DNA of 64,000 nucleotides from assembly GCA_026418175.1 (NCBI GenBank), contig JAOABX010000001.1:1-64000 (forward strand), read 5' to 3'. The notes under the pieces were generated by a model. It did not search any database. It was not told the origin of the DNA and saw only the letters and a program-made list of their open reading frames with translations. Within the stretch, counting starts at the first letter, position 1; each line of letters begins with the position of its first letter. Made by a program: the position numbers and the translations under genes. Of the stretch, positions 1 to 64,000 are shown piece after piece. The stretch is from Flavobacteriales bacterium. GTDB taxonomy: Bacteria; Bacteroidota; Bacteroidia; CAIKAF01.

Positions 1-276
1 GGTTGTGATTTGCTTTCATTCTTTGACTTATTGATATTTGTTACAGCTCTCCGTTGTAGGCCCCCTCATGCCACTGGGTTGTGATTTGCTTTCATTCTTT
101 GACTTATTGATATTTGTTACAGCGAAACGTAAGGAATTCACGCACACAGCACAGGTTGTGATTTGCTTTCATTCTTTGACTTATTGATATTTGTTACAGC
201 AAAAATATTTTATTATTCTCGATAGCTTCGGTTGTGATTTGCTTTCATTCTTTGACTTATTGATATTTGTTACAGC
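1..276 (+). CRISPR. Type II-C CRISPR array, right-hand end: four identical 47-nt repeats (1-47, 77-123, 154-200, 230-276) with spacers of 29, 30 and 29 nt; continues past the left window edge
   Basis: GGTTGTGATTTGCTTTCATTCTTTGACTTATTGATATTTGTTACAGC occurs four times without mismatch at 76-77 bp periodicity; window base 1 is the first base of a repeat; cas2/cas1/cas9 adjacent. Confidence 0.98.
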
Positions 277-350
277 ATACATGCTGGAACCCCCTGAAAA
301 ATCAATAAGTTCAAGGAAAATTAGAAGAAAAAAACTGTAACAAATGCTTC

Positions 351-376
351 GGCCGCCCCTGCTCCGGGGCGGTTTT
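351..376 (+). terminator. Rho-independent terminator between the array and the cas2 3' end
   Basis: CCGCCCC-TGCTCC-GGGGCGG followed by T8. Confidence 0.85.
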
Positions 377-383
377 TTTTATC

Positions 384-1690
<1,307 letters not shown>

Positions 1691-1752
1691 GGTTTTTGAT
1701 TTTTAAATATCTTCAATTTAGGCAATAAAACGGAGGCTCCGATGATCAAATT

Positions 1753-2922
1753 CTACTTAATTTTTTTCAGATGCTTGTTAATAAACGTAAGGAGTGAGCA
1801 TACCTGTATATTATGGGTTTTATAACTGTCGCTTTCGGGAGTTATTAAGAAATTATTAGGCGATTGCAAATCGTTAATACAATTTAAAAAGCCTTTGGGT
1901 ATTTCGGGATGGTTGTTTAGCTTAATTTCTATGCAGGCTACAGGGCGATTCCCTTTTACCAGCACCAAATCGGTTTCGGCGCCGTGATGGGTTCGGTAAA
2001 AAAAGGCTTTAAGGCTGGGGTGCATTAACTGGATTATTTGTTCAATCACAAAGCCTTCCCACGAAGCGCCGCATACAATGTGGTTAAGCAACGATTCGTA
2101 GCTGTCAACCCGATTCATATAGTGCAGTAATCCGCTATCGCGGAAGTATATTTTAGGCGACTTTACAATACGTTTTGATGTATTTATGAACCATGGAGGC
2201 AAACGCCGTATCAGGTATGCAGCTTCCATAAAATCCATATACTTAACTACGGTAGCCCTGCTAATACCTAATGAGCGCGACAAATCTTCATAATTAAGAA
2301 GATTGGAGCTAATGCCCGATAAAATAGCCCACAACTTACGAACGGTAGCAGGCGATAAGCTTTCGTTCATGAGCATGGTAACATCCCGTTCTACAAACGT
2401 TTTTTCGTAATTATACATCCATGTGCTCCATTGCGTTAGGCTTCGTAACCGGAGGGCTTCAGGATATCCGCCCCGGAACCATAATTTTTTGTAGTCAATC
2501 CTGGTTTTTTGTGCCTCTAATACGTTTATACCGGGTAGTTCGATATAGGCTACTCTGCCGGCTAATGTTTCGGAAACATGACGCATTAAAAAAGGAGAAA
2601 CAGAACCTAATAATAAAAAACGACCCGGCTTTCGTTTGGCATCTATAATTGGTCGTAATACAGTAAATAATTCGGGCATGGTTTGGGCTTCATCTATTAT
2701 GATAAGTTTTTCGGGGTTGGCAGTAAATACTCCTTCCATATCGTCTAATTTTCGTCTATCGGAAGGAAGTTCTAAATCGAAGTGTAGAGTATTGCGTTTT
2801 CTTTGGTTAGCAATGTATTTAGCCAGGGTAGATTTACCAATTTGCCGAGCTCCTCCAATAACCACCGCCGGAAACTGGTTTAAGAGTCTGTTAATTTCTT
2901 GTTGTGCAAGGCGTTTTATCAT
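1753..2922 (-). CDS. AAA+ ATPase, AAA_14/DUF4143-type ATP-binding protein
   Basis: Walker A GGARQIGKST, Walker B LIIIDEAQ, HTH-like EDLSRSLGISRATVVKYMDFM, C-terminal nuclease-like GAETDLVLVKGNRPVACIEIK. Confidence 0.88.
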   Translation of the reverse strand: MIKRLAQQEINRLLNQFPAVVIGGARQIGKSTLAKYIANQRKRNTLHFDLELPSDRRKLDDMEGVFTANPEKLIIIDEAQTMPELFTVLRPIIDAKRKPGRFLLLGSVSPFLMRHVSETLAGRVAYIELPGINVLEAQKTRIDYKKLWFRGGYPEALRLRSLTQWSTWMYNYEKTFVERDVTMLMNESLSPATVRKLWAILSGISSNLLNYEDLSRSLGISRATVVKYMDFMEAAYLIRRLPPWFINTSKRIVKSPKIYFRDSGLLHYMNRVDSYESLLNHIVCGASWEGFVIEQIIQLMHPSLKAFFYRTHHGAETDLVLVKGNRPVACIEIKLNNHPEIPKGFLNCINDLQSPNNFLITPESDSYKTHNIQVCSLLTFINKHLKKIK

Positions 2923-2928
2923 AGCTAC

Positions 2929-2970
2929 TACCGTGAAAAATTATAAGCAAAGTTATAAAATTTCACGGTA
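2929..2970. promoter_or_regulatory. 42-bp imperfect palindrome directly upstream of the ATPase gene (copy 1)
   Basis: TACCGTGAAAAATTATAA-GCAAAG-TTATAAAATTTCACGGTA; minus strand contains TAACTTTG (2948-2955), a perfect TAnnTTTG box. Confidence 0.75.
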
Positions 2971-3038
2971 AAAATAGTTTATAAATCATGCAGCGGTAAA
3001 AATTTATGTAATTGAAAAAGAATCAAATAGACTATTAA

Positions 3039-3079
3039 ACCGTGAAAAATTATAAGCAAAGTTATAAATTTTCACGGTA
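3039..3079. promoter_or_regulatory. 41-bp imperfect palindrome (copy 2) between cas9 stop and copy 1
   Basis: ACCGTGAAAAATTATAAGCAAAGTTATAAATTTTCACGGTA, nearly identical to copy 1. Confidence 0.75.
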
Positions 3080-3086
3080 AAAGTTT

Positions 3087-6000
3087 TTAAAATTTCCATA
3101 CAATTTCTCCATCAGATTTTATTTCAAAATCTTTGCCTTCAAAAAGACAGTTTAGTTTTGCTGCTTTAAGGGATAATCCTGCCTGATATTTATCTGGATT
3201 AAAATCATTCTCACATAGCTTATCAATTTCGGGATTAGGACGTGCATCAAGATTATTTTTTAAGTAAATATCCGGTGTTCCTGATACATTAAATTTATAA
3301 ACCACAAAAACTCTGTTTTGCAACTGTTGCGTGGTTAATTTTTTCAATTCTTCCTTATTCTCTTTGTAAAAGATGGCTTTTTGCCCTACTCTGATAACAT
3401 GTTTAAGGGGTAATCCGCTGACTGATTTATTTAAATAACTGTTGTTCCATACTTCTTTAACAGAAGAGTAACCAAATTTTGCAAATTCCAATAAACTAAT
3501 GATGCGAGCTTCTCGTTTGATTTTATTCTCATGTACATTCTCGTAAAGCAGGTATAAAAAGTTTTCATCGTTTTGAACAAAAACATTTTTTTTGTGTTCT
3601 TTTTTGGGATTATGAGAGTTTAATTTTAGTGAAACAGCTTTGTTTATAGTTAGAAAACCTCTTCCAGCTTTTACTCTGCAACGAATATGACGTATACGCT
3701 TTCCTTGAAAATCAACAACTTCAGTAAGTTTCTTACCAGATTTTATTTGATCTTGAATGTGTTTTTTCAAAAGTTCATCTACTATTACATCTTTTTCTAA
3801 ATCAACTTTGTCGATGGGTTTTCTTGAAACAATCCATAATTCATTTTCCAGTGTTTTAAACTTTCCATTTTCTTTAATGGGGTAACCTTCTTTATTTCTT
3901 TCAGGAACTTTTACAGCACCGAAATATGTTTCTAGATGCAACTGCCCTCTTATAGAATCTCCCTCCATTTTCTTGATATTTCCATTTTTTGTTAGTTGTT
4001 TAACTCCTCTTTTTCTGATTATTTTCCGGGTAGGCGTGAGTGTCTTATCCCGCATGATATGATTGATTAGCACATTAGTGTCAATTTCAAGGATGTGATT
4101 TGTATTAAATTCGGGGTATGGTTTGTCATGAAAATTTATATTGGATTCTAAAGCTCGATAATATTCTTTAAGTAATTCATCACGCTTACCTGAGCCGGGG
4201 ATTAAGGTGAGGACAGCGGCATCTATGGCATGGTGGCTGTGGCGGCTGCGATCTTTCTGTTCGTCTCCTTTTATTTCAAAAATCTTTTTGAATTCATTAA
4301 CCACAGTGGCTTTTTGAACCTCTACTTTGTTAAATAACGACTTCATGTATGCCCGCGCATATTTGTTTATAATTTGTGTATCAACGAGCTGGCTGTTTTT
4401 CCACCAGTTGGGTATTTCATTCAGAGTGAAAGTTTTAACTTTTTTGTCCCAATAATCAAAATCAAATTGAAGCAAATGTCTTTCACGAACTAAATAGTTT
4501 TTTCTTTCCACATTGCCCATTCTGTTTGCTTTTTTGGTTTCGGCTTTGTTCTTTTCAATGCGTTCTTTCAATGAATCTCTTTTTTCGATCCATTTTTTCA
4601 AACGTGGTTCTATGGCCGGATAAGTAACACCATTAAAAATGAATTCGGTTTTGTAGTTTTCCAATTGTGTAGGGATCCGGTCTTTTTGAATGTTGGTGTT
4701 GAAGTAGGCATCGGCAACAGTAAGGTTTGCAAGAGAGTTATCAAATGAATCGCTTCGTTGAAATGTGTGTGCAAACTGAGTTTTTGTTCCGTCAAACAGG
4801 TCAGTTATCCGAATGGTTTTACCGGTATACATACACTGGCATTGCTGTTCTTTCCATAGGCGATATTTGTCAACATCTTCTTTCAAGGATTTTATCTGTT
4901 TATATACTTCTTCACCGTTTTCTAATTGTTCCCACCAAAGACGGAACTTGTCAATATTATCGGCATCATTTTCGTTCAGATTCGGGTATTTCTGTTTTGC
5001 TACTCCAAGTATTGCTTTAGCAAACTCTTTATTTTCTTCCTCTCGTCTTTTTTGATATTCCTGTATAGCCCATCTTTTGTTTGCATCATTCAATTCCCTG
5101 GCCATTTCAATGACAATTTTAGTTTCGGGATCTATTTTACCAACTTCTAATAAGTAATTTATCAGTTTTCTCAATTCATACATAGTTCGCATGGCCATAG
5201 GATTTTTCCATCCTTTGCTTGGCGGCATTGGGTCTCCTAACTGCATTACTTCACGTATTACTTCTCCTGTTTGCTTATCTACTACCTTTTTTATTTTGTT
5301 TGCTTTGGGATAAATATCAATGTCTGACGGATGATAGAGGTGCTTTAACTTATTGGCTTCTGCACCAAATCTTTCGTGTAAAACTTTTTTTATTGCTTCG
5401 TCAAGGCGTGGTAGTTTGTAGTAGTCAATCTCCGGATTTTTTCCTTGTCGGGAAGATGCTTTTTCTTCCGGCTGTTGCTTGCCATATAAGAAAGTAAGAT
5501 ATTTTTCCAAAACAAAATTATAGTATTCGTTCTTCTCTTCTTCCGGTTTGTTAGTCCAATTGCTTTCTCCAAAATACTGCCTGAGTTTTTGTTCAGTTTC
5601 CTTTTCAGCTAATTTTCTGATTTGTTCATCTACGCCTTTCTTTTTGTTTGAATTTGTTTCAGCGAAATATTTTTGTATCAACCCGTTTACGATATTCAAT
5701 TTTTCTTTTTGATGGTCAATACTTCTGATGGTTTCTGATATGGCTTTTTGTATTTCATTTTTGTTCTTCTCAAAATTTTCTTTGCCAAGAACTCTGGAAA
5801 GGTTAGCGAAAGAAACTGCTTCAGAATAGAGGTACCCTTCCTGTAAATAGGGAAGAATTTTTGAAATAGCGCTGCGGCTCAAAGAGCCATATCCTTGCGA
5901 AATACCTATTTCGGAAAACTGTTTGGCTTTATCATCATCCCATTCCAATACATTTTTGCAGAAAGTGACGAGTTCTTCGGGTTTGTCTTTTATCTCCAAA

Positions 6001-7424
6001 TAATCATACAACAGATGCCAGATGCCTTCAAAATTAAGTGTCCGTTTATCATGAATTTTTTTGCTTTTAAACTCATGTTTCCCTTTTTTCCATACAGCTT
6101 TACGAGTTCCATACTTTACAGTATATTCTACTTTTAGCCCTTCCCAGTTTATTCCAAAACGGTTTTCATCTGTTATGAATTTGTTTTTCCATTGATTATC
6201 AAAGACATTCATCAAACCGGCAATGACAGGACAAGCTGAAACATTCGGCTTGTTTTTATAATTAAATTCCCACTTGCCGTTTTCAGAAAACGTTTCAATG
6301 ATTTCATCGAACTTAAAGAAGCTTCTCTCATCAACTTTACCGTTGTTTTGGCCTCTTTCTGTTTTTTTGAAAAATAATTGTTCAAAAATTTTCTTCTTGA
6401 TGTCAATGGGTATCGGTTCAAAGCGATTATGTGAGCCGGCCTCCCTCCTCTGTATGTTATTAATAAAAGCCAATGCCCGAAACTCTTCAAATAGAGGGTG
6501 GCTTATGGGGATACGAGTTTTTCCTTTTTCAAGTGTGCAATTCCCCACTAATCCTTTTTGGCTTCGTAACGGGCGGACATAATAAGCTGCATGATGAAGT
6601 TTTTTGGTTAATTCATCGCTTAGCCCTTGTTTTTTACAAATAGCCAAAAACTCTTCTTCATAATACTTTCTTTGAATTACTCCGCTGGCTCTGAAGCGTC
6701 TTGTCTTGAGTGTTTCATTTGCCAGTGTGGCAATATGGTAGTTTGGATATTGTTTCTTCTTTTCTTCAATCTCTTTGTTTTCTGCATAGGTTGACTTTCC
6801 GCTTTTACGGCTTGATTTGAAACCTCTTCTTTGTGCTAAATGATAGAGGGCTCTGCCAATCATGAGTTTTCTATTTATTTCATCTTCTATAAAAGTGTTC
6901 AATAATTCACATTTTAAATCGTAAGGACTTTTTCTTATTGGTTTTGGCTCATTACGTTTGTTTGTGGACATTCCTTTAATTCCAAAATACTCTGGATCCA
7001 TAGCAAGCCATTTTAACCATGCCTCGTTATTTAGAGGATATTTTCTGCCTTTATTTTTCTTTTTCCCATTCACATCTACCCATTCACCGATACTCCAAAG
7101 CCGCAGTTCTTTTTCATTCAATGGGCACATTTTTTCTTTAATAAGTATCTTTAAAAGTTCCCATTTACGATAGCGTTTGGCATTGTATAACCTTCGTTTG
7201 CTACGATTCTTTCTTCTTTCTGCAGCAAGCGAAAACTCTCCTGATTTGCCATCGCCAACTCCTTTTTCAAAAACTATTACGCCATAATCAACAATTTGAT
7301 TTCTCAAATCATCGTGGTTTCGCTTAAATTGGGATAGAAACTCTATACGATTTTCTTCATCTGTTTCACGGATTGCCCAACCAATGGAGTTGGTGCCCAA
7401 GTCAAGTCCTAAAATTTTTGCCAT
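3087..7424 (-). CDS. cas9: CRISPR-associated endonuclease Cas9, type II-C, 1445 aa
   Basis: RuvC-I ILGLDLGTNSIGWA; Arg-rich bridge helix RRKNRSKRRLYNAKRYRKWELL; RuvC-II IVIEMARELN; HNH region MYTGKTIRITDLF...AHTFQRSDSFDNSLANLTVADAYFN; RuvC-III HHAIDAAVL. Confidence 0.97.
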   Translation of the reverse strand: MAKILGLDLGTNSIGWAIRETDEENRIEFLSQFKRNHDDLRNQIVDYGVIVFEKGVGDGKSGEFSLAAERRKNRSKRRLYNAKRYRKWELLKILIKEKMCPLNEKELRLWSIGEWVDVNGKKKNKGRKYPLNNEAWLKWLAMDPEYFGIKGMSTNKRNEPKPIRKSPYDLKCELLNTFIEDEINRKLMIGRALYHLAQRRGFKSSRKSGKSTYAENKEIEEKKKQYPNYHIATLANETLKTRRFRASGVIQRKYYEEEFLAICKKQGLSDELTKKLHHAAYYVRPLRSQKGLVGNCTLEKGKTRIPISHPLFEEFRALAFINNIQRREAGSHNRFEPIPIDIKKKIFEQLFFKKTERGQNNGKVDERSFFKFDEIIETFSENGKWEFNYKNKPNVSACPVIAGLMNVFDNQWKNKFITDENRFGINWEGLKVEYTVKYGTRKAVWKKGKHEFKSKKIHDKRTLNFEGIWHLLYDYLEIKDKPEELVTFCKNVLEWDDDKAKQFSEIGISQGYGSLSRSAISKILPYLQEGYLYSEAVSFANLSRVLGKENFEKNKNEIQKAISETIRSIDHQKEKLNIVNGLIQKYFAETNSNKKKGVDEQIRKLAEKETEQKLRQYFGESNWTNKPEEEKNEYYNFVLEKYLTFLYGKQQPEEKASSRQGKNPEIDYYKLPRLDEAIKKVLHERFGAEANKLKHLYHPSDIDIYPKANKIKKVVDKQTGEVIREVMQLGDPMPPSKGWKNPMAMRTMYELRKLINYLLEVGKIDPETKIVIEMARELNDANKRWAIQEYQKRREEENKEFAKAILGVAKQKYPNLNENDADNIDKFRLWWEQLENGEEVYKQIKSLKEDVDKYRLWKEQQCQCMYTGKTIRITDLFDGTKTQFAHTFQRSDSFDNSLANLTVADAYFNTNIQKDRIPTQLENYKTEFIFNGVTYPAIEPRLKKWIEKRDSLKERIEKNKAETKKANRMGNVERKNYLVRERHLLQFDFDYWDKKVKTFTLNEIPNWWKNSQLVDTQIINKYARAYMKSLFNKVEVQKATVVNEFKKIFEIKGDEQKDRSRHSHHAIDAAVLTLIPGSGKRDELLKEYYRALESNINFHDKPYPEFNTNHILEIDTNVLINHIMRDKTLTPTRKIIRKRGVKQLTKNGNIKKMEGDSIRGQLHLETYFGAVKVPERNKEGYPIKENGKFKTLENELWIVSRKPIDKVDLEKDVIVDELLKKHIQDQIKSGKKLTEVVDFQGKRIRHIRCRVKAGRGFLTINKAVSLKLNSHNPKKEHKKNVFVQNDENFLYLLYENVHENKIKREARIISLLEFAKFGYSSVKEVWNNSYLNKSVSGLPLKHVIRVGQKAIFYKENKEELKKLTTQQLQNRVFVVYKFNVSGTPDIYLKNNLDARPNPEIDKLCENDFNPDKYQAGLSLKAAKLNCLFEGKDFEIKSDGEIVWKF
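7390..7420 (+). promoter_or_regulatory. Candidate tracrRNA promoter inside the 5' end of cas9 (opposite strand)
   Basis: TTG (7390-7392)-N20-AATTTTTG (7413-7420; 7/8 of TAnnTTTG). Confidence 0.4.
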
Positions 7425-7426
7425 AG

Positions 7427-7537
7427 TATTTTAATTTTAATGTTTTTTCTTTAGTATTGTGTTTGCAAATCACAACAAGGCTATAAGCCGAAGAGCGATT
7501 TGCTCTTAAGCCCCGCATACTTCTGTGGGGCATTTTT
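7427..7537 (+). ncRNA. tracrRNA (5' end approximate)
   Basis: Anti-repeat GCAAATCACAAC (7465-7476) is the exact reverse complement of repeat positions 2-13; followed by hairpins GGCT/AGCC (7479-7489), AAGAGC/GCTCTT (7491-7507) and terminator GCCCCGCA/TGTGGGGC + T5 (7510-7537). Confidence 0.87.
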
Positions 7538-7547
7538 ATTATATAAC

Positions 7548-8651
7548 TTATTTCTCCACCATTCCCCACAATTTCTTATAAATTACACTTACACGCTCCA
7601 CTTGGCCTTTGGCTACAAAGCGTTCGTAAAATCCTTCTTTTCTAAAATCAGGAATCAATCGTTTCCAGGGCTCAAGGTGTGTGGTCCAGGCTTTTACCCG
7701 GTCTTCATCAACATCATGTGCATCTTTAAATTCAGCAGCAACCCGTATCATGGCTTTGAGGGTAATGCTGTTGCATACCATGTATTTATCGTTTTCCCAG
7801 GCTTCGCCCCATGCATTTTTTGCAGCTTTTAAAAAGTCGCGAATCACTTCGTAATAATATTCTGTCCAGGCCTTGGTAGCTGCTATTTCTGTATTGGTTT
7901 TCATGTCGTTGGTAATCATGCGGTGCAGTTCGTTAAACAGTTCGGCCTGCAAAATCCATTTGTCTTTGCTGCTGCGCCCACCCAAGCGATTGATGCGGTA
8001 TTGCAGCGGGCTGTCGTTTTCACTGTATAGTTTTTCTCCAATCAACGAGGCTAATTTTTTATCGGCCGATGTCCACGAAACTTTTTCATATAAGTCTATC
8101 AAATGGCTTTTGTTGATGCGGGTGGGAGTAGAATTGATAATTACAAACATTTCGGTGGCAAAATCTTCACTTTTGCCATCAAAAATGATACAGGGCACGT
8201 GAATGGTATTGGCTTCTTCAGGATTGCTACGATAAAAAAATTCTAAGGCTGCCAGGCGGTGTTGCCCATCAATAATAAAAAACTTATCGAGTGGTTCTTC
8301 CAAATTGCCTACGTTAGGCATGTTGCCAAGTGGTGTAAAGGGCAAGGTATGCGGAGTAAATAATAACACCGTGGCCGGAATAGGCGGTTGGGTAGCTGCT
8401 GTTTCGTAAAAGTTTTTAATGGCTGCTACTTTTTTTCTGGATATTTCGCGTTGAAACGATTTATCACTACGCTCAATTTTTTTAATAAATTCAGCTATTT
8501 CGTCTTGTTTAGACGTTTCTTCAGCTTCAATTTTTTCTTTGTTTTCATCGTAAAACCGGCTGATAAATTTTACTTTTCGTAAAATATCAGCAGCCGGATA
8601 GGAAGCAAAATAAAATACAGCATCTTTTTGGCGGATTTGTGTGGCTAACAT
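7548..8651 (-). CDS. DGQHR domain-containing protein (DndB-like family)
   Basis: FFIIDGQHRLAALEFF motif and downstream FVIINSTPTRINKSHLIDLY. Confidence 0.82.
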   Translation of the reverse strand: MLATQIRQKDAVFYFASYPAADILRKVKFISRFYDENKEKIEAEETSKQDEIAEFIKKIERSDKSFQREISRKKVAAIKNFYETAATQPPIPATVLLFTPHTLPFTPLGNMPNVGNLEEPLDKFFIIDGQHRLAALEFFYRSNPEEANTIHVPCIIFDGKSEDFATEMFVIINSTPTRINKSHLIDLYEKVSWTSADKKLASLIGEKLYSENDSPLQYRINRLGGRSSKDKWILQAELFNELHRMITNDMKTNTEIAATKAWTEYYYEVIRDFLKAAKNAWGEAWENDKYMVCNSITLKAMIRVAAEFKDAHDVDEDRVKAWTTHLEPWKRLIPDFRKEGFYERFVAKGQVERVSVIYKKLWGMVEK

Positions 8652-8734
8652 AGGAATGTATGTTTGGTTTTGTTAAAAATAAAAAATGTTTTTTACTTCC
8701 ATGTTATTAGGAATTTAATGCAAAATACTCGCCT

Positions 8735-8757
8735 AAAACGCATCGTATATGCGTTTT
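8735..8757 (-). terminator. Hairpin downstream of the phosphohexomutase gene
   Basis: AAAACGCAT/ATGCGTTTT inverted repeat. Confidence 0.4.
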
Positions 8758-8785
8758 GAAATAAAAAACAATGCTAATAAAAGCC

Positions 8786-10186
8786 TTACAGTGCCAGCAT
8801 TTGGCTTTTTACGGTATGCAAAAATCGGTGGGTTTCTTCATGGGTAGGGGTTTCGGCATAAATTCGCAGTACGGGCTCGGTACCACTGGCCCTTATGAGT
8901 AGCCATGCTTCGTTATCAAAATGAAATTTATGCCCGTCTATATTTTCGGTACGGCGTACCTCATAGTTGCCAAAGCGATGTAATGTACCGCTCTTACAGG
9001 CTGCAACAATGCGTTGTTTTTGTTCTTCGGTAAGGTGTAAGTCCAGTCTATCATAGGCAAAGGGACCAACAATTTCATACACTTCATCAATCAATTCACG
9101 CAGCGATTTTCCGCTTTTAGCCATAAATTCCCAAATAATCAGCCCCATCCATATACCGTCTCGTTCAGGAATATGCCCTTTTACCGCTATTCCACCTGAT
9201 TCTTCTCCGCCCAGCAGCACATTGCCCTGTAGCATATAGCCGGTAATGTGTTTGAAACCTATGGGGGTGGTAATTTGCTCTAAATGATAATGATTGCAGA
9301 TTTTTTTAATTTTTTCACTCACCGAAAAGGCAGTAATCACCTTGCCGGTCATGCCTTTGTATTTTACTAAGTAATGAATGAGCAGTAAGATGATATGATG
9401 CGAATCAACAAAATTTCCTTGCTCGTCAAACAATCCGATGCGGTCAGCATCGCCGTCGGTTGCCAGGCCGCAGTCAATGGCTTGTGATACCTGAATAAAT
9501 TCTGAAAATTCTTTGAGGTTGCGCAGGATAGGTTCGGGGGCAATGCCTTCAAATCCAGGGTTTTCGGTGCAATGCATCAATTCTATTTCCGGAAATAATT
9601 CATTCATCACCGCTTGCCCGGCACCATACATGGCATCGTACCCAAATCGAAATTGGGAACGACGAATAGTTTCAATATCAAAATTTTTTTTTACAGCGGT
9701 AATGTATAACTCCCGAAGTTCTTTACGAATATAGCCGGGATGATTTGCTAATAGGATGTTACTGGTATCGGGCACGGCATCAGGAATCAATCTTTCAACT
9801 TCCTCAATGTGTTCGGGCAACAACGGGCCACCAAACGAGCCTTTTAATTTATAGCCGTTGTATTCCGGTGGATTGTGGCTGGCGGTAATGACTATTCCCA
9901 GCGATGCCCCGAGTTGCAATGTACCCATTGAAACCATGGGTGTGCTTACAAATCCTTCGTTGTAATATACTTGTATGCCGTTTGATAAAAAAACCTTAGC
10001 GGCTTCTTCCATAAATAATCGGCCACCAAACCGGCAATCGTGCCCAATCACAATTATCGGCTTCATGTTTTTTCCCAAAAGCCAGGCGGCCACTCCGGCA
10101 CTTACTCGTTTTACATTGTCTACCGTAAAGTCTTTGGCGATGATTGCCCGCCAGCCGTCAGTACCAAATTTTATGGAAGTTGCCAT
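8786..10186 (-). CDS. Phosphoglucomutase/phosphomannomutase family protein
   Basis: FGTDGWRAII, VITASHNPPEYNG, DGDADRIGLFD, RASGTEPVLRIYAE motifs. Confidence 0.93.
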   Translation of the reverse strand: MATSIKFGTDGWRAIIAKDFTVDNVKRVSAGVAAWLLGKNMKPIIVIGHDCRFGGRLFMEEAAKVFLSNGIQVYYNEGFVSTPMVSMGTLQLGASLGIVITASHNPPEYNGYKLKGSFGGPLLPEHIEEVERLIPDAVPDTSNILLANHPGYIRKELRELYITAVKKNFDIETIRRSQFRFGYDAMYGAGQAVMNELFPEIELMHCTENPGFEGIAPEPILRNLKEFSEFIQVSQAIDCGLATDGDADRIGLFDEQGNFVDSHHIILLLIHYLVKYKGMTGKVITAFSVSEKIKKICNHYHLEQITTPIGFKHITGYMLQGNVLLGGEESGGIAVKGHIPERDGIWMGLIIWEFMAKSGKSLRELIDEVYEIVGPFAYDRLDLHLTEEQKQRIVAACKSGTLHRFGNYEVRRTENIDGHKFHFDNEAWLLIRASGTEPVLRIYAETPTHEETHRFLHTVKSQMLAL

Positions 10187-10405
10187 GTTGAGGTTTTGTG
10201 CAAAATTAATGTTTTAAAAAGATGTAAGATTGTGCACTTAAAAGAGCATTTTTACCTGCAAAAAAGAATTTTCACATTAGTTATTGAATAATGATTGAAT
10301 CATTTATTTATTTGTTCAGTAGTTAACAAATTAAAGTCAAATTTTCTTTATTTATTTTTTTGTGCTCACAGCCAAAGCAGATAATTTATTGATTTCATAT
10401 CAAGA

Positions 10406-11428
10406 TTATTTAATTCCATTTTTATCCAATGCACGTTGGTAGCGCGTAGCATTTCTGTTATGTTCTTGCAGAGTAACAGCAAAACTATGATGCCCTGAAA
10501 AATCTTCTTTTGCACACATATATAAGAAATTGTGTTTTTCGTAATTCAATACAGCATCTATGGCATCAGGTTCAGGTATCATGATGGGGCCGGGTGGCAA
10601 CCCTTCATACTTATAAGTATTGTAAGGTGAATCAATTTCGAGATGATGATGCAGTACCCGTTTGATAGATGTATTACCATGTGCAAAAATTACTGTTGGG
10701 TCACTTTGCAGTAGCATCCCTTTTTTTAACCGGTTAATGTATAATCCGGCAATGCGTTTCCATTCACTTTTATGTACAGATTGTTCAGCCATTACAATGG
10801 ATGCTAAAATTCCTACTTCAGCCGGAGTAAGTGGAATAGTTGCTGCTTTTTGTTTTCGTTCTTCCGTCCAAAAGGCATCGTATTCTTTTGCCATACGTTT
10901 TACAAAAGCATCAGCACCCGTATTCCAATAAAATTCGTAGGTGTTTGGAATATAGAGCAATTCACAAGTTTCTTCATTCAACCCTCGTAACGTTAAAATA
11001 TCCGGGTTGCACATAGCTTGCACCAATGAAATAGAATCAACCTCTAGTTTTTTTGCAATTTTTCCTGCCAGTTGGGGGATGGAACGTACATAATGAAAGC
11101 TAACCTGAACGGGTGTTTGTTTTCCTGATTTTAAGAGGTTTACCAGCGCATTGTTTGTCATGCCGTCAATCAATTTGTAACGGCCGGGCTTGATGGATTC
11201 CGGATAACTTTTTTGTTTTGCAACCCAAACAAACCCTTTTGTATTTTTTAAGATTCCTCTTCGTTCAAGTTGCGCAACCACAGTATCGAAATTACTACCT
11301 GTAGCAATGTATAAATAGGGATCATCTTGCTGTACTTTTACATTGGGGTCATTCAGGTATCCATACCAGTGGCAGCCGCTTATTGCCGTGCTAAGAAAAA
11401 TAAAAAAAAATAAGGCTCTCAAATACAT
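10406..11428 (-). CDS. mltG: Endolytic transglycosylase MltG (YceG-like); start moved to the internal Met before the lipoprotein-like signal
   Basis: ILASIVMAEQ, IAGLYINRLKKGMLLQSDPTVIFA, YNTYKYEGLPPGPIMIP; tracked upstream extension overlaps the divergent gene. Confidence 0.92.
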   Translation of the reverse strand: MYLRALFFFIFLSTAISGCHWYGYLNDPNVKVQQDDPYLYIATGSNFDTVVAQLERRGILKNTKGFVWVAKQKSYPESIKPGRYKLIDGMTNNALVNLLKSGKQTPVQVSFHYVRSIPQLAGKIAKKLEVDSISLVQAMCNPDILTLRGLNEETCELLYIPNTYEFYWNTGADAFVKRMAKEYDAFWTEERKQKAATIPLTPAEVGILASIVMAEQSVHKSEWKRIAGLYINRLKKGMLLQSDPTVIFAHGNTSIKRVLHHHLEIDSPYNTYKYEGLPPGPIMIPEPDAIDAVLNYEKHNFLYMCAKEDFSGHHSFAVTLQEHNRNATRYQRALDKNGIK

Positions 11429-11473
11429 ATAAACCGAAAGATAAGAAATCCTTGCCAGGTTTAGAAAATCTGC

Positions 11474-11481
11474 TAACTTTG
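11474..11481 (+). promoter_or_regulatory. -7 promoter box of the divergent T9SS-protein gene
   Basis: TAACTTTG, perfect TAnnTTTG, 5 nt before ATG 11487. Confidence 0.45.
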
Positions 11482-11486
11482 AAGAG

Positions 11487-13097
11487 ATGATTGGTAAACA
11501 ACATATCGCGTATTTATTGAGTATTATCAGTTTGTCATCTGTTGCACAGGGGCGATTGTGGAATCGTGGTACCATACATCTGGATGTTGGCACGGAAGCA
11601 AGAGTTCATGGCAACATAATTTTAGATGAGCCGGTAACCGGTGACGGTTATTTGGTTTTTGCCGGAACAAATCCTGCCTTTGCACAAGGTGATAAGTTAC
11701 AAACTGATAATTTCCGAATAGAAAGCACTTCTAGTTTAATTCTTAATAATGATTTTAAAATTATCCAACATGCCGACTTGATATCAGGAGTAGTTGACTT
11801 GAATACCTACGATGTGTATTTTTCGCAACCCGCTTCCATTTCGGGAGGCAATAATTCTTCCTACTTTCAAACTTCCGGGAACGGTAAAATCATAATACCT
11901 GTGAATAATGTTACAGCTACCATTCCTCTGGGAATTAATTCTTATTACATACAAGCAGGTATTTCTCAACAAGGCTTACCGGATACTTTTTCTTTAAAAC
12001 TATGGCCTGCATTAACTGATAATGGTTTGCCGGGAGGCAATGCAATTACTTCTCATGTGGGTGCTTGGGCGGTTCACTTTCAGGAGTCAGTGTACGGGTT
12101 TAATGATATTACATTGTCCTTGCAATGGCCCGATAACAGTTTAACCAGTTCGTTTTTTGAGCCTCACTCAGTAATGATTTTCCATAACGGTACAAATTAT
12201 ATCCCTTTATCACCATGTGGCGAAGATTTAAGTTTGGTTAATCCGAATACCCTTCAGGTTTCGGGATTACAATTTGTAGGACTATATGGAGTGGGTGATT
12301 CGTTGTATCTTCCTCCGCAACCACAGGCCAATATTACCATGGGAGGGCCAACGCAATTTTGTTTCGGCGACAGCGTTGGGCTACAGGCCTCTACGGCTAC
12401 TTCTTACTTATGGAATACTGGAGCTACTACTCAAAGCATTTACGTATCGGCATCGGGCAGCTATCAAGTTACAATTACCGATATTAACTCCTGTCAATCA
12501 GTTTCACCACCAATAACTATTACAGTTTACCAACCGGATAGCATGTACACTACCGAAACAGCCTGCGATTCATTTTTTTGGAATGCAACCGGCCAATTTT
12601 ATTATGCTAACGGGCAATACACTGCTGCCTTAACAAATCAAAACGGTTGCGATAGCATCATTACCTTGGATTTACTCATCCAGCCCTCCATTACATATTC
12701 ACAAACTTTTAATATTTGTCCCGGAGCTTCTGTAACGGTAGGCAATAATACGTATGCTTCGCCAGGTACATATTATGATGTATTTACTGCAAGCAACGGA
12801 TGTGATAGTATGGTAACAACTACGCTTATTTGGCTTGATTGTTCCGGAATATCTCAAGAATCATCGCATGATATCCAAATATTTCCAAACCCTACGCAAG
12901 ATGTAATTTATATTAGTAATGCTAATAATGCAGATTTGCAAATTTTTAATCTACAAGGACAGATTATAATTCAATATCCCTTGAATTTAAATAATGCCAA
13001 TTCATATCATATGGTTGATATTAAATTTTTACCCCCTGGAGTATATATTCTTAGAATAAATGAATTATCATTTCGTGTTGTAAAAATTAATCATTAA
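11487..13097 (+). CDS. T9SS type A sorting domain-containing surface protein
   Basis: C-terminal IFPNPTQDVIYISNANNADLQIFNLQGQII...GVYILRI... is a T9SS sorting domain. Confidence 0.82.
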   Translation: MIGKQHIAYLLSIISLSSVAQGRLWNRGTIHLDVGTEARVHGNIILDEPVTGDGYLVFAGTNPAFAQGDKLQTDNFRIESTSSLILNNDFKIIQHADLISGVVDLNTYDVYFSQPASISGGNNSSYFQTSGNGKIIIPVNNVTATIPLGINSYYIQAGISQQGLPDTFSLKLWPALTDNGLPGGNAITSHVGAWAVHFQESVYGFNDITLSLQWPDNSLTSSFFEPHSVMIFHNGTNYIPLSPCGEDLSLVNPNTLQVSGLQFVGLYGVGDSLYLPPQPQANITMGGPTQFCFGDSVGLQASTATSYLWNTGATTQSIYVSASGSYQVTITDINSCQSVSPPITITVYQPDSMYTTETACDSFFWNATGQFYYANGQYTAALTNQNGCDSIITLDLLIQPSITYSQTFNICPGASVTVGNNTYASPGTYYDVFTASNGCDSMVTTTLIWLDCSGISQESSHDIQIFPNPTQDVIYISNANNADLQIFNLQGQIIIQYPLNLNNANSYHMVDIKFLPPGVYILRINELSFRVVKINH

Positions 13098-13115
13098 AAT
13101 AAATAATTATAAGCG

Positions 13116-14036
13116 ATGAGAATTTTTTTATCCTGTATAATCTATTTTTTGTTCATTCAATGTGTATCACCTGTTAGCCTTAATCATCCTGTAAATACCA
13201 ACCCTCATGTTTTTGGAAAGCATTCTGTTAATAGATTTACGAAGTTTAAAAAAGGCGATATTTATTGGGGAGCATTTTATTTACTGGGGGTGAATGTTCC
13301 TCTTTTACAATGGAATTCTTTAGATAATTTTATTAAGTATCATAATCATTTTTACTCGAGTTTTTTATCTGCTCCACTATCAGAATCTTATTCATACAGG
13401 CCTTCGTTTATACATGGCATCGAAGCCAACATCATGGTGATGACCTTGAATACATTGTGGACAAAAACAACCACTGATTTACATGCCGTTTATACCAATG
13501 GCGATGAACGAATTATTACCGTTGATTTTAATACGTTTCAAACAGGATTTGATGTGGAATTACCAATCAGTTATTTTCGAATCGGGGTATGTAATGGTAT
13601 AACGTTCAACTGGGGTGAGTTTAGCTCTGGATATAAGTATAATCAGTTAGGTGATGATTATGTAAGTTATGCCCAGGATGTACCCATGAATGGAATATAC
13701 AGTACTCGGAGACTAGCAAGGTATATGCTAGGCGGAAGAGTTGGATTTACCTGGAAATTTGTAAAGTTTGTGGCCAAGGCACAATATATCTTTCCGGGCG
13801 ATAAAGAAAAAGATTATTTAATTCCGTTATATGATAAATTATTTAGTACAACACCCGGTTTTGGTTATTATTCTGATGGCGAAATTCCCCAGTATTTTAA
13901 TTATGCACCGGAAAATGTAAATAATTTAAATCAACAAACAGAATTAATTAGTACACCTCACGGATGGTTTTTGACGTTCCAGCTAGGCTTTGGTTTTACG
14001 AATGTAGATAATTATAAATTAAAATATTTGTTTTAA
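13116..14036 (+). CDS. Hypothetical exported protein
   Basis: 306-aa ORF with N-terminal hydrophobic segment; co-directional with neighbours. Confidence 0.65.
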   Translation: MRIFLSCIIYFLFIQCVSPVSLNHPVNTNPHVFGKHSVNRFTKFKKGDIYWGAFYLLGVNVPLLQWNSLDNFIKYHNHFYSSFLSAPLSESYSYRPSFIHGIEANIMVMTLNTLWTKTTTDLHAVYTNGDERIITVDFNTFQTGFDVELPISYFRIGVCNGITFNWGEFSSGYKYNQLGDDYVSYAQDVPMNGIYSTRRLARYMLGGRVGFTWKFVKFVAKAQYIFPGDKEKDYLIPLYDKLFSTTPGFGYYSDGEIPQYFNYAPENVNNLNQQTELISTPHGWFLTFQLGFGFTNVDNYKLKYLF

Positions 14037-14521
14037 TGATGACTCGCATTGTATTTATTGTATTTGCAGGCATAGCTTTATACGGATGCCATGGATATGA
14101 TTATCCCTTGGATGTTCGTGCAGAAATCTTAAATCAAATGCAGGGCGATTATCGCATTACGTTATTTAAAAATCAGGATACAACCATAAATAATTTTTGT
14201 ACGTTTACATTAACCAATGAAAATTTAGATGCCGCTGATCCTTTTCCCAAAATTTATTTTGATAATATTTTATCAAAACATTCTACTATTTTTCAATATT
14301 TCTGTATTGCTTATTGTTTAGATATTCCCCCTGATTACAGCGGCCGTTCTTATATCTATTGGGAACCGGATGTATATGAAAAACGTATTAATCTATGGGC
14401 CATTGCCGGGCTACAGGATTTGCATAAGGTTGTTAATAGAAAAATAATATCTAATAAGGAAGAAAAATGGTGGCTTGTTACACAAGCTGGATTGGAAGAA
14501 ATTTATATTAAAAAATTATAG
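14036..14521 (+). CDS. Hypothetical lipoprotein
   Basis: 161 aa, lipobox-like IALYGC; overlaps preceding stop. Confidence 0.6.
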   Translation: MMTRIVFIVFAGIALYGCHGYDYPLDVRAEILNQMQGDYRITLFKNQDTTINNFCTFTLTNENLDAADPFPKIYFDNILSKHSTIFQYFCIAYCLDIPPDYSGRSYIYWEPDVYEKRINLWAIAGLQDLHKVVNRKIISNKEEKWWLVTQAGLEEIYIKKL

Positions 14522-14551
14522 AAAAAATTAGTATGTCTTAATCAATTCAAA

Positions 14552-15352
14552 TCATAGTAATTCAATTTGGCCTTCAAATACTTTTTGGGCCGGGCCTATT
14601 AAGTGAATATTCAAGTAGTTTCCCGGTGCAATTTTATTAACTTTTACCTGCAATGCTCCTCCCTTCGTCAGAATTTTATCAGGCTGAAATGCATTCAGTA
14701 AAACATCTGCTGCAATATATGAAGCCACAACCCCAGTTCCACACGAATAGGTTTCATCTTCCACCCCGCGTTCATAAGTGCGTACCTTCAATGAATTTCC
14801 CGATTTTTGAATATAATTTACATTGATTCCCTGGGCCATAAATCGTTCATTGTATCGTATTTTTCGGGCTTCTGCCACAAGGTCTAATTTATCTACATCT
14901 TGGCTTATTCTAACAAAATGAGGTGATCCGGTATTGAGAATAATGGTATGTTCATCCACTCGTTCAATTTCTTGTACCGGTTGCATCTCCAAATCAACCA
15001 AAAAACCATGGGGAATTGCTTCCATGATTTGAGCTTTATGGTGTCCATCTACTGCTAAAAAGTCAAGGCAATTTTTAGTCTTCCCAATTCCCAGTTGTTT
15101 TGCAAAGGCAGCTATACAACGCCCCCCGTTACCGCACATGCTGCTTAACTTACCGTCAGAATTATAGTAAACCATTTTGAAATCAAATTCCGGGGCATTT
15201 TCAAGTAAAATTAAGCCATCAGCACCAATTCCAAAACGCCGGTGGCAAAGTAGTTCTATGTGTTGCTGTGTAGCATAAAATTTACCGTCACGGTTATCGA
15301 TCATAATAAAATCGTTGCCGGTACCCTGGTATTTATAAAAGTCAATTTTCAT
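14552..15352 (-). CDS. dapF: Diaminopimelate epimerase
   Basis: YQGTGNDFIMIDN, MCGNGGRCIAAFA, YSCGTGVVAS catalytic Cys motifs. Confidence 0.96.
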   Translation of the reverse strand: MKIDFYKYQGTGNDFIMIDNRDGKFYATQQHIELLCHRRFGIGADGLILLENAPEFDFKMVYYNSDGKLSSMCGNGGRCIAAFAKQLGIGKTKNCLDFLAVDGHHKAQIMEAIPHGFLVDLEMQPVQEIERVDEHTIILNTGSPHFVRISQDVDKLDLVAEARKIRYNERFMAQGINVNYIQKSGNSLKVRTYERGVEDETYSCGTGVVASYIAADVLLNAFQPDKILTKGGALQVKVNKIAPGNYLNIHLIGPAQKVFEGQIELL

Positions 15353-15482
15353 TTAAACAATTTAACTTTTTGGCATTTTTCCGGAATGTAATTTTGTGTT
15401 GAGAAAATAATTAATTAACACAAATTAACCCTCAAATTGTATCAAAGATAGGTTCTTTACGTTAATGTACAGGTTTTAAAAA

Positions 15483-16922
15483 ATGAGCGTTATGAAAAAT
15501 ACCGTTGGAACAATCATGGCAGCTCTTGCCGGAGGATTAATATCACTGGGTATTTATACCCATATAGTACCCAATAAAACCGTGATGCAGGTTTCTCCTG
15601 CTCCAGTAATAAAAACCAGCACAGATGTAACTCCGCTACCTATATCAGGAGTTGATTTTACAGTTGCTGCTGAACGTACCGTTAATGGTGTGGTTCATAT
15701 TAAAACCATTACGAAAACTACCAGAACGCAGCGCTATATGGATCCATTTGAACATTTCTTTTTCGGTAATCCATTTCAGCGTGAAATTCCACAAATGGGA
15801 GCAGGCTCTGGGGTCATTATTACAGAAGATGGATATATTATTACAAACAATCATGTTATTGACCGAGCCGATGAAATTGAAGTTACCCTGAATGATAAGC
15901 GAACTTATAAGGGAAAAGTAATTGGCACAGATCCCAATACTGATCTTGCGGTTATTAAAATTGATGAAACCGGGTTGCCTGTAGTTCCATTTGGGAATAG
16001 CGATTTGGTAAAAGTAGGAGAATGGGTGTTGGCTGTAGGAAATCCTTTTAATCTAACATCTACGGTTACAGCCGGTATTGTAAGTGCTAAAGGCCGAAAC
16101 ATTGACATCATTCAGGAGAATTATAAGATTGAATCATTCATCCAGACAGATGCTGCTGTAAACCCTGGAAATAGTGGCGGAGCGTTGGTAAACATAAACG
16201 GAGAGTTGGTGGGTATTAATACCGCCATATCCAGCCATACCGGATCGTATGAAGGCTATGCCTTTGCCATTCCTTCAAACCTGGTACAAAAAGTTGCCCG
16301 TGACCTGATTGAGTTTGGAACCGTACAACGTGGCTTACTGGGAGTGAATATTAAAGAAATCAATGCAGAATTTGCTAAATTGAAGGGTATTCAGGAACTG
16401 GAAGGTGTATGGGTGGAAGCTCCTATTGCTGGTGGGGCGGCCGAAGAAGCCGGAATTCGCTCTGGTGATATCATCTTGCAAGTAAATGGAGTGAAAGTGA
16501 ATTCAGTAGCAGCATTGCAAGAGCAAATTGGACTGTATCGCCCCGGTGATCGGGTGAAATTGCTGATATCTCGCTCCGGAAAACAAGCGGAAATTGTTGC
16601 TGTTCTGAAAAATAAAGCCGGAACAACGCAATTGCTTGATAAGCCAACGGAAGTAAACTCTATGCTGGGAGCTCGTTTTAGGCCTTTGAGCGAAGAGGAG
16701 CTTCAAAAATACAAATTAACGCATGGCGTAATGGTAGAAGAAGTAACAAATGGTAAGCTGCGCAATGCTGGAGTGAAAGCCGGTTACATTATTACCGAAA
16801 TAAATGGTAAGCAGGTTAAATCATTGGATGATCTGAACCAAGCCCTCAATTCTTCCAAAGGTATTTATTACATAGGCGGCATGTATAAAACCGGAGAAAA
16901 AGTGTATTATTCATTCAATTAA
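15483..16922 (+). CDS. Do/DegP/HtrA-family serine protease with PDZ domains
   Basis: ITNNHVIDRADEI, NTDLAVIKID, TDAAVNPGNSGGALVN triad regions; two PDZ-like segments. Confidence 0.95.
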   Translation: MSVMKNTVGTIMAALAGGLISLGIYTHIVPNKTVMQVSPAPVIKTSTDVTPLPISGVDFTVAAERTVNGVVHIKTITKTTRTQRYMDPFEHFFFGNPFQREIPQMGAGSGVIITEDGYIITNNHVIDRADEIEVTLNDKRTYKGKVIGTDPNTDLAVIKIDETGLPVVPFGNSDLVKVGEWVLAVGNPFNLTSTVTAGIVSAKGRNIDIIQENYKIESFIQTDAAVNPGNSGGALVNINGELVGINTAISSHTGSYEGYAFAIPSNLVQKVARDLIEFGTVQRGLLGVNIKEINAEFAKLKGIQELEGVWVEAPIAGGAAEEAGIRSGDIILQVNGVKVNSVAALQEQIGLYRPGDRVKLLISRSGKQAEIVAVLKNKAGTTQLLDKPTEVNSMLGARFRPLSEEELQKYKLTHGVMVEEVTNGKLRNAGVKAGYIITEINGKQVKSLDDLNQALNSSKGIYYIGGMYKTGEKVYYSFN

Positions 16923-16934
16923 GATGTTACAATA

Positions 16935-16982
16935 CAGGCCCGGATTTTTTTCTTCTAAGATAAAATAAAAATCTTGGGCCTG
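16935..16982. terminator. Long hairpin between degP-like gene and rpoD
   Basis: CAGGCCC.GATTTTT ... AAAAATC..GGGCCTG inverted repeat. Confidence 0.5.
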
Positions 16983-16991
16983 CGTTATTTG

Positions 16992-17022
16992 TTGACTTTT
17001 TGACAAAAAGGTGTTAATTTTG
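16992..17022 (+). promoter_or_regulatory. Bacteroidota-type promoter upstream of rpoD
   Basis: TTG (16992-16994)-N20-TAATTTTG (17015-17022). Confidence 0.55.
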
Positions 17023-17071
17023 CATCTTGTGTCGTTAAAATTTTATAACGCTAAATCTGTTTATTAAAACT

Positions 17072-17935
17072 ATGAGGCAATTAAAAATTACAAAATCCAT
17101 CACTAACCGTGAAAGCCGTTCGCTGGACAAATACCTTCAGGAAATTGGAAAAGAAGAATTGATCACAGCCGAAGAAGAAGTAGAACTAGCCCGCCGCATC
17201 AAGCAGGGTGATCAGGTTGCATTGGAAAAGCTTACAAGGGCTAATTTACGCTTTGTGGTATCAGTTGCCAAGCAATATCAAAACCAAGGGTTAACCCTTC
17301 CCGACCTGATTAATGAGGGGAATTTAGGATTGATCAAAGCTGCCCAGCGCTTTGATGAAACTCGCGGTTTTAAATTTATTTCATATGCCGTTTGGTGGAT
17401 TCGCCAGTCCATTCTTCAGGCCATTGCCGAACATTCTCGAATTGTTCGCTTACCATTGAACCAAGTAGGCTCATTAAATAAATTGAATAAAGCTTTTTCC
17501 AAATTGGAACAAGAATTTGAACGTGAACCTACGGAAGAAGAATTAGCTCAAATTCTCGATTTGCCAGAGGATAAAATCAAAGATTCAATTTCTATTTCTG
17601 GCCGTCATATTTCTATGGATGCTCCGTTGGTTTCTGGCGAAGAAAGCACCTTGTATGATGTAATGGTGAATAAAGATTCGCCTCGTGCCGACAAAGAACT
17701 CATTAAGGAGTCATTGCAAACCGAAATTGAACGTACCCTTGATACGTTGAGCGAACGTGAAAAAGAAATTATCAAATTGTACTTTGGTATTGGCATGAAC
17801 CATGGCCTTACTATTGATGAAATAGGCGAAAAATTTGACCTCACCCGCGAACGTGTTCGCCAGATTAAAGAAAAAGCGTTGAAAAGGCTTCGTCAAAGTA
17901 CTCGCAGCAAATTGTTGCGTACGTATCTTGGATAA
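17072..17935 (+). CDS. rpoD: RNA polymerase primary sigma factor, RpoD/SigA family
   Basis: [30 protein letters not shown], region 2 [29 protein letters not shown], region 4 [18 protein letters not shown]. Confidence 0.95.
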
Positions 17936-17954
17936 CTTTTTTTAACGAAAATGT

Positions 17955-17985
17955 AAAAGGCCGTCCTTTTGGATGGCCTTTTTTT
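17955..17985 (+). terminator. Rho-independent terminator after rpoD
   Basis: AAAAGGCCGTCC-TTTT-GGATGGCCTTTTTTT. Confidence 0.85.
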
Positions 17986-18002
17986 ATTGGAATTTTGTAT
18001 GC

Positions 18003-19115
18003 ATGAAACCATCCGTAGTACTCCTTTTTCCTCTTGTAATTTTGATTTCTTTTTCCGCTTGCAGTGTAAAAAATTTTAGATTGCAAGCAGGGCCGCCCAA
18101 TGTAGAATCGTATAAATCGTTTGATAATTATGTTTTCAATTCATCTGAGGTGCCTTTTTGTTTTAATGAATGTGTAAATAATACACTACTTGGCAAAAAA
18201 TTGTTGGTAAGCAAAGGCCCATTTAATTCAAATGTTGTAACACTTGAAAAATTTCTTGAATCAGGTCCTACCATTGCATTTGCCATAATTCGAAATGACA
18301 CGGTGTTGTATGAATACTATGCTCCAGATTATAATGAGCAGAAACTCGTAACTTCGTTTTCAGTGGCCAAATCATTTGTTTCAGCTGTATTGGGAGTAGC
18401 CATTCATGAAAAATATATTGGTAGTGTGGAAGATCCGATTACTCGATATTTACCCGAGTTAGAAAAACGTGATCCTCGGTTCTCACAAATAAAAATACGT
18501 CATGTGCTCAACCATGTGGCGGGTATTGATTATCCGTCTATAACCTGGTCATATTATACTCATAATCACGATAAGATTTTTAAAAAAATGAAATATGACG
18601 AAGGGCCAGGGGTACGCTATCACTATGATAACGGCAACACCATGCTCATTACCTACATCATTGAGCGGGCTACAGGAAAAAAATTTCAGGATTATTTTAA
18701 TGAAAAAATCTGGAGTAAAATTCAAGCAGAAAATGAAATTTTATGGACTTTAGATAGCAAAGAGAAAAACAACGTAAAAACATTCTGTTGTATCAATGGA
18801 CGGGTTCGCGATTTTGCTAAGTTTGGCCGTTTGTATCTCAATAGAGGCCGTTGGGGGGATGAGCAGGTGATTCCTGAAGCATGGATTGATGAATCAATTA
18901 AATACGATGTAACAGATGCCAGTACTTGGGGTAATGAATATTTTTGGTATTTAGGCCCCAAAGAATATGGATATTATTATGCCGCAGGATTATATGGCCA
19001 ATATATTTACATATATCCTAAAAAGAATGTAATAATACTTCGTTTTGCCAAACGGGCATTTCACCTCAACTTTATGTTTGAGGAACAGATGATACAAGTA
19101 ATGGATCAATTATAG
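18003..19115 (+). CDS. Serine hydrolase, beta-lactamase (class C-like) family, lipoprotein
   Basis: SVAKSF (SxxK) motif, YHYDNGN; start at MKPSVVLLFPLVILISFSACS because the tracked start lies in the rpoD terminator. Confidence 0.85.
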   Translation: MKPSVVLLFPLVILISFSACSVKNFRLQAGPPNVESYKSFDNYVFNSSEVPFCFNECVNNTLLGKKLLVSKGPFNSNVVTLEKFLESGPTIAFAIIRNDTVLYEYYAPDYNEQKLVTSFSVAKSFVSAVLGVAIHEKYIGSVEDPITRYLPELEKRDPRFSQIKIRHVLNHVAGIDYPSITWSYYTHNHDKIFKKMKYDEGPGVRYHYDNGNTMLITYIIERATGKKFQDYFNEKIWSKIQAENEILWTLDSKEKNNVKTFCCINGRVRDFAKFGRLYLNRGRWGDEQVIPEAWIDESIKYDVTDASTWGNEYFWYLGPKEYGYYYAAGLYGQYIYIYPKKNVIILRFAKRAFHLNFMFEEQMIQVMDQL

Positions 19116-19121
19116 ATATGC

Positions 19122-20675
19122 TTACCGGGGAGTGAGTTTAACCACAGGAATTAGCATTTCTTCCAATGAAATTCCTCCATGCTGAAAGGTGTTTCGGTAA
19201 TAGTTGACATAATAGTTGTAATTATTGGGATAAGCAAAAAACTTGTCTTCCCGGGCAAAGATATATCGCGTACTTACATTAATTTTAGGTAAAAATCCTT
19301 TGGCAGGATCGGATATTTCAAATACATCTTTTGCTTCATACCTTAAGTTTTTTCCTTGTTTGTACCGCAAATTGGTTGTTGTATTTTTATCGCCTACTAC
19401 CTGAATCGGATCTTTAACACGGATGCTTCCATGATCAGTTGTAATAATCATCGAGGCTTTAAATTCAGCAGCTTTACGAATAATATCAAGCAAGGGTGAG
19501 TGTTCAAACCAACTGAGTGTAATTGAACGGTAAGCGGCTTCATCATCGGCCAATTCGCGAATTACTTCCATATCGGTGCGTGCATGGCTCAGCATATCTA
19601 CAAAATTGTAAACAATTACATTTAGTTTATTTCCTAATAAATTTTTGATGGATTCGCTCAGCTTTTTGCCTGCGGCCAGGTTGGTTATTTTATTGTATGA
19701 AAATTTAATATTTAGCCCCATGCGTTTTAATTGTTCCGCTAAAAGCTCTTCTTCATGCATGTTTTTACCGCCTTCATCGTCTTCGTTTAACCAAAGCCGC
19801 GGATGAAGTTTTTCTATTTCAGAGGGCATAAGTCCGGCAAAAATGGCATTTCGGGCATAATGCGTAGCCGTTGGTAAGATGCTGCAATAAATATCTTCTT
19901 CATCTATTTTGTAATATTCTGTAATGATGGGTTGTATAACTTTCCATTGATCAAACCGCAGATTGTCAATCACAATCATGAATAAGGAGTCTGAATGTTG
20001 TAGGTGTGGGGCTATCTTGTTTTTAAAAAGGGTATGTGATAGCGTGGGGCGGTCTTTGGCAGAGGCGCTTAACCATTCTAAATAATTTTCTTCTACAAAT
20101 TCGCAAAATCTGCGATTAGCTTCATTTTTTTGCATTCTTAGCACTTCTTCCATTCCTGAATTTTTTGATTCCTGAAGCTCCATTTCCCAGTAAACCAGTT
20201 TGCGGTAAATGTCTTTCCATTCTTCTAAATTCAGATCATCACTGAGGGTCATACCAATATTGCGAAATTCTTGTTGGTAAGCCATGGTTGTCTTTTCGCT
20301 AATAATGCGTTTGTTATCAATATTTTTTTTGATTGACAGTAAAATCTGATGGGGATTTACGGGTTTAATTAGATAGTCTGATATTTTGGAGCCGATGGCT
20401 TCTTCCATAATATGTTCCTCCTCGCTTTTGGTAATCATAATTATTGGTACTTCTGCACGGATAGATTTTAATTCTGCCAGCACTTCCAGGCCTGATTTTC
20501 CAGGCATGTTTTCGTCTAAAAATACCAAATCAAAATCTTTTTCTTTAAACAATTCAATTGCGTCATCACCATTGTTAACAGTATCTACCAGATAGCCTTT
20601 TTCATTTAAAAAGATAATATGCGGCTTGAGTAATTCTATTTCATCGTCGGCCCAAAGGATATTAATTTTTTCCAT
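19122..20675 (-). CDS. porX: PorX-type response regulator with PglZ domain (T9SS two-component system)
   Basis: N-terminal receiver (WADDEIELL...LVFLDENMPGKSG...ITKSE...LIKPV) fused to PglZ/alkaline-phosphatase-like domain (MIVIDNLRFDQW, ITTDHGSIRV). Confidence 0.92.
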   Translation of the reverse strand: MEKINILWADDEIELLKPHIIFLNEKGYLVDTVNNGDDAIELFKEKDFDLVFLDENMPGKSGLEVLAELKSIRAEVPIIMITKSEEEHIMEEAIGSKISDYLIKPVNPHQILLSIKKNIDNKRIISEKTTMAYQQEFRNIGMTLSDDLNLEEWKDIYRKLVYWEMELQESKNSGMEEVLRMQKNEANRRFCEFVEENYLEWLSASAKDRPTLSHTLFKNKIAPHLQHSDSLFMIVIDNLRFDQWKVIQPIITEYYKIDEEDIYCSILPTATHYARNAIFAGLMPSEIEKLHPRLWLNEDDEGGKNMHEEELLAEQLKRMGLNIKFSYNKITNLAAGKKLSESIKNLLGNKLNVIVYNFVDMLSHARTDMEVIRELADDEAAYRSITLSWFEHSPLLDIIRKAAEFKASMIITTDHGSIRVKDPIQVVGDKNTTTNLRYKQGKNLRYEAKDVFEISDPAKGFLPKINVSTRYIFAREDKFFAYPNNYNYYVNYYRNTFQHGGISLEEMLIPVVKLTPR

Positions 20676-20740
20676 ATTCTACTGTATATTTGATGCGAGG
20701 TTTAAGAATCACAAAGTTAAACACATAGTATCCCGAAATA

Positions 20741-21979
20741 TTGTCTGTTTCAAAAATTTTTAATGATCCGGTTTACGGTTTTATCACCGTATCTGATAGG
20801 TTGATCCTGCAACTCATTGATCACCCTTATTTTCAGCGATTAAGCAGAATTTCGCAGGTAGGGCTTTCTCATTTTGTGTATCCGGGAGCGCATCATACCC
20901 GTTTTCATCATGCCTTGGGAGCCTTGCACCTCATGCAGCAAGCCCTGGATGGATTGCGGGCCAAAGGAATAACTATAACCGAAGATGAATACCGTTCTGC
21001 CCAAATTGCTATTTTGCTTCATGACATTGGCCATGGTCCTTTTTCTCACACTCTTGAAAATACTATTTTGGAAGGAGTAGATCATGAATCGTTGTCGTTG
21101 GAAATTATGAAGCTTCTCAATGTGCAGTATCATTCAGAGTTGGAACAGGCCATTGCCATATTTACCGGCACTTATCACAAGCGGTTTCTACATCAATTGG
21201 TGTCAAGCCAACTGGATATTGATAGGCTGGACTATTTAATGCGAGATAGCTTTTATACCGGTGTAGCGGAAGGAATCATTGGATCTGAACGAATTATTAA
21301 AATGATGCAGGTAGAAAATGACCAACTGGTCATAGAAGAAAAAGGGATCTACTCGTTGGAAAAATTTTTAATTGCCCGCCGGCTAATGTACTGGCAGGTA
21401 TATTTACATAAAACAGTACTTGCTGCTGAATTATTACTTACGCTTATTATGCAGCGGGCTAAAAGTTTGGCAGCCGAAGGAAAAAAATTGTTTTGCACAT
21501 CGGCACTACAAAAATTTTTATACCCCTCCTCTGTGTCAACGCTAAATCAATCGGCCATGATTGAAGAGTTTACACGGTTGGATGATTTTGATGTGCTGGC
21601 ATCCATCAAAGAATGGTGCAACGAAAATGATCGGGTATTGTCTGACCTTTGCAAACGGCTCATCCAGCGAAGGCTATTTAAGGCCGTTTGGTGGAATGAA
21701 GAACCTGACAAGCAAACCATGCAACGAATTGTTCAAACGATTTCGTCTTATTATGGGTTGGATGATAATGAGGCTTGCTATTATTTGAGGTCGGAGCGAA
21801 TTGTTCAATTACCTTATGACAGCAGTAAAGGAGAAATTATGATACGATTGAAAAACGGATCGTTAAAAACAATTTTTGAAGCATCAGATAACTTGAGCCG
21901 GGAAAACTTATCCCGTCCAGTAGTTAAATACATAGTTTGTTATCCAAAAGAAATCCAATTAGAAATAAGTAAAAATTAA
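20741..21979 (+). CDS. HD domain phosphohydrolase
   Basis: HHTRFHHALGALHLM ... LLHDIGHGPFSHTLE HD motifs; apparent TTG start. Confidence 0.9.
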   Translation: MSVSKIFNDPVYGFITVSDRLILQLIDHPYFQRLSRISQVGLSHFVYPGAHHTRFHHALGALHLMQQALDGLRAKGITITEDEYRSAQIAILLHDIGHGPFSHTLENTILEGVDHESLSLEIMKLLNVQYHSELEQAIAIFTGTYHKRFLHQLVSSQLDIDRLDYLMRDSFYTGVAEGIIGSERIIKMMQVENDQLVIEEKGIYSLEKFLIARRLMYWQVYLHKTVLAAELLLTLIMQRAKSLAAEGKKLFCTSALQKFLYPSSVSTLNQSAMIEEFTRLDDFDVLASIKEWCNENDRVLSDLCKRLIQRRLFKAVWWNEEPDKQTMQRIVQTISSYYGLDDNEACYYLRSERIVQLPYDSSKGEIMIRLKNGSLKTIFEASDNLSRENLSRPVVKYIVCYPKEIQLEISKN

Positions 21980-22003
21980 GTATGTTTATCAATTAATTAA
22001 TGC

Positions 22004-23044
22004 ATGGAATATTCTGCTCGCGAAATTGCCGCCCTTGTAAATGGAACGATTGAAGGATACCCGGATGTGAAGGTGAACAGCCTTTCTAAGATTGAAGAAG
22101 GCCGACCCAACACTCTTTCGTTTATGGGGAATCCGAAATATGAAGAATTTATTTACAACACACAGTCGTCGGTGGTGATTGTAAACCGTAGCTTTCAACC
22201 TTCCAAGCCGGTTTCTGCAACGCTGATTCGCGTAGATGATGCATATCAGGCATTTGCAAAACTTTTGGAAGCCTATAATTCCAAAAATTCAAGTCAAAAA
22301 GGAATTGAACAGCCTAGTTATATAGCATCGGATGCAAGTTTGGGAAGCGAAGTATATATTGGTGCTTTCAGTTATGTCGGAAAAGGTGTAAAACTAGGTA
22401 CCCGGTGTAAGATTTATCCAGGGGTATATATTGGCAACCATGTTGAGTTGGGAGATGATTGTGTTTTACATCCCGGAGTTAAAATATATCAGAATTGTAA
22501 AATAGGAAACCGCGTGATAATACATGCCAATGCAGTTATTGGTGCAGATGGATTTGGATACACCCGAAATGAAGATAAATCTTACACCAAGGTATCACAA
22601 ATAGGCAATGTGATTATTGAAGATGATGTGGAAATTGGCGCCAATACAACCATTGATAGCGCTACGTTGGGTTCTACCATTATACGAAAGGGCGTTAAGC
22701 TTGATAATTTAATTCAGATAGCCCATAACGTTGAGATAGGCGAACATACTGCCATTGCGTCGCTGGTTGGTATTAGCGGTTCTACTAAAATTGGAAAACG
22801 TTGTGTGATTGCTGGCCAGGTTGGAATTACGGGGCATGTAGAAATTGCCGATGATATCACCATCGGTGCACAAGCCGGTGTTACAAAATCTTTTACTAAA
22901 CCCGGAATTAATATTTTGGGAGCCCCCGCTTACGAGGCAGATGAAAGTAAGAAAATCTTTATTGCCACCCGTCGTTTGCCTGAATTAATGAAAAAAATTG
23001 CTAATCTTGAAGCGGAATTAGCTAAACTAAAAAAAGGAGAATAA
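22004..23044 (+). CDS. lpxD: UDP-3-O-(3-hydroxymyristoyl)glucosamine N-acyltransferase LpxD
   Basis: Hexapeptide repeats, [67 protein letters not shown]. Confidence 0.94.
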
Positions 23045-23057
23045 GACTGTTTCATTC

Positions 23058-24455
23058 ATGGATAATCAGCAAACCCTTTCTCAGCCGGTAACCTTTTCCG
23101 GGATCGGATTACATACAGGAGCACAAGTAACGCTTACGATACTGCCTGCACCTGAAAATCATGGCGTACAATTTAAACGTACCGATTTGGATGGACAGCC
23201 AATCATACCTGCCGATGTTGACCTGGTGATAGATACCAATCGTGGTACAGCGCTCGCTAAAGGAGAAGCGGTTGTTTATACCGTAGAACATGTTCTAGCA
23301 GCTTTGGCCGGAATGCAGATTGATAATGCTTTGATTGAGATTAACGGCCCTGAGCCCCCTATTTTGGATGGAAGTGCCTGGCCATACGTAGAAGCCATTT
23401 TGGCAGTGGGCATTCAACAGCAAAATGCCCGTCGTGAATATTTTACTATTCCTTCCAGAATAATTCATGAAGATGCAGAACGAAAATCTGAAATGATTGC
23501 GTTGCCCGACGAACGCTATCGTCTTTCAGTAATGATTGATTTTGATAGTAAAGTCTTGGTAACACAAGGTGCTTCTTTTGATATTGAAAAAAACAATTTT
23601 GCCGAAGATATTTCAAAGGCACGAACTTTTGTTTTTTTACATGAGATAGAACATTTAATAGAACACAATCTCATAAAAGGTGGCGATTTATCAAATGCAA
23701 TTGTTTTTGTAGAGCAAAAGCTCAGCGACGAAAAACTGGATGCTCTGGCAAAATTTTTTAATAAGCCGGATGTAAAAGTTAATGGCAGCAATATACTCAA
23801 TCATGTAGAGCTATACTATGCCAATGAACCGGCACGTCATAAACTGTTAGATTTAATGGGCGATTTGTCGCTGGTAGGGATGCCCCTTCGTGGAAATATT
23901 ATCGCTCATCGACCGGGGCATAAAACCAATATTGCGCTTGCTAAAAAAATCAAACAATTGATAAAAGATGAAAAAGCAGGCAAAGCTATGCCCTACATTG
24001 ATCTTACTAAAAATTTATTTGATATTCATAAGATAATGGATTTTTTACCTCACCGGTATCCTTTTTTACTGGTGGACCGCATTATAGAAATGAGCGATGA
24101 GCACGTGGTAGGCATTAAAAATGTTACCATGAATGAGCCTTTTTTTGTTGGTCATTTTCCTGGTAATCCGGTTATGCCTGGAGTAATGCAGATTGAAGCC
24201 ATGGCTCAGGTGGGTGGCATTTTGGCTATGAATTCGGTGGATGATTATAAAAAATATACTCCTTATTTTATTAAAATAGAATCGGTAAAATTCAAGCAAA
24301 AAGTATTACCCGGCGATACGTTGGTTTTTGTATTGCACCTGCTTACTCCAATTCGTCGAGGAATATGCCATATGGCCGGGAAAGCATATGTAGATGGAAA
24401 AGTAGTTATGGAGGCAGAAATGATGGCTCAACTAATAAAGAATGCAGATGCATGA
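23058..24455 (+). CDS. lpxC-fabZ: Bifunctional LpxC deacetylase / FabZ dehydratase fusion
   Basis: LpxC: SGIGLHTGAQVTL, VEHVLAALAGMQIDNALIEINGPEPPILDGSA; FabZ: IMDFLPHRYPFLLVDRI, FFVGHFPGNPVMPGVMQIEAMAQ. Confidence 0.96.
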   Translation: MDNQQTLSQPVTFSGIGLHTGAQVTLTILPAPENHGVQFKRTDLDGQPIIPADVDLVIDTNRGTALAKGEAVVYTVEHVLAALAGMQIDNALIEINGPEPPILDGSAWPYVEAILAVGIQQQNARREYFTIPSRIIHEDAERKSEMIALPDERYRLSVMIDFDSKVLVTQGASFDIEKNNFAEDISKARTFVFLHEIEHLIEHNLIKGGDLSNAIVFVEQKLSDEKLDALAKFFNKPDVKVNGSNILNHVELYYANEPARHKLLDLMGDLSLVGMPLRGNIIAHRPGHKTNIALAKKIKQLIKDEKAGKAMPYIDLTKNLFDIHKIMDFLPHRYPFLLVDRIIEMSDEHVVGIKNVTMNEPFFVGHFPGNPVMPGVMQIEAMAQVGGILAMNSVDDYKKYTPYFIKIESVKFKQKVLPGDTLVFVLHLLTPIRRGICHMAGKAYVDGKVVMEAEMMAQLIKNADA

Positions 24456-25066
24456 GGGTAATCCTCAATAAGGTAGGCAAACAGTTTGATCAACATTGGG
24501 TAATTCGCGATGTGAATGGCGAGTTTGCAGCTCCGGAAGCCGTAGCTGTATTGGGTCAAAACGGATCAGGTAAATCTACGTTAATTAAGATGCTTTCCGG
24601 ATATGTGCATCCCGATGATGGAACTGTAGAATTTATTGATTCTACTAAAATACCGCCCGATGAGATTTATCTAAGGGTTAGTATGGCTGCTCCCTGGATG
24701 GAGTTGATTGAAGAATTTACACTAACAGAAACTTTAAAATTTCATGGTAGCTTTAGATCCTGGATTAAGCCTTTTACCATAAAACAATTACTCGAAATTT
24801 CTGAACTAACACATGCTTCTCATAAGCAAATACGGCATTTTTCAAGCGGGATGAAACAGCGAGTAAAATTACTATTGGCCATTCTTACTCAAAGCAACCT
24901 ACTGCTTTTGGATGAGCCTTGTTCTAATTTAGATGCTAAGGCTGTAGCTTGGTATCAGCAATTATTAAGAGAGTATCAAGGAGAGCGTCTTTTGTTTGTA
25001 GCTTCCAATCATCAGGCTGAAGAAATTTTTTGCTGTACCAACCAAATTGAACTTGCTACCCATTAG
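24452..25066 (+). CDS. ABC transporter ATP-binding protein
   Basis: Walker A LGQNGSGKSTL, signature SSGMKQRVKL, Walker B LLLLDEP; start at ATGA overlap with lpxC-fabZ stop. Confidence 0.9.
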   Translation: MRVILNKVGKQFDQHWVIRDVNGEFAAPEAVAVLGQNGSGKSTLIKMLSGYVHPDDGTVEFIDSTKIPPDEIYLRVSMAAPWMELIEEFTLTETLKFHGSFRSWIKPFTIKQLLEISELTHASHKQIRHFSSGMKQRVKLLLAILTQSNLLLLDEPCSNLDAKAVAWYQQLLREYQGERLLFVASNHQAEEIFCCTNQIELATH

Positions 25067-25101
25067 TTTTAAAAAAAATTCTTCAATTCTTATGTTTTTT
25101 T

Positions 25102-25109
25102 TAGGTTTG
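25102..25109 (+). promoter_or_regulatory. -7 promoter box upstream of efp
   Basis: TAGGTTTG matches TAnnTTTG, 19 nt before ATG 25129. Confidence 0.45.
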
Positions 25110-25128
25110 TAAACATGATTTGAAAATT

Positions 25129-25692
25129 ATGGCTACCACCGCTGATTTTAAAATGGGAATGTGCATTGAAATGAATAATGATTTATTGATGATATTGGAT
25201 TTTCAACGATTTCAAACAGGCAGAGGAGGGTCGAACGTAAGAACAAAATTAAAGAGCTTGAACACTGGAAAAACCTTCGAACATACTTTTACTGGTGGTG
25301 AAAAAATAGAGATTGCCCGTGTTGAGCGTCGTCCGCATCAGTTTTTATACAAAGATGAATCAGGATATGTTTTTATGAACACAAATACCTTTGATCAGGT
25401 AACCATAGCAGAAGATTTGGTTGAAAATGCAGATCTGATGAAAGAAGGTGAACAAGTGCATGTATTGTTTCATGCAGATAAAGAAGTGCCTCTGAATGTT
25501 GAATTACCCCAGTTTGTAGAAATGGTAGTTATATATACCGAGCCGGGCTTGGCCGGCGATACTGCTAAGAATACTCTAAAGCCAGCAACGCTTGAAACTG
25601 GCGCCGAAATTCGCGTGCCACTTTTTATCAACCAGGGAGAGAAAATCCGGGTTGATACGAAGAATAGAGCCTATTATGAACGTGTTAAATAA
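25129..25692 (+). CDS. efp: Elongation factor P
   Basis: FQRFQTGRGGSNVRTKLKSLNTGKTFEHTFTGGEKI; C-terminal GAEIRVPLFINQGEKIRVDTKNRAYYERV. Confidence 0.95.
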   Translation: MATTADFKMGMCIEMNNDLLMILDFQRFQTGRGGSNVRTKLKSLNTGKTFEHTFTGGEKIEIARVERRPHQFLYKDESGYVFMNTNTFDQVTIAEDLVENADLMKEGEQVHVLFHADKEVPLNVELPQFVEMVVIYTEPGLAGDTAKNTLKPATLETGAEIRVPLFINQGEKIRVDTKNRAYYERVK

Positions 25693-25712
25693 TTTAACTT
25701 ACAGCAACCTGC

Positions 25713-26681
25713 ATGAAGTTTTCCTCTCCTATTACATTGAAAGATTTGGCTGAACAGCTGGGCTGTGAATTTGAAGGCGATGGTAATTTTGTTATTACCG
25801 GAGTAAATGAAATCCATGTAGTTTCACCCGGTGAAGTTACCTTTGTTGACCATCCCAAATATTACGACAAGGCACTTTCTTGCCCGGCATCTGTGATTAT
25901 CATTGACCGTAAGGTAGATCGTCCGGAAGGAAAACACTTGCTATTTCATTCGGATCCGTTTTCCCGATTTAAAAAAATTATCGAAGACCGAATAGCATTT
26001 CATCCATCTAATCAACCCATACATCCATCGGCAAAAATAGGCGAAGGTACAGTATTGCAGCCGGGGGTGTTTGTTGGCGAAAATGTAGTAATCGGCAAGA
26101 ATTGTTTAATCCATGCTAATGTAGCCATCTATCAGGATACAGTAATCGGCGATAATGTGATTATTCACGCAAATACTACCATTGGTGGGGATGCATTTTA
26201 TATGAAACGTCGGCCAGACCATTACGAAAAGTTTCCATCGTGTGGAAGAGTGATTATTGAAAATGATGTGGAAATTGGATCGGGCTGTACTGTTGACCGT
26301 GGGGTTACTAGCGATACCATAGTAGGCCAAGGAACAAAAATTGATAATCAGGTACACATTGGCCATGATACAATCATTGGTAAACATTGTATTGTGGCTG
26401 CGCAGGTGGGCATTTCAGGAATTGTAAAAATTGAAGATTATGCTCTCATCTGGGGGCAGGTTGGAATAGACCGTGATCTGGTGATTGGTAAAGGAGCTGT
26501 AATCTTGGCTCAATCTGGGGTAACGAAAACACTTGAGGGAGGTAAAACGTATTTTGGAAGCCCAGCCGGAGAGTCTAGAGAACGTATGAAAGAATACGTT
26601 TCTGTTCGAAAAATTCCGGAATTAATAAAGCGTATAGAAGAGTTAGAAAAGTTGCTTAATAAGCAAAAAGGTGGCAAATGA
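25713..26681 (+). CDS. Second LpxD-like UDP-3-O-acylglucosamine N-acyltransferase
   Basis: Left-handed beta-helix repeats; [48 protein letters not shown]. Confidence 0.88.
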
Positions 26682-27903
26682 TTCAACAAATAGTTCTGTC
26701 CGTTCTTCTCGCGACTTTAAGCTGAATGCCTTGCTTGAAGTTACCAAGGCTATTAACTCAAATTTCTCAAAAGAACAGTTGCTCAAAATTTATGAATCTA
26801 TTCTTAAAAATCAACTCAGGCTACCTCGTTTTGCTGTATTTACGGTTCGTCCCGGAAGAGGGATAGTTCAGGAAATCTCTAGCGGATTAACTTCTGAAGA
26901 TTTACAAGCCATTAATATTCATGATTACTTAAGTAAAATTTCCGATCCGCTGGAAGTGTATGAATTGGGTGAATCAAGTTTTGATTGGTTTGATTATATC
27001 ATTCCGGTGTTTCATAAATCACAGCCTTTGGCCTATGTGTTAATTGGTATAAATAAGGCTAATTCTCACTCAAATCTGCTTGAAAAAGAAGATTTATCGT
27101 TTATTCAGGCATTGACCAATATTATTTACGTAGCTTTTGAAAATAAAAACTTAGCCAAAGAAAAAATTCAGCAAGAACGATTACGTAAAGAATTAGAGCT
27201 TGCATCTGAAGTACAAAACATGTTGCTCCCCCATGCATTTCCCCAATCGCATGATATTTTGGTAGATGCCTTTTACAAATCACATACTGAAGTGGGAGGC
27301 GATTATTATGACTTTTTTCAGTTGAATCAAGATGAATATGCTCTTTGTATTGCTGATGTTTCAGGTAAAGGGGTTTCTGCCGCCTTGCTAATGTCGAATT
27401 TTCAGGCCAATGTTAGAGCCTTGTTCCATTATATACCAACGCTTGAAGAATTAACGAGGGTACTTAATCGAAAAGTGATTGAAAATGCTAAAGGCGAACG
27501 TTTTATTACTGCTTTTTTGGCAAAATACCATGCCAGGCATCGTACTCTCACCTATGTAAATGCCGGTCATCTTCCTCCCATATTAATTAGTGGCAACCAT
27601 CAAATATTACTTCGCGAAGGTTCAGTAGGACTTGGAATGTTGGATGAGTTACCCTTTGTAAAAACACGTGAATTAGTTTTTGAACCTGATACTTTGTTGG
27701 TTTGTTATACAGATGGATTAACAGAATTACAAGACGATAACAATAATTTCCTTGGATTAGACATGCTGCGTGAAATGATTAGTGATAACCGAATGCTTAA
27801 TCCTGATCAACTAACTACACATGTATTACTAGCACTCGAAAAATTTAAAGGCAATCAACCGTATAAAGATGATATTGCTTTCTTAGCTTGCCGTTTTCTC
27901 TGA
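26671..27903 (+). CDS. SpoIIE/RsbU-type PP2C serine phosphatase with N-terminal GAF-like region
   Basis: [42 protein letters not shown] start overlapping upstream stop. Confidence 0.88.
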
Positions 27904-29319
27904 TGACTTTTTAACCTGTATTTCTAACGCAACCAAGGCAGCTGTGAATCCCCAATAAGGTACAGATAATTTATCGGTATCCAGAAAATTATTTAAAAAT
28001 CCATGAATCCAGTATGTACATAATCCTAATAAAAGCATGATAGCCGTTTGTTTTATTTTACGGTTTGCCTGCTGATGAAAAACAATTCTACTGGCAGTAT
28101 AGTATGTCATACCAATTACGAACAAAAACGTAAATAATCCCGGAAGCCCCTGTTCAGATAATGGGCCTAAGTATTCACTGTGTGCATTACCAACATCTCC
28201 AAAATTGGTACTAATAATGGTCATTTCATACGAACGTTGAAAGGGAGCATATACAAAAGCATAGGTTCCGGGCCCCCATCCTGTAACAGGACGTTCTTTA
28301 AACATTCGCAAAGCACAGCTCCATCGTAATAATCTTTCTTTGTTAGAAGCATCAGTTGAGATGTTTGACATGGATTGAACATGCTCGGCAAGTTTACCGG
28401 ATGAGTCTTGTTTGTTTTTTTCAAGTCGCATTAAAATTTCAGTTTCAAAAGAGAAGTAGAATATCAATGCTCCCACAAATAACATTGCAATAAAGTACCA
28501 TCGAATTCGAAAGAACAATACCATAAATAATGCTAATGCCCCCATTACACTTAGCCACGAAGCCCTGGAATAAGAAAGCAAAAGCCCAACGCTAAATAAT
28601 CCTGTAATTGCTGCAATAAGAATTTTAATAAACAAACCATGTAGGTTTACAAATGTATAACCTACTAAAAAAGGAATATACATGGCAATGGCTGCAGCGT
28701 AAATGGTGTGGTCGTAGTAAAATGGTGTCATAACCCAGTGGCTGGGTTGTTGCTCAAAGCCCCAAGCGGCATGCCTTGAAACAGTATAAATAATTACACC
28801 TCCCAATGGTAAGATGTATAACCACAGGTACCATTGAATGTTTTGATATTTTTTAAATACCTGTGTACCTAAAAAATAAAAAGGTATAATAAACCAAAGC
28901 TTACTTGCCAGAAACTTAAATGATACAATGGGCATTTCGCTGGTTAAGGAAGAAATAAAAATCCAAAATAGGTAAGCATAAATTGCAAATGAAACCGGAT
29001 GTTTCAATACATTTTTATCAAATGTTCCTTCAGCCAGTGCCTTGAATAGAAACATTACCATTGTTCCTATCATCAATGGCTCTGCAGGCAATGAAAGAGC
29101 GGCGCCAATATCAACTTCTTTTAATTCAATTGACAAAGGTGTAACAATTACACTAAGAAGAAATAATTTATCTATAGAAAGAAAGGCTAATCCAATAATA
29201 GCTAAAACTACCGGTGTTAAATACAACCAATATTGTTCGTAGTAAATAAAAATTGTATTAAGTGCTATGAAACAAGCACTTAGTATATAAAACCACCGGA
29301 TTTTAATAGCTTCCGACAA
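27883..29319 (-). CDS. O-antigen ligase (Wzy/WaaL) family membrane protein
   Basis: Multiple TM segments; large loop with RLLRWSCALRMFKERPVTGWGPGTYAF and AHSEYLGPLSEQGLPGL. Confidence 0.85.
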   Translation of the reverse strand: MSEAIKIRWFYILSACFIALNTIFIYYEQYWLYLTPVVLAIIGLAFLSIDKLFLLSVIVTPLSIELKEVDIGAALSLPAEPLMIGTMVMFLFKALAEGTFDKNVLKHPVSFAIYAYLFWIFISSLTSEMPIVSFKFLASKLWFIIPFYFLGTQVFKKYQNIQWYLWLYILPLGGVIIYTVSRHAAWGFEQQPSHWVMTPFYYDHTIYAAAIAMYIPFLVGYTFVNLHGLFIKILIAAITGLFSVGLLLSYSRASWLSVMGALALFMVLFFRIRWYFIAMLFVGALIFYFSFETEILMRLEKNKQDSSGKLAEHVQSMSNISTDASNKERLLRWSCALRMFKERPVTGWGPGTYAFVYAPFQRSYEMTIISTNFGDVGNAHSEYLGPLSEQGLPGLFTFLFVIGMTYYTASRIVFHQQANRKIKQTAIMLLLGLCTYWIHGFLNNFLDTDKLSVPYWGFTAALVALEIQVKKSSEKTAS

Positions 29320-29322
29320 TGG

Positions 29323-30363
29323 CTATGCTTGATTTTGCTTAAGTTTGTTTAACTCCAGTTTGTATTTCTTCCAATTTTCTAAACCAATCAGGAAGAAGAT
29401 TGTCATACAAAATGTTGCAAATGTTGCTCCTAACACAATCATAGAACGTTTAGGATATGTTTTGCGATCAGCCGGATAAGCATAGTTTACAACCATTTTG
29501 TGAGGAATGTTTCGTTCGGCATCCACACGTGCTTGATCGTATTTAAGTTTTATTTCAGAAAGTTGTTTTCTGTATAATTCCAGATTATCAGTAAGTGCAA
29601 CATAGGCGCCGCCGTATTTTGATAAAATGGCTATTTTTTCTTCTAATGCTTTAATAGCTCGTTGATCACCTTTTGAAACTGCTGCTGCATATTCTTTATT
29701 GATTACTTCTGATTGTGATGCATAGTCATTAATCCCCATGCTTCGTATTTTATCGAGCGAATCACTCATCATTTGAATTTGTGATTGAAGATTTAGATAT
29801 TCTGCTTCCACAATTTTAAGTCCTTCACGGGCACGTTCTTTTTGAATTCGGTTTTTTACTGAATCCAATCGGGCTGCAATATCATTGGCGATTCCTGCAG
29901 CTATGTTTGGGTCTTCGTCTAATACGCTTATTTCTACCGAATTAAATTCTGTTCGCCTAAAATTTACATTTTTTGCAAACTTTTTCATCATTTTGGTTTT
30001 GGCAAATTTCCCATTTGGATTAATCTTGTAATGTTCATATAAATTATATTGAGCAATTACCCACTCCCTAATTTCATCTGATTGTAAAATTTGTAAGGCT
30101 TGTTCTGCTTCTGCTTCTTCACCAAACTCCAAAAAGTCCTGGCGGCTGTTTCCGGTAACATCTAACAGAGCTTTCGAAATGGAGTTAGTGGTTGTTGGAT
30201 AAAAAATTACAACTGATTTATACCGGTCTTTCATGGTTAATGAAATAATAACCGATGCAATAGCACCAATCAATGTGGCTATTGCTATATGTTTCCACCA
30301 CTTCACTAAAAATGAGATGAACCCAAATGAACTAAAGCTAAATTCCTGCGACTGATTACTCAT
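29323..30363 (-). CDS. Wzz/chain-length determinant family protein
   Basis: Two TM segments flanking coiled coil; C-terminal YAYPADRKTYPKRSMIVLGATFATF. Confidence 0.85.
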   Translation of the reverse strand: MSNQSQEFSFSSFGFISFLVKWWKHIAIATLIGAIASVIISLTMKDRYKSVVIFYPTTTNSISKALLDVTGNSRQDFLEFGEEAEAEQALQILQSDEIREWVIAQYNLYEHYKINPNGKFAKTKMMKKFAKNVNFRRTEFNSVEISVLDEDPNIAAGIANDIAARLDSVKNRIQKERAREGLKIVEAEYLNLQSQIQMMSDSLDKIRSMGINDYASQSEVINKEYAAAVSKGDQRAIKALEEKIAILSKYGGAYVALTDNLELYRKQLSEIKLKYDQARVDAERNIPHKMVVNYAYPADRKTYPKRSMIVLGATFATFCMTIFFLIGLENWKKYKLELNKLKQNQA

Positions 30364-30402
30364 GGTTCTTGTTGTTATGTTTTGATATGCTGCAAATTTA
30401 TT

Positions 30403-31185
30403 CTAAAATTCGGATGTGTGTTGTTTTTGTAACTTCAGCAGTAGTAAGTATTTTTGAAACACTTCATAGGCGGTAATGGTAGCAATGATCCAGCCTTTGC
30501 GGCCATCCAAAAATCCCGCTTTAATAAAATAATCCCGAATAAATCGGCCGATGGGATGAATGATTAACTTCCATACAGAAGACCGTTTGCCGGCTTTTAA
30601 ATAGGCTTTGGCTGCCAGGTTTGCAAAATATAACGCCTTTTTTTTATGTTCTGCCACTGTTTGATATGAATAATGTAGAATATGCCCGGGGATATGCTGA
30701 ATAACGCATCCTGGATGCATTTCAAATTTATCATGAGGGTTTATACCAGTCCACCTTCCTTTGTGCCTGTTCCATAAACGTAGTTTTTTATCCGGATACC
30801 AGGCTCCATGCCTTATATATGTTCCACAATAATTGTTTAATCGGTTCATGGTGTATCCATCAGCGGTTGGTTGTTCCATAATGTGTTGTATGGTATTAGA
30901 AAGTACTTCATCAACAGCTTCATCAGCATCTAAGGATAGTACCCAATCATATGTTGCCTGCGCAGCAGCATAGTTTTTTTGTTCTATATGACCTTCAAAT
31001 GGATGATACATTATTCTTGCTCCCATTTGTGAAGCAATTTCGCAAGTTTGGTCAGTTGAGCCTGAATCTACCACTAATATTTCAGCAGCCCATGATTTTA
31101 CTGATTCAATACAACGCGATATATTTCGTTCTTCATTGTATGTTATGATAACTACACTAACCTGAACCATAATTGTAAATAGCAC
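30403..31185 (-). CDS. Family 2 glycosyltransferase
   Basis: VSVVIITYNEERNISRCIESV, EILVVDSGSTDQT, WVLSLDADEAV. Confidence 0.9.
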   Translation of the reverse strand: MLFTIMVQVSVVIITYNEERNISRCIESVKSWAAEILVVDSGSTDQTCEIASQMGARIMYHPFEGHIEQKNYAAAQATYDWVLSLDADEAVDEVLSNTIQHIMEQPTADGYTMNRLNNYCGTYIRHGAWYPDKKLRLWNRHKGRWTGINPHDKFEMHPGCVIQHIPGHILHYSYQTVAEHKKKALYFANLAAKAYLKAGKRSSVWKLIIHPIGRFIRDYFIKAGFLDGRKGWIIATITAYEVFQKYLLLLKLQKQHTSEF

Positions 31186-31230
31186 GGGAAAAGTACACAG
31201 AAAATGTAAGGAAAGAATTAAAAAAATTAA

Positions 31231-31253
31231 CCCCCGGCCTGATTGACCGGGGG
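31231..31253 (-). terminator. Intrinsic-terminator-like hairpin 5' of the glycosyltransferase gene
   Basis: CCCCCGG-N9-CCGGGGG; on the minus strand followed by TTAATTTTTTT. Confidence 0.6.
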
Positions 31254-31576
31254 AAAATTTTAATTCACCAAAAACAATAATCCGAATGTAACGGGTTTTT
31301 TATTTACAACCAATGAAATTTTGAGAAATACATTATATGTTCACAACTTTGTAATTTTAACTTTTTAATAAAGTTTTAAAAATCATTTATATAAATTGAT
31401 CTTCTTGTTTTTTTACTCTACCATTTTGTTAATATCTGCACATTTTTTTAGGAAATATACTTCAAAATAATTGAGATGGGAGTATGCTTTGAAATTTGTG
31501 TTTCCGGTCTTTAAAACATATTCATTTTCTTAATTTTTATTCTTTTCATCGTATTTGCGCTATTTTTGTAACGATT

Positions 31577-32029
31577 ATGAAAGCAAGCAACTTCTTTATC
31601 ATTTCTTTTGCAGTAATTTTAATCGTCATTGTTGCAGCCTGCGGTAAATCATTGTCGAAAGAAGAAAAGGAAGCTAAAATTTTAGAAAAACAAATCAACG
31701 AAGTGATGGCTATTCACGATTCGGTTATGCCTAAGACTGGTGAAATCTTTAAATTGAAAAAAAAGCTATCTAATTTTGAAAAAACAATCTCAGATTCTAT
31801 TCAAATTCAAAAAATATTTCGTTGCAAAAATCTATTGGTTGAGGCAGACGAAGCCATGATGAAATGGATGCATGAATTCCGGGAAGCCGACCCGATGCTT
31901 AGTTTTCAGGAAAAACAACGTTATTACCTGGAAGAAAAGAAAAAAATTACTGAAGTAAAAAACAAAATGCTTTCCAGTATTGATAGTGCAAAATTTTTAT
32001 TGCATGAACTTGAAAATATTTCAAAATAG
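31577..32029 (+). CDS. Hypothetical lipoprotein
   Basis: MKASNFFIISFAVILIVIVAACGKS lipobox; TATTTTTG (TAnnTTTG) just upstream. Confidence 0.7.
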   Translation: MKASNFFIISFAVILIVIVAACGKSLSKEEKEAKILEKQINEVMAIHDSVMPKTGEIFKLKKKLSNFEKTISDSIQIQKIFRCKNLLVEADEAMMKWMHEFREADPMLSFQEKQRYYLEEKKKITEVKNKMLSSIDSAKFLLHELENISK

Positions 32030-32681
32030 TTGGTTTTCTATATTACTTTTATTAATTGCTTGTGGACCAAGTAAATCTCACAAATCAAGTCGTAACGATT
32101 CTCCATCACGTCTTCCATTTTTTGGAGAACCGTCCATCTTATCTCGGGAAGAAAACGGTGTATTGATCATTGATACGGTTTATCCAACCATTCCCAATTT
32201 TTCATTTCGTAATCAGGAAGGTAAACTAATAACGCAAGAAGATATCAAAGGCAAAATATATGTGGCTGATTTCTTTTTTACAACCTGCCCCACCATTTGC
32301 CCGATTATGAAGTCACAAATGTTACGTGTTTATGAAACCTTTTTAAATGAACCGAGGCTTGTGATTTTAAGCCACAGTATTGACCCTGAACATGATTCAG
32401 TATCAGTACTTAAAGAATATGCAGATCGGCTACAGGTAGCTGCACCCCGTTGGAATTTTCTTACTGGAAACAAGGATTCAATCTATACCCTTGCTGAAGC
32501 TTATATGGCCAGTGCTGCAGAAGATCCTACTGCCCCGGGTGGTTTTATTCATAGTGGGGCATTCATACTGATTGATCACAACCGTTTTATAAGAGGATAT
32601 TATGATGGTACAAAGCCTGAAGAAGTAGATCAACTCATTAAAGATATTCCGATATTATTGCGTGAAGTATCAGAGCCTTAA
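32004..32681 (+). CDS. SCO1/SenC family lipoprotein
   Basis: VADFFFTTCPTICPIMKSQM (CxxxC), LSHSIDPEHDS. Confidence 0.92.
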   Translation: MNLKIFQNSWFSILLLLIACGPSKSHKSSRNDSPSRLPFFGEPSILSREENGVLIIDTVYPTIPNFSFRNQEGKLITQEDIKGKIYVADFFFTTCPTICPIMKSQMLRVYETFLNEPRLVILSHSIDPEHDSVSVLKEYADRLQVAAPRWNFLTGNKDSIYTLAEAYMASAAEDPTAPGGFIHSGAFILIDHNRFIRGYYDGTKPEEVDQLIKDIPILLREVSEP

Positions 32682-33087
32682 AATTTTGTTGCAAATACTT
32701 ATCCCACTCCTCATTATTGGGATAGTGGTGGTAATTTATCCAAAAACTAAAGCTAAATCGGTTTTATTGGGCGAATCGGTGTATAAAAAACACTGTGCCA
32801 ATTGTCATGGATTAAAAGGCGAAGGTCTTCGCTTATTAATTCCACCGTTAGGTGATCCACGTTCTATGCAGCTTGAAAATTTAGTATGTACCATACGCTA
32901 TGGCAAGCGGGGTGAAATTTTGGTTTTTGGCCAAACCTATAATCGTCCCATGCCTGGTAATTATGAGCTTGAAAACGACGAAATTACAGCATTAATTAAC
33001 TATTTATACTCCATTTTTCCAATTACTCCAACCTATCAAGCCGTTACTCTATCTGAAGTAAATGGATTGATTCAACAATGCAAATAA
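32662..33087 (+). CDS. c-type cytochrome
   Basis: HCANCHGLKGEG (CxxCH), distal MPG motif. Confidence 0.88.
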   Translation: MKYQSLKILLQILIPLLIIGIVVVIYPKTKAKSVLLGESVYKKHCANCHGLKGEGLRLLIPPLGDPRSMQLENLVCTIRYGKRGEILVFGQTYNRPMPGNYELENDEITALINYLYSIFPITPTYQAVTLSEVNGLIQQCK

Positions 33088-33131
33088 TTTAAATGCCAAA
33101 AAATCAATACATTAAGGCTATTCGAGGATTA

Positions 33132-33195
33132 AATATTAACTTAATGTTAAGTAAGTATTAAAAAAAAGTAAAAATAATATTAACTTAGCGTTAAG
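33132..33195. promoter_or_regulatory. Two near-identical 20-bp inverted-repeat elements (33132-33151 and 33176-33195)
   Basis: AATATTAACTTAATGTTAAG and AATATTAACTTAGCGTTAAG, start-to-start 44 bp. Confidence 0.55.
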
Positions 33196-33243
33196 TTTTC
33201 CGTATAATACGGTATTGTTTAACCTTTAAAAACAAGTAATGCC

Positions 33244-33636
33244 ATGAAAAAGTGGATTGTATGTTTTGTGCTGAGTATGCCTTTATTTGTTATTGCTCAG
33301 AATTTTGAACGCTATCAGTACAATGCTGAAGGAAAAATTATAGCCAAATACTCGGGAATTGATCATAATAATTTTGATTTTGTGAAGTATTATGATAATG
33401 GAAAAAAAATGACAGAGGGAACCTACTTGGAGGGTAAAAAGCATGGGGTATGGAAAACCTGGAATGAAGAAGGAAAATTAACAGCTAAGGCCAGATACAA
33501 ACATGGTGAAAAAACAGGCAGATGGATGATTGTGGATGAAAGTGATAAAAATGTTTTTCATATCAGCTTTGAAAACAATCAGGTAAAAGAGGCGACTAAA
33601 ACTAAAGATATGAGTAAAGTACTTGTAAAACGTTAG
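33244..33636 (+). CDS. Exported YwqK-like (MORN-variant repeat) protein
   Basis: YYDNGKKMTEGTYLEGKKHGVWKTWNEEGKLTAKARYKHGEKTGRW repeats. Confidence 0.75.
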   Translation: MKKWIVCFVLSMPLFVIAQNFERYQYNAEGKIIAKYSGIDHNNFDFVKYYDNGKKMTEGTYLEGKKHGVWKTWNEEGKLTAKARYKHGEKTGRWMIVDESDKNVFHISFENNQVKEATKTKDMSKVLVKR

Positions 33637-33676
33637 TTTACCTACTTTGTATAGTAAACATTAATTGTGAATCCTT

Positions 33677-33706
33677 AAAGTCCGGCGCTATTGGGTCGGA
33701 CTTTTT
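33677..33706 (+). terminator. Rho-independent terminator
   Basis: AAAGTCCG...CGGACTTTTT. Confidence 0.8.
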
Positions 33707-33758
33707 ATTTATTGCAAATCTAATTCATTACTTTTATAAAAGCATTCATCTTTGCAAC

Positions 33759-34487
33759 ATGCGTTTGGATGTGTTTTTGGTTCAGAAGGGTTGGTTCCCT
33801 TCACGGCAAAAGGCTCGAAAAGCCATTGATGCTGGTTGGGTTATTGTCAATGGAAAACCAGTACCCAAAGCTGGAACAGAAATTACATTGAATGATGTAA
33901 TTGAAGTATCTCCCAATGAACTTTTAAAGTATGTGAGTGCCGGTGGTTTTAAACTGGAAAAAGCTATTCTCGATTTTCAGCTTGACTTTCGTGGAAAAAC
34001 CATTCTTGATATAGGGGCCTCTACCGGTGGATTTACAGATTGTGCCTTGCAACACGGAGCGGTAAAAGTGTACACCGTAGATGTAGGTACAGATCAGCTT
34101 TCCCCGCAATTAAAAAAAGATTCACGCGTAATTTGGCATGAACAAACGCATATTAAAGATTTTACCTTAGCTATCAATGTTGATGTAGTGTTAATGGATG
34201 TATCATTTATGTCGCAGGTATTGGTATATCCTCTACTAAAAAACTGGCTGAAACCACAGGGATGGGTAATTTCGCTTATCAAACCACAATTTGAACTGAA
34301 TAAAAAAATTTCATTTCGCAGAGGCATTATTCGTGATGAACAGCTTCATCAGCAGGTACTGAATAAGATAATTGACGAAGCTGCCAAACATAACCTGATG
34401 GTTCAGAAAATTACTACTGCACCTGAAAGTGAACAAAAAAACAAAGAGTTTTTAGCGTGGTTTATTTATCAACCAGCAGTTCAATAG
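33759..34487 (+). CDS. tlyA: TlyA family RNA methyltransferase
   Basis: S4 domain MRLDVFLVQKGWFPSRQKARKAI; VLDIGASTGGFTDCALQ-like SAM motif. Confidence 0.92.
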   Translation: MRLDVFLVQKGWFPSRQKARKAIDAGWVIVNGKPVPKAGTEITLNDVIEVSPNELLKYVSAGGFKLEKAILDFQLDFRGKTILDIGASTGGFTDCALQHGAVKVYTVDVGTDQLSPQLKKDSRVIWHEQTHIKDFTLAINVDVVLMDVSFMSQVLVYPLLKNWLKPQGWVISLIKPQFELNKKISFRRGIIRDEQLHQQVLNKIIDEAAKHNLMVQKITTAPESEQKNKEFLAWFIYQPAVQ

Positions 34488-36956
34488 TTATAGGCCCATC
34501 TCCATTTCTCCGCCTTCCTGCATGCGTCGGCGGTTTTCTCTTCTATTTGATTCCTGTTGTTTACCAAATCGGTAGGTAAATTGAATAGTAGCTACTCGGG
34601 TTTCCCGTTTTCGATACACATCTCCATAGAAATTAATTCCACGGGTATCCACATAAAATCGTCGAGTATCAAAAATATCAGAAACATTGAGTGTAAGCGA
34701 TGCTTTATTTTTAAGAAAATCCAACCGATATCCGGCATCCAGCCCCCAAACTTCGGCCATGGTTCCTTGCGGAAATACATTGGGTCCGTTTAAATTAAAA
34801 GAAAGTTGAAACTCCATATTTTTTCCAATCTTAAAACTGTTTTGCAAACGAATGTTATAGCTAAAATTGGTAGCATTGAGCTCGCCTTCTTGATTTTGTC
34901 CAAACACCTGATTGCGGAATACACTAACTGTAGAGGTGCTATTCCACCATTTAAACCACCGATTGCGAGCTACCAGTTCAACACCGAAGTTGATAGAATA
35001 ATCAAGGTTTATAAAGGTAACGGTAGATATTCCCAGAGAGTCCACATTGCGGTACCGTTGGATGATGCCATCTACATGCCGAAAATATGCCGTGGCTACC
35101 AACGTATGGTTTTTCCACTGCTTGGAATAATTGAATTCTAGAGCATCAATGTTTTCGGGATTCAAATCCGGATTTCCCTTTCGGATATTCAACGGGTCTT
35201 CATAATTAGCAAAAGGATTTAGGCTTTGTAAACCCGGTCGGTTAATTCTTCGAGAGTAATTTAATTGAAATTCGTTGCCTTTGCCAGCTTTGTAGCTAAG
35301 AAACACAGATGGGAAAAAGTTTACATAATTTTTTGTAAAGGCAATATTCCCTATTGTTTGTTCTCCCCATACATTGGTTTGTTCAACTCGCAATCCTACC
35401 TGATAACCAAATTTTTCTTTTACAGAACCACTAAATGTACCGTAAACCGCATTCACATTTTCAAGGTAAATAAACCGATTGGTAAGGCCATTGTCTATAA
35501 TCCAATTGTTTTGATTGTAATCAAAAGAATCAGCAATCATTTCATTGTCAAACTGCCGGATATTTACCTTCCAGCCTGTTTCAAATTTGTATATTTTAGC
35601 AAAGGGGTGTGTATAGTCCATTTGGGTTACAGATACAATGCTTTGGTTATATTGAATATTATGACTTAATGAAGGAAGCCGGGTAGTATCTGGAAGGTTA
35701 TCCAGCGTAAATTCTTGTTGAATGTAATTTCCTCGATTGGAAGAACGGTTAAAAGAAATACTAGAAGAGGCCGTTAACTCTCTGTTTTGCTTGGGTAATT
35801 TGAGTGTGTAATTGATTCCGCCATCAGCACTGTAACTCTCGTTCGGGGTATCAGTGTTACGTTGATAAATTCGTGTAACCCAGTCATTAGCATTCAAAAA
35901 CTGATAATCAATCAGCTCAGGCCTAATACCATTACCATAGCCAAACAAATATGTGAGGCCAATGGTATTTCTAGTATTGGGCATAAAATCAATGTTTCCT
36001 GAAAATGTAGGGCTAATATCCCATGTAAATCCTTCGTTTTGCTGATTAATAGTATAAGAATTAACTGAATCAATCAGGTTAGTACGGTTATTATACCCCC
36101 CAAACATGTAGCGGCTGTATCGAAATCCCAATGTATTGCTGGTTGAAAGTTTTTCAGTACGGTAATTCAGGGTAGCACTGGCATTGTATTTATGATAAGT
36201 GCCCACGCCGGCAGTGATACTACCACTCATCCCGTCGGCAATGTTTCGTTTGGTTATGATATTGATAATACCGCTCATTCCTTCGGCATCGTATTTAGCC
36301 GATGGGTTGGTAATGAGTTCAATACGGTCTATGTTGGATGCAGGAATTTGTTGCAGAATTTGTTCGCGGTTTTGAGCCGTTAATCCAGAAGGCCTACCAT
36401 TAATGAAAATCATCAGGTTTTCGCTTCCCCGCAAGCTAATCTTTCCGTCAATATCTACATTTACCGTGGGAACTTGCTTTAATACATCAATGGCAGAGCC
36501 ACCTGCACTTACCAAATCTTTTTCTACGTTGAATATTTTTTTGTCAATAGCCAACTGAAAATTATCTTTTTCTTCTTCAATGGTTACTTGCTCGAGTGCT
36601 TTGGCATCTACTTCCAATAAAATAGTTCCTGCAGAAACTTCAGGTTGTTGTGGGGTTATCACCACGGTATCTTTTACAGTTTTATATCCAATAAAAGAAT
36701 AGGTTAGATAATATTTTCCAGGTTTTAATTTATCCAGCAAAAATTCTCCTTTTGAATCGGCAAGTGCACCTGTAAAAAAGCTGGTATCTCTGGCATGGCG
36801 TGCGGTAATTGTGGTAAATTCCACCGGCTTTTTAGTCAAGGCATCCAGAATTTTTCCTGTAATTTTACCGTTGGTGGGTATTCCTTGATCGGGTTGAGAA
36901 AATGCCCGCAAGGAGAAGCATAAAATCAAATATATCGCGTAAACCAATCGTTTCAT
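34488..36956 (-). CDS. TonB-dependent receptor / outer-membrane beta-barrel family protein
   Basis: Carboxypeptidase-like domain GKITGKILDALTKKPVEFTTI, plug VLKQVPTVNVDIDGKISLRGSENLMIFINGRPS, barrel strands. Confidence 0.88.
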   Translation of the reverse strand: MKRLVYAIYLILCFSLRAFSQPDQGIPTNGKITGKILDALTKKPVEFTTITARHARDTSFFTGALADSKGEFLLDKLKPGKYYLTYSFIGYKTVKDTVVITPQQPEVSAGTILLEVDAKALEQVTIEEEKDNFQLAIDKKIFNVEKDLVSAGGSAIDVLKQVPTVNVDIDGKISLRGSENLMIFINGRPSGLTAQNREQILQQIPASNIDRIELITNPSAKYDAEGMSGIINIITKRNIADGMSGSITAGVGTYHKYNASATLNYRTEKLSTSNTLGFRYSRYMFGGYNNRTNLIDSVNSYTINQQNEGFTWDISPTFSGNIDFMPNTRNTIGLTYLFGYGNGIRPELIDYQFLNANDWVTRIYQRNTDTPNESYSADGGINYTLKLPKQNRELTASSSISFNRSSNRGNYIQQEFTLDNLPDTTRLPSLSHNIQYNQSIVSVTQMDYTHPFAKIYKFETGWKVNIRQFDNEMIADSFDYNQNNWIIDNGLTNRFIYLENVNAVYGTFSGSVKEKFGYQVGLRVEQTNVWGEQTIGNIAFTKNYVNFFPSVFLSYKAGKGNEFQLNYSRRINRPGLQSLNPFANYEDPLNIRKGNPDLNPENIDALEFNYSKQWKNHTLVATAYFRHVDGIIQRYRNVDSLGISTVTFINLDYSINFGVELVARNRWFKWWNSTSTVSVFRNQVFGQNQEGELNATNFSYNIRLQNSFKIGKNMEFQLSFNLNGPNVFPQGTMAEVWGLDAGYRLDFLKNKASLTLNVSDIFDTRRFYVDTRGINFYGDVYRKRETRVATIQFTYRFGKQQESNRRENRRRMQEGGEMEMGL

Positions 36957-37089
36957 TATACAAACATACAATTATTGAGACTTCTAAAGGACTAAAAAAT
37001 GTGAAAGCCCATGGTGTTCGTTACTTTTTAAAAGTATTAGATCATGCTTTTGTTCAAGGGTTTAATTTTGTAGTTATAAACAGGGCTTT

Positions 37090-37971
37090 ATGAAGCAATA
37101 TCATGAATTATTGGAACGTATTCTACGTGAAGGGGTGAAAAAAGAAGACCGCACCGGAACTGGTACCCTCAGTGTATTTGGGCATCAGAATCGGTATAAT
37201 CTTAGTGATGGCTTCCCGCTAGTTACTACCAAAAAGGTACCATTTCGATTAATTGCCCATGAATTATTGTGGTTTTTGCAGGGTGCTACCAACATTCAAT
37301 ACCTTGTAAGAAATAACGTGCATATTTGGGATGACTGGCCATATGCTGCCTATAAGAAAAGCCCTGAATTTGCCGGTGAAACTATGGAGGAATTTGCAGC
37401 AAAAGTGGCTACCGATGATGCTTTTGCTGCCCGATGGGGGGAATTGGGGCCAATATATGGATATCAGTGGAGAAGCTGGCCTTCTCCAGATGGAACTTCT
37501 GTTGATCAGATTCAACAGGTGATTGATACGTTAAAACGAAATCCTGATTCTCGTCGAATTTTAGTAAGTGCGTGGAATGTTCCTTTTATTGATCAAATGG
37601 CATTGCCTCCCTGCCATACATTTTTCCAGTTTTATGTTGCAGACAGACGTTTATCCTGCCAGTTATATCAACGCAGTGCCGATGTGTTTTTAGGGGTACC
37701 GTTTAATATCGCTTCTTATGCCTTGTTAACCCTTATGATTGCTCAAGTTTGCGAATTAAAACCTGGCGAATTTATTCACACATTTGGAGATGCCCATATT
37801 TATCTAAACCATTTGGACCAAGTTAAACTTCAGTTATCCCGCGACTATCGACCTCTTCCAGAATTGAAAATCAATCCTTCTGTTAAGAATATCTTTGAGT
37901 TCACTATCGATGATTTTGAACTGTTGAATTATCATCCACATCCTGCCATTAAAGCCGAAGTAGCCGTATAA
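37090..37971 (+). CDS. thyA: Thymidylate synthase
   Basis: [68 protein letters not shown]. Confidence 0.97.
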
Positions 37972-37972
37972 T

Positions 37973-38470
37973 ATGAATCTTTCCATAATTGTAGCTATGG
38001 CCGAAAACGGTGCTATTGGTTTAAACAATCAGTTATTATGGCATTTGCCCGATGATCTAAAATTTTTCAAACAGCATACATTGAATAAGCCCATTATTAT
38101 GGGGAGAAAGACGTATGAATCAATCGGAAGCAAGCCGCTACCGAAACGAACCAATGTAGTAATTTCACGCAATAAGCATTATTCGGTGGCTGAAGGTGTT
38201 TTATTATTTGATTCTCTTTCTCATGCTTTGCAGCATTTTCAAAACGAAGACGAAATATTTGTGATTGGCGGGGCTCAATTGTATAATTTGGCATGGCCTT
38301 TATGCAACCGTTTGTATCGTACCTTGGTGCATACTATACCAACAGCTGATACATTTTTTAAACATGAGCCGGATGAACATTGGACTTTGGTTTTTGAACA
38401 GCATCATGAGGCTGATGATAAGCATGCATTTTCATTTACTTTTCAAATTTTTGATAAAAAATCGCGATGA
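37973..38470 (+). CDS. folA: Dihydrofolate reductase
   Basis: GLNNQLLWHLPDDLKFFKQHTLNKPIIMGRKTYESIG. Confidence 0.95.
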   Translation: MNLSIIVAMAENGAIGLNNQLLWHLPDDLKFFKQHTLNKPIIMGRKTYESIGSKPLPKRTNVVISRNKHYSVAEGVLLFDSLSHALQHFQNEDEIFVIGGAQLYNLAWPLCNRLYRTLVHTIPTADTFFKHEPDEHWTLVFEQHHEADDKHAFSFTFQIFDKKSR

Positions 38471-39645
38471 AAACCCTATCCATTATTCTTTGTTCCCTTT
38501 TATATTTTGGAATGGTTAAAGCCCAATGCCTTCAAGGAAACTGTACCAATGGTATAGGAACCTATCGGTATTCAACAGGTTCGATTTATACAGGGCAGTT
38601 TAAAAACATGCGTGAACATGGAAATGGTGAAATAGTTTGGAGCAATGGTGATATGTATTCTGGAGAATGGAACAATGGCACCATGCATGGAAAAGGCACT
38701 TATACCTGGGCTTCAGGAAATTATTACAAGGGATTATTTGAAAATGGACAAAAAAGCGGCTTTGGGGAATTTCATTGGGTAAATGGCGATTTTTATTTAG
38801 GAAATTATTCCAATGATTTGTTTAATGGAAAAGGCACTTATCAATGGGCTAATGGTGATTACTACACCGGGGATTTTAAAGATGGAAAAAAACACGGGAA
38901 AGGTACTTATATTTTTAAAAAAGGCGGAGGGTATGACGGAGAATGGATGAATGATACATATCATGGCAAAGGGCGTTTGATTTTTTCAAATGGAGATATT
39001 TATGAAGGCGATTTCGTGAATGATATGCGTACCGGTAATGGTACGATGAAATATGCCAATGGAGGTACATATAACGGTGGATGGTTAAACAATCTTTGCC
39101 ATGGGTATGGGGAGCGCATTTGGGATAATGGTGACACATATAAGGGCGAGTGGCAAAATAATCAGCGAAGCGGAATTGGAACTTATATCTGGGTAACAGG
39201 AACAGTATATCAGGGCCATTGGAAAGATAACAAACGTATGGGGCATGGTGTACAAACTTGGTCAGATGGTACACGATACGAGGGCGAATGGAGCAATGAT
39301 GAAATGAACGGTGTAGGAACTTGTGAGTGGCCCACCGGTGATAAATATACCGGCGAATGGTTACAGGGGAAGCGCCACGGTAAAGGCACATATTTATATG
39401 CTGACGGAAGTGTTTATCGGGGAGATTTTCAATTTAATCAGATGCACGGAAACGGGAGGTTTGAGTCTTCTACCGGCGAAATTTACGAAGGTGGATTTAG
39501 CAGTGGAAGTTATCATGGTAAAGGGAAGCTTATCTATCCTAATGGCATGGTGGAGGAAGGAGAGTTCATCAATCATTTGTTGGTAAAGGGGATTCGTACA
39601 CTACCCAATGGGAAGAAACAAAAAGTAAAACCTACCAAAAAGTAA
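38467..39645 (+). CDS. Exported MORN-repeat protein (about 15 repeats)
   Basis: Signal peptide MKTLSIILCSLLYFGMVKAQ; 23-aa repeats YxGxW/F...HGxGxxxWxxG. Confidence 0.92.
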   Translation: MKTLSIILCSLLYFGMVKAQCLQGNCTNGIGTYRYSTGSIYTGQFKNMREHGNGEIVWSNGDMYSGEWNNGTMHGKGTYTWASGNYYKGLFENGQKSGFGEFHWVNGDFYLGNYSNDLFNGKGTYQWANGDYYTGDFKDGKKHGKGTYIFKKGGGYDGEWMNDTYHGKGRLIFSNGDIYEGDFVNDMRTGNGTMKYANGGTYNGGWLNNLCHGYGERIWDNGDTYKGEWQNNQRSGIGTYIWVTGTVYQGHWKDNKRMGHGVQTWSDGTRYEGEWSNDEMNGVGTCEWPTGDKYTGEWLQGKRHGKGTYLYADGSVYRGDFQFNQMHGNGRFESSTGEIYEGGFSSGSYHGKGKLIYPNGMVEEGEFINHLLVKGIRTLPNGKKQKVKPTKK

Positions 39646-39943
39646 GACATATATAAAAACCCACCGTACTTTTGTTATTGTTTTTAAAAACTATTGTTTG
39701 ATAAATTCCATAATTCGCTTGGTTTGACTGATACTTTCCCAAAATGTATTGTTATGAACTCCTTAGCTATCTAGATGTAATTCATCATGAAGAGGGGTTT
39801 GTGTTTTTCTTAATGTATCAGCAAAGTGTATAGAATACATTGAATTAACTATATTATATTTCCGTACAAGCTATTAGTAATTGTAACAATAATAGATGTA
39901 GTTAATTATAAAATCGAATGCTCGTCTATTACTTTTAAAGAAA

Positions 39944-42070
39944 TTAATTATGCCTTCTGCGTTTATTGAAGCGACAAAGACCTTCTTGAAGAAAGGCATC
40001 ATATTCATCCGCATTGGGCGTGTAGCTTCGCGGAGCTGCTAATAATTTACCATTGGGATCAATCAATATGTATTGTGGCTGTGTATTGGCTTTGTAAAAG
40101 TATGCCTGAAAATCACTCCATTTAGCACCGTATGTTTTTAACAATTCACCGGTTCTGTATGATTTTACTTCTTTTCCGGCAGGTAATGAATTTTTATCAT
40201 CCACATATAAGGAGATGACCACATAATCATTTTGCAATTTATTCAACACTTTTTTTACTGACCATACATTATCTTCCATTTTTCGGCAATTTACGCAGGC
40301 ATATCCTGTAAAATCAATTAATACCGGTTTATTCTCTCGTCGTGCTTTTTGCATGCCTTCATCAAAATCGTGATAGCAATCTAATCCATGCGGACATTCC
40401 GTTGGGTTCCATTCTCGATAATTAGTGGGCGGTGCTAATCCGCTAAGTAGTTTAACGGGAGCTCCAAATAAACCCGGAATCATATACATAGCAAACCCCA
40501 GTGAAATAATGGCAAAGCTCAGGCGCATTACCGATAATTTGGGTTTGTTATCACTGTCGTGAGATAATTTAAATGTACCTAATAAATACAGCCCTAACAA
40601 ACTGAAAATAATAATCCATAAAGCCAAGAAAATTTCTCTTTTCAGTATCCCCCAGTGGTATGCCATATCTACTACTGAGAAAAATTTTAATGCCAGCGCT
40701 AATTCAAGTAATCCTAATGAGACTTTCACGGTGTTTAACCATCCGCCCGATTTAGGTAATGAATTAAGCCAGCCTGGAAATAATGCAAAAAGTGCAAACG
40801 GGAGAGCTAATGCCAGTGAAAATCCAAACATTCCCATCAGCGGGCCGGTATTGTTTCCACTTACAGCTGCTTCTACCAGCAAGGTGCCAATAATGGGACC
40901 TGTACAACTAAAAGAAACCAGCGAAAGTGTAAATGCCATGAAAAATATACCAATTAAACCACCTTTATTTGAGCCTTTATCTACTGCATTTACAAACCTG
41001 CTTGGTAATGTTATTTCAAAAGCCCCTAAAAAAGAAGCGGCAAACACAACGAAAATGATAAAGAACAGCATGTTCCAAAAAGCGCTACTAGCCATACGAT
41101 TCAGTGCATCTGGTCCAGCCAGTTTAGTTACCAAAAATCCAAGGCCAGTGTATAGTATGATTATTGAAAGTGCATAAATCAGTGCATTAGATATCCCTTT
41201 GGCCCGGTTTTTACTTTGTTTGGTGAAAAAACTTACTGTAAGTGGAATCATAGGAAATACGCAGGGTGTAAGTAAAGCAAATAATCCTCCTAAAAATCCT
41301 GCGATAAAAATTCCCCAGAACGTTCTTTTTTCAGGTGCCCAGCCATCGCCTCCACAATCTTCTTCTAAATTGGCCAGGGCTTCATCGCTAAGCATTTCCG
41401 GAACTATGGTTTCGTTATTTTCAATCATTACCGGGCATCCTTTATTGCTGCTATCACCTGAAATTTGTGGACATTCATCTTCCGGATCAGGCACTTCGTC
41501 GCTATCACTATCCGGGCAACCCATAAATTTTGCTAAACCCGACAATTCCGGGCATTTATCTAGTGTATTTTCTACACCATCATCGTCTAAATCATTTGGG
41601 TTTTTAACAATTTCAATACCTCCAACTGAAATAGAAAATAAAAACTTTTCATCCACTGGTAAACAAACCCCATCATCCATGCAGGCCTGTCCGTAAATAC
41701 TACCTTTAATTTTAAAAGGCTCTTTACTTAGAATAGTGATTTTTTGTTTGAATACTACCGTGGCTGTTTCAAAATATGCTACAGGGCCCAAGTATTCATC
41801 ATTTATTTTTTTGGGTTTGGGTTCAATTACTTTTCCTTCTCGCTTAAATGCGTCGCTTTTATCAAAAACAAATTCTAATGGATTGGGCGGATTTTCCTGT
41901 GAATACAAATGCCATCCAGATTCAACCTTTGCTATAAAAATTAATTCAGCTTGATTATTTTCTTCATATTTTACTTCATAACTCCATTTTACCGGATTCA
42001 TCATTTGGGCAAATAACCCTGATAGAGAAATGAAAAAAAAGCTAATTAAAAGCAAGGCGTATTTTCTCAT
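39944..42070 (-). CDS. DsbD-like thiol:disulfide interchange protein with inserted thrombospondin type-3-like repeats
   Basis: N-terminal WHLYSQENPPNPLEF domain; DLDDDGVENTLDKCPELSG...DSDSDEVPDPEDECPQISG; polytopic CcdA-like region; thioredoxin YACVNCRKME. Confidence 0.9.
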   Translation of the reverse strand: MRKYALLLISFFFISLSGLFAQMMNPVKWSYEVKYEENNQAELIFIAKVESGWHLYSQENPPNPLEFVFDKSDAFKREGKVIEPKPKKINDEYLGPVAYFETATVVFKQKITILSKEPFKIKGSIYGQACMDDGVCLPVDEKFLFSISVGGIEIVKNPNDLDDDGVENTLDKCPELSGLAKFMGCPDSDSDEVPDPEDECPQISGDSSNKGCPVMIENNETIVPEMLSDEALANLEEDCGGDGWAPEKRTFWGIFIAGFLGGLFALLTPCVFPMIPLTVSFFTKQSKNRAKGISNALIYALSIIILYTGLGFLVTKLAGPDALNRMASSAFWNMLFFIIFVVFAASFLGAFEITLPSRFVNAVDKGSNKGGLIGIFFMAFTLSLVSFSCTGPIIGTLLVEAAVSGNNTGPLMGMFGFSLALALPFALFALFPGWLNSLPKSGGWLNTVKVSLGLLELALALKFFSVVDMAYHWGILKREIFLALWIIIFSLLGLYLLGTFKLSHDSDNKPKLSVMRLSFAIISLGFAMYMIPGLFGAPVKLLSGLAPPTNYREWNPTECPHGLDCYHDFDEGMQKARRENKPVLIDFTGYACVNCRKMEDNVWSVKKVLNKLQNDYVVISLYVDDKNSLPAGKEVKSYRTGELLKTYGAKWSDFQAYFYKANTQPQYILIDPNGKLLAAPRSYTPNADEYDAFLQEGLCRFNKRRRHN

Positions 42071-42141
42071 GGCATAATGCATAATGTATACAAAAGTAAT
42101 AAACTTCCCTATGGGTTGAAGTAATATCTTGATGCAAGGCA

Positions 42142-43878
42142 TCACTTCCCGGCTGCTGCGTTATCACCTCGTTGGTCTACACCGGCTTCCCACCTGTTGT
42201 CTTGGGTACGTAAAATAGCACTTACCCTGCCGATGGGGGGCCTGAATTGAATTGTATATCCTGCCATTTTCAGTGAATCCAATAGTTCTTGTTTTTCTTT
42301 CCAAGTTTCTTCTAAATACAAAATATCCGGCACCCATTGATGATGAAAGCGGGGCTGATTGCATGATTCCTGCATTCCCTGCTTGTAAATAAGTACATTT
42401 AATAGTTGCTGTAAAACCGTAGTAATAATTGTTGCGCCTCCGGGAGAACCAACAATTAATTTTATATTTCCGTTTTCTTTAACCAGGGTAGGTGTCATTG
42501 AACTTAACATGCGTTTGCCAGGTTGTATAGCATTGGCTTTACCGCCTATCAGTCCGAATTGATTTTTTATTCCTGGTTTAATGGAAAAGTCATCCATTTC
42601 GTTGTTCATAATAAAGCCGGCGTCTTTCACAATTACTCGGCTTCCATAAGCACTGTTTATTGTTGTTGTAATACTCACAGCATTCCCTTTATTATCAATC
42701 ACGCTAAAGTGTGTTGTTTCTTCACTTTCATATCCAGTAATGATACCAGGTTTGATACGTGCTGAAGGAGTAGATTTGGATGGAATACCAAATTGATTAA
42801 GGCGTTGCATTAGGTAAGATTTTGAAAGTAACGAATCAGTGGGTACATCAACAAAATCAGGATCGCCAAGGTATTTGCTTCTGTCAGCATATGCCATTTT
42901 TTCTGCTTCTGCAACAGTAATAATTTGCTGAAGTGATTGAAACGGAATGGTATGGATATTCCATTTTTCTAACATAAATAAAATTTGTAATAGTGCTATT
43001 CCACCACTACTAGGAGGAGGCATGGTAATTATTTCATAATTGTAGAATGTTCCTTTGAGTGGAGTTCTCCATATGGCTTTGTAATTTCTTAAATCTAAAG
43101 AATCAATCCAGTTGCCATGAGTTTGCATTTCCTGAATAATCAGTCGAGATGTTTCTCCCCTGTAAAAATCATCTGGTCCATGGTGAGCTATACGTTTCAG
43201 TGTTTTAGCTAATTCGGGTTGTTTTAATGTATCGCCGGCTTGCCATTTATTACAGGTAAATACATTAGGCCCATTTATAGAATCCAATTCATCTATTACT
43301 TCTTGCAATTCTAAAACATCTTTTTCTGTCAGTACAAATCCATGTTGGGCGTAATATATGGCAGGTTGAATCAATTTGCTCCAGGGCATTGTACCAAAAC
43401 GCTGATGAATTTCATACATCCCCATAACTGAACCTGGTATCCCCGATGCCCGATGCCCGATAACGCTTTTTCCGGGAATTACATTTCCTGTTTGGTCTAA
43501 ATATATATTTTCTTGAGCTTTTGCTGGTGCCTGTTCCCTAAAATCCAAGGCTACTGGATTTTCTCCTGCCGGTTGGGCTACCATAAATCCACCTCCACCG
43601 ATATTTCCCGCTTGCGGATACGTAACAGCTAAAACAAAGTGCATGGCAATGGCTGCATCAAAGGCATTGCCCCCTTTTTCTAGAATGAGCGCCCCTATTT
43701 CGGAAGCTTCTTTTCGTGCAGAAACTGCCATGTATTCATGGGTATAGAAAGAAGCAACATGTTTTTTCGATGTATTTTTTTTCTTGCACTTAAATAATGG
43801 AATACATCCTAATGAAATCAGAAGGATACTTATTATAATTTTACGAAGTGTATTTATCACACTTAAAGTTTTATGCAT
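42142..43878 (-). CDS. ggt: Gamma-glutamyltransferase
   Basis: GGNAFDAAIAMHFVLAVTYPQAGNIGGGGFMV, catalytic ETTHFSVIDNKGNAVSITTTINSAYGS. Confidence 0.95.
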   Translation of the reverse strand: MHKTLSVINTLRKIIISILLISLGCIPLFKCKKKNTSKKHVASFYTHEYMAVSARKEASEIGALILEKGGNAFDAAIAMHFVLAVTYPQAGNIGGGGFMVAQPAGENPVALDFREQAPAKAQENIYLDQTGNVIPGKSVIGHRASGIPGSVMGMYEIHQRFGTMPWSKLIQPAIYYAQHGFVLTEKDVLELQEVIDELDSINGPNVFTCNKWQAGDTLKQPELAKTLKRIAHHGPDDFYRGETSRLIIQEMQTHGNWIDSLDLRNYKAIWRTPLKGTFYNYEIITMPPPSSGGIALLQILFMLEKWNIHTIPFQSLQQIITVAEAEKMAYADRSKYLGDPDFVDVPTDSLLSKSYLMQRLNQFGIPSKSTPSARIKPGIITGYESEETTHFSVIDNKGNAVSITTTINSAYGSRVIVKDAGFIMNNEMDDFSIKPGIKNQFGLIGGKANAIQPGKRMLSSMTPTLVKENGNIKLIVGSPGGATIITTVLQQLLNVLIYKQGMQESCNQPRFHHQWVPDILYLEETWKEKQELLDSLKMAGYTIQFRPPIGRVSAILRTQDNRWEAGVDQRGDNAAAGK

Positions 43879-45305
43879 ACATTTTTAGGCTCTGTAAAAA
43901 AGCGCAGCGCTTCCCATCCGCCTTCTCTTCCAATACCTGAACTTTTCATACCACCAAACGGAGTTCGCAAATCACGTAGCATCCAGCAGTTAACCCAAAC
44001 AATTCCTGTTTTAATTTTCTCAGCCATTCGATGTGCCCTTTTTACATCATTTGTCCAAATGCTAGACGCCAATCCATACATAGTACTATTCGCATATTCT
44101 AGCACTTCTTCTTCAGTATCGAATGGTTGTAATGTGACTACGGGGCCAAAGATTTCTTCTTGGTTTGTACGGCACTGAAAAGAAAGCCCTTCTATTACGG
44201 TAGGACGATAATAATACCCTTCATTAAATTCTCCGGATAACTTTACACGATATCCACCTGTGAGGATTTTTCCTCCTTCTTCTTTTGCTAGTTGTACATA
44301 GGATTCAATTTTTTCTAAGTGTTGTTTTGACACTAATGCCCCCATAAAGTTTTTTTCATCGAATGGATTGCCTACTTGTATTGCTTCTACTTTTTTTAAA
44401 AATTCATTTTTGAATGTTTCATAGATTTCGTGTTGTACAAATAAGCGCGAACCGCACAAGCAAATTTGCCCCTGATTTGTAAATGATGCTCGAATAGCTG
44501 TATTTACAGCATCTTCCATAGTAGCATCGTTAAATACAATGAATGGATTTTTACCGCCCAGTTCTAATGATAATTTTTTAAACATGGGACTGGCTGTGCG
44601 TGCAATTTCTTCTCCTGTTTTTGTTCCACCGGTAAATGAAATTATTGGAATTTCAGGATGTTTTACGATGGAAGCTCCAACTTTTGCTCCCAATCCATGT
44701 ACAATATTTAATACACCCGGTGGCAACCCAGCCTCCTTGCAAATTTCACTTAAATAAAATGCGGTGAGAGGGGTCAGTTCTGAAGGCTTAGCAACCACTG
44801 TATTTCCGGCAGCCAGGGCAGGGGCAATTTTCCAGGTAAATAAATACAAAGGCAAATTCCAGGGAGAAATGCATCCGGCTATACCGATTGGTCTGCGTAA
44901 TGTATAATTTATCGCTGTTTCTTCCATGTAATGTGATTCAGAGGCAAAATGCTGAATTCCGGTCCCGAAAAATTTAAAATTGCTGGCAGATCTGGGAATA
45001 TCAGTTTGTTTGGCTAACCAAAGTGGTTTACCACTATCCATAGATTCTGCATGGGCTAAAAAGTCGAGTTTTTTTAAAATTCTATTGGATATTTCGATAA
45101 GAAAATCCCCACGTTTTTCAGCAGATAAATTACTCCAGGTTGAAAATGCAGCTTTTGCTGCCTGCGTAGCCATGGCAACGTCCTGTTCATCGCTGTCGGG
45201 TAATTGGCTGTATATTTTTCCAGTTGCCGGAGCAATATTATCCAGCCATTGACGGGAAACTGATTCAACAAGGTTGCCGTTGATGTAATTTTTTATCTGA
45301 ATCAC
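43863..45305 (-). CDS. Aldehyde dehydrogenase family protein
   Basis: SPWNLPLYLFTWKIAPALAAGNTVVAKPSE, LELGGKNPFIVF, NQGQICLCGSR, EEIFGPV. Confidence 0.94.
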   Translation of the reverse strand: MIQIKNYINGNLVESVSRQWLDNIAPATGKIYSQLPDSDEQDVAMATQAAKAAFSTWSNLSAEKRGDFLIEISNRILKKLDFLAHAESMDSGKPLWLAKQTDIPRSASNFKFFGTGIQHFASESHYMEETAINYTLRRPIGIAGCISPWNLPLYLFTWKIAPALAAGNTVVAKPSELTPLTAFYLSEICKEAGLPPGVLNIVHGLGAKVGASIVKHPEIPIISFTGGTKTGEEIARTASPMFKKLSLELGGKNPFIVFNDATMEDAVNTAIRASFTNQGQICLCGSRLFVQHEIYETFKNEFLKKVEAIQVGNPFDEKNFMGALVSKQHLEKIESYVQLAKEEGGKILTGGYRVKLSGEFNEGYYYRPTVIEGLSFQCRTNQEEIFGPVVTLQPFDTEEEVLEYANSTMYGLASSIWTNDVKRAHRMAEKIKTGIVWVNCWMLRDLRTPFGGMKSSGIGREGGWEALRFFTEPKNVCIKL

Positions 45306-45344
45306 GATTATTAAGTTTTGTGGATAAAATTATGCAAAAACCCT

Positions 45345-46247
45345 TCAGAAATATTCTTCGTTTGATTCTATCATGTTCACATAATCCAGGTATCTGAATC
45401 CGGCAATAGCTCCTTGCTCTACTGCTTCAATCACGGCACAGCCGGGTTCGTTGATATGGAGGCAATTATTGAATTTGCATTTGGTTTTGATTTTCAAAAT
45501 TTCTGGAAAATATGAGCCAATCTCAGTTTTTTCCATATTTACTAGCCCAAATTCTTTTATACCTGGAGTGTCAATAACATACCCGCCAAAACTAAGCCGA
45601 TGCATTTCTGCAAATGTTGTAGTGTGTTTTCCTTTGTTAAATTTTTTAGATATTTCACCAGTTCGTAGTTTTAAACTTGGATCCAATGCATTCAGCAAAG
45701 AGGATTTGCCTACGCCTGAATGACCTGTAAATAATGATGTTTTATCTTTTAACTGATTACGTAAAAATGTAATATCATCTTCATTGAAAGAAGAGATAAA
45801 GTAAGTAGGATAGCCCAACGATGAAAATACATCAGCCAGGTATTTTGCATCCTCCCAATCTCCGTCTTGTAGTAGGTCTTTTTTGTTGTATAAAATTCCA
45901 GCAGGGATATCATATGCTTCGGCTGTTACAAGTATTCGATTGATAAAACCGGTGGAAGTTCTTGGGTTTCTTAAGGTGGCTACAATCCAAAGCTGATCAA
46001 TGTTGGATGCTACGATGTGGGTTTGCTTGGAAAGGTTGGTTGACTTACGAATTAGATAATTTTTTCGGGGTAGTATATCAATGATTAATCCTTCTTCTGA
46101 AATTAATACCTCATCGCCCACCGAAACAGGATTAGTGTGTTTCAATTCTTCCAGTCGTAATCTTCCACCTAACTTAAGGTCTAAAATTTTATCTTCTACA
46201 ATTACTTTGTAAAAACTTCCAGTTGATTTTAAAATGCGACCTTTCAT
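45345..46247 (-). CDS. rsgA: Ribosome small subunit-dependent GTPase A
   Basis: Permuted GTPase: YNKKDLL, TGHSGVGKSSLLN, DTPGIKEFG; C-terminal zinc Cys/His CKFNNCLHINEPGCAV. Confidence 0.95.
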   Translation of the reverse strand: MKGRILKSTGSFYKVIVEDKILDLKLGGRLRLEELKHTNPVSVGDEVLISEEGLIIDILPRKNYLIRKSTNLSKQTHIVASNIDQLWIVATLRNPRTSTGFINRILVTAEAYDIPAGILYNKKDLLQDGDWEDAKYLADVFSSLGYPTYFISSFNEDDITFLRNQLKDKTSLFTGHSGVGKSSLLNALDPSLKLRTGEISKKFNKGKHTTTFAEMHRLSFGGYVIDTPGIKEFGLVNMEKTEIGSYFPEILKIKTKCKFNNCLHINEPGCAVIEAVEQGAIAGFRYLDYVNMIESNEEYF

Positions 46248-46657
46248 GCAAGCAGGTAAAATTGAAAAGCAAAAAATATGGTGATACTGGCAATAATCAG
46301 ACTATCTGCAAGCAGAATTCCAAAAACTCCATTTAACCAAGAACTTTTTTGTGAGAAGATAGTAATAAATAATATATCCAAGCTTACAGCTGTCACTATA
46401 AGTAATACGAAAAACTCCTGAACCGAAGCAAAGGGCTTAATTTTTAAAAAAAAGAGTATAAATAATGCTCCAAAAAAAATAAGGTTTGATGAAAGTGTAA
46501 GAAATACACAATTTTTAAATTTTTTATAACCGGTTAAATAAATACCACCAGTTTTAAGAACCCAAGTTACTATAAAGAAACTTCCAGCCAACACCATGAA
46601 TGGCCATTCATGCAGCATGTGGTCAAATGTTTCATAAAACCAAGAAACAGTAAGCAT
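46244..46657 (-). CDS. Hypothetical integral membrane protein
   Basis: 137 aa, about four hydrophobic segments; between rsgA and valS. Confidence 0.65.
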   Translation of the reverse strand: MLTVSWFYETFDHMLHEWPFMVLAGSFFIVTWVLKTGGIYLTGYKKFKNCVFLTLSSNLIFFGALFILFFLKIKPFASVQEFFVLLIVTAVSLDILFITIFSQKSSWLNGVFGILLADSLIIASITIFFAFQFYLLA

Positions 46658-46658
46658 A

Positions 46659-49334
46659 TTATTTGTTCATAAGTTGAAGAGATTCAAGCTGGGCTTGCAA
46701 CATGCTGATTTTATTTTCTGCATCTGTTTTTTTCTTTTGTTCCATAGCTACTACCTCCGGTTTGGCTTTGGCAATAAATCCCGGATTGTTTAATTTGGCA
46801 GAAACAGATTTTAAAAATCCCTGTAAATAATCAATTTCTTTTAGGATGCGATCTTTTTCTGCCTGAAGGTCTAACGTATCTGTAAAGGGTATAAAGCATT
46901 CCGTATTATCAGCCACAAAAGCAAAGGCCTGTTCTACCTTGCCATTTACCCATTGAATACCATGTAAGTTTCCCAATTTAATTATGATAGGTTGAAAATT
47001 ATAGATGCTTTCATTTTTTCCTGATATGAAAAGCTGCAAAGTTTCTTTGGGATGAATGTTTTTAGATTTTCTGAAATTTCTGATTTGGGATATTACCTGC
47101 GAGGCAATTTCAAATTGGCGAAGCAATTCGCTATTTATTGAAGCTGCTTTGGGCCAGGTTGCCAGCATAATGCTTTCTTTATCGCCACGGGCTTTAAGCT
47201 GGTGCCATATTTCCTCAGTTATAAACGGCATCAAAGGATGTAGCAGTTTCATCAGGTCTTCAAAATATTTGATGGTTATTTGATACGTCTGTTCATCGAT
47301 GGGGTGGCCAAAAGCGGGCTTTATTATTTCAAGATACCATGAACAGAAGTCATCCCAAATGAGTTTATAGGTAGCCATCAATGCTTCACTCATTCTAAAC
47401 TTGGCATACAAGTCGTTCACTTCTTCTAATACCTGGTTAAATCGGCTTTCAAACCATTGAATAGCAATGCTGTTTCCTGAAGAAGCAGGCAAGGATGAAT
47501 CTACATCCCAGCCTTTTACCAATCGCAAGGCATTCCATATTTTATTGGTAAAGTTTCGCCCTTGTTCGCACAATGATTCATCAAATAGCAAGTCATTACC
47601 GGCAGGTGAGCTAAACAGCATACCGACCCGAACACCATCGGCACTGTACTTTTCTATCAGTTCCAGCGGGTCAGGCGAATTGCCTAGTGATTTACTCATC
47701 TTTCTGCCCAATTTATCACGTACAATACCGGTAAGATAAACGTCTTTAAAAGGCTTATCATTCATGTATTCATAACCGGCCATGATCATTCGTGCTACCC
47801 AGAAAAATAAAATTTCGGGGGCTGTTACCAATACATCCGTGGGATAGTAATATGCTAATTCCGGATTGATGCAAGATAGTTTTCCGGTTTTTAAGTCCAG
47901 ATCTTCAAATCCATCAAACACTGCAATGGGCCAAAGCCAAGATGAAGCCCATGTATCTAAAACATCTTCATCTTGTTTTAGGTCTGCCAACGTAATGGAT
48001 GGATTTTTTTGCTGTGCTAATTGCAATGCCTGTTCTTCATTTTCTGCTACAACAAATTCACCATTGGGCAAATACCAAGCGGGAATACGGTGTCCCCACC
48101 ACAATTGCCGGGAAATACACCAATCTCGGACGTTTTCCATCCAGTGGCGATATGTGTTTTTAAATTTTGCCGGATGAAGCCTTATCTCGTCATTTTCAAC
48201 AGCCTCCATCGCTCTTCTAGAAACTTCTTTCATCCGAATAAACCATTGCTCGCTAAGTTTAGGTTCTACTACGGTATTGGTACGCTCTGAACGTCCGATT
48301 TTAGTGATGAACTCTTTTTCTTCCACAATCAACCCGGCTTCACGAAGTTTTTTTACTATGCGTTTGCGAACTTCAAATCTGTCTAAGCCAACAAACTCTG
48401 GTATTTCGCAGGCTTCATTTAATGTTCCGTCCAGATTGATGGTATCAATAATGGGTAATTTATGACGAAGTCCTATTTCGTAATCATTTGCATCGTGTGC
48501 AGGTGTTACTTTCAAGCATCCGGTTCCGAAATCTTTTTCTACATAATTATCGGCTATTATTGGGATTTCCCGATTTATAAATGGAACGAGGGCTTTTTTG
48601 CCAATCAAGTGTGTATATCGTTCATCTGTAGGATTAACGGCAATTGCTACATCACCCATGATGGTTTCTGGCCGCTGAGTAGCTATTACAACAGAATCAG
48701 ATGAGCCCTTCAATGCATACCGTATACTATAAAGAATGGAAACTTCTCCTTCTTCTTTATATATTACTTCTTCGTTGGACAAGGCAGTTTTTGCTTCGCA
48801 ATCCCAATTGATCATTCGAAGCCCTCGATATATGTATCCTTTATTATAATAGTCAACAAAAACACGAATTACTGCCCGATAATATTTTTCATCCATGGTA
48901 AACCGGGTACGTTCCCAGTCGCAGCTAGCCCCTAGTTTTTTTAACTGTTCTAAAATGATGCCTCCGTATTTTTCTTTCCATTCCCAGGCATATTTCAAAA
49001 ATTCATCCCGGGTTAAATCAGATTTTTTGATGCCTTTTTCCCGCAGCATGGCCACAACTTTAGCTTCAGTGGCAATTGATGCATGGTCAGTACCGGGTAC
49101 CCAGCATGCATTTTTTCCTTCCATCCGGGCCTTGCGTATTAAAACATCCTGTATTGTGTTATTCAACATGTGTCCCATGTGCAGAACACCGGTTACATTG
49201 GGGGGGGGGATCAGTATAGTGTATGGTTCACGATTATCTGGTACAGAGCGAAAGAGTTGATGATGCATCCAATAGCTGTACCATTTAGGTTCTACCAGGC
49301 TAGGGTTGTATGTTTTTTCTAGTTGTTGTTCCAT
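46659..49334 (-). CDS. valS: Valyl-tRNA synthetase
   Basis: PPPNVTGVLHMGHML, WVPGTDHASIATE, GRKMSKSLGNSPDPLE. Confidence 0.97.
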   Translation of the reverse strand: MEQQLEKTYNPSLVEPKWYSYWMHHQLFRSVPDNREPYTILIPPPNVTGVLHMGHMLNNTIQDVLIRKARMEGKNACWVPGTDHASIATEAKVVAMLREKGIKKSDLTRDEFLKYAWEWKEKYGGIILEQLKKLGASCDWERTRFTMDEKYYRAVIRVFVDYYNKGYIYRGLRMINWDCEAKTALSNEEVIYKEEGEVSILYSIRYALKGSSDSVVIATQRPETIMGDVAIAVNPTDERYTHLIGKKALVPFINREIPIIADNYVEKDFGTGCLKVTPAHDANDYEIGLRHKLPIIDTINLDGTLNEACEIPEFVGLDRFEVRKRIVKKLREAGLIVEEKEFITKIGRSERTNTVVEPKLSEQWFIRMKEVSRRAMEAVENDEIRLHPAKFKNTYRHWMENVRDWCISRQLWWGHRIPAWYLPNGEFVVAENEEQALQLAQQKNPSITLADLKQDEDVLDTWASSWLWPIAVFDGFEDLDLKTGKLSCINPELAYYYPTDVLVTAPEILFFWVARMIMAGYEYMNDKPFKDVYLTGIVRDKLGRKMSKSLGNSPDPLELIEKYSADGVRVGMLFSSPAGNDLLFDESLCEQGRNFTNKIWNALRLVKGWDVDSSLPASSGNSIAIQWFESRFNQVLEEVNDLYAKFRMSEALMATYKLIWDDFCSWYLEIIKPAFGHPIDEQTYQITIKYFEDLMKLLHPLMPFITEEIWHQLKARGDKESIMLATWPKAASINSELLRQFEIASQVISQIRNFRKSKNIHPKETLQLFISGKNESIYNFQPIIIKLGNLHGIQWVNGKVEQAFAFVADNTECFIPFTDTLDLQAEKDRILKEIDYLQGFLKSVSAKLNNPGFIAKAKPEVVAMEQKKKTDAENKISMLQAQLESLQLMNK

Positions 49335-49541
49335 GTATGCGATAATATATTTTACTCAAATGAAAACAAAAGTAAACAATTGAATAGCTAAATTTTTTTT
49401 TCATAAAATTTACCTCTTAAAGGAATACAAGTCAATTGTTAATAATCATAAAATCAACAAATTGGCAATTTAAATAAACATTTGTTGAAAATCTATGTTA
49501 AAAAAGCATTAAATTTAGCCTCAATTTCAAACATTAAAATC

Positions 49542-52500
49542 ATGAAAAAATTCTACAATCTTATTTTTAACCTTCTTGTAGCTTATTTTCTCAATTCATT
49601 TATTGTATCTGCACAGTGCCCTTTCCCAGGATCTAATTGGGGTACAGCTTCTGCACCTACCATCATTGGTCAAACAGTAACTGTTACTACCTGTGCTTAT
49701 GCTGGATTAGAGCGTTCTACCATTAATGGGGTAACTGCAGGTAATTATTATGTTGTAAGTTATTCAGGACCGAGTGCGAATTATGTTACAATATACGATG
49801 CAAGTTTTACTCCGGTGGCTTTTGGTCCGAATCCGGTTGCTTTTACAGCTCCCTCTTCAGGAACTTATTATTCTGCCGTATTTACTTCAGCTCCTCCCAG
49901 TTGTGGTTCTGATGCATCTTGTTATACCTGTCAATGGACTTTACAAACACCCCCTACTCCCTGTGTAGCTCCGCCAACAGCAGGAGTGGTAACTGCTTCT
50001 GCCAATCCAGTATGTGCTGGCTCTGGTTTCACTTTGTCGTTAACAGGCAGTTCAACAGGATCAGGATTGTCTTACCAGTGGCAAGAATCTGCAACGGGTT
50101 CGAATTTTACTAACATAGTAGGTGCTACAAATAATACTTACAGCACCTCAATATTTACTCAAAATTACTATCGCTGTGTAGTAACATGTTCAGGACAAAG
50201 TGATACTACAGCCCCATTGTTGGTAACAATAGCTCCTTTTTATAATTGTTATTGTGCTTCTAATGCAACTTCGACAGCAGATTCAAAAATCGATCGCGTC
50301 CAAATATCAAATATTGATTATGTGTCTAATCCTACCACATGTGAAACCGTAACGAATATTAACTCTCCAGTAGGTCAGCTCTTTTTAGGTTTGCCCTATT
50401 CCATATTAGTACGCGCTGGTACTTGTGGGGGCACATACACACGATCTGGTAGAGTATTTATTGATTATGACCATAGCGGAACCTATGACATACCCAATGA
50501 AATTGCCTTTGAGTTTGGGCCTTCAGCTCCCGGAAGCCCTCAACAAGACTTTACAGGTACTGTAAATATTCCTTTAACAGCCTCGACTGGTAATACTGGC
50601 ATGAGAGTCGTTTTGGTAGAAACTACTTCTCCTTCAAGTGTTAACCCTTGCGGCACGTATTTGTGGGGAGAAACGGAAAATTATATTGTGAATATCCTTC
50701 CTCAGCCTGCCAATGAAGCTGGAATATCAGCTATTGTTTCTCCACAACAGCCGGCATGTACTATAGGAAATTCAATTGAGGTTACGTTAACAAATCAGTA
50801 TGGAACTGCTCCATTAACCTCTGCTACGATTACATATAGCATAAATGGTGGATCTCCTGTAGCTTTTAACTGGTCTGGGAATATAGCTCCTAATGCTTCG
50901 CAAAATGTGGTGATTGGCTCTGCTTCATTCAATGACATGGATGTGTTAAAAGTATGGGTTTCTAATCCGAATGGGGTGCCAGATATTGTAAATTTAAATG
51001 ATACTATTGAAGTAACTTTATACAATGCGTTGAGCGGAGTATATACAGTATATGGTACAAGTCCAGATTATAATACATTAAATGATGCTGTTGCTGATTT
51101 AGAAACTCGCGGTATTTGCGGAAATGTAACGTTTAATCTTCGTTCTGGAACATACAACGAGCAAGTATTAATCAATGATTATGCTTCATTGGGGAATTAT
51201 TCGGTTACAATACAAGCAGAAACACAAAATGCTGCAGATGTTAAATTGGAGTTCTTCCCGGGCTTGTCTAATAATTATGTAATTGGTTTGGAAGAAACTC
51301 ATGATATCGTTCTTCAGCATCTAACATTAGCAAACACTTCATTTTATGCCAGTGTAGTGAATTTCCTTGGTGGGAATGAAAAAATTATTGTAAAAAATTG
51401 CCGTATTTATGGTGATAGCTTAGCAACTATTGCTTCAATAAATAAGGCAACAATTGTTTCTGCTGGTGAAATTGATAATGATATTAATCTTATAAATAAT
51501 GAAATAGTAGGAGGTTCATATGGTATTTGGATGTTTGGTCAAGATGATATCACCGTAGAGAGCGGACTAAAAATTGAAAATAATATTGTTCGTAAGTACT
51601 ATGGAGCAGGTGTAGTGGCAGTGTATCAGAATAGGCCAGAGATTAGAAACAATATAATTTATTCTGATAACTCAAATACCAATACCAATATTTTCCATTT
51701 GGATGTTGAAGCTACCTTGAATGGGGCAGTGGTAACTGGTAATAATGTGCGTGGTATTCAGGGTGGTTTCGGAGTAAATTTGGTAAATGTAGATGCTCAG
51801 CCCGGAAACAAATCGATTGTAGCAAACAATTTTGTTTATATGGGAGCCACTGGATCTCCAACCAATAGTCATGGTATAACGATTCAAGATTGTTCAAACG
51901 CTCAGGTTGTATTTAATTCTGTGCATACCATGGCTGCAACTACTACGGCTGCAGGAATTCGCATTTACAACGGACAGTCTTCCGGTATTAATTTGTTAAA
52001 TAATAACGTTGTAAACTCCGGTGCGGGGTATGCTGTTAACAGTGAATCTCAATACTATATTGATCAATCTGACTACAATAACTTCTTTACTACCGGAGCT
52101 AATTATGTTAGGGTAGGAAGTAATGCTGCAAACTTAGCCGCGTTACAATCAGCTACGGGTAAAGATGGCAATTCTTGGTCTGTTGATCCAAACTTTAATG
52201 GAACAGATTTACATACATGTCGTGTTGAGTTAGATAATGCTGGGATACCTGTTGCCGGTATTACAGTAGATTATGATGGTGATACTCGTAACACACTGAC
52301 CCCCGATATTGGCGCAGATGAATTTATGAGTAATGATAATTTTACATTGGGGCCTGATATTGTAAAATGTCCCGGCGATGTTGTAACTATTGGTGCTGAA
52401 GAAATCCTTTCAGCAAATTATTATTGGAGTCCAACATTCCAAACAACACCTAGCATTACAGTTTCTCAACCCGGTACATACATTTTGCAGGTGGTACATG

Positions 52501-53051
52501 GTTGCGGATATGCTTTTGATACAGTTATAGTAACTAATTCAGCGTTGCCCAATGCTTCATTTAACTATACTCAAAACTTTTTCACGGCATCATTTAACAA
52601 CACTTCAACCAATGCCACTTCATATCATTGGAATTTTGGTGATGGAAATACTTCAACGTTAGCAAACCCCAATCATGTATTTCCTACCAATGGAACATAT
52701 ACTGTAACATTAATTGCTTATAGTGATTGTGGAGATAGTGCAGTTGCTACTCAGGTAGTGGTTATTAATCCAAATGTTGCTGGAATAGAAGATGAAAATG
52801 TTCTATCATTTGGAATTTATCCTAATCCATCAGAAGGTGTTTTTGCAATTAACATTTCTCCGATAGAAAGCACTGAAGCACTTCTTCAAGTCATGGATTT
52901 ATCCGGAAAATTAATTCTTACCCGTACATTTGGTTCAGCTTCATTTGGATTAACAGATTGGATAGACATGAGTGAAAAAGCAGCCGGAACATATGTTTTA
53001 AAGCTCACAATTGGACAATATTCTAAAACAACACGATTAATCATTAAGTAA
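49542..53051 (+). CDS. Large T9SS-sorted surface protein (Ig-like, GEVED-like, beta-helix, PKD domains)
   Basis: WGETENYIVNI, parallel beta-helix region, PKD YHWNFGDGNTSTLANPNHVFPTNGTYTVTL, C-terminal FGIYPNPSEGVFAINI...GTYVLKL. Confidence 0.85.
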   Translation: MKKFYNLIFNLLVAYFLNSFIVSAQCPFPGSNWGTASAPTIIGQTVTVTTCAYAGLERSTINGVTAGNYYVVSYSGPSANYVTIYDASFTPVAFGPNPVAFTAPSSGTYYSAVFTSAPPSCGSDASCYTCQWTLQTPPTPCVAPPTAGVVTASANPVCAGSGFTLSLTGSSTGSGLSYQWQESATGSNFTNIVGATNNTYSTSIFTQNYYRCVVTCSGQSDTTAPLLVTIAPFYNCYCASNATSTADSKIDRVQISNIDYVSNPTTCETVTNINSPVGQLFLGLPYSILVRAGTCGGTYTRSGRVFIDYDHSGTYDIPNEIAFEFGPSAPGSPQQDFTGTVNIPLTASTGNTGMRVVLVETTSPSSVNPCGTYLWGETENYIVNILPQPANEAGISAIVSPQQPACTIGNSIEVTLTNQYGTAPLTSATITYSINGGSPVAFNWSGNIAPNASQNVVIGSASFNDMDVLKVWVSNPNGVPDIVNLNDTIEVTLYNALSGVYTVYGTSPDYNTLNDAVADLETRGICGNVTFNLRSGTYNEQVLINDYASLGNYSVTIQAETQNAADVKLEFFPGLSNNYVIGLEETHDIVLQHLTLANTSFYASVVNFLGGNEKIIVKNCRIYGDSLATIASINKATIVSAGEIDNDINLINNEIVGGSYGIWMFGQDDITVESGLKIENNIVRKYYGAGVVAVYQNRPEIRNNIIYSDNSNTNTNIFHLDVEATLNGAVVTGNNVRGIQGGFGVNLVNVDAQPGNKSIVANNFVYMGATGSPTNSHGITIQDCSNAQVVFNSVHTMAATTTAAGIRIYNGQSSGINLLNNNVVNSGAGYAVNSESQYYIDQSDYNNFFTTGANYVRVGSNAANLAALQSATGKDGNSWSVDPNFNGTDLHTCRVELDNAGIPVAGITVDYDGDTRNTLTPDIGADEFMSNDNFTLGPDIVKCPGDVVTIGAEEILSANYYWSPTFQTTPSITVSQPGTYILQVVHGCGYAFDTVIVTNSALPNASFNYTQNFFTASFNNTSTNATSYHWNFGDGNTSTLANPNHVFPTNGTYTVTLIAYSDCGDSAVATQVVVINPNVAGIEDENVLSFGIYPNPSEGVFAINISPIESTEALLQVMDLSGKLILTRTFGSASFGLTDWIDMSEKAAGTYVLKLTIGQYSKTTRLIIK

Positions 53052-53057
53052 TTAATT

Positions 53058-53089
53058 AAAAATGGGTGGAATAAATCCGCCCATTTTTT
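53058..53089 (+). terminator. Rho-independent terminator
   Basis: AAAAATGGGTGGA-ATAAA-TCCGCCCATTTTTT. Confidence 0.8.
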
Positions 53090-53108
53090 AACTTTAATAT
53101 TTTTAGGT

Positions 53109-56100
53109 ATGAAAAATCAGTATTCAGTATTTTCGAAAGTTTGCTCACTAATTATTGGAGTATTGGCAATAGTTCAAGCAAATACTCAAACAACCATTTC
53201 TACTATCACCGGTACTAACTTTACCGGTGGTAATGGGGTATTAGGGTCTTCTGCTATTACTTTTGTTGTTGAAAACACTAATGCATTTCCAGTCTTATTG
53301 ACCAATGTTGAAGTGTATTGGCAAACAGCTAATTCGGGAACTGTACCTTCATTGTGGTATTCTTCTACATCATTGTCAGGACCTCCTACAATTACAGCAC
53401 CTAACTGGACATTAATTACTACAGCTCCGGCTTTAACAATTCCTGCCAATGGATATTATAATACATTCACAGGATTAAGTTTTCTTATTCCAGCAGGCAC
53501 TATCTATCGTTTTGCTGTTCAGTCTACAAACGGCATTCGTTACAGTGGTGCTTCACCAGTTCCTTCTCCCAGCACATTTAGTGGTGGTGGAGTAAATTTG
53601 CACGTATATAATTACCAAATTTCAGGGTTAAATGTTGGTTATGGCGGTGCATTTCCAAGTCCACCCAATAATCCGAGAGCATTTACTGGAAGCATTACCA
53701 TACAGCCAGCCCTGCCATGTGTAGCTCCTCCAACTGCCGGGAATGCTGTTGCTTCAGCTAATCCGGCTTGTCCTAATCAAACTGTTAATCTTTCTTTATC
53801 GGGTGCCAGCAGTGGTTTGGGAATGACTTATCAGTGGCAAACATCACCAAACAATAACAACAATTGGACTAATATTACTGGAGCGACTAATAGTACGTAT
53901 TCTAGTACTTTTTCTTCATCTGCTTGGTTCAGAGCTGTTCTTACTTGTTCTGGCCAATCAGACACTTCATCACCTATTTTACTTAATATAAATCCTCACT
54001 ATAATTGTTATTGTACCTCTGCCGCAACCAGTGCGATTGATGAATACGTAGATACCGTACGCATTGGAAACTTTGTAAATCAAAGTTTTGGTGTATGTGG
54101 TGGTTATCAAAATTTTACATCTCTTACTCCTCCGGTATTCTTTAAAACAGCTACCTATCCATCGGCTATTAGTACCCGTGATTGTGAAGGTACTAACTTT
54201 TATCCACGTTACGTGGAAGTTTACATAGATTATAATCAGGATGGAATTTATCAAGAACCGTCTGAAATTGTATTAAGTGGTAATTTACCGGCAGCATTGC
54301 AAAATTCGGTAATTGGAAACATTACTATTCCTCCGGGTGCATTAACCGGTATTACAGGTATGCGTGTAGTTTGCCGTGAATCAGGCAGTGCAGCTACCAC
54401 ACAACCTTGTGGTACCTATACCTGGGGAGAAACGGAAGATTACTTGGTGGATATTCGTCCTTACCCAACCAATGATGCAGGGCTTGCAGCTATAATTTCA
54501 CCCACTCAATCGCCATCTTTATCTTGTAGTGTTGATGATAATGTTACTGTAAGTTTGACAACAATGGGGCTAACTGCATTAACTTCAGCAGATATCGTTG
54601 TTTCTGTAAATGGCAATGTTGTTACTACTTATAATTGGACAGGTTCAATTACTGCTGGCCAGACCGCTACTGTGAATATAGGTACAGTGAATTTCAATGA
54701 TGGCGATTTTGTTAAAATTTGGGCTACAAATCCGAATGGTAATGCAGATGAGTTTGATGGAAATGATACCTTGTCGTTATATGTTTATGATGCCTTGAGT
54801 GGAGCTTATACAGTTGGAGGAACTTCTCCCAATTTTAATTCCTTAACTGATGCTGTAAATGCATTAATGACTCGAGGAATTTGTAATGATGTAATATTTA
54901 ATATTCGTCCTGGACTGTATAATGAACAAGTTTCCATCGGGCAATATCCTATAGTAGGAACCGGGAATTACCGGGTTACCTTCCAGTCAGAAACTTTGAA
55001 TGCCAATGATGTAACCATTGATTTTGCTCCGGGTTCATCAGCTACTAATTATCTATTTGATTTGAATGGCGCAGATAATGTAACCTTGAATCGGCTTACC
55101 TTGCGTAATACTTCGTTTTTCTCTACAACTGTTCGTTTGGGGAATGGAGCCAATAACATCATAATTGAAAACAACAATATTATTGGAGATACATTGGCTG
55201 CAGCCGTTGATGTTAATAAGCATACCATCAATTCAACTTCAGGCAACGATAATAACTTGATTATTAGAAATAATACTATTCGGGGAGGATCTCGGGCGAT
55301 TTGGTTGTTTGGAGAAAGTGCCTCGTCATATGAAACAGGGTTGAAAATCAACGAAAATACTATTACTGATTATTATCAGGCAGGGGTAGTATTGGCTGTA
55401 TCAGATTCGTCCAGAAGTATTTAAAAACAATATAACCTCTGACACCACCAATGGTATTGGAAATATATTCCATTTGGATATAGAGCAAGCCATTAATGGT
55501 GCTGTAGTCACAAACAACTATGTAAATGGACGTCAAGCTGGTTTTGGTATTAATTTGGTAAACATTGATGCCAATACGTCTAATCCAACCCTTGTAGCTA
55601 ATAACATGGTGTATATGGGTTCTACCATAAATAGTACCTATAGTGAAGCCATTGCCTTGCAAGATGTTACCAATGCAAACGTAGTATTTAACTCAGCTCA
55701 TGTACGAAGTGCAAACACTGAAACTGCTGCCATACGCGTATTTGGTGGTTCTTCTAATGGTATAAATATTTGGAATAACAACTTGGTAAATAGTGGTACG
55801 GGAGTAGCCCTAAATGCAGAAAGTGAGTTTTATGTTGCAGCATCAGATTACAATAACTTCTTTGTTAATGGGTCAAATGTGTCATTAGTTGGAAGTACAC
55901 CATTTGCTAGCCTTGCTGCATGGCAAAGTGGAACTGGTTTTGATCAACATTCAATCTCTGTAAATCCAAACTTTACTGGTGAAGATTTACATACTTGCCG
56001 TACAGAATTAGATGGTGCAGGAACTGCCATTGTCGGGGTTACTAATGACTATGATAATGATCCCAGAAATACTTCTACTCCTGATATAGGTGCTGATGAA

Positions 56101-56829
56101 TTTATTTCAACTGCTAATTTCACATTAGGCCCTGACATTATTAAGTGTCCTGCTGATACAATTACTTTGAGTGCTCCATTCATTAATGGTGCCACTTACA
56201 ACTGGAGTCCATTCTTCCAAACAACGCCTTCTATTACTACTAATTTTGCAACCACTTATTTTGTTCAGGTTGTATCAGGTTGTGGATTGGCTACAGATAC
56301 TGTGATTGTAACCAATTATCCATCTGCTACAGCATCGTTTACTAGCACGAACAGCTTCTTCTCCGTTGTATTTAATAATACTTCAACAAACGGTGTGAGT
56401 TATTCTTGGGATTTTGGCGATGGAAACACTTCTACTGCTATGAATCCTACACATATATACAATGATGAAGGAACATATACGGTTGTACTTACAGTTACTG
56501 ATCAATGTGGTAATACGGCCACAGCTTCTCAAGTAGTAACGATCGATGTTCAGTTTAATAGCCTGGATGAAGAAGCTATTCAGCAACTAAATGTTTATCC
56601 TAACCCCACCGAAGGTGAAGTATTTGTGCAGTTTGTTTTTGATGGAACAAAAAATATCCAAATTCGCATGGTTGATTTGGCTGGAAGATTAATATACAGC
56701 CGCAACATGGGAACATATTCAGGCATGTATAGTTCAATACTTGATCTTTCAGGCCAACCTGCTGGAACATACCTGATGTTTATTCAAGCAGGTGAACATA
56801 CTAAAGTTCAACGTATAGTTGTGAAATAA
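53109..56829 (+). pseudogene. Frameshifted tandem paralogue of the 49542-53051 surface protein (ORFs 53109-55424 and 55474-56829)
   Basis: Same domain order as the upstream gene; frame breaks near 55410 and the +1 frame restores PEVFKNNITSDTTNGIGNIFHLDIE, matching PEIRNNIIYSDNSNTNTNIFHLDVE. Sequencing error not excluded. Confidence 0.8.
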
Positions 56830-56847
56830 TATCAGGTAAGTATAAAT

Positions 56848-56873
56848 AAAAAGCCCGGAGATCCGGGCTTTTT
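56848..56873. terminator. Bidirectional terminator between convergent genes
   Basis: AAAAAGCCCGGAGATCCGGGCTTTTT. Confidence 0.85.
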
Positions 56874-57327
56874 ATTTATTAATTAATTTTTTTAGTACAG
56901 TTTGTATCTCTTGGTTGCTGTATCCTTTTTGAAGTAAATAAGCCCGAAGTTTCAATTTTTTTTTGGCCAATAGTGGTTCTTTCAAGCTATTCCATTTTTT
57001 CTGAGCCAATAAATATAGTGTATCTTGATAAGGCGTTTCATCTATTTCACTAAGGGCTATTTCAATAATTTCCGGGTCAATTTTTTTGCGTTTTAGTTCA
57101 TAAAGTATTTTTTGCCGACCCCACTTTTTTATAGCTGATTTGCTTAGGGCATATTGGGTTGCAAACCTTTTCTCGTTTAGATAATTTTCCTGAATGAGCC
57201 GAGAAATAATCTTTTCTGTTTGTTCTTCATCAAGTCCAAGCTCTTTGCATTTTAGTTGAGTTTCATGTATGCATCGGTCGCGATAGGTGCACCAGCGAAG
57301 CAGTTTTTCGTAACCGGGTTCATTCAT
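56872..57327 (-). CDS. recX: Regulatory protein RecX
   Basis: LLRWCTYRDRCIHETQLKCKELGL, LNEKRFATQYALSKSAIKKWGRQKILYELKRKKI. Confidence 0.88.
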   Translation of the reverse strand: MNEPGYEKLLRWCTYRDRCIHETQLKCKELGLDEEQTEKIISRLIQENYLNEKRFATQYALSKSAIKKWGRQKILYELKRKKIDPEIIEIALSEIDETPYQDTLYLLAQKKWNSLKEPLLAKKKLKLRAYLLQKGYSNQEIQTVLKKLINK

Positions 57328-57334
57328 GGTTGAA

Positions 57335-57775
57335 CTAATTAAATACCCTAATTAGCACTCCATCAAAGCTTGTATTATATTGCTTTAAGGGATAAATAGC
57401 TACTCCATCAACCACGCTGCCATTTATTAAACTAAATCTTGAACCGCAACCTTCCCCATAACAATCATTATCAACCAAAAACAATCCATTGCTGTCCACA
57501 CTAACTTTTCCGCAAGGATTTTCTGTATCATACGGGCAATGCCGTTCATAACAGTTAACTTGATCAATAGATGCCCGGTATAAAATCAGCCCTCGTGAGC
57601 CCCCGTTTAAATAGGCCCATCCTCCTACAGCCTGTAAAGAAACAAACTGTGGGTCAAAGGTGCTGATGGTAATATCTATCGGTACATAAGGAATATTGGC
57701 CGGATACTGGCCACAGCGTATGAATAAAAGGCTGCTGGCAACAAAGATAGCCAATACGCTTAAAACAGGATTCAT
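57335..57775 (-). CDS. Rieske-like lipoprotein lacking the canonical ligand set
   Basis: ERHCPYD ... CYGEGCGSRFSLINGSVVDGVAIYPLKQY resembles a Rieske fold. Confidence 0.6.
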   Translation of the reverse strand: MNPVLSVLAIFVASSLLFIRCGQYPANIPYVPIDITISTFDPQFVSLQAVGGWAYLNGGSRGLILYRASIDQVNCYERHCPYDTENPCGKVSVDSNGLFLVDNDCYGEGCGSRFSLINGSVVDGVAIYPLKQYNTSFDGVLIRVFN

Positions 57776-57794
57776 TTTTGTACTTTCGATTACT

Positions 57795-60035
57795 ATGACA
57801 AAGATAACTCCCCAAAACCAGAGTTTCGTACATGTAATGCAACGATTTGTTTGTTTTAACCTTTATTTTCTCATTTGTATTTTTTCAATTTCACTATTTG
57901 CGCAATATTCCATTTATCATGGGGTGAGTTTGCCTACTTCTGATACCATTCGGGCATTAATTATTTTTTGCGAAGTAGATTATGCAAACGGTCCTTGCCC
58001 AAAAGACTTACCTGATGAATTTACTGGCCAATGGACTCGAAAACCGGACGGTACCAGAGGCCTTCCTGCCAATGCAGGTATTTATTTGGACCATGAGATT
58101 ATTGACATTCCTAAAGGATATATTACCGGTTACTACCATGAAGCTTCCTTTGGAAAGTATATAATATTGGGTGATTATTTACCAGATGTGGTACATGTTC
58201 CCTGTCATCAAATAAAACAGGGTTTAAACTTAGATCAAGTGCTTCAAATTTTAAATAACAAGTTTGCCGACCAGTCATTGCAAACGGCACATGGATACAC
58301 GCTACATGATTTTGATCAATGGAGCGAGGCACCTCAAGGGGTACCTAAACCCAAAGTGCCAGATGGAAAAATTGATTTGGTCTACTTGATTTGGCGAAAT
58401 AACCGATTTTTAAATGGGTATAATACGTGGGATAATTCCGGATATGGAGTAACACCCGTTCGGGGTATTCCTTTTTGTGGAATGAAAGGAGTGAATACTG
58501 CGGCTTCGTTCAACAATTCCTGGGGCGACGACCATGGATTTTACATTACCATTGCTGAACATCTGCATGCTATTTTTGGAGGCAATCATTGGCATTCGGG
58601 TGGAGGGAGAGGAGTTCATACATTTTTGTGTATTCCTTACAATTATGGTGTTACAGGGCAATTGGAGGCTACCATGCAAGCTGTATGTGGTTGGGATCGT
58701 TGGATGATGCATTGGCAAAATCCCGGTAAGCAATTTCTCATTTCTTCGCTGGATTCTGCATTGCAAGAAGTTAATACAGAAAATTTTTCACTTGAAACAT
58801 TTCCACAGGGAGGCAAATTTATACTTCGTGACCATGTAAAAACCGGTGATGCCATTCGTATTAAGCTGCCTTTTATTGATTGGAAAAAAGAAGGCGATGT
58901 AAAAAATCAATACCTATGGCTTGAATTCAGAAATTTTACCACACGATTTGATAAATACATCAATGGCGAAGAAAATGCTTGTGAAGATTTTTATCCAGAT
59001 GCCATTCGCGGCACTCCGGGATTATATGCATATATTCAGGTTGGTAAAGATCTTCGCGAAGGGAAAGATATTTATACTTCAAAACCCCAGCATCCCAATG
59101 GATTGGCAAGTTGGTTGCTACCACTCACTGCTGAAGGTAATTATGATTATGTTTACCGATATGATAAGCAGCCGGTTCCTCATGCAGGGTGTGGTAGCTG
59201 GGGCAATAGTTGTTTGCCTTTTGATTTAGTATCCAGTAAGCCGAATCCATTTACCGGCCATTCAGATTTATTCCGATTCACTGATTCTAATCAGGATGGA
59301 ATATTATATCAGGGAGACGATTTACAGCCCGGATTGTGTGATTTAATGGGAGACACCGTGATTTATAATTATCATCGTAACGGAGATAAAGACGATGCGT
59401 TTTGCAAACGGAATGGTAAAACAAAACTCTATATTGCCTCTAATCCAGCACCGGTACCAGTTTATACGTATGCAACCGATTTTGAAAGTAACCGGTTTTA
59501 TTTCAAAGAAAATGATTCAAAAAGCAGCTTTGAAAATCGTATCATTTGGCTGAACGGGCTTTCTATTGAAATTCTTCGTGAAGATATTTTAGTGGGTGGA
59601 GAATCAGCGATTGAAGTAATGATTCGCTGGGATGATTATAGGGTAGATCAATCAGTGCGTTGGTGTGGAGATATTCGTTTAAGCCCACATGTATTCGATA
59701 TACAAAAGCCATCGTTAGTAGTACTTCCTAGAAAAAAAATTTTATTGGACCGAAGCGAATCCCCAACTTTTCATCTACGTCGTGGAGAAAAAAAAGATGG
59801 TTCGTATTGGATGTCTGATAAAACAAAATTCACGGTACTAAACGGAGCATATATTTATCTTGAAAATAAATCATGCATTGAATTGAAAAACGAAAGTGAA
59901 TTAGTTCTTGAAGCAGGAGCAAAATTTAAAATGGGTAAAGGAAGTAAAATAATAATTCATAAGGGCTGTAAGTTTATTATACAGCCCGGTGCAGAAGTAA
60001 TTCGATTAAAAGGTGCAAGGATTATATACAAATAG
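57795..60035 (+). CDS. Large exported protein, M6-metalloprotease-like, with degenerate zinc motif
   Basis: IAEHLHAIFGGNHWHSGGGRGVHTF resembles an HExxH-containing region; N-terminal hydrophobic signal. Confidence 0.6.
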   Translation: MTKITPQNQSFVHVMQRFVCFNLYFLICIFSISLFAQYSIYHGVSLPTSDTIRALIIFCEVDYANGPCPKDLPDEFTGQWTRKPDGTRGLPANAGIYLDHEIIDIPKGYITGYYHEASFGKYIILGDYLPDVVHVPCHQIKQGLNLDQVLQILNNKFADQSLQTAHGYTLHDFDQWSEAPQGVPKPKVPDGKIDLVYLIWRNNRFLNGYNTWDNSGYGVTPVRGIPFCGMKGVNTAASFNNSWGDDHGFYITIAEHLHAIFGGNHWHSGGGRGVHTFLCIPYNYGVTGQLEATMQAVCGWDRWMMHWQNPGKQFLISSLDSALQEVNTENFSLETFPQGGKFILRDHVKTGDAIRIKLPFIDWKKEGDVKNQYLWLEFRNFTTRFDKYINGEENACEDFYPDAIRGTPGLYAYIQVGKDLREGKDIYTSKPQHPNGLASWLLPLTAEGNYDYVYRYDKQPVPHAGCGSWGNSCLPFDLVSSKPNPFTGHSDLFRFTDSNQDGILYQGDDLQPGLCDLMGDTVIYNYHRNGDKDDAFCKRNGKTKLYIASNPAPVPVYTYATDFESNRFYFKENDSKSSFENRIIWLNGLSIEILREDILVGGESAIEVMIRWDDYRVDQSVRWCGDIRLSPHVFDIQKPSLVVLPRKKILLDRSESPTFHLRRGEKKDGSYWMSDKTKFTVLNGAYIYLENKSCIELKNESELVLEAGAKFKMGKGSKIIIHKGCKFIIQPGAEVIRLKGARIIYK

Positions 60036-60546
60036 AAATTTTATAAAAACATGGCCGTTGTTGCTTTGCCTTTTTATTATTCTGCCGGGGCAAATAGTGG
60101 CGCAAAAGCGCAGTGGTAAACAGGAGCGGGTTACGGTAAAAGATGTTCCAGATGAATACAAGCATGGAAAAAAAAATATTAAGCCTCATCAACGGAAAAA
60201 GATGCAAACCAAAGATTTTATTAACCGGAGAAAAACCTACCGGGATAAAATGACAAAGCGTGAAAAGCGGCAGATTGATAAAATTATTGGGATTGACAGA
60301 AAAGCAGAACGAAAAAAACATCGAAAAGAACTAAAAGAAAAAAGGGAGTTTGCCCGTGCTGAAAGAAAACTTCGAAGAAAACATTTAGCATTACAAACGC
60401 CTGAAGTTAGAAAACGGATGAAAAAAAATTTAAAGAAAACACAAAAAGAGTTCATCGCATTACAACAAAAACAATGGGAAAATCCCTATTCTAAAAAACC
60501 GAAAAAAAGAAAATCTAACCTTTCAAGGCCCCGAATAAAACCATGA
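60013..60546 (+). CDS. Small exported, highly basic protein
   Basis: Hydrophobic N-terminus WPLLLCLFIILPGQIVAQ then a Lys/Arg-rich body; start uncertain (GTG 60013 or later). Confidence 0.6.
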   Translation: MQGLYTNRNFIKTWPLLLCLFIILPGQIVAQKRSGKQERVTVKDVPDEYKHGKKNIKPHQRKKMQTKDFINRRKTYRDKMTKREKRQIDKIIGIDRKAERKKHRKELKEKREFARAERKLRRKHLALQTPEVRKRMKKNLKKTQKEFIALQQKQWENPYSKKPKKRKSNLSRPRIKP

Positions 60547-60713
60547 TTAAGATAAATGTTAATGGATGTTAACCTTTATTCCTGTTGATTATCAAAAAGA
60601 TACTTATAGTTTTACGTATTAAATTATTTATTTTCCTTCCACATTTCCATGATTTTGTAATTGGATTGCATAGATTCGAAATCTAAATTTGAAATTGCAA
60701 CCAAATAAAATCT

Positions 60714-61166
60714 TTGAAAATGGAAGATTTCTCAACCATAATTTACATAGTTTTTATTATACTCAGTATAGTTGGTGGGTTGTTTGGAAAAGAGAAAAAA
60801 ACTTCGTCATCACCCAAAAAGGCGCAAATGCCACAAACTCCAAAAACAACCAGCAATAAAAAGCCTGCGAATGAAAAAACATTGCAGGAAATGATGGATG
60901 TGCTTAAAAAGCGTGCTTCACAACAATCAGAATATAAAAAAGAGCCGGCATTGCCTGAAGAATCCATGAATATATTTGAAAAATATGAAACAGAGAATCA
61001 ATCTCTGGAAGAGATCATTGGTGATGAAGATGATCATCGAAATACAAATTTGCGATGGATGATAGTAGAAGAAGAAAAAAGGCATGAAAACCGCTTTAAA
61101 GTGGATGATTGGAAGCAGGCCATTGTGATTTCGGAAGTGTTAGGTAAGCCTAAAGCGCTTCAATAA
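60714..61166 (+). CDS. Hypothetical protein with one N-terminal TM segment
   Basis: 150 aa, TIIYIVFIILSIVGGLFG then charged region. Confidence 0.6.
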   Translation: MKMEDFSTIIYIVFIILSIVGGLFGKEKKTSSSPKKAQMPQTPKTTSNKKPANEKTLQEMMDVLKKRASQQSEYKKEPALPEESMNIFEKYETENQSLEEIIGDEDDHRNTNLRWMIVEEEKRHENRFKVDDWKQAIVISEVLGKPKALQ

Positions 61167-61277
61167 CAGAGATGTAAAAAAAAATTTAAGGTAAGATTTG
61201 TTAAAAACCCTTAATTGACTACTTTTACCGACTTGAAAATTTAACCGAACTGTAACAATAAATAAACATAAGCAGAT

Positions 61278-64000
61278 ATGATGAAAAAGTTACTGTACTC
61301 AATCGGGCTAATCATGGGAATGCAATGGGCTGTAATGGCTCAGAACACCATGGGGGAACTGAAGGGTGAAGTAAAGGATGATAAAGGAGAGCCCGTTCCC
61401 TTTGCCGCTGTTGTTATTGAAAAAGATGGCGTACAGGTTCGTGGGGATGCTACAGATTTTGACGGTAAATACTGGATTAAAGGTATTCCAGCCGGAACAT
61501 ATACGGTTGTTTTTTCCTCAACCGGCTATCAAACCACCAAAAAAACCAATGTACGGGTAGAAGGTGGAGGAAATATTACATTCCTAAATGCGGTAATGAG
61601 TACATCGGTGATTGATTTAGGTACAGTAAAAATTGAAGCGGAAGTAGTTCCTCTGATTCAGAAGGACGAAACTTCTGTTCGCAAAACCATTACCCGGGAT
61701 GAAATTTTGAAACTTCCTTCGCGTGATCCGCTTTCCGCTGCTACTACGGTGGGTGGTGTATTTTCACGCGATGGTGAAGTAGGTAACATTCGGGGTGCTC
61801 GTGCTGCTGCCACGGTGTTCGTTGACGGTGTAAAAATACGGGGTGCTGCAGCGAATCTCCCACAGCAAGCGGTTGAAGAAACCCAGGTGGTATTAGGGGG
61901 GGTGCCGGCTAGCTTTGGAGACGTTACCGGAGGTTTGATCCTGGTAACTACCCGTTCAATTCCAAATAAATATTTTGGTGCAATCGAAGCACGTACATCT
62001 CAGTTCCTGGATAATTGGGGAGACAACCTGTTTAGTGGTGCTTTGGGAGGCCCTATAGTTAAAAGTAAGAAAAATGCACGACCTGTTGCTGGATTCCTAG
62101 CTACGGTTGAAGGAAATTATGTGAAAGATCCCCGCCCGGTGGCTGGTGGAATTTGGAAGGTAAAAGATGATGTAAAAGAACGTCTTCTGCAAGAGCCCAT
62201 TCGTCTTGCTTCTGGTTTCCAGTCAGGTACCCGATTGAATTCAGAGTTTTTACGCATGAGCGATTTTGAAAAAGTTGCAGTTCGGCAAAATGTAGCCTCA
62301 ATGTATATCAATGCTCAAGCAAAACTAGATTTCAACATTGCTAAAAATACCATTTTTACCGTGGGTGGTTTCTTCAACGCTAATCAGGGAAGAAACTTTA
62401 GTTATGCAAATTCCTTGTTTAACTGGGAAAATAATTCTCAAAGCCAAGGTACTAGTTGGAATGTTTGGGGGCGTATTACCCAGCGTTTTGAACCAGCTCG
62501 TGATACTACCGGTAAAAATCGAGCCTTTAAGAATGCCATGGTATCCTTACAGGTTGATTATTTGCAAGGAAATGACCTAACCCAAAATCCAACACACAGA
62601 AATAACTTTTTTAACTATGGATATTATGGCCGTTTTGATATCAATAGAATTCCTACCTATGCTTATGGTTTTGATCCTAAAGAAAATAAATCAGGTTGGC
62701 TTTACACCGGGCTGCGAGATTTTGGTGTAACCTATACTCCAGCATCATTTAATGAAACGTCTGCGGCTATAAATAGTCAGTATTTTAATTTCTACGCTGC
62801 TGATCCGCTTTTCACTATTGACTTGCCTACCATTCAGAATTTTGGAGGCTTATTAAATGGTTTTGCGCCACGAACGGTTTATAACTTGTGGAACCATGTG
62901 GGTACACAAGCTAACGGATATAGCATGACCAATAATAATCAGTTCCGAATCGTAGCTCAAGGTTCAATGGCGCTTAAAGATCATGATATTCAAGTTGGAT
63001 TTGAATTTGAGCAACGTACAGACAATGCATACAGCTTGGCACCAATCGCCTTGTGGAGGCTAGCTCGTCAATATGCAAACTCTCATTTAGGTGAAATTGA
63101 TACCTCTAATCCGATTGCTGTGTATAATAGCTTAGGTGTTTATCAGGACACTATCAACTATAACCCATTATACATCGCTGATCCTAATCGTCCAGGGTTT
63201 GGCTTAGGACAGTATTATTTTGATTATCGCCTTCGTGAGAAACTGGGTTTACCTACCAATGGAACTAATATTCTGAATGTGGATGCGCTGGATCCAAGCT
63301 TCCTGACATTAGATATGTTTTCACCCGATGAGTTGTTGAATCAGGGAGCTAATTTGGTTACCTATTACGGGTATGATGCATATGGAAATAAGGCTGGCTC
63401 ATCAAGTTTTGAAGAGTTCTTTACAGCCCGCGATCAATTTGGAAACTACACCCGTCCTATAGCTCCTTATCAGCCTAATTACTTGGCAGGATATATTATG
63501 GATAAGTTTTCATTTAAAGATATTATTTTTAATGTAGGAGTGCGGGTAGATCGTTTTGATGCCAACCAAAAGGTTTTGAAAGACCGCTATTCATTATATG
63601 AAGCATATACAGCCGGTGAGGTTACAACATTGGGAGGAAACCCAGTAACGCATCCTGGAAATATCGGTAGCGATTACATGGTATATGTAAATGACCTCAC
63701 TAATCCAACAGATATTCTTGGATATAGAAATGGAGATGTTTGGTATAATGCCAATGGTGAAGTAATTAATGATCCAACATTAATTCGTACTGCATCCGGA
63801 AGAGTACAGCCTTATGTATTAGACCCCAATGCTTCAGTAGAAAAAGGATTTAACCCGATTGGTGCATTTACTGATTATACACCACAAGTAAATGTAATGC
63901 CTCGTATTGCGTTTTCATTCCCTATTTCTGACAATACACAGTTTACAGCGTACTATGATATTTTAACACAGCGTCCGGGTGCTTTCTTTACCCGAAATAA
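61278..64000 (+). CDS. TonB-dependent receptor with carboxypeptidase-like regulatory domain, truncated at the right edge
   Basis: Translation from ATG 61278: MMKKLLYSIGLIMGMQWAVMAQNTMGELKGEVKDDKGEPVPFAAVVIEKDG...; plug-like VFVDGVKIRGAANLPQQAVEETQVVLGGVPASFGDVTGG. Absent from the ORF track, presumably because no stop lies in the window. Confidence 0.88.
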   Translation, partial: MMKKLLYSIGLIMGMQWAVMAQNTMGELKGEVKDDKGEPVPFAAVVIEKDGVQVRGDATDFDGKYWIKGIPAGTYTVVFSSTGYQTTKKTNVRVEGGGNITFLNAVMSTSVIDLGTVKIEAEVVPLIQKDETSVRKTITRDEILKLPSRDPLSAATTVGGVFSRDGEVGNIRGARAAATVFVDGVKIRGAAANLPQQAVEETQVVLGGVPASFGDVTGGLILVTTRSIPNKYFGAIEARTSQFLDNWGDNLFSGALGGPIVKSKKNARPVAGFLATVEGNYVKDPRPVAGGIWKVKDDVKERLLQEPIRLASGFQSGTRLNSEFLRMSDFEKVAVRQNVASMYINAQAKLDFNIAKNTIFTVGGFFNANQGRNFSYANSLFNWENNSQSQGTSWNVWGRITQRFEPARDTTGKNRAFKNAMVSLQVDYLQGNDLTQNPTHRNNFFNYGYYGRFDINRIPTYAYGFDPKENKSGWLYTGLRDFGVTYTPASFNETSAAINSQYFNFYAADPLFTIDLPTIQNFGGLLNGFAPRTVYNLWNHVGTQANGYSMTNNNQFRIVAQGSMALKDHDIQVGFEFEQRTDNAYSLAPIALWRLARQYANSHLGEIDTSNPIAVYNSLGVYQDTINYNPLYIADPNRPGFGLGQYYFDYRLREKLGLPTNGTNILNVDALDPSFLTLDMFSPDELLNQGANLVTYYGYDAYGNKAGSSSFEEFFTARDQFGNYTRPIAPYQPNYLAGYIMDKFSFKDIIFNVGVRVDRFDANQKVLKDRYSLYEAYTAGEVTTLGGNPVTHPGNIGSDYMVYVNDLTNPTDILGYRNGDVWYNANGEVINDPTLIRTASGRVQPYVLDPNASVEKGFNPIGAFTDYTPQVNVMPRIAFSFPISDNTQFTAYYDILTQRPGAFFTRN

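Follow-up and report, generated by a model that had tools for sequence, protein, structure and literature searches.

A Cas9 of type II-C-like architecture whose HNH site lacks the acidic metal ligand and the catalytic-site lysine

The metal ligand and the lysine of the HNH domain are usually treated as invariant in Cas9, yet the lineage formed by the protein described here and one relative lacks both and shows no sign of decay. The question raised by this locus is whether such an HNH domain still cuts the target strand by another chemistry, or whether the protein is a natural nickase or a binding-biased Cas9. The window is the whole stretch of 64,000 nucleotides that was analysed, from a Flavobacteriales bacterium, and its CRISPR features are the following.

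1..276, forward strand: end of the CRISPR array, with 4 repeats (47 nt) and 3 spacers
384..716, reverse strand: cas2 (TIGR01573, E=4.7e-21)
713..1630, reverse strand: cas1, type II (TIGR03639, E=3.3e-81)
3087..7424, reverse strand: cas9, 1445 aa, type II-C-like (TIGR01865, E=5.2e-94; Pfam PF13395 HNH_4, E=1.1e-9, matching residues 864-914)
about 7465..7540, forward strand: tracrRNA, with the anti-repeat GCAAATCACAAC, stem-loops and a terminator-like hairpin (z=-4.45)

This system looks intact and functional, judging from its genes and array. It comprises the type II-C set of tracrRNA, array, cas1 and cas2, without cas4 or csn2 among the neighbouring genes scanned; the remaining scanned neighbours encode an AAA/DUF4143 ATPase and a DGQHR protein. 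The array is split over four contigs of the same genome (G000), namely positions 1-276 of the window and contigs C26, C65, and C67. Genome-wide, 39 matches to the repeat were found, and the recovered spacers are all distinct (35/35). No protospacer was matched by the 35 spacers in phages, nor by two spacers searched against viral contigs. The tracrRNA is encoded close to the 5' end of cas9, on the other strand, and relatives have the same element upstream of their cas9. The anti-repeat GCAAATCACAAC pairs with the 5' end of the CRISPR repeat.

Several other elements accompany these genes. The ATPase gene (1753-2922) is located between cas9 and cas1, and it is separated from cas9 by two near-identical 44-nt imperfect palindromes (2930-3082; ACCGTGAAA...TTTCACGGT). 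A DGQHR/DndB-like gene (7548-8651) is positioned directly upstream of cas9. Close to the array, part of the repeat is matched in inverted orientation within positions 300-375 of the forward strand, and a strong terminator-like hairpin comes after this match.

The RuvC-II/HNH segment and the residues that bear on its chemistry are found at the following positions, with the counts taken over 37 distinct HNH domains.

4410..5087, reverse strand: RuvC-II/HNH segment, residues 780-1005, part of a putatively recombined core module
4770..4772, reverse strand: A885 (GCA), at the Asp/Glu metal-ligand position (SpCas9 D839); Glu or Asp in 35/37
4767..4769, reverse strand: H886 (CAC), the general-base His (SpCas9 H840), kept; His in 37/37
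4758..4760, reverse strand: Q889 (CAA), replacing the Pro at His+3; Pro in 35/37
4725..4727, reverse strand: N900 (SpCas9 N854), His+14, kept; Asn in 37/37
4698..4700, reverse strand: N909 (SpCas9 N863), His+23, the remaining metal ligand, kept; Asn in 37/37
4686..4688, reverse strand: Q913, replacing the invariant HNH Lys (SpCas9 K866 equivalent); Lys in 34/37, Gln in the window and one relative only

The motif thus reads GCA-CAC-ACA-TTT-CAA, that is A885-H886-T-F-Q889, where relatives have E-H-T-[I/L/F]-P. A sequence-only reading of the locus had given this motif, its codons and coordinates, and the +14 and +23 spacing of the two Asn, all of which are exact; its alignment to SpCas9 holds up as well, with the His and both Asn present in every domain compared. 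The ββα-Me HNH domain therefore retains its general-base His and its Asn pair (H886, N900, N909). The loss of the metal ligand and the Pro-to-Gln change, both proposed in that reading, were borne out by the alignment against homologues that it had called for. Across the 37 distinct HNH segments of the genomes searched, the catalytic His is preceded by Glu in 33, Asp in two, and Ala in two, and the His+3 column holds Pro in 35 and Gln in two. The Ala/Gln pair occurs only in the window and in L024, two different genomes, and neither offers an acidic replacement in the ligand column. One nearby acidic residue, D892 at His+6 (Glu in L024, and acidic in these two sequences only), was considered and rejected; it sits past the His, in a loop. 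The change at residue 913 had been overlooked. It strengthens the case for an altered chemistry beyond what was first stated, since a catalytic-site Lys is replaced too. Q913 is located one helical turn past N909, and its equivalence to K866 rests on the alignment, since the distance of the Lys from the Asn varies by family (+3 or +4).

The three changes stand out against an otherwise well-conserved domain. Over HNH residues 848-960, 19 full-length relatives define 14 invariant columns. Three of these (885, 889, and 913) are broken in the window and L024, identically, and all three belong to the ββα catalytic element; every other sequence breaks at most one. The RuvC site, in turn, was described as intact and is so: D8, E773, and HHAIDAA are kept in the window Cas9, and D8, E773, and the His columns 1062 and 1065 are conserved in all sequences with data. 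No member of the A-H type (Ala before the catalytic His) beyond L024 was found in about 1,850 genomes, in 85,462 species genomes scanned once for the pattern, or in viral, plasmid, and phage collections. The search set included the window's own genome and its close relatives, 388 genomes of the class and 396 of the phylum, relatives of L023 and L024, and two draws from the class of L025. With the search terms used, no report of a natural HNH-deficient Cas9 was found in the literature, which is not proof of absence.

L024 (JAKAGT010000013) belongs to the MAG Bacteroidetes bacterium WY2.bin60. Whether a whole subclade shares the motif had been left open in the sequence-only reading, and at least one relative does, at 58% identity to the window Cas9 over the full length. 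The identity is 59% in the N-lobe, 78.8% in the HNH domain, and 82.9% in the ββα element. In residues 780-960, pS reaches 0.86-0.90, i.e., synonymous sites are saturated, with a pN of 0.10-0.14, and the codons of H886, N900, and Q913 differ synonymously between the two genes. Because two sequences at saturated synonymous divergence have it in common, the A-H motif cannot be put down to a read error or to a recent mutation. Orthodox E-H pairs with 61-65% N-lobe identity share 67-78% in the HNH domain and 77-91% in the ββα element. The A-H pair is as conserved as these at a similar N-lobe distance, and it accordingly gives no sign of relaxation or decay of the HNH domain. The retention of His and both Asn in two sequences that share about 80% HNH identity is weak evidence when taken alone; the argument lies in the whole pattern. 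In the L024 locus, a gene resembling REP-type transposases (10410-11063) is found between cas9 and cas1. A palindromic element (TCCCGTTCCGACATC...GGCGG) interrupts two CRISPR repeats at an identical position (13170-13790), and a similar third copy adjoins a repeat fragment.

Different parts of the window Cas9 have different nearest relatives. In a tree of the N-lobe (residues 1-765), it joins L023 (support 1.0) and then L052. In a tree of the core (770-1075), it joins L024 (support 1.0), far from an E-H clade made up of L052, L025, and L071. L023 (6001-8895) is the nearest Cas9 backbone, with 82% identity. Up to about residue 775 the two are 80-98% identical; beyond it the identity drops abruptly to 40-60%, although L023 is a low-coverage MAG contig in which a chimeric join near residue 775 is possible. 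The comparison with L052, which is independent of L023, gives 63% in the N-lobe versus 40% in the HNH domain. The L023 contig ends inside the HNH domain before the motif, which is thus unscored, and the start of its HNH domain resembles the E-H type. Upstream of its cas9, L023 seems to have the end of a reading frame similar to the DGQHR/DndB-like gene. The conflict between the N-lobe and core trees indicates that the A-H core, or its E-H counterpart, was exchanged between Cas9 backbones by recombination near residue 775. Furthermore, the A-H trait probably spans two classes, since the L024 genome falls among class-level relatives of the L025 genome (Ignavibacteria), while L023, the nearest backbone of the window, is a Bacteroidia MAG.

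The HNH domain was also modelled with AlphaFold, as the sequence-only reading had suggested. The model of residues 780-1005 has a mean pLDDT of 83.5, with values of about 86-96 across the ββα region, mostly above 90. In it, residues 882-886 and 901-905 form strands and residues 906-913 a helix, elements that an E-H control model shares. The top Foldseek matches of the model are Cas9 HNH domains. The ββα fold is thus retained in the model with high confidence. N909 and Q913, being i and i+4 on one helix, face the same side.

In SpCas9, D839 and N863 are described as holding Mg2+ with H840 as the base, and K866 may hand a proton to the leaving group (PMC6706240, PMC9868570). The HNH Lys is called invariant across II-A and II-C orthologs in PMC6706240. 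With the equivalents of D839 and K866 both missing, canonical HNH chemistry cannot operate as described in the A-H enzymes. It is highly improbable that the motif stems from a mistake in sequencing or assembly, or that it drifted neutrally in a gene undergoing decay. Nothing but the small number of A-H sequences speaks for either of these, while the same residues recur in a second, independent genome under other synonymous codons, the 1445-codon frame is open, and the HNH domain is unrelaxed; L024 effectively refutes a sequencing error, an objection that had been raised beforehand. Also improbable is a Cas12-like mode with an inactive HNH domain, in which RuvC cleaves one strand after the other. 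This would reconcile a dead HNH domain with maintained immunity, and the RuvC residues are intact, but the RuvC catalytic columns show no change specific to the window and L024, and we know of no precedent for it in Cas9.

The two remaining readings are closer to each other. The HNH chemistry may be lost or very weak, the domain being kept as a conformational switch that licenses RuvC, so that only the non-target strand would be nicked or the target would mainly be blocked. Both the metal ligand and the K866-equivalent Lys are gone, and either change alone already impairs SpCas9: editing by D839A is substantially compromised (PMC6706240), and the activity of K866A is markedly lower (Nierzwicki 2022 as cited in PMC9868570). 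A D839A prime editor (PE2) still edits, i.e., the other strand is nicked, which makes it a usable nickase (PMC10063541). A purely allosteric HNH domain would, moreover, keep its fold, as modelled. This reading, however, leaves the retention of the general base and both Asn to be accounted for, as well as a ββα element as conserved as in orthodox pairs, whereas a single change of the His would be enough to make a nickase. The system also appears maintained, with many different spacers. Spacer acquisition by itself needs no cutting.

Alternatively, the site may have been remodelled and then kept by selection as a rewired one-metal site that still cuts the target strand, built on Asn909 and perhaps also on Gln913. 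This is the reading we slightly and tentatively favour, a natural non-target-strand nickase or binder being nearly as likely. Its grounds are that the catalytic His is retained together with the two Asn, that the HNH domain is unrelaxed, and that immunity based on a rich array would be expected to depend on cutting both strands. His886 would act as the base, and Asn909 would be the only residue to hold the metal, as in ββα-Me nucleases of the Serratia nuclease, NucA, and I-PpoI type; Gln913, on the same helix face at i+4, might serve as a second neutral ligand or as a phosphate contact. Slower cutting or an altered metal preference would be expected relative to orthodox Cas9, and cleavage of the other strand would remain the normal task of RuvC. 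Against the rewired site, the single changes D839A and K866A each impair SpCas9 and both positions are gone here, only two A-H sequences are known, and the Asn-only nucleases also use an Arg clamp, for which the window Cas9 offers only candidate residues. The constraint as a whole (an unrelaxed HNH domain, an intact CRISPR system whose spacers are many and different, and the transfer of the module) fits rewiring at least as well as a nickase or binder. The earlier proposal that target-strand cleavage may be weak, lost, or rewired stands, and the nickase or binding-biased Cas9 that it named is one candidate outcome. In a fuller scenario, possible but less likely than not, neutral ligands (Asn909 and Gln913) would have taken the place of the canonical site in one Cas9 lineage without abolishing target-strand cleavage, and recombination would be spreading this HNH cassette from one Cas9 gene to another.

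If the enzyme is a nickase or binder, it would be ready-made for nick-based editing; if its site is rewired, target-strand cleavage by Cas9 can run on a different metal chemistry. With either outcome, the roles of D839 and K866 become testable with a natural enzyme.

Among known systems, the closest are the type II-C ones of Bacteroidota and Ignavibacteria, whose Cas9 (about 1400-1500 aa, E-H-T-[I/L]-P) shares the architecture, RuvC residues, and HNH fold of the window protein, and which have the same form of tracrRNA, long (47-nt) repeats, and cas1-cas2. In contrast to these Cas9, the HNH domain of the window carries Ala for Glu, Gln for Pro, and Gln for Lys. The ββα-Me fold is also common to colicin-type HNH nucleases, which use His ligands. 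In these, the third metal-ligand position is located one helical turn after the second. Q913 sits at the place of this third position, and its role as a ligand is a guess. SpCas9 nickases engineered by D839A-type changes have the same Ala at the metal-ligand position (PMC10063541); the Cas9 of the window differs from them in being natural, apparently maintained by selection, and changed a second time at the K866 equivalent. Single-Asn ββα-Me nucleases (Serratia nuclease, NucA, and I-PpoI) bind their metal via Asn, and the Gly of the DRGH motif precedes the His (PMC2653514), so that the DRGH enzymes (Serratia nuclease and NucA), as the window Cas9, have no acidic residue just before it. They belong to a different protein family and possess a phosphate-clamping Arg, for which R890 and Lys/Arg914 are candidate positions here by sequence only. 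The single-Asn features of the window Cas9 are, by sequence, the helix N909 at the ligand position and the non-acidic A885 before the His, with the general-base His and the helix Asn ligand occurring in both.
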